Part shown: positions 1 through 64,000 of the stretch, piece by piece
Layout of the letters: the number at the start of each line of letters is the position of its first letter
How positions within the stretch are numbered: the stretch's first letter is position 1
Origin: Amphirosellinia nigrospora
Lineage: Eukaryota > Ascomycota > Sordariomycetes > Xylariales > Xylariaceae
NCBI GenBank assembly: GCA_004123355.1
Contig: SCHM01000001.1
Location: forward strand, 10,116,193-10,180,192
Length of the DNA stretch: 64,000 bases
Reading direction: 5' to 3'
Translations under genes and position numbers: made by a program
Notes under the pieces: generated by a model
What the model was told of the DNA's origin: nothing
Seen by the model: only the letters and a program-made list of their open reading frames with translations
The model's database searches: none

Positions 1-951
1 GCTTCTTCAAGGCCACTTCGTACTTGTACGTCGTCACTATCCCATCCTCCATACACGTAGCTGACTGCCTGTTGATCTCCTTGATCTCCTTGCGACCGAG
101 CTTCACCAGCTCTTGAGCGTTGGTGTCAAGATCGAAGCGCACGAGCTCGACCTCGATGGGCACGGTGGCGTTGAAGAACAGAGGAACAGTAGCCACCGGA
201 TGGTTAGGGCTAAGGCAGTACGGGTGTCGCTCCGGGTTTAGAAAGGCAGATCTACACAGTAAAGCCAGTTAGCGAATGCATGCAGTGTGATTTCACGGCT
301 GCGGGGTCTCATACCCTTCAGGGAGGATGTTAATGATCTGCTTTCCCATGATGAGGGACGAATTTTGCAAGATGCTGGAGAGCTTGACGTTGTGCTCGGA
401 AATGGCCATTTCTTTGTCATAGAAGACCTTTAGCACGGCCAGCAACCAGCCCTGGAAAGGCAACGGGATGTTATACATCAGCCACCAATCCGAGAATACG
501 GCGAAGAAGAAGGCGACAAGAACAAATTCGGACGATAGCTCCAACCAGGGTATCCTCAGATGGGGAGGGAGAATAGGTAGATGCCATCGATCAAGGCCCA
601 TTTAAAGAAGTAGGTGGCGTGTGCGCCATTGTCCTGGACCTGCACATAATCGTACAGCCGCCATGCGAACAAGGCGACATAGACGGCGCAGGCGTAGAAG
701 CGTTGAGTGGGCGCGTCGATGATGGTGAGAGGAATCAAGGGCTGGCTCTCTGGAGGCGCTGGAACATCATTTTGGGGCGCGGGAGGCAACGGGCCTCTGG
801 GCCGCGGATCGCGACCGGCGCCGGCGCCGGCGGCGGTAGTAGGTGCCCGAGCGGGGTTGGGAGTGGTAGCAGCAGGGGCCCGTTGTCTGATGCTGGCGTT
901 TGGTGTATTGGGGAAGCCGCCTACACGGCCACGCGGCGTTTCGAGACTCAT
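1..951 (-). CDS. POM152: Nucleoporin POM152, N-terminal part (gene runs off the left edge)
   Basis: POM152 is the membrane ring nucleoporin that anchors nuclear pores; its N-terminus is cytosolic or pore-side and its long C-terminus is lumenal. The ATG at 951 gives MSLETPRGR, followed by a Pro/Ala-rich disordered stretch of about 60 residues. Three hydrophobic segments follow (around [26 protein letters not shown] and [15 protein letters not shown]). Then come the family landmarks [31 protein letters not shown] and, after an intron at 252-314, [16 protein letters not shown] and [16 protein letters not shown]. Spliced across the intron the product reads [12 protein letters not shown], as expected for the family. 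The frame breaks at the G-run 562-565: one extra base there would join SLP to LRIPWLE. The lumenal Ig-like repeats lie outside the window. The identification comes from remembered family sequence, with high confidence. Confidence 0.9.
252..314 (-). other. Intron of POM152
   Basis: On the minus strand the intron begins GTATGAG and ends TGTGTAG. Removing it restores the conserved [12 protein letters not shown] junction. Confidence 0.8.
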
Positions 952-2378
952 GGCATTCCGTGATAGCGACAGCGACAACAGCGGCGCAAGACGTCAGTAC
1001 GTACGCCTGCGTGGTGACAGGCTACGGCGGTAGAACAGCAGAGACAGCCGAGATTAGAGCAAGAGATATGCCGTTTGGAAGTTATCTCGTGCTTGGAACA
1101 CGCCGCGAAGTGTGCGGGCAAGTGGTTGCTATCAGGCGGGTACAAATGAAGCCCAATTTTTGTAGTGTAAATAAATGAGATGCCGCAGTCTATGTTCATA
1201 GCGGTAACGCTGTGGGGTTCAAAGTCGCGGCGCGTCAAGCGTCCAATAAAACACCAAAGAAAAAAAAGAGTTATCCCTGCACGGATGGGTGTTAGCGTGT
1301 GAGCCACAACAGCCACCCCCACTAAAGCTATCTAGAAAGCTACGATAGGGCATATCTATGTGTTTGATTGGAAGCCTAAGCCAGCTAGCCGTGCTTCTGA
1401 CGTTTGATAAATACCTACCTAAAGCATGCTCTATTATACATTTCCCGTTCTCTGTCATAACCCATTGCTTTTCAATATTCCCAGACTCATCTGCAATCGA
1501 TCTGAGAGTTGTCTCTTCAGTTGTGTTGACCTTATTATTTAGCTTGTCTCGCCCATCATCTGTAATTCTCTTTGAGTAAAACTAAGTCGTCGTTATAACG
1601 ATACACCCTCCTCCAGGCATTTGGACCAGTCCTAGACTACCTAGGTACGCGCCTTGGCGCCTAGTTAGACTGAAACTCCGTATGCACATTATATTGAGGA
1701 TTCATAGGCTTATAGTTGCTAGCCTCTCTCCCTGATGGCTGGGGGTGCGTTCTTTGCGGCCCCCTTTTATCATCGTTGTTATTAGGACATCTGCAGGTGT
1801 ATCTTTATTCTCTAGTCGCATCACTGGCTGCGACCTCCTCATTCTAGATCACTTAGATCTAACCTTTGTTTATCTAGGCAGTCCAAGCAGCCTGGCATGC
1901 AAATCATGAGAACCAGAGTATGGCTGATATGATAAATAAATTGTAGCCTCGCCTATCTCTTTGTGTGTTACAACGCTTGTCTGGTAAATACTATCAGCCG
2001 TGCAAGCCTCCATACACTTCCGCCTTCACCAACAACTACAACGACGACGACGCATTGACCACACCCGTAATGTTGCGATGCTATATTTTATGAAGCGGAT
2101 AGCATTGCACGCAGGTTTTCGTTATTCGAGCAAAACCCGGCATACTGTGAAGAGGTGACGTCTATTTATCGTGCTACCTTTTGCGACGGAAGCCGCTTCT
2201 CAATATCGGCCGGCGAGGCTATTTTCTTGCCACCTCAGGAATGAACAGTCCATAGCTATCCTTCACATCCTGATGGTTTCATGCCTCACCCCATTAACAA
2301 CGTCCTGATATCAGCTACGACATTCCACATCATCTAGCCCGCCTCGCCTCCCCACAAGACATCCATCATTCACCAGTC
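952..2378. other. Divergent intergenic region between POM152 and the UCH gene
   Basis: About 1.4 kb separates two divergently oriented starts, so both promoters must lie here. I see no convincing gene. Short open frames on both strands have no recognisable motifs. The stretch just before 2,379 is pyrimidine-rich, typical of a fungal 5' leader. Confidence 0.5.
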
Positions 2379-4037
2379 ATGGCCGCTTTCGAGAATAATG
2401 CACCGGCCACCAATCCTGATGACCTGCCTATGACTAACGGGATCCGCCGGTCGGGCAGGGCTAAAAGGGTGCCTATGAAGTATGACGAAGAATGCATAAT
2501 TCCTTCTGAGAAAGCCAAACCGGCCAAAATCACTACAATCAAGACCGACAGACCTAAACGGAGAGCTGCGGAGGCTGCTCGACAGCAGATGGTCCCCGAG
2601 GAGGTCGCCACTCTTCAAGAACAGGTATTTGCCCGCATGGATATCGATGAGCGCCAGGAATACCGTGGGTGGGTTGAGTTGGAATCTGAACCCGTGAGTT
2701 TCTGACTTGCCAAAGTGGCTCACTCTTCAATTCACTAATAACAGAATAGGCTTTTTTCAACGCCATGCTCCAGGATCTTGATGCAAAAGCTCTCAAGGTA
2801 CAAGAGGTATTTGCACTAGACAAGGCGACTCTAGCAGAACTGCCGTAAGTCTACCATTCGAATATCAAAGCGGGAGCACTACTAACTGGTCAGCAACCCC
2901 GTCCACGGCCTCATATTTCTTTACGGATGGACTAATGAAGACGAATCCAATGAAGCCCGCCAGGACTGTCCAGCAACCCTTTGGTTTGGTAACCAGGTAT
3001 GTGATAACTATCACTTCCTACCTATTCGAAGCTAACCGTGAATAGACCACTGCCAACGCCTGTGCTACTGTTGCCTTGATGAATATCATTATGAACGCGC
3101 ATGCCGTCAGGCTTGGCCCCGAATTGGAAGAGTTTAGACAGACAACTAAGTCGCTTCCCCCGCCTCATCGCGGGCATGCGCTTGATACCAACGATTTCAT
3201 CCGCGCTATCCACAATTCCGTTGCTCGGTAAGTTCCCAGGGGAGCGCTAGGCCGTTTTTCTAATCTGCTCCTAGTCGAAACGACTTACTATCCGAAGACC
3301 TACTACTTGATAATAAATTGGAGTCGGCCTGCAAAAGGAGGGCAGGCCCTGCCAAGAAAAAAAGAAAGACATCTAATACCAGCAAGCGAAACCATGAGCC
3401 AAGCGCATATCATTACATCGCCTTCGTCCCCGTCGATGGTGAGGTATGGGAGCTCGACGGTCTTGAAAGTCTGCCGCTTTGTCTGGGTAAGCTTATCAAC
3501 CCATCAATCACCCAATCCTTATGCTGAGAGCACCGGCTATCTTGTAGGTCCCTACGCGCTCGATGGCCCTGACACCTGCTCCACATCGCCAGCAAAGCCA
3601 TACAGGACGCATGAGTCGACAGGACGACGAATACCCATCCTTCAACTTACTAGCTGTCTGCCAATCGCCCCTCTAACGCTCTCGCAAGGCCTCGCGAAGA
3701 GTCTCGCGACGTCCGAGGCGCTCGGCGTCAGCGACGTGTGGAAAAGCTTCCCCGACGAGCACCTCGCGCGCTTCGGACTAACCCGCAAGCAGATCCTTGC
3801 CGAATTCCCTCCATCGTCACTGAAAGACGCGCAGGTGTCTACACCTGAGGAGCTGCGCGCTGAAACGGAGGCGCTGGAGGCGCAGTGTGTCGAAGAGGTG
3901 GCCGCCGTAGACGATGCCGTCGAGATGATTCGTGCACGACAGAGGGATTACACGCCTGCTATTCACTACTGGGTACGCGTGCTAGCCGAGAAGGGGTGTT
4001 GAGGGAGTTGATTCAGGAGACGGATTCGCTCGGTTGA
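2379..4037 (+). CDS. Ubiquitin C-terminal hydrolase, peptidase family C12 (UCH37/Uch2-like)
   Basis: This cysteine protease removes ubiquitin from the C-terminus of small adducts; UCH37-type members work at the 26S proteasome. The ATG at 2379 starts a basic N-terminal tail of about 100 residues (GIRRSGRAKRVPMKYDEE). The catalytic core follows: oxyanion Gln in LWFGNQ, nucleophile Cys in NACATVALMN, His in AYHYIAFVPV and Asp in VWELDG, so all four key residues are present. Introns that keep the frame are 2694-2749, 2845-2893, 2997-3045, 3238-3274 and 3487-3547. The C-terminus has the family pattern (RQRDYTPAIHYWVRVLAEKG, then VLRELIQETD). Three frame breaks lie near 3,608, 3,675 and in the G-run 3,993-3,996; one added G at the last restores the tail and the TGA at 4035-4037. 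The proteasomal role is inferred from the family. Confidence 0.85.
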
Positions 4038-5063
4038 GGGAGCAAGGCGTTGGCCACTCGTAGTCGTCTTTGGCTTTGTGTGAGGTGGTGATATATGCTC
4101 CTGGGCTATACAGTTACTACCTCGCTACTTAAGCTAAGAGAGCAAAAGGACTGGGACACGAGTAGAGGCGGGCGGGCACCGAGCTATTCCAGGTGCCTTC
4201 CACACAAGGGCATATTGTGCCTACATACCCACACTCCAAGGCGCAGCAGAACATACCACTTCCAGATCTGTATTTTCTATGTAGAAATCAGGACACTGGG
4301 CTATCTAGGTCCAACCCTCCGGGAAGACGCAGCGAAGTAAGCAGGCCTGTCTGGTCTAATATCCAGAGACAGAGACCCGAGCTTCACGCATAACTTTGGA
4401 ATTTGGGCTTTGAGTATTGGGAAACGACTTTGTATCACTACCTCACATTAACGAACATATAGAAGTAGAGTAACAGGGTCGCTAGCATGATAGGAGTGAA
4501 TGAAGATCAGGGGCGGCATATTCGCCCAGCAGATTTGGTATGCAAAGATAGATAAGATACCTAACCAAGCAGGAGACAAGCAGAACCCACTCTCCAACAT
4601 GCTCGATTTCGATAATGTATGAGAGTCTGGTATAAAAAATATTCACAATTTACTCCTGTTTGTTTCCAGACAGAAAGATTTTAACAATAGCTACCTGACT
4701 ACTTAGTTGCTCACAAGCATCCACAGCCAAACCAAGTCAGCATACTGAGGTGAACTACAACGGCTAACCGACCAAACCAATCACAGGGAAATATTTATCG
4801 CATTGTGGTACAGTAATCAAACCTACTCGTGTACATAAAATAACCATACGCAAGGGCGCCCCTCTATCTAAAGCAAAACCCCCACGGAAAACCCATCCGT
4901 AACATATCATTACGTAGCATCACGACCAATCCCGTGACAGCATACGCCCGCTCCACCATGGTATAATAAACATACACAGACTGTCCGTTCCCATGTCGCC
5001 GAGCTCCAGAAACTCAATATGTGTTGTGCCATTACTCTCCCCACCCCGCTCACCCAAGGAAGC
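4038..5063. other. Intergenic, convergent UCH / phosphatidylserine synthase
   Basis: The two flanking genes converge, so both 3' untranslated regions lie here. Small open frames show no recognisable protein signature. Nothing else is supported. Confidence 0.5.
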
Positions 5064-6126
5064 CTAAGGTTTCGGCACATGTAGACTCTTACTACACATA
5101 AGGCTCCCGTGGATGAGGAACAGGATGACGACGGGGTGGACCTCGAAGGCGGAGCCAGCAAACCAGAGGCCGCCAGGGACATCGGTGAGAATACGGTTCT
5201 GCGAGACCCACCAGGCCATGAGGGCGTCGAGTCCTAGCGTCGTGGGGATGGGTGTGCCCTCAAAGTAGCTTGCCTTACCTGCGGCGTCCTTGGGGATGTT
5301 GGCCGCCGTCACATTGAACCGGGCTAGGCGCGTGAGACCACAGAGCACAAAGGCAGTCAAGCATACGTGGTCGAGCGTCGTGCGGAGGCCGATACTGAAG
5401 GCTACGCAGGCCGGGGCCAGACCGAAGGATATCTGCATCTGGTTAGCGGCTTCGTCGCAAGGTCGGCACGTGTATGAAGGCCATTGCAGGGTGGTCTTGA
5501 GGAGTAGTGTGGAGATACATACTAGATCAGCCAGCGAGTCTAGCTCCTGTCCCATCATGCTGCTCTTCTTGCGCCACCGCGCGACGCGTCCGTCCATGAA
5601 GTCGAAGAAGAGACCGAATGGGAGAAATGCCAGGGCGAGGTACAGGTTACTCTTGTCTGAAGGGTCGCCAAGGCAATAGCGTAAAGAGGAGAAGATGGAC
5701 AGAATGCCACAGGCTCCTGTTATGGAGGTAAGTCAGCCGTGGGTGATGATGTGGGAGCAGTAGCTTTATTGAATAAGGGGCAAGCGAGTGTCAGGGATAG
5801 CATACCGTTCAACTCAGTGATGTAGTCTGCCATATGCAGAGCCCGCAAGAGTGAAAAGTGGCCGGTGGTCGATGCCAGGAGGTCTTTCTGTTTATCGTAG
5901 GCTAAACTTGTCTGTTAGCACGACTGCTATCCCTACCTAGCCAAGTAGACGAAAGTCAGCGGCGGACACATGGCTTGGCCTAGCATTGCCCAGCACCGCG
6001 AATTCCCAAAGAAGAGAAGATGGCTCTATGTTGTTCCGTGCTCGGGATAAGAGGGCAGGTAGGTATTCCACGTACAAGGCTCGCTTCCAACACTGGCACC
6101 GCCTTTGCACTGGTTCGTTTCGACAT
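5064..6126 (-). CDS. CHO1: CDP-diacylglycerol--serine O-phosphatidyltransferase (phosphatidylserine synthase)
   Basis: The enzyme makes phosphatidylserine from CDP-diacylglycerol and L-serine in the ER membrane, the entry to the PS-PE-PC pathway. The full CDP-alcohol phosphatidyltransferase signature DGx2ARx8Gx3Dx3D is visible in MDGRVARWRKKSSMMGQELD and the residues after it (Asp at the end of SLAD). Conserved flanks include HMADYITELNG, RYCLGDPSDKSN, ISFGLAPACVAFSIG, GLTRLARFNVTAA and FEGTPIPTTLG. The start ATG at 6126 gives MSKRTSAKAVP, the usual N-terminus. Exons are about 6076-6126, 5806-5893, 5526-5716 and 5064-5432; the third intron (GTATGT..CAG) restores LADL-ISFG. The junction of exons 1 and 2 is one base off and may hide an indel. 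The product ends SLHVPKP, as in relatives. Confidence 0.93.
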
Positions 6127-7675
6127 GGCTACAGCCTCGGTCTTGGATGTCTCAAGTTCTTTTGTGTACAAATCAGCCACTTATTCGGTAGTAGTCTAAG
6201 ATTTGCTGTTTCGTGTCGGAGACGGGTTCTCGTCGTAGTTGTAATTCGTGTAAACCAAGGTAACGCTAGGGCGATTTGCGAATGTGGTTGATAGAAGGGA
6301 TATTGGGAGAAAGAGGCGGGGGGCGGGAGAGCGGGAGATCGTAGGTAACGAACTTCGTTGTTGAACAGGGTAATGGTCTGTCCGCCGAGTTTTAGCAACG
6401 ATGTCGAGACTGTCGAGTTTGCGTTCTCTATGGCTAGGTCGTAATTCAACCTAGACGACAGATGTGCGAGTGAGAAAGATCGGTGATGTACATATAGGTA
6501 CCCAGATAGATAGGTAGGCAGAACCTGGAAGACACCTAAGTCAAGGCTACCTAGGGTAGCACTAGCATAGATAGTTACGTAGGTATGTTTATTCAGAGGG
6601 TACTGTAGGTAGTAGGTAGGTAGCTCGATGAAGTCATTTTCCAAGCTTCACGGTGGGTCGGCTGGCTTTAGCCGACTTGGGTTAGGCGTTAAAAGGCCTT
6701 GTCGCTTATCGCTTATCTACCCTACTGCCATGCCTTCGATCGCGATCGCGGGGCTATCATGTTTATAGTCTAGAAAGGAAAAATGGATTTTCTGGCCTAA
6801 TCCACTAAGGGTACCCATGAACGTAACCTGGATTGTGCCTAACAGGCATAGAAACCCACAAGTGGCATCGGGAAAGAAAACGATCAAGACCATTCGGATG
6901 ACCTCAAATTCAGGACAAGGTTCTACATAATAAAAGACAGTGACACTGGGCTCCGTGCTGTCTAATGCTTCTGTTGCCCATGTTTATAGAATAAAGAGTC
7001 TTCAATATAGGATTGCTGGAGCTGAGCTTGTCAGAACAGATAGCCAGTTCTTAGTTCAACCCTCAAATGGCTCAAGCATTTTAGGGGTAGAGATGGATTT
7101 TTTCGATATCACCGAATGACATGTGACCAGCATATAGTGGGGGATCACATGGAGCCTCTATCGCAGGATGCCCTATTCTCATGGACGGTGAATTAAAGCG
7201 TTTACCTGTAGTATTTTAAGTATCTATCCATGGACTGAACCCAAAGCATCCCCTTGACCGGTTAGATTTTGGTCTTCCGCAATACTCAACCAAAGGTTTA
7301 GCCGGGTTTGTCCCATGCTAGTCCATCTCTTATAAATTGTCACATGTTGATTTACGAGAACTGTCATTTCTACATAAGATTTAATCATGTGGTCGTTGAC
7401 TAACTTCTTATGTACAATGTTCTAGTCAACATTACCATAAAGTACCTAGACTCTCCACTAACGCCGAGATGCATATATGCTCTTTGGGTATCCCTAGCCA
7501 TGACCTGAATTGATCCTAATCGTATGAACCCAATGAAAATGGTTCACAATTTCCCCCCATCTTCCGTCCTCAGTCCTTTATTAGTAGTATACCAGCCCGG
7601 CGTCTGCTTCGACTCCCCATGAGAAGTATGCGCCGGGGGTCGACCTCTTTGTCTCGCCATCCACTTAAATTCCGT
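6127..7675. other. Intergenic region, no gene recognised
   Basis: It includes the upstream region of phosphatidylserine synthase and the 3' side of the jacalin/metallopeptidase gene. A short run of CGATCG steps occurs near 6,737-6,752. A 171-residue open frame on the minus strand (6129-6644) is low-complexity and overlaps the PSS promoter, so I did not call it. Confidence 0.45.
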
Positions 7676-10224
7676 CTATCGTGTGATGAGCAGACATAAG
7701 CTGTCGAGCCAGTCTGCACAGGATCCCGACACCCCGCAGATCTTGTAGCCATTGGGCACGAATAAAGTACGCCTTTAATGGGCATTAGCAACGTGATAGG
7801 TAGAGATTTGAGATTTAGATGAAAACTTACATCGATCCGCCACTCGCGTTACCGTAGATTGGCGACCTTCGTCCTGTGCTGGTGAGGATTTGGATGGCAT
7901 CGATCCATGATCCAACTCGGACGGCGAAGCCTGCTATCACTTCGGCATTGTGAATTTCTATACCGATTAGCTAAATTGTCCGACGAGACCAGAAGACTAG
8001 GTAATAGCAACTAACCCATGCTGAACCTGTCACCGCCCGGTTTCCCCCCTCGCTTGCCGAAAAGCTGGCTTGATCCATCGTCGTAGTGGAACTCAAGTCC
8101 GTCCACCGCATCACCATGATAGACAGTCACGCGGGCCAGAATACGATTGATACTAGCCACGGCATTGCTGAAAACGATCTCTTGAGGCTCGCTGTCCTTC
8201 AACTGCGAGGCGCCAATTTTGGTGCTTCGGTATGCCACTTTACCCAACGGCCCAGGAGTTAGCTTGACGGACGACGTGGTAAACAGCTGGTGAAGATCGT
8301 CGACAACCAACTCTCCTCCGCTCATAGATCTGACGATTATCTTCAAATTAGAACGGCGTTTACCCTCAGGCAGTCGCTCACGTAGCTCTGCTTCTACCAA
8401 GGTAGTCCGTTTAGTCATCTGTCCGTCAAGGGGATACTCGATCCACGTGCTACAAAACATGTCGCCTTCTACAAAGATCTCTGTGGATAGTAATCCCGCG
8501 CTTGCCGTGACGAGGAGCTTGTCCTTCTCCACAACCCATCCGTGGATAGTTCCGTCGGGAAACGGAATCTTGTCGGCAGCATTTCGGAACAGAGGGTGAA
8601 ATCGATATCTTAGAAGATCCAATCTATGCCAGATCGGTTCGTCTTTTGGCTCGACCGGTCCACCCTTTGACTTGGTCCGCGTTGAATAGGCCTCTCTTAT
8701 CATGAACGCACGGTTCAACGTCACAAAATCCTTGGCCATGATACCCCTCTGGCGGGGAGATCCCAGTGAGTGGCCTACCTCGCGGAGGTGGGCGCCAATG
8801 CCGTAGGTAGCGGCTTCCCATGAGCTACCTGTTACGTTGACCTCATTGGCGACAATTTTGAGGTCCGTTGGTGAGCAATCCCTAAATGCCTTGACAACGT
8901 CGGAAATAGTCGCGGGGTAGTACTGGAGGCACTGCGAGCCAAACATGGCCAGGTGGAGGTCATCGCCAACCTGACCCCCAAACGTCGTGTGGCCGGTCGT
9001 CATATTCTCCTTCGTATCCGGGTGGGGGTCGAGTACTACGGCTGCAATATACTGCTTCTGGCCGGGCGTCATGCGGAAATAATCCCTCAATGCGGTAGCT
9101 GCGATATCAACAAGGCTACTCTTCTTCGGAGCATCAAGACTTTGCTGGGCATGCTCTAGATCGTACATCTCGGCAACAGTTTTGTCGGTTCGAATTATAT
9201 GTACTCGGGCCTCGGATCGCATTGCGTGTTCATAAAAGTCGCGAGCATGGCTTGTGCCGTTCGTCCATTCTTCATCAAAGCGAAACGTGCGTCGGCCTAG
9301 ACCGTTCTTCTCCATCTGTTCGGCAGTAAATGATTGCCAGAGGTAGGCAGCCGTTCGAAACTTGCGAACTGCCACTTCCAAATCGTTTGCCTCTTCCCGC
9401 TCCCGTGTCGGGACATGATCGATCGTGAAAGGAGAGTCTTTGGCGATCAAGATTGCGAGTTGAAGTGGTGGGGCGTTCTTCGGGTCAAACATGTAGAGAA
9501 CAATGCTCGAGCGATGTATCGCTGTAGACCCAGGCTTCTGGTACTCGAAGCCTATTGTGTTTGGTCCCGGAAAGAGGTAAACAAGGGCTTTAAATCGTGC
9601 GCCTTGGACTGGCCATGCGGTGGAGGGGAAAGCCTTGTCGGGGCGGTATATAAACACAGTACCGTCGATCTGGGGATGCGGATCTTGTCCTATAATGCCA
9701 GTCACAAGCAATACCTTCTGGTAAACCTATTCGGCTGTAAGCATATACCACAATAGTTGACGACGGCTAATTATAGCTCTCAGGGGTGAGGCAAGAGCGC
9801 GGCATAGAGGTGCAGGGGGGATTGTAGGGTCACAACGAAATAGAGAGTAGAAGGAGGGTTATGCAACTTACGGTAGATTTATCTCGAATACTGGTCACCT
9901 GTGGCGCAAATTGTGACAAGGCCGGGTGGTACTGGGATTGTTCCTGGAGGTCTTTAGTTGAGCGAGGTTCGGAAGAAACACTCTCTGCTATACTGTATCG
10001 GTTGCTGTTCGGTTCAAACGGCGGTCTCGTCACGGCGGGATTTGTGTATGGAGGGCAGGATCCGACTCGTTGGCGAGGGAGGGGGGTGTTATAGATCCTA
10101 CCGAAGATAACTCCTGACTCGAACTCGACGGTTCATCGTTACTCGACGTGTCGGTTGATCGACTGGTTCGAAAGCTGGCGAGCGAACGCCTTCGAATCTG
10201 CTTGAAACTAAATTTCGGTGCCAT
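7676..10224 (-). CDS. Metallopeptidase-like protein with C-terminal jacalin domain (YIL108W family), zinc site degenerate
   Basis: It belongs to the fungal 'Metallopep' putative peptidase family with a C-terminal jacalin-like beta-prism. The ATG at 10224 starts a Ser-rich disordered tail (MAPKFSFKQIRRRS). An intron (GTAAGT..TAG) then joins RDKST to VYQKVLLVTG. The long central exon carries WPVQGARFKALVYLFPGPN, GHTTFGGQVGDDLHLAMFGS and GSSWEAATYGIGAHL. The expected HExxHxxGxxH zinc motif instead reads R-E-V-G-H-S-L-G-S-P-R: the first and third metal-binding His are both Arg (CGC codons at 8779-8784 region and 8752-8754). The jacalin domain (GDAVDGLEFHYDDGSSQLFGKRGGKPGG) continues through two small exons to GVSGSCADWLDSL and the TAG at 7676-7678. 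One frame break lies near 10,035. The missing ligands suggest a non-proteolytic or lectin-like role (inference). Confidence 0.83.
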
Positions 10225-11690
10225 GGTGGCTTAATTGGAGCGAAATCTTGCGCGTCAGAGAGGAAAACAGGGGGGAGAATGCAATGCAATGCCAATGACC
10301 TTAAGAAATGTGCAATTTCGACAGATATAGACACAGATCCGGCGGAGAGAAGGCAGTCAGAGGCGTAGTAAGAGAGGCTGGAAAGAGACCAGCAACAAGT
10401 GTTGTTTCCTCTAGTTCAGAATGTATGGTGGGTTGTAGACCACAGGGGAGACACACCCCTCTGGTAACTATTGTCCTGGATACCAAGGAGCCACTGCCTT
10501 CTAAACACGCTGCGCGTCGCCAGTTGCGGCTCAGCAGCGCGGCTCAACAATTGTGGCCTCACGAAGAATTTCGACTTCGCGAAGCAGAGCAGTTCAACAG
10601 TATGGCTGTAGCGTGGCTGGTGGCTAACCTGAGCTGCTGTAGGGACAGCTCGGCGAATTGACGACAAGCAAACAAACGAAGGGCCGAAGCAACAAGGACG
10701 ATAGGACTCGCTGGAAAAAGTTGCGCTCGGTGCATGAGCTATAGTTCAAGAGCAAGTAGCGTCAAAAACAATCAGAGCATTTGTCAACAAAATAGTGCCA
10801 TTAACATTAATATAGGGACATGTCATAGGCCCGGCAGCCTGATGCTAGGGGAGGTTTAAAAGAAGAGAGAGCGAGAGACGGGATGCCAACTAGGACGATA
10901 ATTCTGAATATCGTGTTTTGATGAACAACGAGGAAGGTTGGCTCAACTCAACAGCCAACTAAGACCCAAGCCAACCATGGTCGCCAACAGGAACAACCTT
11001 ACTACTGTACCCAGCTCCTGTCGGCAACGGCACCAGGACAGACAAATGTGGATGGGAGTGATGGGCGGAAGGAGATGGGATTGTGGAGCTGTCGATCTAA
11101 GAAGCAGGTTGGAGTGAGGTAAGCTTGGAATACGGGTAATGACATGGGTCCGCCGGCAGCTTGCAGATGGGAATAGTGGACTGGATGCAGCGGATGGGAT
11201 GGGAATGGCACGCAAGCACGGTTGGGGCCGTCGGGCTCGCACAGTATGCCTTCTATACTGTGCGTGTGCTGTGCAGTACTGATGCTGGTGCTGAGTCTGC
11301 TGCACCTGCCTCACGGTCGCAGGTCTACAGTACACCGTCCTTGACTTGTCGGAAGATCTGTGAAACCCTCCGTGTGCACAGAACCAAGAATGACTGCCAA
11401 GAAAGAAACAGTCTGGTTAGTTAACGATGACGTCTTGACTCCCGGATCTGGTATCGAGATTGATTGGGCCCCACAAAGTTTCAAGCCAGTTGCTAATACA
11501 GTATGCGTAGATAGACAATGACACGACGATGATCTACGCTACCTACTGCAGACAGACATGGGCAGACATGGACATCACCCGGCTCTCGAAAATGGCACAC
11601 GATAAAAACGGCCGACGGGCCAATTGAAGCTACCGTAGCGGACAAAGGGGGTATACAAAATGATCATATCTAGGATTGCAAAAAATAAAA
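10225..11690. other. Intergenic region, no gene recognised
   Basis: This lies upstream of the jacalin/metallopeptidase gene and borders the AT-rich island. Several 60-130-residue open frames overlap on both strands with no family signature. From about 11,640 the composition turns steeply AT-rich. Confidence 0.45.
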
Positions 11691-11810
11691 AGTATTATAA
11701 AAAATAAAATTATCATAACATTATAAATTTTATAAAAATAATTATTATAATTTTTTATAAAAATAATTATTTTATTTTTAGTATAGCTAGCAATTTTAAA
11801 ATAATTTTTT

Positions 11811-11911
11811 TGACACGGAAAAACAGTGGGACCACACAGGTTGTGTGATCTAGCCCGTATTATAGGCTATATTGCAGATATAGCCCCACCTACCCCTAGC
11901 GGCCCGTGTCA
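11811..11911 (+). repeat. 101-bp terminal-type repeat, left copy (TGACACGG ... CCGTGTCA)
   Basis: The unit begins TGACACGGAAAAACAGTG and ends GCGGCCCGTGTCA, so it has 8-bp inverted ends and a TG..CA outline. The same 101-bp unit recurs in the same orientation at 20,391-20,491. The left copy keeps G where the right copy has A at most differences. A T-run abuts the left side (11,805-11,810) and a T-run also follows the right copy, consistent with a 5-bp duplication. It could be a short LTR or a MITE-like element. Confidence 0.7.
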
Positions 11912-12149
11912 AGTGCCGGCGGGCAGGAAATACGGCCATTGCCCTCAATGGTGGTCGGGACAGCAGCCTTACTGCCAGTGCTTCCGCGGCTGTTGACCAG
12001 CTGCAATCTGCAGCCACCGCACTAGTTGGACTTACTGCTACCTAATTGGCTGGACTTACAGACTTGGCCCACCAGGGCCCTGCACGCCATTTAACCCCTC
12101 CTTTCTACAGGGACCTAGATGGCACTGTTCCTAGTGGCAAATGAAAATT

Positions 12150-12240
12150 CAACGCGCCCGGGAATCGAACCCCCTGCCCCTGGTCTGGTGGGTTATGGCG
12201 CGCCACTAGTACTGTGCTACCCGCAATGCCGCTTGACCAC
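12150..12240 (-). repeat. tRNA-like Pol III promoter patch (possible SINE head or decayed tRNA)
   Basis: Read on the minus strand it holds GGTTCGATTCC (a perfect B box, near 12,160-12,172). About 37 bases upstream is TAGCACAGTAC, close to an A box. The predicted acceptor ends do not pair and the T stem has mismatches, so it is not a plausible functional tRNA. A tRNA-derived SINE head or a tRNA relic fits best. It lies in the non-RIPped patch. Confidence 0.45.
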
Positions 12241-12260
12241 AACGTATCGCTAGCTACCAT

Positions 12261-12437
12261 TTGACACGGAAATTTGGTAAAGGATACCTTGGGTAATGTG
12301 TGAAAGTCATGATTAATCTACGTAGTGGAGTGAATGCATACAATGGTCAATGGGCCATTGTGTGTTATATACCCACCCATAGGGTAGGGCCACGCAGTAG
12401 ATCCCTATAGGTCATAGCACCCTATGCCCTACTATGT
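12261..12437 (+). repeat. Second element with TGACACGG start and TGTCA end (177 bp)
   Basis: It begins TGACACGGAAA after CGCTAGCTACCATT, as the right 101-bp copy does, and ends CTATGTCA followed by AGTGCC. The left 101-bp copy is also followed by AGTGCC. The interior differs from the 101-bp unit. Composition is normal. It may be a related terminal repeat or a nested insertion. Confidence 0.4.
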
Positions 12438-15400
12438 CAAGTGCCCCCATACAAAAAGAACTATAGTGCTCTCACTATCCGTCATTATTTAATATATATA
12501 TTTGCCTATATTTTATTTCTTTTTGCGAGGCTTTCTGCGCTTACGCTTAAGAGCTTTCTGTTTACTAATAGAGTTATTTTTAGTAAGTATTTTAGGTTTC
12601 TTTCTATTACGTATCTAGTATTTTTTAATTAAAGTAGTTGCGCTTCATAATTGCTATTTAGAACGTTATTAGTTGTTTTTATAACTATATTTTTTTTATT
12701 TAACGAAGTAGTTATATTTTATTTTAGTACAATTTAATTAGTGTTTAAATATAGTTTCGATTTCGAAGGAATTATTGTTTTTTTACTGTTTGATTAATTG
12801 TCCGTAATAAGTCCGGGTATAAAAACAGTTCGGTAAAAAGGATTTTTTCTATCGCGTCTAAAAAACAAATAAACTATTAATATTATTAAATAAATATCGA
12901 AAGTTTTAAATAGATTTAATTTGTATGCTAATTTTTTATACGTTATTTTATTTTAAAAAGATTTGCTTTTTGTTATAAAAACTTTTTTAAAGGTTTTTTA
13001 AATAAGTAGTATTTAGTATACAAACATAAATAGATTTTATTTTTTTTGTTAAATTTTATTAATTTGTATTAGTTATAATAATGCTTAGCTTTTATAGTTA
13101 CGAAGTTTATAGCTAGTTTAACGTCCTGTTAAAAGTATGGCTATATTTGCTAGATTTCCGTATAGCTTTCGATTTTTTGTTAAATTATTATATTATTAAG
13201 TCCTAGGATATAAAATCTAAACAATTATTCGTATATTAACGATTTAATCGTAAATAAATAAGCATTATTTAAATTTTATTATAATAATATTAATAAATCT
13301 ATTTATTATTCGTTAAAGCGTTTAAAAGTAAAATATTATATAGCTATTTTAACTGTTTAGTTTTTACGTTTAAATAGACCGTTTTTTTAAGGATAGTATA
13401 CTATTGTTATTAATAACTATATGCTTAATTTTTTTTATATCTTTTTTTAGAAATTAAACATAAACTTCCGGTTTTTATTAAAATAATGTTTTTAAATATA
13501 TTTTAGTTAGTTAATAGTAGCATTTTTATTAGCGTAATACCTTAGTTTTTTATAATATATTTTTTGTTTTGTATAAACAGCGTTTTTTTAAATATATATA
13601 TATAATTATTATTATAAAGTTATAATATTTTTATTTTTATTGTTTATTTGCTAAAGGGTTTTTTTAAATAATACCCGGGGTAATTTTTCGATAAAATTAA
13701 TTATAATCGTTTTATAAGTTTAAAATCCTTAGGTTTAATTAGTTAATAGTCCCTGTGTAGCTTGTTTTAGCTAGTTATACATGTTTTATATACGTTGTAA
13801 TAATAAATGTATTTTTACTTTTTAGATTTTATAGCAATAGAATATCCGTCGAATTTTTATATTATTCTTTCGACGTTAAAGTAGTATTTTATCGTAAGCT
13901 AAACTAAGTACTTTTTTAATTAGGTTTTTTAGTATATATAAGTAATATTTTTTTATTTATTTATATTATAGATTAGCCCGTTAATAATTACGAAAAGATA
14001 CCTAGTACGAAAAAAATTTTCTATGCTTTTATAGGCTTTACTGTTGCATAGGTTATTAAATATTTATTTATACTTAACATTTGCTTTATAACTTGCCACA
14101 AATTAGCTCTTTAGTTCCGGGTTTATTACAGCTTTAGTGACTAGTTATACCTAGTTTAGCCTAAGTTTTTCGTTAGTACGTTTTATATTGCTTTTTTTTG
14201 TTATATTTGTTTATTATTACTTTTAATTAGCTAAATATATTAAGTATAAAATTTAGCTTTTTAAGCAAATAATAAACCTATAGCTTATATTACGAAAAAT
14301 AAACCGATATATTAATTAATTTATTATTTATTTTATCGGTAAATCTAATATTAAGGTTTATTTAGTTAAATATATTTTTTATAGCTAAATAATTTATTAG
14401 TACGATTATTAAGTTATAGCTAGCTTATATTATAATTTATAGCTGTTTATACGCTTATACTACGCACATAACTTCCATTTCCGAAGGTCTGTATTATATC
14501 TCCGGTTAAAATAAACATTTGCTAAAAAACATAATTAGCAGTATTTAAGTATTAAAGATTACTTGTTTTAGTTTTTATACGTAACCGTTTTTATATAAAA
14601 TATTATAATTTTAAAACCGCGTTTTAACAAAACATTATATTTATAAATAACAATTTGTCCGGGTTATAGTAATATAATATAGTATATTTATATATTAGGT
14701 TTTATACCGCCTAAAATAACGCTTTTTTTACTTCGGTAAGCTTATAATATATCGACTTATAGTACGCTTATTTTTTCTTAGGTTCTTAACTAGTACTTTG
14801 TTTAAAACTCGCTTTTTATTAAGCAATACTATTTTCCGTTTTTATAAAAGTTTTATATATTAAGTATAATATAATAAAAACGGTTATAAAAACCCGCTAC
14901 TTCTAAAATATTATTTTAAAGCCTTAAGTTAATTAAAAAAAGCTAGGTTTTAAAAAGCTACTAGTTATTTTTTAATAATAAATAGTCCTAATCTATTAAC
15001 TTTATACCCTAAAAGTTCTATAAAAAAGTATCTAAAAAATAACTTCTTAAGTAAAAAAAATATACGTTTTTTACTAAAAAATCCAAAAATAATCTATAAT
15101 TATTTAATATAGTCTTTTTTAGTATTAAAAAATATAACTATATTATTAATAAAAGCTTTATAAAACTCTTTATATAATTTTAAGAAAATATTTATAAACT
15201 TTTATATATATATAAATAAGTTCTAAAAACTTATTAACGCTATTATAAACTTTTTAAGTTTTTATAAATTTATTATAAATCGGTCCTTATAATTAAAATA
15301 TATTAAAATTAATAAAAAAATAAAATAGCGTCGACTGCTATTATATATAGTTTACCCCGTAATAATAATATAATTTCTGCTTATAATAATAACAAATAAT

Positions 15401-18400
15401 TGTTAAATATTACTACGCGATTTATTGTTTGTAGGTCGACTATAGGTTTACTTTTCTTAACGCTTTTAATAACTTTTTAAGTAATAAATATAAAATACGC
15501 GAATAAGGTTAGTTTTTTAACCTATTTTATACGTTTTTACGCGTATAGTTTATTATTCATTTTATCGAATATTTACGGTTACGCGTACTAAAAAAATAAA
15601 AGCGATTATTAAATTTATATTTTTGCTAATTATTTACTAGCGGTATTTTTATTTGTTTTTTTTTAAAATATCGATTACTTTTTAATCGCGCTAAATTTCT
15701 AAATATTCTTTAATAATTTTTATAATTTTTTTATTTATAACGCCTTCCTTTATATATATAAACTACTTATCCGGGGCTATTATCTCCGGCATTTCAGAAA
15801 GCTTTTTAATTCCGAATATAAAATAAACTTTATATATTTTAAGTTTATTATACTTTTGTTCTAGTTTTTATTCCTCGATTATATTATATACTTAATTAAT
15901 TAATAATATATCGTTTTTATTATTAGTTTTATATAATATACCAGTTTTATCAAACAGGTTTATTAGTTTATCAGTACTTATACTTATATTATACGTTATT
16001 ATACTATAAATATTTTTATCGCTATAGTTTTAATCATTAAAGTCACATCGAACTTTTAGTTTATATAATAAATATCCGGAATATTAATATTATTAAAGTT
16101 ATAATTAATTATTTTCGATTTATTAGTACTACTTAGCGCAAAAGTTAGTCCGTTTATTATTACTATAACTATAACTGCTACGATATATCTTTTTTAAATA
16201 GCTTTTAAAAAATTAGTATTTTTTTATTCATTAATATAACCTATACGCGTACTTTTACGGATTTTTTTCGCATAATAATAAGTTATTTAGCACAATTTAA
16301 AATATTATACTAAACCGTATTATTAACGCTACTTTATTTTTATATATAAAATCGAACGTAAAGTTTTTATTAAAAAATAGTAGCTTATATACAGCTAATA
16401 TAATATATATTTCGCCTAAAGCTAGCTTAATGTTTTTTTTTAAAATTATTTTTTTTTACAAAAATATAATCTTAATACTATTTAAAAAATACTTTAAAAT
16501 TTAAATATTCCTAAAAAATAACTTTCTTACTTAAAAAATCGATTATTGCCTTACTAAAATATAAAAAACTATTATTTAATAATATTTATAGCTCGATATT
16601 TTAGTCTAGTATTTATATTAAGCGCTTATATTTTAATAGTACTAGGTTTCTTTAGGCGTTATTTCTAAAAAAGTAAAATATAAAAATAGCCTATTTTTTA
16701 TATATCATTCGTCCTTTGCCTATTCCGCGCATTTTTCATATTTATAATACTATAATATATTCAAATATATTTAATAATTTTTTATAATAATATTTCGGCT
16801 TATCTTTATATCGAAACATACAATAATATTCGGGCTTTTTTTTATTCTTTATATTATTACCTTAAAATAAGCATACAAATATATTAAATCATCCTTTCCT
16901 TACGCTACATTTCTAACGTCCGGTACTTTACAAATAATAAATAAAATCTTATCCTTATCGCTTTTATCTTCTAATATATTATTTCCGTCCTTAAAATCGT
17001 TTATATCTTTTAAAACGTTATTATTTTTAACGCTTAATAGTTTATACTTTTTACTAATATATTATCAAGTATTTTATAAGCTATAAATATTATTTCTTTA
17101 TTATTAAAAGCGCTATAGTCTTTTAAATATTTAAACAATTTATTTTTAAATATAAATAATATATAGTATTTATTATACGTTCGTCGCGAAAGATTTATTA
17201 TTTTCAGGTTTAAGGATTCCGGGGGGCGTTTATAATAATAGCGTACATATTTTTATTTTAGCTTCTCAAAATCGAAAGTTTTATCGCAATATTTATAAAT
17301 AATATTTATATTTATAATTATAAATATAAAATCTTCGTTATTGCTATTACTTAATAATAACTTATTAAAAGTTAAATCGGGATTAAAATTATCCAAGTTA
17401 GCAAAATATATATTTTTTTTTTTTAGCTTTTTATACTTTCTTTTACTTTTATACTCTTTTTCGCTTTATTATAACCTTTTTATTTTTCTTTTTTTTCTCC
17501 GCGTTTTTTTTTTACTATTTTTTATCGTACTTTTTTTTTTTCTTTTTTGCTCATTTTAAATTATTATCGCTATCGCTAAACTAATAATAAAATCTACATT
17601 TCTTTAATAAACGCTTAATATACTTATTTCGCTTTACCTTATATTTTTTTTCCTACTAATATATAAATATATATCTTTTGCAGCTATTAGCAACACTAAT
17701 CTTTGTTTCGCTACGTATATTATATACTCGCTTAATTTTATATTTATATTAAAAGCATTTAAAAACTTCTTAATATTAAATTTTATAATAGTTTAAATTT
17801 ATATTATAATTTTATACTAATTAGTATTATTTCACGTTATATTTTTATAGCTCTAGCGTATTTTAATTTCTTTTAAATAAACGTTATTAAAGCCGATTTA
17901 TCGTACGTTAAATTTTTTAATATAAAACTAAAAATATTAAACCTTTCGGTTACTATTACTAGTTATATTAAAAATCGTTTTATAAAACGTTTAATAATAC
18001 TATTTAAGCTTTCGTATTAAAATTTTTAACGTTTAATATTTATTAGTTCGTTATTTTATTATAAAATAGCTAGTTTTCCGAGTAATATTTAAAACATAGC
18101 TAGGATTTATTATACGTTATTCTTAACAGTTCTTTTATCTTTAAAAAAAAAGTTAATTTTTTTAATAAAGCAATAAACATTAATAAATATTAATTATATT
18201 TTTCTACTACTATCCCTACGTCTTACAAATCTTTTTTATAAAGGTTAAATTATCCTATATTGTTTCGTTTAATATAATAACCGCCATAAGACCTTAAGCC
18301 CGTCAAATATAAAAAATAAAGCTTCGTTTTAGCAAGTTATTAAGATTTCGCGGGTTATATATCAGTAATCTTAAAGTTCGTCAAAACGGACCTTTTTTAT

Positions 18401-18985
18401 CGTTATTATCGTCGTTAAAGTCCCCTCCTAAGTCCGGGGCTTTTTTAGCCTCCCGCAAATACATCGCGGATCTTTAGCTACATGCTTAGTTAAACTAATT
18501 ATATAAAGTTAAATATAATAAAAAACTATTTATATTTAATCTTTATAACCTAAATCTTAATCTAATAATAAATACTATTAAAAACTCGGTCGTTATTTAT
18601 AATATATTCGGCGTAAAATATACTTACCTATTACTAGCTACAGGCATTAATACAAAAAAAATACTAATACTAATAAAAGTTAGCTCTACATAATTGTAGT
18701 TCCGAACACAAACACGCTAAAAGTTTAACCGTTTATTAATAAGCTAAATCTTAATATTTAGCCTATATACTAACCGAAGCTTAACGCGTTAAATTAACTT
18801 TATTAATTAAATTAATTATTCTTTAGTAATATATAACCGGTTTATTATAATATTATATCTATTTACGTTTTTAGTTAAAACGTATTCCCCTTTAATATTT
18901 TAAGTTTTTTTTCTAATGTTCGAAAAATTAAAACAAATAACGCTTATATGCTTTTTTAATTTGCCGGACTATATCCAAGGTTAAA

Positions 18986-19065
18986 AAATATATATATTAA
19001 ACAAAAGTTACTTTATCTTAATCCAGTAAATATATATATTAAACAAAAGTTACTCTATCTTAATG
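18986..19065 (+). repeat. 42-bp direct tandem duplication inside the island
   Basis: Two neighbouring copies, offset by 42 bp, share AAATATATATATTAAAC and the following AAAAGTTACT(T/C)TATCTTAAT with one visible difference. Such tandem duplications can arise after RIP. Confidence 0.7.
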
Positions 19066-19883
19066 CGGTTATAAATATTATAAGACTTATATATAATTAA
19101 ACTTACTTGCTTTTAAAGTTTTATATTATTTTAATTACGCTATCCATATAGTCGATAAAACTCTCTATATATCCTTAATAGTTATTTAGTTAGCTATTAA
19201 TATTTCCGAACATTAAGTCGGTTTTTTTTAGTACTTTATTTTTTACAAAACTATATACTTAATAGCTATAAAAATAGCTACATTATTACCCTACTTTTTA
19301 ATTCTTTCTAATAAAATTTTTAAATATTCTTATTATTATTAATATCCTTTTATTTTTAAAATAATATTACTTATTCGAGAAATTACCCGAAATTTATAAA
19401 TAAAACTATCCGTTAACATAAAATTTTTACTTTATTAACTTTCTAAAAAAAAGCTTTCAAGTAATTAGCTTCCCAATCGTTAGTTTTCTAACTATTAATC
19501 ATTATTAAAATAGTCCAAAAAATCCTATTAGTTAAACATAATACTAATCAAAAAAAGTTATTACTTAATATAAATATCCAAAATAAATTATATTAATAAA
19601 ATATTATATCAATAAAATATAATAAAAAAAAAAAGTAAATAAATAAAATAAAAAAAGAAAATAAATTTAAATTAAATCCTATTTCTAAGCTTGCTTAAAT
19701 ATCCGTTTATTCTTAGTTGCCATAAAAAATATCTCTACTTAAAATATTGCCACCTTAAGCATCCATAGTACTAAATACGCGGGTCCTCGCGTTCGGACGC
19801 GTTTCTATATATTAATTTTTTTCTATAGTTTTAGCGGTTTATAATACAAAAACAATAAATATAAATTAAATATCGCGGCAATT

Positions 19884-19908
19884 CGTAAAGTTTTAAAAAA
19901 TAGCTACG
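19884..19908. repeat. Constant-loop hairpin unit 1
   Basis: Stem CGTA (19884-19887) pairs with TACG (19905-19908) around the 17-nt loop AAGTTTTAAAAAATAGC, which looks like a C-to-T changed version of the consensus. Confidence 0.55.
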
Positions 19909-19938
19909 GCCACTAAAATATTTAAATATTATTAATTA

Positions 19939-19961
19939 CTCAAGTCTAAAAAAACAGCGAG
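19939..19961. repeat. Constant-loop hairpin unit 2
   Basis: Stem CTC (19939-19941) pairs with GAG (19959-19961) around AAGTCTAAAAAAACAGC. The next outer pair is A-C, compatible with a RIP-changed G-C pair. Confidence 0.5.
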
Positions 19962-20172
19962 CTTTTTCTAAAGTATAAAATATCCTAGCAGTTTTAAAAA
20001 TAAAACTAGTAATGCTTAACTATAAACATCGGCGTTACGTTTCCACAACCTAAATATAATATTATTAATAAAATAAACACAGCTATCCCGGAATAGATTT
20101 TATATAAAAAAGTATTTTTACTTAGCTATAATAAATACTACGCTTATACTTTTAAATAATGCCCTATTTTCG

Positions 20173-20201
20173 TCGAAAAAGTTTAAAAAAACAGCTCTCG
20201 A
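20173..20201. repeat. Constant-loop hairpin unit 3
   Basis: TCGAAA (20173-20178) faces TCTCGA (20196-20201) around AAGTTTAAAAAAACAGC. Five of six positions pair; the exception is an A-C mismatch, expected from one G-to-A change. Confidence 0.6.
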
Positions 20202-20223
20202 GTTCTACAGGTCGTAAAAAAAG

Positions 20224-20249
20224 TCGGAAAGTCTAAAAAACAGCTCCGA
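20224..20249. repeat. Constant-loop hairpin unit 4
   Basis: TCGGA (20224-20228) pairs with TCCGA (20245-20249) around the 16-nt loop AAGTCTAAAAAACAGC. A G-T wobble extends the stem outward. Confidence 0.65.
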
Positions 20250-20282
20250 TCGATCTTACGATAGTTAAAATAACGTCAGTAC

Positions 20283-20312
20283 CTACGAAAAGTCAAAAAA
20301 ACAGCTTCGTAG
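20283..20312. repeat. Constant-loop hairpin unit 5
   Basis: CTACGAA (20283-20289) pairs perfectly with TTCGTAG (20306-20312) around the 16-nt loop AAGTCAAAAAAACAGC. This is the longest stem of the set. Confidence 0.7.
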
Positions 20313-20390
20313 TATCGACTCAATCCTGGCCACGCAATGCTTAGCCGTAAGTATTTAGGTCGAATTAATCGTTTTTCGCTAGCTACCATT

Positions 20391-20491
20391 TAGCACGGAA
20401 AAACAGTAAGACCACACAGGTTGTATGATCTAGCCCGTATTATAGGCTATATTGCAAATATAGCCCCACCTACCCCTAGCGGCCCGTGTCA
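20391..20491 (+). repeat. 101-bp terminal-type repeat, right copy, partly RIP-mutated
   Basis: It is the same 101-bp unit as 11,811-11,911, in direct orientation. I count about seven differences; all but one are G-to-A relative to the left copy (for example GTGGG to GTAAG, TTGTGTG to TTGTATG, GCAGATA to GCAAATA). That bias is the RIP signature. Before it stands CGCTAGCTACCATT, which also precedes the related start at 12,261. Confidence 0.7.
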
Positions 20492-20747
20492 TTTTTAAAA
20501 TAAAATATTTTAAAATAAAATAATTTTTTTATAAAATAATTTTAAAAATAAAATAATTTTAAAACTTAAAAACTATTTTAAAAAATTATTTTTTTAAGTA
20601 TTAAGCAACGGGTATAAAATCTTCCGCTAAAGTTCTAAACTACGAACTAATTCCGACCGTTTTTTTGTATTTAAAGTTGTAGGTGGATGGGTGGATGGAT
20701 AGATAGTTGAATTAGCTTTTTGACTGCAGCGATGATCCTTGTGTACG

Positions 20748-20787
20748 GGTGCGTGGGTGCGTAGGTGCGTAGGTGCGTAGGTGCGTG
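20748..20787 (+). repeat. 8-bp minisatellite, unit GGTGCGTA, five copies
   Basis: Five consecutive 8-mers read GGTGCGTG, GGTGCGTA three times, GGTGCGTG. It sits just outside the AT-rich island. Confidence 0.85.
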
Positions 20788-20847
20788 GGGGTTTTATCCC
20801 CCCATTATTAGGGTATTTTCTGCTTGTAAAATCATTTTGAAAAGCTA

Positions 20848-20907
20848 AGATTATTTTGGGCGAAAATAATTTTGAAATTTGAAAATAATTTTCGCCCAAA
20901 ATAATCT
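20848..20907. repeat. Perfect 20-bp inverted repeat with 20-nt loop
   Basis: AGATTATTTTGGGCGAAAAT (20848-20867) is the exact reverse complement of 20888-20907. Weaker pairing (GAAAAG/CTTTTC and TTTTG/CAAAA) continues outward on both sides to about 20,835 and 20,920. Cruciform or MITE remnant. Confidence 0.8.
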
Positions 20908-23867
20908 CGACTTTTCAAAACTAGGTTATGATTAATGTGTTTAAAAATAGTTTTGATTTTTCACAAGAATCTCTAGCATTATTTCCTAAACCCCCCTGGC
21001 CCGCTACGGTAGTTGATCTGGTGGGGGTTTGAAACACATCCTTGAAGGACCCAACGACCTACATATATGATAGACCTGTGCATCCCTTATTAGCCCACAG
21101 GCTTGCGTGGAGCAATACGAAGACACTTTTCTGGAGGGTGGTAGTGGTTCGGACCAAGGTGTGCACAACGACCTTAGAGTACTTAGTAGATGGAGCAAAG
21201 TGCGGCATTGGAGGTACGCATACTCGCACGTCCCAGCAATCACCTATCTGTAAGGGTCACTTTCGCCGACCACTGCTGTCGATGTGGAAGTGCAGTTGTT
21301 GATGTTTATGATGTGATAGGAGAACAGGCTGTAACTTGGTTTATTTCTACCCTAAGGCTTCCTTGTTTTGGACTGGTTCTACCTAGGTAATTATTGCAGC
21401 AAGCTTGTTTACTCATAACAGTGGCGTCAGGAAAAAACCGAATGGCTGGATCTTTTTGGGTCTTGTTACCTGTGAGTAAAATTGAGGATCCACTACCTAA
21501 ACAGTGAATTGCGCACAAATATGCGCATCATTGATCGGGCAAAGTGAAGAGAGGAGTTACCCGATCGGATAGGTATTTAGCCTTTGAAGAACTACCTAAC
21601 CTCTTCACACATTCAATAAGGTATGGAACGAGCCGCTGCGCATGCTGAAGCGGCCCGGCAAATGCTAGTATAATTAGCACCATGCTGAAAGACACTCCAA
21701 TCATGATATGATGCAAAAAGCAAGATAGAGGGATAGCCCCTGGTGCCCAATACATACATAGAGTAAAAATCAGAACCGGCTACACAAGCCGGTGAGAATT
21801 GTCAAATGTGACGGGCTGTAACACATGCCAAAACTGCACGTTGCTAAGTCCACCTCAGCTGCTAATATTGCTCGTAAGCAGCTTATCACACGTTTAATGT
21901 GGGTGAATGTACGATAAAATAATAAACTAAGGCAGGTCGACATTGGAAGTGCCAAACCAGCGTGTTTACTACGTTTAACATATTTGGCCATCTCGGCCAA
22001 TTAAACAGTATAAGGAGGAGAAGGCGCGGATCCGGTCAAAGAAGTTTGACAATTGACGTCCAGTCGCATGGTATGGGGTCGTCGGTAGGGAGTCTGGCAA
22101 GCTATTACTATCTTTAATATCATGTCATTGTCCAAATCAATATTGTTATTGCTTCTCACCTAGCCAATAAAGTAGCAAAAGAGACTGAGGTTGGGTACAA
22201 AAAAATGGTGAGTATGTCTACGCATTTGACCATGAAAAGCTTCAATGTGAGCTGGTGCCACTTATACAGCATATTTAAACGCTGAACCCCACCACGAAAA
22301 GGAGGGAAATTTTCTACACTTGGTGTTTCGCCTAGCTGATCTATTTTCAGGTACCCCAAAATTAGCGACATGTTCTTGAACTCTACGATACGATCTGCGA
22401 TCTTGCGCCTTCAAAAATTAAAGAAAAAAATTTCGCTATTATTAAAGGTAACGCCATCAATAATATTAACCTTGGCAGATTTTAGTATGGTTATGAGATG
22501 GATTTGTATAAGAATTCACCTAGGATCGCAATGTCTTTCATCGTAGTGATCGCAATGAAGACTACATGAACATTTGTGGCTTAGCTAGCCCAAAGACTCT
22601 TTGGGCAGCGTTAAAGAGCTTGCAGAAAATAGTGGACACGGCTTAGTCGTCAATAGTCTCCCAGCATGGCTTTAAATTGCTGGACTAGAAATGGATATCA
22701 TATCAAGACACTGTACCTATGTCGGTAAGTAGGCGCAAAAGATTTTTACAGGTAGTTGGCAAGACAATACCTTTCTCATGGAGAAGTTGTATATTGTAGT
22801 AAAGGGAGACGTGTCTACCCCCTTTCCTTGGTGAAAATATGTAGTTGGTATACCGAAGATAGACATTAAGTGGCATATATATTATTTTCCAAGGAAAGTA
22901 TGCCATGGACAATACCTACAGCGCTTTAACATCGAGGTAGGTGGACTGTTTGTTGTACGAGATAGCTATGAAGAGACAGAATCGAGATAATAATAATAAA
23001 AGAAGGGAGAAACAATGATGTACTTGTAATTTTATGACTGGGTATTGGGATAGGCTTAGTTTAGTGTGTATAATATTTATATGTAAACCTGGAATGATTC
23101 AGGGGCTCCATGAGGAGTTATGGATTTATCGAATTGACTTTGAGGTTTGTTTCTCTGCTGTTAATGAGTGAGGGTCTGGTGCTCCCTTGATGGGACTGGG
23201 AAGCCTGCGCTGCAGCAGCGGTCTGCCACTGGACTCCCGAGCTGTCGGGCTACCACCTAGGCAAGCACCACTTGGCAAACACAGTGGGTCCGAGGGAGCT
23301 GAGCTCAGGCTTAAAATGATCAATTAATGACAGTCATTGGTCACACGGCCTGGTTGTCAGAGGAATGAGATGTTCCAATAGGCAATAACCCATAGCCCTG
23401 GCCAGGCGGGTTAGCCGTACCTGTTAGCAGTAACCGTTAGGGCGCTTGCTGGCTTCGCTCGCTCACTCTTCCACACCCTATTATGCCATTGTGACTGAGA
23501 TTCGAGACCGAAAAACTCACGAAACCGCTGCCTCCTCCTTCAAAGTAGGCTCTCCCACAGCCAACTCAGCAGCGCAACTGTCGTCCTGTCCTTGCCTCTG
23601 CAGACTCTCTTTCATGCACCCACAGACCCGTTGCGCCGCCTCTGTCTCCGACCACGACTACAGGCCAACCACATGGTTCACGAGCCAACGAAGCGGCCCC
23701 TCGCTGACACCAACAAGCGCCGGACCAGAAAACCGACCCAATCAGTCCTATTCTAAATCTTGCCAGTCTCTTTTTTATATATTAAAAAGAATACTGATCA
23801 CTACTCGACGGCCTGTCATCGGCGGCAATAATTCTGAACGGGTGCACTCCCGTCTAGGAAAACGACC
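20908..23867. other. Gene-poor stretch; includes the 5' leader of the Whi5-like gene at its right end
   Basis: No open frame above about 100 residues with a recognisable signature is found before 23,446. A short GATCGGG/CCCGATC hairpin lies near 21,533-21,567. From about 23,450 the pyrimidine-rich sequence is probably a promoter and leader. A 145-residue open frame at 23,446-23,883 overlaps the real ATG in another frame and lacks homology signals that I recognise. Confidence 0.45.
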
Positions 23868-24987
23868 ATGTCGTCGCCCTTGAAGAAACACCCGGATGCT
23901 GTTGCCGACAAAGTACTCAAGCGAGTAGAAGTGAGCAAAGTAAGGCTATAAAACACCATGACTGAAGATGGCACAGGGCTGAACTAACTCTCATCTGTTT
24001 ACTAGATCGCACGCAGACTCCAGGGTCGGCTAGCATTGGCACAATTCAAGACAAAGCATGGCTGGGAGGACTTGACTCTCGATACGATCGAACCCAAGGT
24101 CGAGGAGGAGCGCCGTCGGCGCATCTGTGATGGCGATGTCCTATCCGACTCTTCTTCCAGCACGTCCGAGCTTCCTTACCCGACAGAACACTCATGAGCT
24201 CGCCGCTCAAGGCCCCCCTATTTTCCGACGCAGTCACCTCCAGCAGCGGCAGCTCGGGACACCGCAAGCGCACATACACGGCCTCGTTTGAGCTGACTAT
24301 GTCCAGTCCCACCAAGCGATTCCGAACATCTCCCACTCTTCAAAATCTTTCCAACACTCCAACAACCACTCGTGGAGAAAACAACACCAGCTGATACAGT
24401 CTTCCCCTATCAAGCCACGGAGACAGCATTTCACCACTTCAAACGGCCGGATTTTTCCTTTTTCCAAGGTACCGCCGGCCTTCGGTCGACCTCACGGCGC
24501 CCAACTTTGCCGCCCCTGCAGATGAGGATGACGACCTACTACCCCTACACTCTTTCCAAGTCGACCAGTCATCCCCTCCTTGCACTCGCCCATGCGCAGC
24601 CGCACATCAACATCCGCCGAGGTAGAGATGCACGGGCGCAACGAATGGAAAACCAGAAGAGGGCGCGGGCCTGCTCATGTATTTGGCCACTTCACCCCCC
24701 CAGCCATGTCTACGTCTAGAACTGGTATGGAGCCCCCATCTACGCCGCCACCACGGAGAGACATGGCGTTACCCGTCGTCGATGATGACTACAACCGGGT
24801 GGAGGCAACCTGTTTCCCAGACACCGGGACAGCCTTTTGATTTTCTGATTTCGTCAACATCACTCCCAGCCCGGCACAGAAGCCGTGGAAGACGCCACTA
24901 GCTTTTCCTCGCCAAAACACCAACAGCAAAGACGCCCCTTGGCGGTTTAGCCCGCGGAGGTTGACATTTGACGAACCTACATTATAA
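23868..24987 (+). CDS. Whi5/Nrm1-family G1/S transcription repressor
   Basis: Members bind SBF/MBF-type complexes and repress G1/S genes. The ATG at 23868 gives MSSPLKKHPDAVADKVLKRVE; an intron (23940-24005, GTAAGG..TAG) joins SK to IARRLQGRLALAQFKTKHGW, which matches the family's factor-binding motif. Further C-terminal landmarks read GAGLLMYLATSP (another frame, about 24,668-24,710) and FVNITPSPAQKPWKTP, then WRFSPRRLTFDEPTL and TAA at 24985-24987. The central part is Ser/Thr/Pro-rich with SP and TP sites, fitting CDK control (inference). At least three frame breaks occur: near 24,194 (before MSSPLKAPLF), within the middle, and at the T-run 24,841-24,844, where one more T joins FDF to SDFVN. 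Confidence 0.75.
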
Positions 24988-27175
24988 TCCACAAGTATTC
25001 TGTCACTATACATTAGAGAACGTGTAGCGCATACACAATACATTTCGCCCATTTAATCTCACATTCGCCCATACGTTTTCGCGTACAGGGCTAGGACAAT
25101 GAGTTTCTTCTTTGGCACGTCTCCCCACCACTGTCACCATTTCACTTATACTTTTTTTATTTCCGATCAACGCCGAACGGGGTGATGTTGTCCAAAGCAC
25201 AACAGCCAGCAGCGTCCAAGTCACCAGAGCGGGGAAATACACAACAGGAGCAAGGCATGGAGTTCACGGGTCACGGTTAAGGGCATGGCGTTGCTTTTCT
25301 TTTCTCTATGTAATGTCTTCCCATTGAGGCCCGGGGGTAAGGAGGGGCAGGAGGAATATCATTGTGCGCACTGCATTGCATGACGGCTGCTAAGCACGTG
25401 GTGGAAAGCGCAGAAGTAATTCTGTATGTAGCTCACTGTAGCATGGGTATCCAGCATTGGGGGTTTTCTCAGCAATGGCGGTCCCATCCCAGGTCACCTC
25501 CAGTTACCTACCCACCCCCAATACAGTATAACTAAACAATAAACAATGCGAAAGCAACTAGTGAGTCGCCGACGTGTCTACGCCGAAGCTGGGGATGCTT
25601 TGTGCTTGCCTCGTGCTCAATGCGCGATCATGACTGAAGGGAATGCGGCGTGCCGATTTCTGACCACTCTACGCGACTATTTACGCGCCCGCGTCGTGGC
25701 ACAGCGCGTAGGAGCTGGCGGTAAGACGCGAATTTTCGCGCCGAGAAGAGAGGGGATCAGCCAATTAGAAAGTGAGGGGCTCGAATGGGTGGTAACCCCT
25801 CTTCTCAAAGCAGGGCCGATGCTTGTGACGTTGATGACACCACTCGCTATTAGTTTCGATTGATTGACTCTGATATTTACGTACGTCTGACCTATAGCAA
25901 TAAGTGAACCTGGGAAGCGTTGCTACTGCAGATTCATGACTTAGTGCTGACACTAGAGGTGGTTAGAGTTTGGTTGTGTTATGTATACGCGACTCTCCTT
26001 ATTACCTCGCCGGGTTGGAAGCATAGTGCGATATATGGGACGAGATGAGGCTGACCATACCCTAGACCCGCATGCCAGTGTCCGAATTTAGGCAGAATAA
26101 GAATTCTTGATGAAGTAGCTTATAGATTCTATCACCAGGTCTTTCGCTGACAATGACTCTAACCCTTAAAACCACACCGACAGCTGTTCGAAGGGGTATC
26201 GTAAACGTAGATGCTGTATCTACTCTTCTTGATCCAAGTTTATATAGTCACACTTGTGCTCGTCCCTGTTTACTGGCCTCATTTGAAGAATAGGAAACTA
26301 CACACAATGAGACAATTGCCTGCGTAGAATATCTATCCGATTCATGGTTTTTTTAATTTTGGGAGGCACTTGGCGCCATTCATACGTTTGTGGAGAGCAC
26401 GCAGTTTCTTAAGTAAATTATTTTTTCGCTCGGAATTATGAGTACAACAATAGTGTCCGTACGTGTACTATCGTTGTTCACCATATATTTACCTATGGCA
26501 TGTAAAACTGAGGGAACATTGTGAAGAAGCGTATCAATAACAACACTGTGTATCACTTGACAAAATCATATTTTATTTTTTAGCTCGTACAGTTTTTCTT
26601 GTCGACACCGGACCCTCCCTTCATCTGCAAAAAAATCGTCTGCGTCCCATCGGAGAATCAAATCGGTTGAAATATACCACTAGATAGCTGAATCATTCCG
26701 ACAATGCCGATTCCAATGCAATCAATACCTGTCTTCCTTACTGTCTTCCTGTATTCAAAATCCAATGGAATGACGGACTGATAACGTGATGACGGCGCGC
26801 AACGCTTTCACTTGACTAAATCAGAAAGGTTATGGTGATGCCCATCTAACTTTCCATCCCTTCCCTTCTCAACCCTTCAACCTGGACTTATGCAAACCGT
26901 CTTCCCAACCCATCTCAGTCTGTTTGTACAATGTAACATCTCTCCATCTCACCGACCTATTATCGGAATCTTCGTGGTATCATAAACGAGTGTAGTGACA
27001 TTATGCCATCCCCCCATCCCCATCCTCATACCCGGATAAGACAAGCAAAGACAAAACCGGAATGACAACAAAACTCCAGCGAGCGCCAAGCTAGGTGAAT
27101 CTTCATTTCAACCAAGATGATAAAAGAAAACACGAGCGTGGAGGCGCTAGAAAGCGAATTCACACATGAATTGTG
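24988..27175. other. Intergenic region, no gene recognised
   Basis: Convergent 3' ends of the Whi5-like gene and the membrane-protein gene flank it. Small open frames lack recognisable motifs. The last 600 bases are pyrimidine-rich, as expected for a 3' untranslated region read on either strand. Confidence 0.45.
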
Positions 27176-29278
27176 CTAGCCAACCACACAAAGTAAGGGG
27201 TAGCTTGTGGAAGGGACAATTATATTGCCTTTCCCACGCTCCGCTGAGGCCCCCATCCTTCCTCTATTGGCCCCCGTCCCAGCCGTCCAACGCGCCTTGG
27301 GGCTCGGCGTGTCCCATCGCCCGGCGGCAGGTCCCACGTCGGGCCCCGGATCGCTCCATTCTACCATGCTGCTCACGCCGCTCGAGTACTTGGACGTGAA
27401 ACTCTCGCTACGCGCGTGCGCCGGCCGCGGCATCGGCAACCCCACACGCGCGTTGTTGCCGCCGCCCACCGTACCCGCTCCGCGTGCCGGGCCCGGGTCC
27501 AGACCCGGCGACTGCGCGAAGAGCTCAGGCCTGTCGAGGTCGAACGGGTCCGAGCGGAACTTGTTCCGCCGCGTATCCACCGTCTCGACGCTCACGCTGG
27601 ATTCACGGTACATGCTGAGCATGCGCGGGCCGCTGGGCGGCCGCGTGCCGGTCGCGCTGGCGCTGTGGCCGCGCGAGCGCCTAATGTTCTGTACGTAGGT
27701 CGTTGGCCCACCCGCGTTGCTGGCGTTTGCCGGTCTGATCGGCACTGGAGGGCGTTGGCGTCGGAGAAAGGGTTGCTAGCTTCTGGTCCCGATACAGTCA
27801 GGGGTTTTACCTTGGCCGAGTCGTGGCTCATGGCGTTTGAGTCGCTAAATGGATTCTCGATGTCAAAGTTTAGCCCTAGACTCCCGAGGAAATGGTCATT
27901 GCCCAGGGATTGGGAGCGGCGTGAGTTGTGTACTGCCTGCTGCGGTGTTATTAGTAGTAGCTCGTCGTTGTTGCTCCTCGTCCATGCTTAGAAGGGTAAG
28001 GAAGTCTGGCTGGGACCCCTTCTTCCTGGGCCGTGCCACGTTGGGCATGCTGGTGTAAGTGCCATTGTCGGCGCGCGCGCTCTTTGGATCATTTCGCCAT
28101 TTCCGGATCAAGTTGCCGTCTTCAGCCAGTCGCCTCCACCAGCCCTGGAAGCCGCCCTCGGCCTTCGTGGCGTCGTCAACACCTATCCCGGCCTCTGGAG
28201 CAGAGCGGCTTGTTATCGTGCCTGGGAGACCGAATTGAGAGTTGCCACGGTCTACGCTCGGTTTCGGACTACGTGCCACTAAACCATTGACGCGACCCCG
28301 TAGCCGCTGGTAGTTGTAGCCCACCACAGCTCTCACCTTTTCTGGGATGGTTGTTGGTCCTAGTGAATTCCGGCTGATGATATAGGGGCCTTTCTCGCCA
28401 CGGCCGTTGGCCTGACCAGTTGATAGAGGGTGAGTAGAGTGCTGCGTCGCTTTTTCATGAGCCGCTTCCTCCAAAACCAGAGCAGGAAAGCTATTATAGA
28501 GACTAAGGCCAGCCCTCCTATTACGCCGCCGGCAACTGCTACTGTCGTTTGGGTACTTGTCGCACTCCCCGTGACGTTGTTCTGAACACCGTTGGTTAAG
28601 CCTGCTCCGGCATTTGAGGATTCGAGCTGTTCCGACCCTGTTGTCGTTGTCGTTGCTGTGCTTCCTATCACAACAGCGGACGTAAAACTAGATGCGCCAG
28701 GGGGCGTGTCAGACGTTATCGTCGGTGCTAAACTGTTGTTAGTCTGGGTTGTAGAGCCCAGGTCCTGATCTGCTGTCTGGGGAGCTGAGACGGTTTGGGA
28801 GTCGAGACTGGAAGTGGTGAAAGATGTAGTCACACTCTCAGTATCGAGAGCGGGAGTTGATGAAGGTATTGAAGGTGGTATTGAAGGAGCATCTGCCTCT
28901 ATAGCGCTGGATATAGAAGTAGTGGTTGGGGTACACTCTGGGAAGACGTGAAGCTCGTCGTACTAGTCAATGTCTCCTGAGTAGCGCCTGTAGCCGTGTT
29001 GAAGGACGGCGCGTTGATAAAGCCATCAGGTACGGTTGTGGTAACCGATGTCAAGGTCGGCGTAGATGTCGGGGGTATTGAGGACGTCGAAAATGTCGTT
29101 AAGGTCGACGTTGATGCTGGGGTGGAAGTTGATGCTGTTGAAGTTGACGAGGAACTAAATGATGATGGATGATTGACTGCTGCTGTTGCCGTTGTAGCCA
29201 CTTGTCCCCCGCCCCGTTCTTGACCCTCGGCGTTGCGGTGCATTTCTTCCCATCGATAGTTGTAGTAAACGTCGACAT
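27176..29278 (-). CDS. Ser/Thr-rich single-pass membrane protein with NPFxD tail (Mid2/Wsc-like organisation)
   Basis: I do not recognise an exact orthologue. Minus-strand frames add up to an ectodomain of over 200 residues made largely of Ser and Thr (likely O-mannosylated), one transmembrane helix (VAVAGGVIGGLALVSIIAFLLWF), a basic stop-transfer stretch (WRKRLMKKRR) and a long cytoplasmic tail. The tail contains two NPFSD motifs (27,841-27,855 and 27,760-27,774), which match the NPFxD endocytic signal, and conserved-looking NKFRSDPFDLDRPELF. The likely start is the ATG at 29278 (MSTFTTTIDGKKCTATPR); an alternative frame starts further upstream. The layout is that of fungal cell-wall stress sensors, but no WSC Cys domain is seen. 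Frame breaks lie near 29,170, 28,430 (a C-run) and 27,920. The function is inferred from architecture only. Confidence 0.62.
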
Positions 29279-32200
29279 TGTAACGCAAACGCGTATAAGC
29301 GATTCCAGTCGCCGAAAGCGAAAAGAGAGGTTCTATTCTCGTCGATATTGACGAGACGAAACTCGGGAAACGAGATAAAACTAGAGGAATACACACGAGA
29401 AGAAACGAAAGGCCGGCCCGGCCGCGCTCACGATCACGAGAAGATCATGAGCAAGATCTGGGAGAGGATGGGATGGATGAAGGAGGAAGACACTGGCTCC
29501 CTACGTCGGGAGACTGGAAGACGGGTCACGGCTAAATGCGAAGCCACACCTATGAAGGCCGAACGAAGTTTTGAAGTCTGAGAGACCTCTATCTCGACAG
29601 TCGCTGGGAAGAATAGAAAGCTAGCACAACGCGAATGGGCTAGCCCGTCTAGCAGCGTAGCGTGGCAAGGGAGGACGATGGCATCTGCAACAATCCAGAC
29701 AAACTCGCGTCTACATGCCACTACACTAACAGAGCCGAAGCCCCTTGCCCCGCGACGACCATCAATCATCAACCACGAAGAGTTACGCCTGTGCATGACT
29801 ATACCGGAAGCACGAGATTTGACCTGGGTTCATCTGGGCGCATCTTGTTTGACAGACCGCGCGGCAATGATATTGGCTGGCCATGGTCTCGGGAGTCCAA
29901 GTACGTTGTCAAAATCGTGGATCAAGGAGGCTTGGCGGTAGAGCACGGCCGTGCTCGAGGGCGACCCCTGTTCTGTAACAAATCTGAAGCAGCATCTCCG
30001 TCAGTTTGCACCCAACCCGCCGGGGGCTTAATTTACCTATTATACATGTCATAAGATGACATCAAGTTCCTTTTAGCTACTGAGACAATCTTTCTGCCTT
30101 GATCTAGAATACTATAAGTGAAACCTGGCTGCCGCGACATTGACGCGCGACCGAACCTATAGTCCAGTTCGTGCACATGGCCCTTCGGCTTGTTCGTGTC
30201 ATTTTTTAGACTGTTAACGATAATCGTGCGTTAGCACTATTGATTCGCACGTACGGTTAATTGCGCCCCACGAATTGCGTGTCTTGATGGCGGCCATGGA
30301 ACAGCTCACAGAGGCGTTTCGAGCATTGCTAGAAAAGGTAACGGCCGTGACAATCCGGCCGTTTCATTATGAACCTAACCCCGCACATCACAGGGAACAA
30401 GAAATGTTCGATAGAAGCAACTGCTTGCCTTAGACCAAGGACGAGGTTGCAAATACATAGAAATAACATGGTATCGGTGCGGGGTTCTCCCGATCGATGA
30501 AGGGGCTCTCTTGCCGTCGACTACCGATGATTTCAGGTGTTTGATCGATGATCACAAACGAGCACATCAAACACAGTTGGACAAACGGGCAGTCATTTAG
30601 TTCGGGTTAGGACTATACACGCTAAATATTACCTAGAAACGAAACAGAAGGTTTTGCTACTATAGAAAAATGGATGAGAAGTTGAATGAGCCAGCATTAG
30701 CCGAGGCGAGACTCTACACGTATAAGTGGATATAAGTATCTTGAAATGAAGGTCAATTCACTCGCCGCACCAATTACTTTGGTATTATTGGCGCACGTAT
30801 CCATGATGCGTTGAACACCTACCCCTCCATCTATTTACCTTGCTGCATATCTTATACACATACACACATACATACGTCGTAGCTTCCCCCCCTCGTCTCC
30901 AATGTCTTCGAGATTTTCTATATGCTGATTGCGCAAGTAAGTCGACACATGAATGCCATGATGTGATATATTTTATCCACCTACACGCAAGCAGTTGCCT
31001 ATTTGGTGGAAGTATATACATAACCTGTTCCGCCATTTACTTGATACTTCTCAATGTTCACTATCATCTTTGAATGAAGGGAGGAAGAAAACCAGCCCCT
31101 GCATAAATAAACAAAATTATTTGAACATGATCTAACAGTCTTACTGTACCTTCTGATCTGTCATCTTCATGTTGCTATATATACACATGACTATTTACCT
31201 ACTTAGCTACCTAATCAGTCTATTTACATATGTCCTTCGCGATGGGATACCTAGGTATTTCACATAAGAATAGGTGTAGCCGACATCGGCCTTGCGCTAA
31301 GGAGATTCGCTTAGCAGCGAGTTTCATATAATATTGACTACTGTGTGCATAGTAGGTGAAGGGCGAAATGTATGCCGAGGGTGTAAGTTCTATCTATCAC
31401 GATTCGGGGCGTACATATATTTGTGGCATATACCTACTTTCAAGGCTAAAATCCAAGTGGTGTTACGCAAATGAATAGTAAACCACCTGGATCTTCTCAT
31501 TAGTATCAAGTCACGACCAACGCATCCTGTTGTCGGCCAGGAATGATAGAAAATAAGAAGTGGTTGGTGGATCTGACCAGTAGGATGCCAGGGTGTTTAA
31601 ATTATCGTGCGTCTGCGGCCCAGTTGTGCTGCAACGGCGGTGGCGGGCCGTGGCTGCTCACAGGCCATAAGTGTCCAAGGCTAGGCTAAATAGGGCTAGT
31701 GTATATGGCTAGCAGGGCTTAAACTGCTGGGGGTCTGCTAGGGGCGCCACCAAGAGCCGCCAACTCCCAGATACAGCCTACCTGGGCAGATTCCCAGATT
31801 CCCAGATTTCCCGATTTCCCCATGTTCCTAGTCGCCGTTCCTAGCTCTCGGGACCTGGGACCTCAATTAACACCAGCACACCGTCTTTATTCCCATTTAG
31901 GAAATCGGTCACTCTCATTCTACTCGATTTCTGCCTGCCTAGTGTGCGTTTTGCGCCTTGCCTATGACTACGAACCCAATATCCGGAGACCGTTTCTAGA
32001 TGGGTCTGGGTCTGCCATAAGTTTTGGTTTATTCGATAATTAGCCAGTTGATTTGATGCTTATTCAGGCAATTTGGACGTAGACGGCTCATCATCATCAT
32101 CGTCGTCGTCATCATCGGTAGCACCACCATGTTTAGCACTTTCGTAACCTTGGGTAAGTCATTTATTCCTTCCATAGCATTCCAAGTTCTCCATTCATGT

Positions 32201-32580
32201 TCGTGCTCGAGCCCATCGATGCCTCGTTCATTGGTCCCCGGCCCACCGATATACACAGCTATGGCGGCGACACGGTAGAGACATAGTGTTGGTTCGGAGA
32301 GCGAACCCACAATCTCACCCTTAGATAACCCAAATACATCCCCTCCAAAGCGTCCATGGATTGCCCACTCTGTGACGTGCCCCTTCTCTGACATTTCGAA
32401 TACGCACTATTTGTTTTGTTGTATTGGTTCCCAGTGTGTCCGTTTCCAAATTGTCTTCCTCCTCCTTAGTCCCATGATGGCCAAGCGGCGACAAGTGGCC
32501 CTCTCATGTCGCGATACATACACGTCTTTATACCTCCATAGTCTTCCAATATAAGCGCAGACTCATAACTGTCTTCCAGT
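29279..32580. other. Intergenic region, no gene recognised
   Basis: Divergent upstream regions of the membrane protein and the unknown gene at 32.6 kb. Open frames at 29,348-30,054 and 30,785-31,073 look random. A short ATTCCCAG-type repeat lies at about 31,790-31,822. Confidence 0.45.
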
Positions 32581-32581
32581 T

Positions 32582-34218
32582 CCACCATCAAGCACGAACT
32601 CGCCACCCCAGGATGTGCCACCACCAACGCCTCTGAGCTTGCCGCAGTGCAACCCACAATTGCGCGGCTCTACCGGCTCTTCAGCTAATCAGGGCCATCC
32701 CTCACTTGTGCGCTTCTTGCAAACCCTCCACCGCCCAGCCGAGGTGAACGAGTCTCATTTTGCCGCCCTTGGGGTCCATGTGCATGTCGACACGCCAGCC
32801 GAAAATGTCATCCCGGACCCCTTGTACCTACCCTCCGCCTCTGGGTGGGATGGCATCGACCTGGATGAAGCAAGACGTAGAGATCCTACTTTTCGAATGC
32901 CCTTGTCCAACGGAAGACTGTCACCCGAGGCTCGTGTCTATCTAGAGAGGCGTGAGGAGCTTTCTATTGCAAACCAAGCCGCCTTTCGGACGGTACGCCG
33001 CTTCAAACCGGAACCAGGAAGGCCGGCCGTTCGCTTGGGAACTGTTACGAATTCTTCAGGCAATTGGAGTTCATGGCCACCTACTGGGACGACACCTCGT
33101 TACCGCCGTTGCAGGATGAAGTCCCAGGGCGGGAAGAAGAGCAAGACCCAGAGTTACAGACGACCGGAACGCCGCAAAGGACGACGTACCGAACGGTTCC
33201 GGGCTCGCAAATGCCAGCCGAGCTTCGCCACAGTTTGGTATCTGCTTTTGTAAAGCTTGTCTCCTATGACTTTGGTTGTAACATGGCGCCTCCGAGGGTT
33301 GAACCGCGGCTACACCTCGTCGAACCGCCTTCGGCTAAGTCGAAGCAGAAAATGGGGACCACTATTCGGCGCAGTTCATATTTCTCTTCAGGTTGCGTGT
33401 TCATTTACCGAACCCCCACCACCCGGGAAGCCGCGCGTGCCGGCATCGTCGAAGGACCTATAGCCGCCGTCTCTGCCCGCAATACGACAAACTTCACCAA
33501 GCCTACGGAATCGAGTATTGATTTCGGGCGGGAGCTGGTTGCTGCCCTGGTAACGGCTCAGCTCCGTGCTCGAGAAGGTAAAGTCGAGAAGCGTATCGGT
33601 GAAGGCCAATGGTGGGCTACAGTGAGGCGCTGGGGAGGCGCCGAAGGGGGTCCCATCGGCCGCGAAATCGAAGGCGACGCCGTCGTAGGCGACAAAGATG
33701 CTTTCGATACGGGAAACCCCGGGGAGGGTAGCCCTTCGGCTGACGCCACCGTCCTCATCTATCGATAAACCCACCGTGCAAGAGCCGGGATGCCCCCGAG
33801 GGATCCCGGTCCGCGGAGCACCTCTCAACAAACGGCCACGCAAAACACTTAGTGTGTATGACCGCTACCGTATGGTACGTCTGCCCTCGTCAAATTGGGA
33901 TAAGAAAGCGCGATACGAGGCTATTGGGAAGATAAAAGGCGCGGGCTTCGACGACGTATTTGTTGTCAGTAGCCTCTTCCATCACCTTTCCGTTCTACGC
34001 GTGCGGGTCCCGAGCGGCTTTTGAATGTTTTGGATGGTGAAGAAGAGGAAGAAGGCCAAGGGAGGTGTAGCTGGGATAAGCTTGAGATCTGGCGCAGTAG
34101 GTGGTTTGATCTATTTATTCCCGAGCAAAGGCTTGAGGCCATGCGTTTGCTTTGGGGCGTAATGGCTTGGTCTATGCGGAAGACAGATGGGGATGATGAG
34201 GTTATGAAGGATGCGTAA
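32582..34218 (+). CDS. Conserved fungal protein of unknown function
   Basis: I do not recognise a named family, but the frames look genuinely coding. The segments in order are STIKHELATPGCATTNASEL, IARLYRLF, then ANQGHPSLVRFLQTLHRP, a region with HVDTPAENVIPDPLYLPSASGW, LERREELSIANQAAFRTVRR, NCYEFFRQLEFMATYWDDT and MPAELRHSLVSAFVKLVSYD. The last segments are SVYDRYRMVRLPSSNWDKK and WDKLEIWRSRWFDLFIPEQR, then stop at 34218. No signal peptide or membrane helix is visible, and the C-terminus is acidic. Frame breaks near 32,685, at the G-run 33,037-33,039 (one added G gives LGNCYEFF), near 33,770 and near 34,018 separate them. The start is uncertain: no ATG precedes 32,582 in this frame after a stop, so an upstream exon is likely. 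Confidence 0.6.
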
Positions 34219-37200
34219 CTAACGCCAGGTCCATGAGGAGCATGAGTGAACTTTTGATAAAGAAGGGGGTAGAAGAGACTTATATATAGGTAGATTGGCG
34301 GGTATTTAGTTCGTGCCTACCTATCTATATACCTAGATTAGATTAGAGTAGGCTGTTGTTGGTGTCTTCTTCATAACTTATTTGTAGGATCCTCAGAAGA
34401 AGTTAGACTCCTTCACAGAACCACAGTTCAATAGCGCACGTATATGCTATGTGTTGTTAGAAGTTATGTTGATGGCTAAATGCTTTTGTTACTGCTGGTT
34501 GCAAGATGTTTTTTTTTGGTTGATAATGATAAGTATAATGGGTACATATATGTCTGATACACTGGTGTAGACACTTAAAGATGGATTGGCGCTGGGCAAC
34601 ACGAGAATAAAAACAAGCTCAAAAAAGGTTGGTGATGGTCAAGATTTTTTTTGTTATTCCCAGGATGGAGAAAGTTGACATGAAATCAATATATTTTTGT
34701 CCGTTGATATCTTTGTACAGCCCTTATAACCATCGAGTTGGTTCAACCTACCACTACTCCTGAGGCTATTTCTACCTCTTCTTTAGACCGCTTCATAAAC
34801 ACGGGGATAATTAACCAAGACATAGAGCTATCCTGCATATTACATGTAAGCATGTCTCATATCGTAGATATGTCTCTCGGCAGATCACGCGGGGTTTCGG
34901 ACAGTTACTAATCCTCTTGGCTGCCTCATGCTAACTAATAGAGCGAACCCTGCGAGCGCAACGACGTTTTTTGGGGTGAGAGATTAGTTTAATTCCTACT
35001 GTTAGGTGAGCACAACGTTAGCCGCCGGGAGGGTAGAATTCCACTTGTAGCACGTGCTCGTCTGTGTTGGTGTGGAGCTTATTAGTTGAGGGTAGATCAA
35101 CAGAGGCAAGCGCCGGGCCCAGTGTCTGCGGCGTCCGACGATACGAGCGTATTGGCGTCCGAGAGCGGTTACGGCATACAGCGCCTTCTAGGGTGGCCTC
35201 CGATGGTGAGTTGTGTGTGAATAGAAAGTTTTTCTGGGGAGAGGTCCCAGCGTGCCGAGGTCTACGGTGGAAACATCGGGTGTTGTGGCGCACAGCAGCC
35301 CGCATGATACATCGTTCGGGTGTAATGAAAATAGACTGGGAGACTGCGAATCTCCTGGCAGGGCGGGCGTGTGCTCAGCTAGCCCTACGTGTTATGTGTT
35401 GGAGGCTATCGCCCCGTCTGACGAGCTGACGAGCTGAAGGGCAGGGAATGCTCTTGCTTGCTACACCTGCGGAGGTCGGATGTGACCACGGCATGTAATG
35501 CAGACTTCTGACCGGGTTTGTAGGTGTACGAACCTGGTGGCTGAATCTCTCTACCATGTCCATGTAGCTTTGTTTCGGGGGGCTATAGCCCGAGTGTGCT
35601 ATTAGTACCCATCCTCGGGTCCCCAGATCGAAGGAGTAGTATCCCGACGGCGGCTATGCCATACCACGGTACACGATGCTATGTAGGTAGTGTAAGATCA
35701 ACGTAACGTATGTGTGGTCCTTCTCGGGTCTCCCAAGTCTCTGGGATTCGTGTGTGGCGTCTGTCGTCAGGGACGGTGCAATCGAGTCCAAGACACTTTA
35801 CATGAGTATTCCGGCCCAGGATTCCGGAGCATGTATTACATAGGAAAAGCTGAGGAACACTAAGCTGTTTCGCAGACTCTACATTAGGCAAGACTGACGA
35901 AAAAGGAATATATGAGCTCCCTCACTTCAGTTCCTTGAGCTAAACTAGCTGGGAATGATGTTGATCGCCTAGCCTATCATCCCTGCTATGTCTTGAGGAG
36001 TTGGGGAATTGGAAATCTCATTCGAGGCTATACACATGTATTATTCTTGTACTTACCTAATCCTCGGGGTCTCCTCTGCACAGACGTCAACTATTATGTC
36101 ACTGCCACAGACCGGCAGGTGTAAACTAAGGCAAGCAACCTGTAGATGCTTAGCTAGGCCTGCTATGAATAGGTTGTATACAACTAAAGGTGTGTAGAGA
36201 AAAGCGGTGGCATCTGCAAAGGGTGAAAGAAAAAAAATGCTGATAGGTGATATCCATCCATGATGTTACATGGGTTGAAAAATATCAGACGAAGACCCAC
36301 CGCAGGCCGTGAACCGAAGACGGTTGCACGGATTGTGTCAATAATGCAGCAAAATCTCAGCATTGCATGCTCCCGCATGGCGCCAATGCTTTTGGGGTCG
36401 AGCGGAATCGCAGCGGTGATTGGCCAAGGAGAATTTGTTCAGGTGAGCCATTTCACACGGAAAACCCCGGTCGACTTCCTAATTGAATCAGGCTACAGAT
36501 GGGAAATTATTTATTCCCATCCACTATCCTCGCCTGCTGACGCCAGCCAGCGTTGTCGATGAAATCTTTGGTTTCTGATTTGGGGGTGACATGACGAGCC
36601 CGAAACGGAGCAGACAGACGAGATGCGTCTATGAACCGTTGGTCAAGTGCCTGGCGACAACAATAGCTACTTGCGTCGCTGCACTGGCACGGGGTGGCCG
36701 CCGCGGTTAGCAAAGTAAAAACTACACACACACTCGTACACGCTCATACACGCACGCAAATATGGTCCGGGGCATTTCCTGTCTGGGTGTCGATGTAGGC
36801 GCAGCCAAAGTATACATCATACAGGCGTGTTGGTTAGGGCCGAGGAAGTGATATGTGAGATGTTAGCTCGCTCGAATGCTACAGATCTCATAACTGCAAT
36901 AGTACTTACTTAGTACTGTAGATGAAAATGATAAATCATACCACAGCGAGCGCCATGATCGGAAGGTCCCTGCAGCCCAGTAGCCCAGCATCCCAACATC
37001 CCAGGGCCGGCCAGCCCTGCCAGGTTGGGGTCAGCCATTGGCATGGACCGAACAGCCGTGTGATTGGCTGTTTGTTGATTGCAATATTTGTGCAAGAAGA
37101 TTGCCTTGTGGATTGACGGGGTAGGAAGTGGAATCTAGGACAGCGAATAATAGCTTACTTTCACCATACGCATGATACAGTACAGATCTATCGCATTCGA

Positions 37201-38613
37201 TGGGGTGACAGGCCGGCTTGTAGAGTTGCCATGGTTTGATGAGACGCATCTCCGGACATTACCTCGCCTTGACATACCTCCATCATGGTTGTAGATGGCT
37301 CGGTACCTCGCTAATACTGTAACAAGCATATGAAGTTGAGTGGTACAAAATCCATAAGGCAAGCAAGCCATTGCGCCAGTAAGAACTGAGATCGGTTAAG
37401 TTTTGTAGAGCAATGTTTAACAATACATACAAACCGACTCAAGTAAGGGGTGTTGTGTATGAGGTTAGTATGAATCACACTACCGGGCCATCTGCTACAG
37501 TAGCCATCTTGGGTCTAGGGCAGATAGGTAGCACAGTGACGTACTGTGTTTCACCCGTCCCGACAATAGGGATTCTTTTGCAATGGGTTAGGCCCTACAC
37601 TGTGCTTACTTACGCTACCGAGGTGGGTAGGTATCGTCATCATTGTACTAAGGTAGGGCATCCCGACTGGTCCCCGCTTTCGAGCCCTACAACGACTAAC
37701 CACTTCTTACTACGTACTATCGTGCTCGTGCAGTTTGAGGTCATACCTACCTACTGTACACCTTGGCCTGCAACCTCGGCGCCTCCTAACATACTACACG
37801 CACAGCCTCAGTCGCGATCGTCTCTTTAGCAGTTTCTCCGGCCCCTTGCAGAGCGCAGAGCGTAGCGAAGTGTGGAGAGAGAGAATGTGTGTAAGTGAGT
37901 GAGTGAGTGAGTTCTATTTTATTCAACGTTCTTTGCTGGCAAAGGGGTGGCCACCAGCCGGCCGGCGCCTATGATAAGATGATAGCACCTGGGCAGCGAT
38001 TGCGCCCGTCCTTGCGTTGTATTAGCATAGGTATGTGGTAGGTATGTACAACTAGATGTACAGCACTGTAGTTTAGTGTCCAGTAGTGCACGCTAAGTTG
38101 CTATGGCTTGGCAGCGCCAGGTCTAGCCTGGCCCCAGAGTACCTACCTACTGTGCCTACTGTATCTACTGTACCTTGATCGTCCGTCCGTCTTATCACTT
38201 GCAGGCACAGATAGCATCTTTGCATGTCACTGCCCGCCCTCGCCCTCGCTCTCCCCATCAAGAGACAGATACAGATATATATGGCCGCATCCTCGCAGCC
38301 TTTCCCCGTCTGGAACATTAAGTGACCCCGCGGCTGTGGTCGACATCGAATCCTTTCAGACCGCCGATACGCCGATACGCCGAGAACCCCACCACCTAAC
38401 TAATCGTCCATCTTCGTCGTCACCTTCCCGCTTTTCCGCCTTCTCGCCTTTACGCGCCCGACTTCAGCTACCTCGCAACACTGGCTCGTCTCCGGAGCTG
38501 TTGTCTGCTGGTTAGGCCACGACACCCATATCTATACTATCTATCTGTCTACTATCTATCTATCTATCGATCGATCGATCTACGTCTAATCTATATAATC
38601 CCTCGTCTTGGAT
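34219..38613. other. Long intergenic region, no gene recognised
   Basis: About 4.4 kb without a convincing gene on either strand. Open frames of 60-140 residues show no motif or codon pattern like the neighbours. A (GTGA)n run sits near 37,890-37,911. CTAT/CGAT simple repeats at about 38,530-38,580 lie in the leader of the metacaspase gene. Confidence 0.5.
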
Positions 38614-40512
38614 ATGTCATACTACAACAACTATCCCGGTGGATATGCTCCGCCGCAACAGCAGCAGCAGCAGCAGCCTCCCGGGAATTACTACAGCCGT
38701 ATGATTTTTTACCCATGAGTCGCATTTTCTGCTCTTCCCCGTACAACACGCCTAACATACTATCCTGTCAGGCCGCCCCAGGGTTACAACGGCTATCCTC
38801 AGCAGGGTCCGCCTCCCCAGCAGTACGGCTACAACCAACATCCGCAACAGCCTTACTATAGCCAGGTGAGCATTATCTTGCTTCGTTCGCCGCCACAAGG
38901 CCCCTCACTAACAACGGCGACAGGGGCCGCCACCACCCCAGCAACATGGCGGATACAACAATGCCCCAAATCAGTATGGTCGACCATGTAAGACAGAGAG
39001 CACTCTTGTGTTGCAGAAGGCCGAGATGTCACGAACTAACGAGTGCCCCCTTTAGCAATGCCGACAGCGAACTCGAACTCATACAGCCACGGTAATTACG
39101 CCGCGCCACCGCCTCCCCCAGCCGGTCCGCAACATTTCGGGCATGGCGCTCCTCAGAACTATGCCTTCCGGTACAGCAACTGCAGTGGCCGGAGAAAAGC
39201 GCTTCTCGTCGGTATAAACTACTTTGGTCAGCGTGGACAGCTGCGGGGTTGTATCAATGACGTGCGAAACATGTCGAGCTACCTCGCCGAGCACTTTGGC
39301 TACAAGCGTGAAGATATGGTTATTTTGACTGATGACCAACAAAACCCCATGAGCCAGCCGACGAAGCAGAATCTCCTCCGGGCCATGCATTGGCTAGTCA
39401 AAGATGCGAGGCCCAACGACTCGCTCTTTTTTCACTATTCAGGTGCGTCTAGGTTGGTTCTCAGTCGCAATATCTGTCACTAATGTGTTCCTAGGCCACG
39501 GTGGACAGACGAAAGACCTGGATGGCGACGAAGAGGATGGCTATGATGAAGTCATTTATCCCGTAGATTTCCGCCAAGTTGGCCATATTACCGATGATGA
39601 GATGCATAGAATTATGGTCCGCCCACTGCAGGCTGGCGTACGGCTAACAGCTATTTTCGACTCGTGTCACTCTGGCACTGCCTTGGACCTACCTTATATA
39701 TACTCAACTCGGTATTCTCAAGGAGCCTAATCTAGCCAAGGAAGCTGGTCAAGGTCTCCTTGGTGTTATATCTTCTTATAGTCAGGGTGATCTTGGTGGT
39801 GTGGCCAACAACATCATGGGCTTCTTTAAGAAGGCATCCGGTGGCGAAGATGCTCATAACCGAGCCATGGCCACTAAAACATCAGCTGCCGACGTTATCA
39901 TGCTGTCCGGCAGTAAAGATGACCAAACATCGTTCGTATACCCCTTTTCCCCGCTTTCCCATCCCTTGTCATCGTTAGATACCATCCCTTTATTTTCCCA
40001 ACCTCCAATATATAGTGTACCCACCTGGGGTTTGCCTTATGAGCAGGCAAGGGAAGAACATATGTTTATCTCGGGGTACGAGAACATGTAAATAGAAAAT
40101 TTTACGCCTTAGATACAAGGTCGCAGCTTCAAAAGCCGCGATTTTGTATCTAGGGCGATGGGTTGCGTTCGCCCCACGGGTTGACGCGCGGCACACTATC
40201 CCTTCATTTTGCACTAAGCTGCTACTCTGGGCCTGAGATGAAGCTAACGAACAAATTGCAGGGCGGATGCCCACGCATCGCATCTCAGGCCACGGGCGCC
40301 ATGTCGTGGGCTTTCATTACTGCCTTAAAGAAAAGACCTCAGCAGAGCTACGTGCAACTATTGAACAGCATCCGTGATGAGCTGGCTACCCGGTATACGC
40401 AGAAGCCCCAACTCTCTTGTACCCACCTTAAGTAAGGACCCGATCCCCCATAGCGCTCGAGACAATATGTTGACCTGTGCGACCAGACACCAATCTACTG
40501 TTCGTCATGTAA
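38614..40512 (+). CDS. MCA1: Metacaspase (type I, casA/MCA1)
   Basis: A caspase-fold cysteine peptidase of family C14, cleaving after Arg/Lys and linked to stress and ageing. The ATG at 38614 starts a Gln/Pro/Tyr-rich prodomain ([16 protein letters not shown], poly-Q, then [17 protein letters not shown]) spread over small exons. The catalytic region has [20 protein letters not shown], the His in SGHGGQ (39,497-39,499, just after an intron) and the Cys in DSCHSG (39,665-39,667), so the dyad is intact. [20 protein letters not shown] and [10 protein letters not shown] follow. Intron 39,932-40,261 is 330 bases, far longer than the others, and holds a hairpin. Frame breaks occur near 38,700, 39,709 (STR instead of [10 protein letters not shown]) and 40,279. 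The last exon probably reads TNLLFVM, ending at the TAA 40510-40512, as in relatives. Confidence 0.93.
39932..40261 (+). other. Long intron of the metacaspase gene
   Basis: GTTCGT..TTGCAG; removing it joins DDQTS to ADAH, as expected. The 330 bases include a 20-bp imperfect inverted repeat at 40,105-40,157, suggesting an insertion within an originally short intron. Confidence 0.7.
40105..40157. repeat. Inverted repeat in the metacaspase intron
   Basis: CGCCTTAGATACAAGGTCGC (40,105-40,124) faces its near-perfect complement at 40,138-40,157, with a 13-nt loop. The three non-Watson-Crick positions are all G-T when read as RNA. Confidence 0.75.
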
Positions 40513-42444
40513 CATAACCCATCACTTCAAGTTGGGATTGTTTCTTATTTCACCGGTGGTCTGCGTTGATTTCGCTTGGGTTTCAAGCAGGGAGTTGAGT
40601 TGGGTTTCGCGCACTTTCCAGGGGTTGGGGCGGTCCATTCACACTGCTGTAGCAGTATCAAAAAATTAGGAGATTTTCACGTAGACGTGGCTTAATATCC
40701 CTAACGAGCCAAGATTGATGAGATACGATGAATGGATGGATGATGGTGGATGTCTAGGCCCCCTCGGATGCCTCGAGGCGGCGGCGGCGGCGGCAAGTTG
40801 TCTTGATATATGAAGAACCTAGTATCTTAGCAGGCTTTCATGCGCTGGAACGACCGATACCTTGGTAGTGACAGCGAATAGATGATAACTGTCCGCAGTT
40901 CATAAAGTAGGGAGAGATGGGGTATCCTCTGGCTTGAGTATTAGAGTGAAAATTTGAAAACATGTTTGTTTCCATATGAGAAGGGCTGTTAAAGGGAAGA
41001 GTGGAATACATTTTGTAATACCCCATTCTTCGCTGTTGCCTTATAGCCAGCCCCCTGGAGTGGAAAGGAATAGGATTGATTGTCAGGGTCTTACCTAGTC
41101 GTAGTGACCCCATGGGTAGATCTAGTATGCCTTTGTGTGTATATAGATAGCTGGAACCCCCTTAAATTAGGAGGCTTGGGAATTAATTGATCACTCTATT
41201 AAGCTCTAACTACATCCTTGGTTGCAAGTAGGTCGAGAACCATCTGATAGGTAACTCCCTCAGCAACAGGGTGGACGGAGTACCTATCAGATTCTGTTAG
41301 GCTAGGGTGTATGTATGGTTGACTGGTGGTGTGGCGGCAAATTTACTTTGATTTGTGTGTATTGGGCCTAGTTTAGTTAGTTTACCATTGATTAATCTAG
41401 ACAGTTTTCAACATACTGTAAATTCACAAGATGGCTAACCTATATATATATACCTGCTTGTGGGGTATGAATAATCTAGTTAGGTTGATGGATTTCTGGT
41501 AATAGATAGCATATATATATATAAATGTAGCACACATTATTAATGTCTAAGTATATTTGTAGTTGGCTGTTTGTTTTTCGATGATGATGCATCACATTGT
41601 TTTGCTCTTGGTAGTATTCGTGGAAAGCAAATGGGTAGAATTGGTGCTCCAGATGCGTGCATGACGGCCATAGATTAGGTATATGAGAGCTGTTGCTTTG
41701 CCCACCCTGAAGCCGTACCAAACCCTCTACTTTCTATGTATGATAGGGTATCCGTTCGGTGAAGGAGGGTTGGGGTTCCGGGATACGTGAGAGATAGGAA
41801 AGTTAGAGTTTATATTCATTCCTTAGGTATTGTGGTAAAAGGAAAGAGACGTCATACGTATAAATAAATAAGAAAATAAAGAGAAAACCATGCACTTAGA
41901 TCTCTTAGAGCGAGTACGGAAACGGAGACAGAAAAGTCTTCATTAATCAGCGATCCCACGTCCCTAGGAGATTCTTAGTTCGCAGAAAAGCTTACGATGG
42001 CTACAGTCTAGGCTATTTTATGTAGTTGGGGTGTGTGTATAGTTGGTTTTTAAAACTAAGCATATCCTACAGTTTCAAGAGCTGAACTATCAATATCAAG
42101 AACATACCTAAACTAGTCGGGGAGGCTACGACCCCGACTTGTTCGGGCAACAAACGATGATTTTGGACTGGTAATAATTTGTAACACTTTGAGCGGGCAA
42201 CACACAATATAGGCTAAATAGTTGGGTAAGCGACGACAATCAACAGTATTTCCATTTCAAGTATCAAGTCTGTACGCAGAAACAACGCTCTCACGACCCA
42301 AATCATATCCGGTCCCTGGTCCTCTACTAGAGGACAGTGTATGCAATGCGAATTTCCCAACAAGACCCCGCCCCTTTCCCGCTCTTCTCTACACGACGAA
42401 TTCCTTTAACTCATCCGAGAACGCCGTTGTATCCTTACATTCAT
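40513..42444. other. Intergenic, convergent metacaspase / coiled-coil gene
   Basis: Both flanking genes end into this region. A (CGG)n run lies at about 40,777-40,795 and AT dinucleotide runs near 41,445 and 41,510. No gene is supported. Confidence 0.5.
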
Positions 42445-45400
42445 TCATGCTGACATGCAATACCTCAAGGCCAAATAAAATGCCGAATCTTGCTTATTAA
42501 CAAAGAAGCTGCTTCTGCCCCGCTCTTGCTTTTCCCACACCGCGACGAGTCGCTGCCGTGTCTTCTCATGCTCGCACCATTTTCGCGCGTCAATCCGCAT
42601 GCGAGCCACAGCCCGAATGACAGTGACAAAGACCTTGAGCTTGTTTGAGGGTTTGCGATCCTTTTGTCTCTCTAATAGGAGCTCGGCTGACGACTTTAGG
42701 CCGAGGTCTTGAAGGATGCCATTGAGCCTCCGTAGTTGTGCTTTATTGCTGTAATAACTGTTAGCACGGCCACTTTCAGGAGGAGAGAACAGAGTAAATA
42801 AACGTACCAGGCGTTTGCAATCTCTAGTTGTAGCTGGAGGAACGTCTTGGCGGAGGCACCGTCAATCCGTAATTTCGACTCGCGCTCCCATCGTGCTTGC
42901 ATCCACTCCATCTGGAGCACCATGCCGCGGATCTCCTTCTCGTGTCGTCGCTGGGCTGAATCAGCGGCACGGATGACTGCCTCGTGATCTTTCTGGTCTA
43001 CGACGTCCATGACGACATCGCCGTATCGAAAGGTTGCCATGGCCGCCTGCTTGATTGGGCCGGGCGCAACCAAACCCGGCTGCTCTGCATTCTTAGCTTG
43101 AATCCAAGCTAGGGCTTCTTGTACCGCTTTCTCTAGTCGGTCATTGCGGAACTGTAATTTTTCCGCTGATGCTTGGTATTCGGCGCGTTCCCTCCGCGCT
43201 CGGTCAAGTTTTGGACGAAGTTCTTGCTTGGCCGCATCTACCTGAGTGCGTAAGTCTTCGCATAAAAGCTCGGCCTTCTTTGACTCCTTTTGTGCTCGTA
43301 GAAGTTGTCGCTTCAGATCCTCCGTTTCCTGGTTGGCTTGCGTAACCTCCTTGGATTCTTGATGTGAGGCTCCCTCAATTTTTCGCTTGAGTTCTTCACA
43401 GTTTTGCTTAGCATCATAGAGACTTTGTTTGGTTTCTTCGAGCTGTTGTCTCAATAGCTCAGCGAGTGTATCGGCATCATCACACTCTTGCTCCGCGTCG
43501 CGAAGATTTTGCTTGGCTTCTTCGAGCTGTTGTTTCAACATCTCAGCAGCTTTATTGGCCTTCTCGCGCTCTTGCTTGGCATCGTGGAGACTCTGCTTGG
43601 CTTGTTCCAATTGTTGCCTCGCCGTCTCAGCAACTTTGTCAGCACCTTCGAGCTGGCCTAGGCGATCGGCTCGCTGTACTTGTTCGCGTAATTGGCGTCT
43701 GAGATCCTGGCATAGTTCGTCGGCTTGTCTTAGCTGCTGACTCGCGTCTTCCGATTCCTCGTCAAGTGTTGCTTGCAGAACTTCCACTTCATCTTCTAAA
43801 GCTTCAATCTTCTCCAACTGTGCTTGGCGATCGACTTCACTGTGACGTAGTTCGTTTCGGAGGTCTGATAACTCCTTGGTTAGACTGCCTAACGTGGATT
43901 GCTTGGTTTCGAGTTCGCGGCGAAGCTCCCCCAACTCTTTTTCATATTCGTCTGCCTCGTGACTTTTCGCACGTAGATCGGCCTCGAAACCATTCATCTC
44001 CTTCAGCTTTCTTCGTAGCTCATCTACCTCCTCGTCACCTTCTTTGACTTTCCGGTCTCTCAAACGCAAATCGGCTTCTAAGCGGGTTATTTCGTTCTGT
44101 AGTTCTACCAGTTCGTCGTCGTCCTGTGATTGTCGCTCTTTTCGAAGACGGCTAATCTCAGCCTCCTTCCCATCCAACCTTCTCTGCAGCTCCCCATCTC
44201 CTCCTCACTCTGGTTGAGCTTTCGATCCCTCGCACGCAAGTCAGCTTCTAGGTGGGCCATCTCGTCGTGCAGTTTGGCTAGTTTGTTGTCGTGCTGTAAT
44301 TGTTGCTGTCGTTGGAGACGGTCGATCTGAGCCTCTCTTTCCTCTAAACTTCTCCGTAGCTCGTCTATCTCCTCTTCGCCTTCGTTGACCTCTTGATCCC
44401 TTACGCGTAAGTTGGCTTCCAAGTTGGTTATTTTGCCATGTAGTTCGACTAATTTGTTGCCATCCTGTGATTGTTGCTGTAACTGTTGTTGAAGACGGCC
44501 AATCTCAGCCTCCCTCTCCTCCAAGCAACGACGTGAGAAATCTTCTACTTCCTGTAGCTTTCTTTGCAGCTCCAGGCAACGACGCGACGAATCTTCGATA
44601 TCCTCTAACTTTCTTTGCAGGTCGTCTATCTCCTCTTCGTCTTCGTTATCTTTTGTTCCTTTGCCCGCAAGTTGGTTTCCAGGTGGGTTATCCTGTTGCG
44701 TAGTTCATTTGATTCAATGCCGTCCTGTGACTGTTGCTCTAACTGCCGTTGAAGCCGCCCAATCTCCGCTTCTCTTTCTTTGAGGTGACGACGCGAGGAA
44801 TCTTCTAGTTCTTCTAGCTTCCTTTGCAGCGTACCAATCTCCTCTTCGCCTTCGTTGACCTCTCGATCCCTGACGCGTAAGTTGGCTTCCAAGTCGGTTA
44901 TCCTGTTGCGTAGTTCATCTGATTCACTGCCGTCCTGTGACTGTTGCTGTAACTGTCGTTGAAGACGATCAATTTCAGTTTCTCTTTCTTTGAGGCGACG
45001 ACGCGAGGAATCTTCTGTCTCCTTTAGACTTCTCCGCAGCTCCTCTTTCTCTTCTTCGCCCTCATCGACCTCTCGATCCCTTGCGCGTAAGTCGGCTTCC
45101 AAGTCGTCTATTTTGTTCCGTAGTTGGTCGGATTTACCGCTGTCCTCTGACTGTTTCTCTAACTGTCGTTGAAGATCCTGGACCTCAGCTTCCTTTTCGT
45201 CCAGGCGACGACATAAAGCAGCATTTTCTGCCTTCTGGCTTGGATCTGGGTACTTCTTCTTAGCCTTCTCTTGAGCGTCAAGGATCTGCTGCTGATATGT
45301 TTCTATATTCTTTTCGGCGAATATTAATTGTTTTTTGTACTTCGATAGCTCTCTCTGCATCGTTACTTTGTCGACTTTTAGTTCAGTGTTCTCCTTTAGC

Positions 45401-46025
45401 GCGGCTTCGCTGAAGCCTGGACCGGTCTTTCCTAAGGCCTCCTCGAGGAAGTGGATCTTGAGCTTTAGGCCGAAGTTCTCCTTCTCGATCTTATCGATGA
45501 CATGCTCTTGCTCACGCAGCGATAGGTGCTTTCCGTCCTGGAAGGGACCCTGGTCGCCGCCGCGTCGCGTAGGTTGAACCAGAGGGGTAGAGTCGGCGCT
45601 GCTTGCCTCGACCTCGGGTAATGGCGTGGCGGCCACGTATGACATATTGCGGGAGGGGCCGAAAAGCGAAGACTCGACCGGCACGTTAGTCATGTCCATA
45701 TCCTCGTCAATCTTGCCAGCGCGGGCGTGGCCAGGCCGTTTGTGTTCTCCTTGCCCCGCCTTCTGGCGCTGTTCCGTGTGGCAGACTTGAGCATGGGGGT
45801 GAACTCGGAGCCCCCGATGCCTGCGGGAAGATTGCGCCTGTCGCCCAAGGGTGCGCGGTTGGCCCGCGGGGTTCTGAGGCTGGGGCCGCGTCCATTGCGC
45901 AATTGTTGGAGTAGGTTGTTGTCTTTGGATGGTGATTGAAACGAAGGTTCTTGGGTCATGTCGAAGTCGGGTGGTGGGCGGCCGAGGTAGGTGGCATCGC
46001 CCAGGTTGCTCCTCGGCGTGTCCAT
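42445..46025 (-). CDS. Cnn_1N coiled-coil MTOC/septal protein (ApsB/Mto1-like) with expanded tandem repeats
   Basis: Proteins with the centrosomin N-terminal motif recruit gamma-tubulin complexes to spindle pole bodies and septal MTOCs. The ATG at 46025 gives MDTPRSNLGDATYLGRP. The Cnn_1N motif is LREQEHVIDKIEKENFGLKL followed by KIHFLEEALGKTGPG. After it come about six heptad-rich repeats of 58-71 residues, each with a form of EREAEIDRLQRQL, ELRNRITDLEANLR and RDREVNEGEEEIDELRRS (roughly 45,200-43,950). Then follow about three 31-residue repeats around QQLEEAKQNLRDAEQE. The C-terminus (MEWMQARWERESKLR, then the exon after an intron at about 42,750-42,808 reading NKAQLRRLNGILQDLGLKSS) ends LRYCMSA at the TGA 42445. 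Frame breaks lie near 45,713 (one missing A/T), 44,650 and 44,180. Total length is about 1,150 residues, consistent with ApsB. Confidence 0.83.
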
Positions 46026-47002
46026 CTCGGATGTGTGGTTTGGTGTGCGGTGCCGATGCGGCGCAAGCAGTGGTTTGGGATATTGTTGATGTTAATGTTT
46101 ATGCTGATGTTAGACAATGCCAGCGTGCGAATGTATATAGGTGGTGAGTGATGGTGTCGAGGCAACGTGATCGCTTTTGTGGATTAAGTAGTGCTAGAAT
46201 GTGTGGTGGCAGGCGTGAGTGTTGTATGAGGATGGTAGAAGTGAGTTGTGAGACGCGTTGGGCAAGCATTTGTTTACTTACTTACGTAGGTAACATGGGG
46301 TACGGGAAGCTTGGACCCTGAAGGTTTACACTAAGGTTTGCTGGCAATAGGTGGGCAGGTGGGGGCGGCCGATAGCTGTGTAAATAGATCAACATCTAAC
46401 ACTGTATCATACATTATCATCTCGATTTACATAGTATACCGCCAGTTTCATGTTGCAAAACTCATGATGCTTACAGTGCCTACATGTACCTTTGGATTGG
46501 CCGACCGTAATTCAAGCATATGCGCGTCTCTTAGTGATTCTATAGAGTAAAAGGTTGTCATTGCAGAGCACTCAACTGGATTATAGAAAGTGGTCACCAG
46601 ATGTTTATTGCGATAAATGGCTTGGGCTAGTCTTGACGCACCTATCAGATACAAGCTAAATTGGTATTACATCTAAGGTGTTGTTCCACAATTAGTACCT
46701 ACAGTATATGTTATATATGTTATATGTTAGCCTACAAGTAACTTGGAATACTTCCTACTATATATCAATACCTCCCTCTACTTATTTACGCAGCAGAGCA
46801 ATCCTTCGAGAACAGTCATCCAATTCCACACACCCAACCGTCGTCGGATCAGCCGCCGATCAGCCGCCATTCTATCTCGGCCCGTTCTCGCCCTTACCCT
46901 CCACCACCCACAACCCACCAACCACCGCCCACCAACACCACTACTACCACCGCCACTACCACTACCACTAAACCACCATCACCACCGCTCATCGTCATCG
47001 CC
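46026..47002. other. Divergent intergenic region between the coiled-coil and F-box genes
   Basis: It holds both promoters. The 100 bases before 47,003 are CCACCA-rich simple repeats, a common fungal 5' leader feature. No gene is supported. Confidence 0.5.
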
Positions 47003-49241
47003 ATGCCTTCGTTCGGATCTCTGCCTGACGAATTGATCCAACAAATCCTCCAATACCTCGAGCCCGAGCACGTCCTTGCTACCGTTGTACTCGTCTCCCG
47101 CCGGCTCAATCGTATCGCGGAAGAACCGCTGTGGAAGTATTATTGTCGGACTTGCTTTCGGTATTGGCAGGCCGAACATGGCTTCCACGACAAGCTGCGC
47201 GGCCCACTGCATGACGTCGACTGGAAGGCCCTGTACTTGCTGCGTCTGAGGCGCAATGGCCGCATCGCACACCTCATCGACGGCATCGTCGCCTCGCGCG
47301 TGTCGCGCCTCAAGAAACGGAGCGCATCTGCCAGTACGGTTACGATGCCAAGGACTACCTCTTGACGCAATGCCGCGTTGATGAGTCCGTCGAGGATGTC
47401 CTAGCTCGAAGGTGTGCTAAGTCCTCTTGTCCTCTTGTCCTCTTGTCCTCTTGTCCGCTTGTCCGCGTGCCCTACCCACGCCCGCCCAAGCCCATCGATT
47501 GTCGTGGTTTGTGTACGTACTCACACTGACGCCCGTCCTAGATACTACTCTTGCACCGTCCTCGACAGCATACATCGAAGCCTCGCTATCGAAGAATGGG
47601 CTAAATACCAGCGATTCACCCAACGCATTGGTGCCACCCCTCCAACGTCGAGAGACTGAACGGTGGGATGAGACTAGAGCGCGCACTGGGTGCATTCGAT
47701 ATGTTCATGCTCCATGATAACGAAGGCGACCTGGACGAGGTGTGTCTTATCTGCTTTCCGCAGCAACATGAAGACAACTGGCTAACCAACTCTCTCCTTG
47801 CCGGTAGATTTGCAGACTTCTCGACGACATCGCCTCTCGCTTTCGTGCCGCCAACCCGATCTAGACCGGGCCACGACCCGGGGCAAGGCCGTTGCCCTCG
47901 CTCGGTGGCTACACGCCAATAACATGACCGGCCTGAATGATCCTACGGAAGAGACGTACCGTTATCTGCGCAACTGTCTCATAGGAAGAGCCCTTCGCGA
48001 TGACCAGCACCCGTCGCTTCCCATCATCTCAGCCGCTATCTATTCAGCTCTAGCTTCGCGTTCTGGTTTCGAGGCATACCCATGCGCGTTACCTAACCAG
48101 GTTCACGCCATTGTTCTAGCCCCGCTCGGTGTGTCGTTGGACGGTGCAGTTCTTGCCCCTGAACAAGCCGAACACCAACAGGTTATGTTTCTCGATCCAT
48201 ATGGATCAGATGAGGAAGTGCCTGTCGACCATATCCAAAACTTGCTTTTTAGACTGGGTATCTTTACTGGTCATGATGATATGCTTAGGCCCACATCCAC
48301 CGACCTGATCGTCATGAGGATGCTCAGAATATTAGGGCCTCCTTTACCAGCTTTCGGACCATCGATCGACCGTTATCCCAGCTCATTCCCATGATCGAGC
48401 TGAACAGGGGCGACTGGGCGCGCAACCTGCAGCCAGCACTCTACAGCATGATTTGGGCGAGCATCATGATGGTGCCCATCCTTCCCGACAATGACGAGGT
48501 GCGCTGGATTGGCAACAAGACGTGCGGGACCTGCTGACGTACTTTTACGAATACTTCCCGAGGACTCCTGGTTGATAGAGAAGTACGTCTGCCCGATGTA
48601 CGACACGTTTGCCGCCCCCACGCGTCGGCAGACCAACTGGGAACTGCCGTCGAAACGTGTACGCGACCAGATCAGGGACATACGCCACGTCGATGCATCG
48701 GCCCGTGTGCCAAGGCGACGCAGCGACCTTGCCGACGCCATCCACGTCAAATTTCGTGTCGGCCAGATTTTCAAACATAAGCGCTACGACTACCACGGCA
48801 TCATTCTCGGATGGACGACTGAGGGTGCGGGCGGCATTACGAATTGGGACCAGAGCTCGCCGTCGCGCGATTCATGGCGTGGGCACAGCGAGCCTTACTA
48901 TCGGTGCATGTGAGTTCCTCACACATTTCTCTCTTCATGTTTCGTTTCGTTTATTTCATTTATTTTTCGTCTTTGTCTGTCACGCCCATGTCATCTACCA
49001 CCCGCCGGACGGACTAGGGATTATGAAGCTAACTGTTTATCGCACAGGGTCGGCACAGATGGCTCTGATCACCACATCATCGCAGAAGGTAGCATCGAGG
49101 CCGTCGAACTGCGCGGCGGGCTCGAGGTCCTACCCCCCGAGATCAAGATCTAGTTCCCATGGCTGGCAAATTCTTCAAGCGCTGGGATGGAGAGGAGGTG
49201 TTTTTGTGAGTAACTTGAGAGAATTATTCCCAGAAGATTGA
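47003..49241 (+). CDS. F-box protein with transglutaminase-like and YccV/hemimethylated-DNA-binding domains (FBXO21-like)
   Basis: F-box proteins link substrates to SCF ubiquitin ligases. The ATG at 47003 gives FGSLPDELIQQILQYLEPEH, a clear F-box. The middle has the SirB1/transglutaminase-like region (IGRALRDDQHPSLPIISAAI, AYPCALPNQVHAIVLAPLG). The C-terminus is a YccV-like domain (FRVGQIFKHKRYDYHGIILG, then ITNWDQSS and YYRCMVGTDGSDHHIIAEG). It ends VSNLRELFPED with TGA at 49241. Introns: 47,412-47,541 (contains an 8-bp minisatellite) and about 48,910-49,047; removing the latter joins CM to VGTDG. Another lies near 47,741. Frame breaks are near 47,322, 47,655, 48,335, 48,495, 49,150 and at the T-run 49,201-49,205. 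Domain order matches FBXO21-type proteins. Confidence 0.88.
47421..47462 (+). repeat. 8-bp minisatellite (GTCCTCTT)n in an intron of the F-box gene
   Basis: Four GTCCTCTT copies are followed by variant GTCCGCTT and GTCCGCGT copies, all inside intron 47,412-47,541. Confidence 0.85.
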
Positions 49242-50180
49242 AAGCGGCGGTTTCCGTTTTGTTGTTTTAGTTGGTGTGAAGAAGCGATGATCATTTTTCT
49301 GCCTTCTTCGAGTACAAAGATAAAGGCGATGGGAAAGAGGATGGGCTGGATGGGTGCGTATATAGATAATCATTATCTTGGTTCATATCACATTGTAATG
49401 GGGGCTTTTGCCACAATCAAAAATCAAGATAAAAAAATAAAAAATCATGCATTATGATAACCGAGAAGATGGCGCTTACGTTGGCCAGAGTTGGTTCTTT
49501 CTTGCTCCTGGTATCGTTAGCTAGTATGTGGTATGTATCTATCTATCTAGGTAGGTAGATATGAAGGCTTTGCTGTAGATGGTACTATCAAGATACATAA
49601 ATGGTATATATATTTGGGAATATCAAACAAACCGACTATATTATCTCCATGAAGTGGCTGCGTAATTGCGCGCTTATGCTGTGGTATGTTTGTCGTGAGT
49701 GACGGGCTATTGACCTAGATTAGCTTACAGGTTAGTTATTCCTACCTTTCGGAGATGGGCGATGTTATTTTCTTTCCTTCCTTCTCTCTATATACAGGTG
49801 CCTGGGATAGTAACTTAACCTGTCTCTCCCCCTCTCTTGTTTAAAGTGGCTCGGCCGAGGACTTATATCCGTCTACGTGCTTACCTGCCGTAGCAGGGTT
49901 ATCCTTAATCTATCTGGTTGGCCATCTATTACGCGCATTAGGCGACTTATAACTAGCTATACGGTGGGATATCACGTGGCATACCATAACATGTTTACCG
50001 ACAAACTAGCTAATATAAACTTTCAGAGTTTTGCTTTGTTGACGAGCAGATAGATAGTTGAAAAGTTGGTATCAATTGGGGTATGGTATATATACAATCA
50101 AGTGGTCTTCTCTCTACGTTCCCTCGAGAAATTTAGGGTCTCCCTACATTTATTTCCAAATTGGTCGAATTCTCATTTCC
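49242..50180. other. Intergenic, convergent F-box / UTP22
   Basis: Both genes end here. TCTATCTA-type short repeats occur near 49,535. The 147-residue plus-strand open frame at 50,058-50,501 overlaps the UTP22 C-terminus and is a shadow. Confidence 0.5.
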
Positions 50181-53100
50181 CTACCGCTGGATATCTTTAA
50201 CATCGATTTTCTCAATAAGGTCGCCCCCGATTCTCGCGATCTCGGCGAGCACCGCTTCCTTGTTGAGCTCATACTTATCTACATCAGCGGCCGTCGGCTT
50301 GAACGAAGACGGCATGTTCGAGCTAAACCCGCGGGTGTGAAGTTGTGGGTTCCACAACGCCGCTATGACGGTATCCTCTGCTCCCCATGGAAGAACAGCA
50401 ATGGCGTTGCGTACAGAGAGTTAAGATGTCTCAAAAACGCCGGGACAGGTGACTCAGCTAACGGGAGAGCCTCGGAGCTACCGGTCTCGTCGAGGTTTTG
50501 AAGTGTGAATGCTTGGTTCCGTCGTCCCGAAGAACGCCCTTGATCGCTTTGGATGAGAGATGTATTACGACGTCATAATCGCGAAGACCGGATTGAAAAA
50601 GCGTTTGAGGATCGAGTTCGACACCTTTATCTTTAGCGACCTTGGAAGCAGATCGAGCAAGGGTTGTCATGCGTGTTGCGATAACCTTAGGAATATTTTG
50701 CGTGTAGGCTATACCGGTGATGTCAAAAGGCGTGGCAACGAACAGCGTCGTGCGGCTCATGTTTGCGTCAATCTTCCTCCAAGCTTCCAGCCGGGTCGAG
50801 ATATCAAGACGTTGGGCTGCGGACAGGGAATCTGATGGATCAACAATCATGGGCTCTTGGCGCCAGTCATATGACGCAAGCATCAGAAGAGTCCGCAGAA
50901 AGCCAGTCGAGGTTGATGATGGTATGGGAAACGGATGAGGTTGCAGGAAAGCTTGTAGGACGAAGAGTTCAATGAGCGGCTCATTGAAATGGTTACTAAG
51001 TCGATGGGCATTAAACCAGTGCTTAGTAAGACGTATTGTTGACGACAAAGCAGGAAAGCGGGTGCAATATGTAGTAATTGTCTGGTTGTGAAGAGGGAGG
51101 ATCGCGCTTCTCCACCTCGCGGACGAGAGCAAAGCCGCAGCTTCGGTACGGATGTGACGATCAAGAGTCTGGTCCTTGGTTTGCCTATCGAGCAGGGTTT
51201 CTTCTTGGTCACTGTGTACACGAAGACGGAATGAAAAACCACTCTCGTAGACAATATCCAAAAATGCTAGGTTATCAGTCTCGCGTTCGGCGTCTTCTAG
51301 TCCTAGATGCGTCTTGATTCCACTCTTGGCCTCTTCAAGAGAGCGGCCAATCTGTAAAAGCAGTGCTATCTTCGCTCGTTGTATCGAAGCAATATTCTCT
51401 GGCCATTTCCCAGATGCCTCGAAAGATAGCATGGTATTAATTGGGGCCGCGCCCTGCTTCCGCTGGTCAGAAGTTGGCGAGCGCAAAGATGCATATCTGT
51501 TTCAGGGCCAACGGGCGCAATCTGTTTAACAGACAACGGCAAATCTTCTAACTCTCGAATATCCTTCTCAAATACGGAAAACGCGGTTTTGGCGGCATCG
51601 AAACTGGTCTTATCTGTAGGAGATAGCGAAATAATATTGGAAAACTCTTGACCATGAAATTCAAGATCGCCTTCAGTCAACTTGAGTCGCGACTTCAGGA
51701 TATAACGAATAATAGCCTGACATATCCCAAAATAACCGAGAGGGAGAATTCAGTCCAGTTGACTGACTCGACTATTTCACCGGAGGGAAATTGCCACAAT
51801 TCGGCAATATTACCCCAAAACTCCCTAAACTTCGCTGCATCTTTCTTCTGCTCATAAAGCGGCCCGAATTCTCTACCTTGCGAAGCTTTCGTGGGGTCAC
51901 ATGCGATGCTAACGGAAATCGTCTCTGTCCTCGATTTCGTAGGCGAGGGAGTGACTTTCCAAGTTGTAGGTTTAGGTATTTGAATGCTAATTAGCTTGGC
52001 TCGCTCGCCAAGTGCCTTCTTCAATGTTCTATATATATCCTCGGCGAAGGCCACTATCGAGCCTCTACCATCAGAGCCACCAGACGGCACTTGAGAGGGA
52101 TTGGAAGGAATTTGGATTTTGACGAACAAATCAAACATTTGTCGGGGTTGGTTGACTTTAGTAATGAATAGGGAATCAAACTGATCAACCTGTGGATCAT
52201 TGATGACAGATAGTGATAGCTTCGCATGTTCATTTAGCATGAAGGCGGACCAAGTTGTCATATTGAACAGGATATTGATCTCTCGGGGCGAGTCGTATAG
52301 AACTGGGCCAGCTTGACGAACAACTTCTGGCGCAGTAGTGTTTGGCCCAAGAATCACGGTCTTCTTGTGCAGATTGGATGAGGCGAGGTACTGTAGGGTT
52401 GCCTTGAACAGCTGTGAGGCATGTAGCGAGGGCGACAGAATTGGCTCGCCCTTCCTCCGCCAGTTTGAAGTAGAAGTGCCATTAATACGGCCCACTGGAA
52501 GTGACCGAAGCCACCGTCGGCCACATGGCCCCCAAACCCACGTTGCTGCAGCCAGGTACGGCCGAGTATGCAAGCGTCCTTGAAAGAAGCGCAAGTGCTT
52601 GCTGCGCGATGAAGTAGCTTCAAGTACGAGACGAACTGGCTCTCGGATTTGAGGGTGTTGTTATAGAAGGGGGTCGGTGCCTTGCTGTCTTTTGATTCCT
52701 CTGGGCCATTCCGGCGGACGGCGTTGCTGGTTGCGGCCAGCTTCGCCGTGGGGAAACAACCTCAGGCGCATTGGGTATGACCCTGATCTCGTAGTTGAGC
52801 GTAGGCCGAGAGTCCTCATTTCCTGCCTTTTTGGTTTTCGGGGATTGATCCTTCGGTCGGGCGATCAGAACGGGAGCAAGGCATTGCCATTCAATCTAGT
52901 GTATACGAAATCCAGGTCGGAAAACTTGTTACGCAGGGCATGAGTGATGTAGGCTAGGTAGAAGGCTCTCTTGTAGAAGTAGCGATAGTCGCGATAGTCT
53001 TTCTCGGAGAACAGAGTGGCAGGCATGACGACAATCATATCAACAGCGAAGCTGGACTGTGACTTGGCCATGGTTTGCGACGCATAGGACCCGACGACGT

Positions 53101-53534
53101 TGATGTGGGTGGGCTTTTCGAACGAGACCTTGTATGGGCGGTCTTGGGCAGGCTTCGGATCGGGGTAGGGAATGGCTGTTCGGGTCGTCTTTTCCCAGCT
53201 CGTGGACGCTTCGCTGATCTGCATGGTAGATAATAGTGGTCAGTCAACGGTCTGCGCTCTATGGCTAGATGCTATGTCGGTGTTGTGGCGTACATACAGG
53301 GACAGGGCCGTACTGCTCTAGCCCGTCGATGGCCTCCTTCAACTGGCGCAGAGTCTGGTCGAGCCCGGGAAAAGCGCTCGAATAGTCCAGCCTCACCTCG
53401 TTCAATAACTCGTCGGTTTCCAACACGAAGGCACTCGAACCCGAAGCGCCCATGGAGGACGACGCGCCGTTTTCGAGGGCCGGCCCGCCATGGGCGTGGT
53501 CCAGCTTTCGTCGTTTGGGCGAATTGGACTCCAT
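50181..53534 (-). CDS. UTP22: U3 snoRNP / SSU processome protein Utp22 (Nrap family)
   Basis: Utp22 is part of the UTP-C module of the small-subunit processome and is needed for 18S rRNA maturation in the nucleolus. The ATG at 53534 gives MESNSPKRRKLDHAHG. Landmarks of the Nrap domains follow: LLNEVRLDYSSAFPGLDQTL, KPTHINVVGSYASQTMAKSQ, DMIVVMPATLFSEKDYRDYR and GRTWLQQRGFGGHVADGGFG. They continue with INILFNMTTWSAFMLNEHAK, LTKHWFNAHRLSNHFNEPLI and ELFVLQAFLQP. The C-terminus reads FLRHLNSLYATPLLFFHGEQ, then TVIAALWNPQLHTRGF and LAEIARIGGDLIEKIDV, with TAG at 50181-50183. An intron lies near 53,225-53,295. Frame breaks are needed near 52,865, 52,620, 51,700, 51,480 and 50,370. The gene is essential in yeast, so these breaks are most likely assembly indels. 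Confidence 0.93.
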
Positions 53535-54294
53535 TTTGGTCGTGAAATGGTAATTGTTGTATGAGCCTGTCCCGCTTCCACTAAATTTTTGGGAAGACGG
53601 ATTGACCAATGCCTTATCGATAAGACATTTTCCATGCAGCGCATCTCTGCTACGTAAGGATAGAGCCACCTGAAACTCTACCGCCTCATACTTAGAATAA
53701 CTTGAATACAATCTAAACTAATTGCATTCTTATGTGATATATGTTTTCTTTTAATTCTATTGCCCTATAGGTATTCACTCGTAAGCTTCTGTTTCTAGAG
53801 AAATATAGCTACATAGCTGAGACGTCATATTAAAATACCGTGAGCTCACAGCTGTACAACAACCGTTGCAATGCGTAAATAATTATCCTAGCCTGTCGTT
53901 TTCCTTTGCCGCCATTTTCCGACAAAGGAGCCTCCACATACCCCAGTTCCGCACTAACTCATTGGGCAGAAGCGGTGCTCGAACAAGGGTGTCAAGTAGC
54001 TTGGGACAGGGTCAATTCATAGCCGACAATAACACCCGCGATTCGGAGTGCACCCGAGTATTGGGAACTAGCTGCTCATTGAAAGCTATTTCCGTCGAGA
54101 AGGTCGACTTAGCCGCTTAGCATTTTCACAGATGTACGGGTTGTTTTGTCTTGTTACTTGAATCATTGTAGAAGCATTGTGCAATCATCGCCCTAATCCA
54201 TAGAGAATAATTGGAGAGGAGCCGCATCGCTTAATATCGGCAGATACGCTTGTGAGTCGTTGAAGTTTAAGTCTTGAGAAGAGCGGGTGTCACG
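53535..54294. other. Divergent intergenic region between UTP22 and the CoA-transferase
   Basis: The promoters of both genes should lie here. An 84-residue open frame at 53,866-54,120 has no recognised motif. Confidence 0.5.
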
Positions 54295-55984
54295 ATGCCT
54301 TCGTCAGCAGTGTGTATGCGGACTATGAGAGCTTACTCTCGCTATGGCTCCAATGTGAGTAACAATAACATTGGATAATGGCAAATGAGATATAACGATT
54401 TACATATTAACTACCGTTACCTTACCAGCATGTTCGCATCATGGCTAGGCGTTTCGGCCACCTCTCGCAGGCCTGAGATCAACAAGGTCTACCCCTCCGC
54501 GTCAGAGGCACTTAAAGATATGAAGCCTGACACGACCCTCCTATGTGGAGGATTCGGCCTTTGCGGGGTGCCCGATACTCTAATTAACGAAATGTGAAAA
54601 AGCCAGAGATCACAGGCTTGACGGCCGTCTCTAACAATGCTGGCACTGACACTTCTGGTCTGGTCAGCTCTTGAAAACCAAACAGATCAAGAAGATGATC
54701 GCGAGCTACATTGGCGAAAATAAGACCTTTGAGACAATGTATCTGACCGGCGAAGTCGAACTAGAGCTTACCCCTCAAGGCACCCTGGCTGAGCGTTGTG
54801 CTGCCGGCGGCAAAGGCGTGCCGGCCTTCTACACACCCGCAGCCTTTGGCACAGTGGTACAGACAGGCGAACTTCCGCTGAGAAATAAGAGCGACGGAAC
54901 GCCAGATCAATTTTCCTACCCGAAAGATGTCAAGGTGTTCGACGGGAAGTCGTACCTCTTGGAGCACAGCATCGCTGGGGATTACGCCTTCGTCAAGGCT
55001 TACAAGGCCGACAAACTTGGTAACTGCCAGTTCCGTCTGGCCGCCAATAACTTCAACGGCGCCATGGGACGCAACGCCAAGATGACCATTGTAGAAGCTG
55101 AGCATATCGTCGAGCCTGGCGAGATCCCTCCCGAGGCAGTCCACCTCCCTGGCATCTATGTGAAGAGAGTGATCCAAAGCACTGCGGAGAAGAATATTGA
55201 GAAATACACGTGGGCAAAGGATGACAGCGACGCCGATGCCAAGAAGGTCCTCGGCTCGGGCGACACGGCCGCCAAGAGGGAACGCATTGTCCGGAGAGCC
55301 GCTAAAGAGTTTAAGAATGGCATGTATGCGAATCTCGGCATCGGCATGCCTATGCTTGCGCCGGGGTTCGTTGGCCCCGAAGTCGAGGTTCAACTGCAGT
55401 CCGAGAATGGTATTCTCGGGCTCGGTCCATACCCCAAGCAGGGCGAGGAGGATGCCGACCTGATCAATGCTGGCAAGGAGACGGTGACGCTACGCGCGGG
55501 TGCCGCCGTGTTTGGCAGCGAAGAGAGTTTCGGTATGATTCGCAGCGGCCGCATCAACTTGACCATCCTCGGTGCAATGCAAGTAAGTGCCACGGGCGAC
55601 TTGGCCAACTGGATGCTCCCCGGTAAGGTCAAGGGTTTTGGAGGTGCCATGGATCTGGTCAGCAACCCTAGTGCTACCAAGGTCGTTATCACGATGGAGC
55701 ACACGGACAAGAAGGGAAACCCAAAGATCGTGAAGCAATGTGCTTTCCCCTTGACTGGGCGTGCCTGTGTGTCGAGGATTATTACGGAGCTAGTAAGTGA
55801 TGCATTCTCCCGCCGTGTTTTGTGTCTTTCTCTTTCTGACCTTGCTATCTAGGGCGTGTTTGACGTTGACTTCGCTCACGGCCTGACGCTTATCGAGATT
55901 GCGGACGGTGTTACTGTAGATGAGATCAAGAGCAAGACCGAAGCACCGTTCCATGTCGCTGACGACCTAAAACCCATGCTCTAA
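54295..55984 (+). CDS. Succinyl-CoA:3-ketoacid CoA-transferase, mitochondrial (SCOT/OXCT-like)
   Basis: It transfers CoA between succinyl-CoA and acetoacetate (in fungi also to acetate) in the mitochondrial matrix. The ATG at 54295 begins a basic, Arg/Ser-rich presequence ([20 protein letters not shown]). After an intron, [20 protein letters not shown] and [18 protein letters not shown] start subunit [41 protein letters not shown] and [20 protein letters not shown] follow. Subunit B has [16 protein letters not shown] and the active-site Glu motif [13 protein letters not shown], then [20 protein letters not shown]. The last intron is 55,793-55,852 and TAA is at 55982-55984. Frame breaks near 54,472, 54,595 and 54,664 (a G missing before QLLK) all restore family sequence when corrected. 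Length is about 520 residues, as usual. Confidence 0.95.
55793..55852 (+). other. Last intron of the CoA-transferase gene
   Basis: GTAAGT..CTAG; splicing joins TEL to GVFDVDF. Confidence 0.85.
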
Positions 55985-56334
55985 AGCTTAAAGCTGGGGG
56001 CTTGTATGCGGGCTTTGACACCTATCGTGTATCAAATATGTCTTGGCCCGGCATTGTATCTAGTGGTGGGATGCATTTCATGTTGTTCATTCTGGGACTA
56101 TGTAGTAGAATAGGACAAGGGCCTTAGAGATGAAGCGCTGTAATTGAGTGCTGTGCATTAAGCGGATACGACGTTCCAGCCAATAGTGAAGCCCCAACAA
56201 CTGCCCAATAGGGATGGATCCTCTTTAATCAACCACCTGGTCATCGCCTCTAGCTCGCGATATTCAGAACAGGAGATAATAACAAACACTGCCGCTTTTG
56301 TGTTCTCAGTCGCAGATGCATTATCTGATTGGCT
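55985..56334. other. Short intergenic region, no gene recognised
   Basis: The CoA-transferase 3' region and the upstream region of the next plus-strand gene. Nothing distinct is seen. Confidence 0.45.
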
Positions 56335-58006
56335 ATGCCTCCCTTCCAGGAATATGACCCAAACACTGGCCAGGTATTCCAGCAACGGGATGTCCCAGTT
56401 CCTAGGATCATGTCAAGTTCATGGAACTGGGCTACTAAACCTGTGATCTGCTCCAGATCGACCAGCTCGCGTCTCTCTGTTTGTGTACCGCGGAAAAGCG
56501 GCGCGACTTCTCTGTCGAATTGTGTCTGAAGCTTTCATACGGCATATTAAGGAAATTGACAAAGTGCATCTTCAATACTTACCAACCCAATGTAAGTAAT
56601 CTCAAAAGCTGTTTCTCTCCTATCCTAGCCAGTGTTTAGGACAAGTTATTTCCATCTGTATCGGGATCCACATGTACAAGAGAATTGAATCACTGCGGAA
56701 CGTCCAATCGAACATTTTGCCTGCAATACGGATACTAATGCTCGATATCGAAGTGGTGGGTAGAATATGGAATGACCTTGAACGCATCAGCCCGCCATCA
56801 GTGGAAACTTGGAAACTCATGGCAACAAGGTTGTCAGGTGATGAAGAAGCAACAAAATATATTTCTCCCTTGTTAATGAGATATCTTACGTCGGTCGAAA
56901 AGATACAGCCCCTTGCGGCTTACATAGAGCCATTGGTTTCAAACACATTTGACTTTTTGGCACATCTTACCATCGCTGGCAAAACCAAAGGCAACACTCA
57001 CGAGCTGCTAAATCTTGTCCAACTGAAGAACTTGGCCGTACTCGAGTTTATTCAGCGGAATGAGGAAGATAATATGTGGGAATCCCCTCGGTTGACAGAC
57101 TCGGTCTTACGAGAGTGGTCAGAAATGCCGAACCCCTTCCCGGTTCTAAGAGTCCTGAGGGTTTGGGCTAACGATTTTACTACGAGACATTCCCTTCGCT
57201 ACATCGATGCGTTTCCTTCTATGGTACTTTATGATGTCGCCGGTAGAAAGCGCGATTGGGCGGTGGTTGAGGGCGAAGAGTCCAATTGGAAATTGAAAAA
57301 GGGGAAGGGCAACGAAACTTCTCATGCCATCTCTGGGCATTTCTACCTTCTCGACGAAGATGTCCCTAATCATCAATGGAAACTGAACCCTGAAACCGCA
57401 TTCGAAATGGGTTTAAACCCACTTCACACACTTGAAAAGCTTGAAACAGAACTAACCCCTTTCCCGAGAGGTAACTGCGAGGCGTACTACGACATATGTA
57501 ACGCGACCAAGAATGCGGTAACATGCTCCCAGTCCCCGACATCCCGAAACACTAGCTACTTCGATCCCTCATTGTTTTTGGCTACTCGGAGTCTTTGGGG
57601 GTTTCTCGTGTATTGTCATATTGGTAGACTCATATTAGATCGAGATCTACTCGCACAAGGACTCGACATCCACGGAACCGCATTCGCCTCTGGGTCAACC
57701 ATTCTTGCCCCTCGGCCTACACTACAGTTGGTCCTTGCTGATGAGGATTACAACCAAACCGGGGTTTCGGGTTGGGCCGACTACTCGCTGAACAATTCTG
57801 GCTCTAGTCGTCACGCTCGACGGAGCTTCGAAACTGGGCTTACATTTATCCGAAAGGACTATCATCTAGAAAAGAGAAAAGCTTCCGGATCGACGACGGA
57901 AACCCAGTCTGCAAAACGGACCCCCAAGACTTCGGGTAATACGCATAGACCGCTCAAGAAGCGGAAGGATGTCTCGAGTATTCTCGAGTCGTTTAATCAG
58001 AGATGA
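56335..58006 (+). CDS. Hypothetical protein, possibly F-box/LRR-like, nuclear-type basic C-terminus
   Basis: I do not recognise the family. The 444-residue frame from 56,672 is clearly open: VQSNILPAIRILMLDIEVVG, LKNLAVLEFIQRNEEDNMW, FPVLRVLRVWANDFTTRHSL, LRYIDAFPSMVLYDVAGRKR. The spaced Leu patterns resemble those of fungal F-box/LRR hypothetical proteins. Its end is Lys/Arg-rich (RPLKKRKDVSSILESFNQR), a likely nuclear signal. Upstream, the ATG at 56335 (MPPFQEYDPNTGQVFQQRDV), then in another frame TCDLLQIDQLASLCLCTAEK and YGILRKLTKCIFNTYQPN, look coding and lead to a GTAAGT..CTAG intron (about 56,594-56,629). I therefore extend the locus to 56,335. Frame breaks are needed near 56,405 and 56,675. 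Exact start and function are uncertain. Confidence 0.6.
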
Positions 58007-58465
58007 ATAGAGAAACTAATGGATTGTTCGGGTTTCAGCGACTGGTAAATTGTATTGAAAATTTGGGTCAAACCTTGTAGTCAAGAGTAAAGAGACTCTA
58101 GATGAACCCTAAATCTGATTAGGTACCTAATTTTTGATACCGAGGTAACTGAGGAAGCAACGTCGAGAATTACAAGACCGTAGACGATTTGAAAAATGCT
58201 TCAGCATATTCTTTATGACACATGCGAGATATCATGATCTCGATAGACAAGCTTCCATTATTGGTGCCGCCATGAAAAACACGATATAATCACTGCGAGT
58301 CACAAGATCGATCTTGGTCAATCATCTAGTTAGTTGAATTTTCAACTCGGTGCTGACTGTGACCTTTAGAGCTTTAGAGCTTTTTATGAAAAATAGAAAA
58401 ACGTGAGCACGTAGGCTCCGTTTTTTAATCGCAACATTCAAATGTGCCATGTGTCGTGATCCAAG
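58007..58465. other. Intergenic, convergent unknown gene / SDR
   Basis: The 3' regions of both genes. No gene or distinctive repeat is seen. Confidence 0.5.
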
Positions 58466-59622
58466 CTAGTCTTCCCCCTCAGCTGTTCCGGCTTTCAAGG
58501 CCTCTATCATTAGCCCCATTACCTCATCCTCGCTCGTTGTATCCTTATGCGGGAGAGTCTTGTACGCGGGGAGCAGTAGAGCCTCATCTATTTCCTTATA
58601 AACGCCGTGATCGATGTGGATAAGGTGTCCCCGGCGCGACTCGTCGACCATGAGCATCGCAGCTGCCCGTGCCACAACACTGGGCGGCTGGGTATAGACG
58701 CCGATCTTTTTGAAAATATGTTCAACTGCGATTCCGGTTGCTGTCCAACTGGGCGCCATGCCATTGATCCGCACCGGTACATTGTGTTCCGCGAGGGCAA
58801 CGTGCATACTACGTACTAGTCCGACAGTGCCGTGTTTTGCTACGGCTATTGATTGTTAGCTTGCACTACTCTCACTATGCTGCCGGATACATCTATGAAC
58901 ATAGCTCTAATTTGCATTCGCCCTGAGCATAGCTAGACCCGACGATCGATGGGATGCACTGACAGTAATCGACACCACGGAAGCGTTGTAGCCCGTAGTA
59001 GAGCAGTTGACGACTATGCTGCCGCCACTCGGGTTCTGGCGGATATAATGGGCGGCCAGGGTAGCGGTATTGATGGTGCCTTTCAGGTTAACGTCAAGCA
59101 CGACACTTGTCGGCTCCTTCGGATCGCCATTGTCGTCAAGCTCAATGCCGCTCACGTAGTTGGTAATCGGTCTCATACCAGCGTTAGCAAACACATGATC
59201 GACTCGGCCATGGAGCTCGATGGCCTTCTTGAATAATCCGACCAGACCCTGCCATTCGGTTACGTTGGTCCGGTGGAAACTGAACTGCGCCGAGCTCAAC
59301 ACCGTGCCCTCTGCTGGCTCGCTCAAATCGCTGCCAATCACGGATGCACCGAGTGAGAGAAGAAGCTGGACAGTTGCCAGTCCGATTCCCGAGGAACTGC
59401 CTTTACGACTTGAAATTAGATAATTAATTCAAGTATCCATACTTTCATCTTGTATAATAGAGAAAAAAACTATTGATGGCCAGGCAAGCAGATGCGTGTA
59501 AGTTGGGATTATATGAGACTGTGGGGTAAAATCATATGACTTTGGGATGTCGTACCTGTAACAATGACTACCTTGTCCTTCAAGTTAGTCAGAGAGGCAT
59601 CGGTAATTACGACTTCAGCCAT
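58466..59622 (-). CDS. Short-chain dehydrogenase/reductase
   Basis: An NAD(P)-dependent oxidoreductase with a Rossmann fold; the substrate cannot be told from sequence. The ATG at 59622 gives MAEVVITDASLTNLKDKVVI. An intron of about 145 bases splits the cofactor motif; after splicing it reads VTGSSSGIGLATVQLLLSLG, matching TGxxxGxG. VDHVFANAGMRPI has the NAG motif, and NLKGTINTATLAAHYI and GGSIVVNCST follow. Correcting one base near 58,970 and removing the second intron gives VDYSVAKHG, so the catalytic YxxxK is present. The C-terminal part has VRINGMAPSWTATGI and DESRRGHLIHIDHGVYKEID, ending at 58466. It is adjacent to, and on the same strand as, the MFS gene at 60,349, so the two could act together (inference only). 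Confidence 0.9.
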
Positions 59623-60348
59623 GATGTATGTAAATGATGTATGTCGACGACCTCTTTTAATGGGCGAAAAGAACCTCTATAACAAGTTATACCCCGGCAA
59701 TAATTGGAGAAGGGGAACCTCGTTTTCTGTGTCTTGTACTAGACAGCCCCTGCGCCTGCCAGTAGGATCGTACCCACACTAACTTATAAACTACCTAAGT
59801 ACTTAGTACATAGATCTATATAATACTGTAACGATACTCCCGTCTAATCTGAAAGACAGAAGTAACAGTATGAATTTCGGCTTTTCGTGAATTCATATGT
59901 GGTGAATAGCAGAGCTGCGAGCAGTCTTCTAAAATAGCATCGAATGAGGAGACGCACAGGGCCACTCGCCGCTCGCTGAGTGAGATATGTGTTACCTATA
60001 ATAGCCGCGATCATGTCTTCTTAGGTAGCACATAAATTCAATCTTTGCTCGATGTTTATATAAAAAATATCATTGTTAACCACTGTTAGCCACTGTATGT
60101 ACTAACTGGAACCTGAACGTGGGCTTCGGGGGTAGATGACTAGATAAAACGCATAATCGACCCCGGCGCCTGTTGGAGTTGACCCTGCTTTTCAGGGAGG
60201 GGTTGAGAGGTTACCTCAACTATTTGTAAATTTGACAAGACACCTAACCTAGCTCTTGTTAACTAACCTATTACTCGGATATAACTCTATACATAACAAT
60301 AGAACACGCTCATATATCAAATTCGAAGCAGCCCAAGCGGAAGACGCC
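59623..60348. other. Intergenic region between the SDR and MFS genes
   Basis: The SDR promoter region on the minus strand and the MFS 3' end. No gene is supported. Confidence 0.45.
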
Positions 60349-61903
60349 TCAAATCTTTACCAGCCAACCTTGACCCGTTCTTCTCATTCTTACAAGTCTC
60401 GCCCCGAAGATAAACGAGGCACCCAGCAGCAAGCTCGACCCTGTAAAAGCTTGCGCGCCGTTATACCGACCACCGCTAGCGGCAATGATAACGCCAGCAA
60501 TCGGATTCCCTATAAGCGTTGCGAAGCTGACAATGGTGAAAACCATACCTATCCGAGTCCCCTGCTTCTGCGGATCTGTGGTCAATGAACTGAGCCCAGC
60601 AGGGAATAAGCTCTGGATACAACCAGCTGCGATGCCATAAAACGAGGCCCATGCGTATAATTTTGCCGGAGTGTCGACAACCATCCAAGCAAAAATGGTG
60701 ATGCCGCAAAGCAGAGCTGCAGGCGCGAGCAAGTTCAGAGGGCCATAGAGGTCAGCGAGGTGGTTTGGCAACAGCCGACCAGCGAGACCGACACCATTCA
60801 GAATCAACACCAAGTTGAGGGAGTCGACATATGACAGAGGTGGGTGAACGAATTCACTCCGGCTATATGCGCCAAGGTAATAGAAGGTAAAGTATAGTCC
60901 TAGAAAGTTGAGGAACATTCCTACAGAGAAGAACGAGTACTCAAGCTCACGGAATGCCGACAGCTCGACGAGGGAGCCGGAGTGCCTTGGCGGAACCCGC
61001 GATCGCATAAATACTACTACAAATATCATTGTCCCCAGCATGACGAAACCCATGGCACGGATGGTCCAAGGGAACCCAATACTAGGCAACAATTGGCGGG
61101 CCATGGCGGGATAAATGAGGCCTCCGGAGACGGTGCCGGCGGCGCTGAGGCCGATGGCGAAGGAACGCTTCTTGCTAAAGTATGTCGCGACCGTGGTGAT
61201 GGCCGCACAGAAAAGACACCCACATCCGAGGCCTATAGTTAACCCCTGTGCTAATATGAACTGGTAGTATTGTGTCGCCGCGGACGTGGTGAAGATACCA
61301 AGCGTTAGAAACGCGGTTCCCACGACTAGGACTGGCCGTAGGAAGCCGGCGTCGACCAAGCGACCGGTGAATGTCCCGACGAAAAAACGTCAGGAACACG
61401 GTGATGCTGCCGATCCAAGAGATATCAGATGGCGGTAAGTTCAGAAGTTCCGTGTAGTATGTTTGGAAGACGCCGAAGGAATTAATGAAACCCCAAGTGT
61501 TCATGACGATCAAATGCCCGCACAAACCTGCCGGCTCGCTGTTAGCATGCTACGGCTAGGTCTGCAGTTTCTCTATAACTAGGGTAGGAAGATCAAATGA
61601 TGCGAAAATTGGTCTCGCTTACACATTAACCAGGCTTGCTTCCCCCCATCTGGTGGTGGCCCTGGATTCCTGCTTGCGCTGGTCGAAATCCGGCTCAGCA
61701 CCCGGCTTACTGTCCCGGTGAGGCCTTCTGCATTCACATCGAGGAATTCCGGCCCCGGTTCCCATTGCTCATTTTCCTCGATGCTCTTTGATGCGCTTCC
61801 TCATCGTGCGTTCGTCCAAATCCCACACCGTCTCGAGTGTCTTGTTCTCGATGTCGAGCGGTAATTCTCCATCGCTAGAGCTTGAAGGAGTCGACGTCGG
61901 CAT
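60349..61903 (-). CDS. MFS transporter, monocarboxylate permease-like (MCH/MCT family)
   Basis: A 12-helix plasma-membrane or vacuolar porter of the fungal MCH group; the substrate is unknown (monocarboxylates or riboflavin in yeast relatives). The ATG at 61903 starts a hydrophilic acidic N-terminus (MPTSTPSSSSDGELPLDIE). An intron of about 110 bases, ending near 61,527, precedes the first helix (NTWGFINSFGVFQTYY). Family landmarks: DISWIGSITVFLTFF, VGTFTGRLVDAGFLRPVL, QGLTIGLGCGCLFCAAITTV, FSKKRSFAIGLSAAGTVSGG and LNGVGLAGRLLPNHLADLYG. The protein ends RRTGQGWLVKI at 60349. Frame breaks lie near 61,770 and at the A-run 61,382-61,387. Total length is about 450 residues, within the family range. 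Confidence 0.9.
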
Positions 61904-64000
61904 GTCAACCGTTTGCGAACCGATCAGTCGTTGTGCCGATTGTACAGGATGGGAAACCTTCTTAATCTAAATATGAGTGTAAGACGTGTGAAAACCTTCA
62001 CTTTTTTATTCGACGATGAAGACTGGAAGATGGCTGCTTATCATGGCCAACGCTCATGAATTGCTGAGTTGTGTGTTATATAGAGATTTCACCCTGACGT
62101 AAGGCTTTCGTGACGGATTATCGGGGGACTATATATTCTCCTCGGTTTGTCATACGGGAACGGCCGATTAGTTGAGCATAGGACTAGGACTAGGAGAACA
62201 AGTAGGACGGAGGCTAAAATGCGCCTTAACTGTAACAGTCTATGACCAACATTCAATTCGGGTGAAAAGAATTTCCTCGGGACCACCTCCCGCAACGACA
62301 GGCCACCGAATCGGAGCCTCGATTGACACATTGATAACTGAAACCCACTTTCCGCATACTTAAAGTAGGCATCTAAAGGCGACCCGCACCGGTGGGACCC
62401 GAAGGATGATGGATATAGAGCGGGGATGAGGCAGCTCTAATCGGAGATGTGAAGTCGGAGATGTCAAGAGGGGGATAAGGCTCATTATTGGTTGCTAATA
62501 AAATACCTATATCATTGCTCCTCGAAGGCCCGAGGTTATGGTTGCATATGATAGCACAACACTCCCGCATATACCGACCTCGGGAGCGTCTTGACCCCCT
62601 TGCCCCCGGAAACGGATCGCCGCCACCGTGTTGGAGGCCCGGAAGCTTACGATTGGTTGTACTATTGCCTAGGTCTATCTAGCAATGCTTCATCCTAGAT
62701 GACTAGCTTTTCTAGAAGCATATACTTTCATTTTCTGATGTCATATTCTCAAATGATTGTAGTTTGGGTAATGTTGTTTATCTTTTAGTCTCTCTACATC
62801 AGTGTAGCCATGTTCAAGTACACGAAGACCACATGCTAGCGGGTATAAGTCGGCATTAAAAATACAAAGTTGGGCGTCATCGGTAGATCCCACGCCCTAA
62901 CAGGGATGTTGATGTTATTCACTTTGTCAGCAAAAAAAGAAACTAAGGACCAGGGGATTCATTTTCCCATATTAAAAAGTATGAGCTCTGAGTTTACTGC
63001 CCATTATATTAATTCCAACTTAGAGCTACGGAAGAAACGGTCTGCATTTCACCTTGTTTTGTCCCATTTTCTGCTAAATTCTTGTGAATGCTTTAGAACC
63101 GTTCAGTCATTAATCTGTTAGTTGATGACCGTATGCGGTAAGCGCCCTGTAAGAAGTGTACACTAGATTAGTGTCGAACCGTTAGCTTGATAGCTCGGAC
63201 AAAGCTGTCTCCGATGATTTGAGCTCCGTACGTCGTTTGGAGCGCCGAATAACCGCTACAATTGATTTGCTATTGGTGGAAAGAAAGGCCTATCCATTGG
63301 CGTATGCTTAGTACTTATACTCCGTATGTGTCTTCGATTCTCTGCATAAAAGTGAATACTAGTAAAGACTTGCTGCATCTAGTCTCGCTTGGAAGATTGC
63401 GCGTGCTTAATGTCTCTCCCATACCTGAAGATTAAATGTTCAGCGAGTCATCCTAATGAGGTAAAGGGTAATTCATCAACGAGGGAACATCATAGATCAA
63501 CACCAAATGCACCATCGAAGGGACAGCTCGATGGCTAGCTTTTAATCGACAGCACGCTGCTAGAGGATGATACCTTTCCTAGACCAATAGCTTAGAAGTA
63601 ATGAAATAACGACCCAAATCGCGGGAATTTGGGGGAAGCAAATCGGTTGTCATTGATTGAGACAGTGGCGATACCAAAACGCCTCATAGGAACTTCACCA
63701 TTCTGTGTTATTTATTTAAGACCATTGAGTCGCCTAGCTGAGGTTCAGCCGTTACGCCGACAAGTTATCGAACGCCATCGCTACTACCCTTACAGGGATT
63801 GACAACATACTTAGTCTTAGGTTTGTTTTATCAGCTGGAGATATTTTGGGGCTTATAATGCTGTACTTGCCCCTTTATTGTAAGGACCCTTCTACATTGA
63901 ACATCAAATAATTAATGCGGTCTTGACCCTACACGCACTATTTAGCGATTACACGATTATCGAGCCCTTAGATAAAACGAGGTTACCGATATGCGCTCCC
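61904..64000. other. Right-end region, no gene recognised
   Basis: About 2.1 kb with only short open frames (60-83 residues) on both strands, none with a motif I recognise. Composition is normal and there is no RIP-like stretch. Confidence 0.45.

Follow-up and report, generated by a model that had tools for sequence, protein, structure and literature searches.

A regular array of six hairpins in the probable leader of a RIP-degraded LTR retroelement of Amphirosellinia nigrospora

On the minus strand of a 64-kb stretch of Amphirosellinia nigrospora DNA (the window, by which we mean the whole of the stretch analyzed), six hairpins lie between positions 19882 and 20311, each with the same tip and each with a differing, self-matching stem. 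The array is real and beyond chance, well defined and unusually regular, and it was seen in one family only. It is very probably the structured leader of an LTR retroelement, a region in which such elements generally carry signals for the packing and copying of their RNA. That kind of structure is known; what is new is a regular array of six hairpins with a shared module and differing stems. We regard it as evenly balanced whether the array is a 5′ leader RNA signal of a Ty3/gypsy chromodomain element, probably a multivalent Gag-binding site.

Six hairpins in two leader copies

All units follow one plan when read on the minus strand: a variable outer stem, an internal loop of two nucleotides against one (YU opposite U), a constant 4-bp GUUU/AAAC helix and a loop of 3 to 4 nt. 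Units 1 (20284..20311), 2 (20223..20250), 3 (20173..20201), 5 (19983..20010), 6 (19936..19964) and 7 (19882..19910), all on the minus strand, scored 31.8, 33.4, 37.3, 21.6, 30.0 and 33.9 bits, respectively, with covariance model R1, which was built from the twelve units of the window and of a second leader copy, so that these scores are self-matches. Folded alone, units 2, 3 and 6 adopted the shared structure and unit 1 approximately did so; unit 5 took a different fold, and unit 7 formed its outer stem only, no better than shuffles (0.68). Uninterrupted outer pairing in the window units extends over 5 to 8 pairs with G.U included and 1 to 7 with Watson-Crick pairs only. Rfam (4227 families, gathering scores) gave 0 matches in the 64-kb window.

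The original prediction had described at least five copies of a core, each with its own paired flanks, and all five are present in the positions given for them. The degenerate sixth unit that it suspected is a genuine one, unit 5, whose homologue in the second copy carries a clean GTTTCTTTAAAC core. It described the core as a constant loop, but the loop is not fully single-stranded, since the conserved 4-bp helix lies inside it. The A-run noted in the core is present in the window but is not constant: in the second copy the middle of the core is GANG or similar and varies from unit to unit, and therefore the constant A-run of the window is partly a product of RIP.

This second copy was found by searching the genome with the array DNA, which matched one other place, C6:2225834-2226272, at 70% identity. 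The reverse search with a longer C6 stretch returned the same two leader places and five places that match its LTR end only. Two leader copies only were found in this genome, one of them heavily RIPped. Specifically, the window leader has RIP indices of 1.51 (TpA/ApT) and 0.42 [(CpA+TpG)/(ApC+GpT)], and the C6 copy has indices of 1.0 and 0.79 with a GC fraction of 0.475. The C6 copy spans ∼620 bp between its two primer sites and contains all six units, one-to-one with those of the window and in like order, with successive spacings of 65, 35, 184, 48 and 56 (61, 49, 191, 46 and 54 in the window). Its six outer stems show uninterrupted pairing of 3 to 7 pairs, and two of them are interrupted by a mismatch or bulge. 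Thus, even where RIP has destroyed an element, its structure can be recovered from a derivative with fewer mutations.

The pairing is specific to each unit. When left and right flanks were reassigned among the six window units, the true joining was the best of all 720 assignments; among the seven core-like sites of C6, one of them without a stem, 3 of 5040 assignments scored as high with Watson-Crick pairs and 6 of 5040 with G.U, the true one included. Covariation was measured on the six C6 units, against a structure derived from those same units; alignments A2 and A3 omit the stemless seventh site, and a C6 hairpin without the core (unit "4") was also left out. In these six units, 87.9% of cells pair, compared with 66.5% in shuffles (0 of 500 as high), and the covariation score is 0.600, compared with 0.188 in shuffles (0 of 500) and at most 0.176 in slid controls. 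Cells changed on both sides number 13 (4.8 in shuffles; 1 of 500 as high). There are 13 pair types (8.2; 7 of 500), and a both-side change is seen at 6 pairs (3.6; 23 of 500). Once the window units were included, the covariation score and the paired cells remained at 0 of 500, whereas the number of pairs with a both-side change was reached by 166 of 500 shuffles and that of pair types by 116 of 500. The window rows are not independent, because they are homologous to the C6 units and RIP can hit both arms of a stem.

A blind search for hairpins with similar loops on different stems led to largely the same units. In the C6 leader it returned a set of six, which included five array units (at most 2 in 20 shuffles), and in the window leader a set of seven, again with five array units (at most 4 in 20 shuffles); one array unit was missed per leader, and the non-array hairpins included were one for C6 and two for the window. 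From nine further leaders that have this primer site came sets of one to two only, and the design is absent from them.

The retroelement around the array

The array lies beside a primer-binding site, TGGTAGCTAGCGA (20376..20388, minus strand), which over 13 nt is exactly complementary to the CCA-bearing 3′ end of the initiator tRNA-Met encoded by this genome itself and is situated 2 nt after a 98-101-bp LTR. In the window, the first hairpin begins 77 nt downstream of the start of this site; overall, the units set in 77 to 79 nt downstream of it. A genome search for the tRNA 3′ end gave 34 matches with at most one mismatch (control, 24), five of them exact, and ARAGORN called tRNA-Met(cat) at all three of the exact loci examined, one with an imperfect anticodon stem. 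We take the A1-U72 pair, the AUCGAAA T-loop and the GGG/CCC anticodon stem to mark the matched tRNA-Met as the initiator. An earlier candidate for the tRNA-Met gene, chosen by a D-arm pattern, showed no tRNA at the locus checked (L089). Of the 11 loci examined, 10 contain the same primer site. It is found there 12 times in total; two of the 12 are the C6 copy itself, and 5 of the 12 come after sequence ending in CAAT. Direct repeats CGCTAGCTACCATTT were considered as marks of a tyrosine-recombinase element and dropped, the repeat being the tRNA-Met primer site. Its position beside the primer site places the array in the leader of a retroelement whose sense strand is the minus strand. Of the options raised at the outset, an RNA-level structure near the end of an element is therefore the one that the context supports, the array being in the 5′ leader, beside the primer site and on the minus strand. 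A different hairpin, with arms CAAGG/CCTTG, was seen in three other tRNA-Met-primed leaders (L065, L069 and L071), apparently twice in L071; its stem is constant, unlike those of the array.

Downstream of the leader, the RIP-degraded retrotransposon body occupies approximately 12440..19770 on the minus strand, as judged by RIP indices and by reverse-transcriptase and DNA similarity to a copy on C9. Between 12600 and 19800 the body has 20% GC and RIP indices of 1.33 (TpA/ApT) and 0.34 [(CpA+TpG)/(ApC+GpT)]. Remains of a reverse-transcriptase domain (15051..15500, minus strand), compared as a 150-residue X-marked piece, match C9:404375-404821 with 47% identity (E 2.4e-29), and several body stretches align to the C9 copy at 63-82% DNA identity. 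In the C9 relative, a reverse transcriptase (RVT_1, E 2.2e-13) was recognized in one X-marked reading of three and a chromodomain (SH3_Tf2-1 and Chromo) in a single ORF piece of five; the relative also has the motif FIDDIVIF. The window body itself (P0001-P0003 and two pieces) had no Pfam match, a PDB sequence search with P0001 and P0003 returned nothing, and a regular expression for a CCHC zinc knuckle found none in the C9 copy, which is itself broken. The C9 element is framed by 71-bp repeats of 93% identity (C9:408758-408828 and 411790-411860), with the primer site there after CAAT. Its similarity to the window ends before the leader, and the hairpin core was not seen in it. The host of the array thus appears, from these domain matches, to be a Ty3/gypsy-type chromodomain LTR retrotransposon, the gypsy label coming from the SH3/Chromo pair.

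The LTR of this family is 165 bp long, has TG..CA ends and lies at the 3′ end of the window element (12275..12439, minus strand). Six copies were found by script: four solo copies have 5-bp target duplications (CTTAA, TTCAT, TATAT and AAAAT), and two body-attached copies have none. A further, RIPped copy, additional to these six, lies at C6:6823340. At the 5′ end the family LTR is absent from both leader copies, and in the window the different 98-101-bp LTR is found there; both copies may therefore be recombinant.

Possible functions of the array

We propose that the array acts as RNA on the minus strand, the strand being assigned from the element context, with Gag as the partner and packaging or dimerization as the outcome. 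The element would be transcribed from the minus strand, placing the array in its 5′ leader RNA, where each hairpin would present the same apical module (YU/U, GUUU/AAAC and a short loop) on an interchangeable stem. Together, the six hairpins would give the Gag of the element itself a multivalent site to bind, and Gag binding would lead to the genomic RNA being selected, dimerized or packaged, near the tRNA-Met start of reverse transcription. We place a Gag or packaging function for the array at somewhat short of an even chance. The full proposal, in which six apical modules on freely exchangeable stems are the Gag-binding and packaging signal of a Ty3/gypsy element, is plausible but distinctly tentative.

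Three lines lead us to favor a multivalent signal for Gag binding, packaging or dimerization: the need of Ty3 for 5′ sequence in cis, a hairpin pair in murine leukemia virus, and the retention of the array in the C6 derivative. According to the passages of a 2016 review on which we draw, Ty3 can do without nucleotides 429-4979 if the proteins come in trans, and the initiator tRNA-Met is its essential primer (PMC4974528). Ty3/gypsy (Metaviridae) chromodomain elements, yeast Ty3 included, resemble the element described here in their initiator tRNA-Met primer, reverse transcriptase, chromodomain near the 3′ end of the body and cis-acting 5′ region. Ty3 differs in that the same passages describe no repeated-hairpin leader for it; they call its RNA structure uncharacterized and the packaging sequences and Gag-binding sites of Ty1 and Ty3 not precisely defined (PMC4974528). 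Murine leukemia virus has two leader hairpins that share a tetraloop and contribute to the stability of the dimer (PMC5874298). These gammaretroviral hairpins, SL-C and SL-D (GACG tetraloop), are like the array in being leader hairpins with one shared apical sequence and a link to dimerization (PMC5874298). They differ in number, two rather than six, and in what is shared, which is the tetraloop in SL-C and SL-D and the internal loop and helix here, where the loop is mostly free. In MS2-type RNA viruses, hairpins that bind coat protein offer the same recognition module on different stems and are spread over the coding genome; the likeness lies in the one module on different stems, and the array differs in being clustered in a leader. 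The excerpts of open-licence literature that we searched describe no hairpin array of this design. As for the third line, the C6 derivative is too short for gag-pol yet keeps the array, as expected of a cis-acting signal served by helper proteins, although retention in this single derivative may be due to chance. The derivative resembles a TRIM in being short and having a primer site, a leader and an LTR end; it has no 5′ LTR of its own and an LTR-like 3′ end of only ∼53 bp, and is thus an incomplete TRIM.

If the proposal holds, the array would be a compact, sequence-defined packaging signal for the Ty3/gypsy group, also kept by a short parasite copy. Because six natural repeats of the module reveal which letters are fixed and which need only pair, the question of how Ty3/gypsy elements choose their own RNA becomes one for a direct binding and deletion test.

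An alternative, which we consider unlikely, is that the hairpins have no part in packaging and control translation instead, steering ribosomes between the primer site and gag (by shunting, internal entry or braking). The location of the array between the primer site and the body agrees with this, as do the few AUGs of the C6 leader, 2 in sense compared with 9 in antisense. However, the depletion of upstream AUGs is not significant (2 compared with an expected 3.9, and as few in 0.20 of shuffles), a six-fold identical apical sequence is not needed for such control, and the array is kept in a derivative that could not encode gag-pol.

The array might instead act as DNA, its units being cruciform or palindromic sites to which a protein of the host or of the element binds in transcription, silencing or integration; we think this quite unlikely. 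The stems are self-complementary on both strands: folded singly, 10 of the 12 units beat 95% of shuffles on the sense strand and 7 of the 12 did so antisense. With antisense wobbles, 1 of 720 flank assignments in the window and 11 of 5040 in C6 score as high, and the summed pairing run in C6 is 33, compared with 30 with sense wobbles, so that pairing alone does not choose the strand. Nor do the G.U wobbles of the window serve as evidence for the RNA strand. The original prediction had noted an A opposite C and called it a mismatch of the RIP type; the mismatch is there, and on the minus strand it is a G.U wobble. Between the two leaders (19880-20380 compared with L010), C>T changes on the sense strand affect 66 of 110 sites outside the units and G>A changes 22 of 77, with corresponding values of 11 of 26 and 4 of 26 in the outer stems and 8 of 18 and 2 of 8 in the core. 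RIP is thus strand-biased throughout the leader, and we discarded the wobbles as an indication of strand; the lower C>T rate in stems was likewise set aside as a sign of selection, the sites being too few. Against a DNA-level site, a double-stranded target would be expected to conserve sequence, whereas the outer arms are free in sequence and keep their pairing, which a single strand fits better. The asymmetry of the YU/U loop also fits a single strand, and whole-leader folding modestly favors the sense strand (z of −2.0 for C6 and −1.5 for the window, compared with −0.7 and +0.1 antisense; 30 shuffles each). The earlier suggestion of protein-binding sites in the DNA therefore retains the self-complementary stems in its favor and loses ground on their free sequence.

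A small mobile hairpin that inserts itself, also suggested at first, would account for a repeated unit with paired flanks, but it is largely refuted and very improbable. The exact core, CTGTTTNNNNAAACT, has 21 matches genome-wide, compared with 15 for the reversed control, and three of these are array units, with uninterrupted flank-pairing runs of 7, 5 and 3, the last interrupted by one A.C and followed by three more pairs. The other 18 (one in the window body, 17 at other loci) have outward runs of 0 to 4, the same as random flanks, which argues against a dispersed mobile hairpin. Plus-strand core patterns with one mismatch likewise occur near or modestly above control counts (25 compared with 24, and 15 compared with 7), and the order and similar spacing of the units are kept in both leaders. 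Comparing core flanks genome-wide with controls had been put forward as the check that could overturn the prediction; read to the letter, it shows that most cores lack paired flanks, and we take these as chance matches. When the window and 19 loci (152 kb) were searched with the covariance model, it found the twelve units from which it was built, and the next match had an E value of 0.16. Within the scope of these searches, this leader is the only place where the array occurs. A C8 element (L041:1501-1548) has a single CTGTTTCATCAAAC core ∼20 nt past the end of the primer site; this core has no paired flank, and we took it as a coincidence rather than an array unit.

Finally, a by-product of RIP and low complexity, in which A/T-rich repeats pair by chance, would suit the strongly RIPped window leader, since loops become alike under RIP and G-C pairs become G.U, but it is refuted by the less RIPped C6 copy, which has the same units with unit-specific covariation, and is the least probable reading of all.

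Composite arrangement of the locus

Both leader copies are framed by primer-site sequences, in the order primer site, leader, (body), LTR, primer site (window 12247-20391; L010:1498-2140). In the window, the 98-101-bp LTR upstream of the hairpin leader (20391..20491, minus strand) belongs to a second, TRIM-like element and matches 11809-11911 at 94%; the other copy of this LTR is at 11811..11911, and the second copy of the primer-binding site, which is that of the TRIM-like element, is at 12247..12259, both on the minus strand. Such a composite would arise if a one-LTR circle recombined with a primer site already in place. TTTTT is found on both sides of it, a T-run and hence weak as a target duplication. 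A short duplicate of the 98-bp LTR end (12263-12274), between the 165-bp LTR and the second primer site, falls outside the circle-recombination account.

The TRIM-like element (11811-12274 and 20391-20491) has, besides its tRNA-Met primer site, an internal GGTTCGATTCC box, which matches the consensus of the Pol III B-box; ARAGORN found no tRNA in the 64-kb window. A RIPped copy of this element is present on C6 (L067). Around the composite lies an outer inverted repeat (11630-11702 and 20940-21012; 73 nt, 71%), possibly from an older DNA transposon, and a palindrome with two 43-nt arms occupies 20835-20920.
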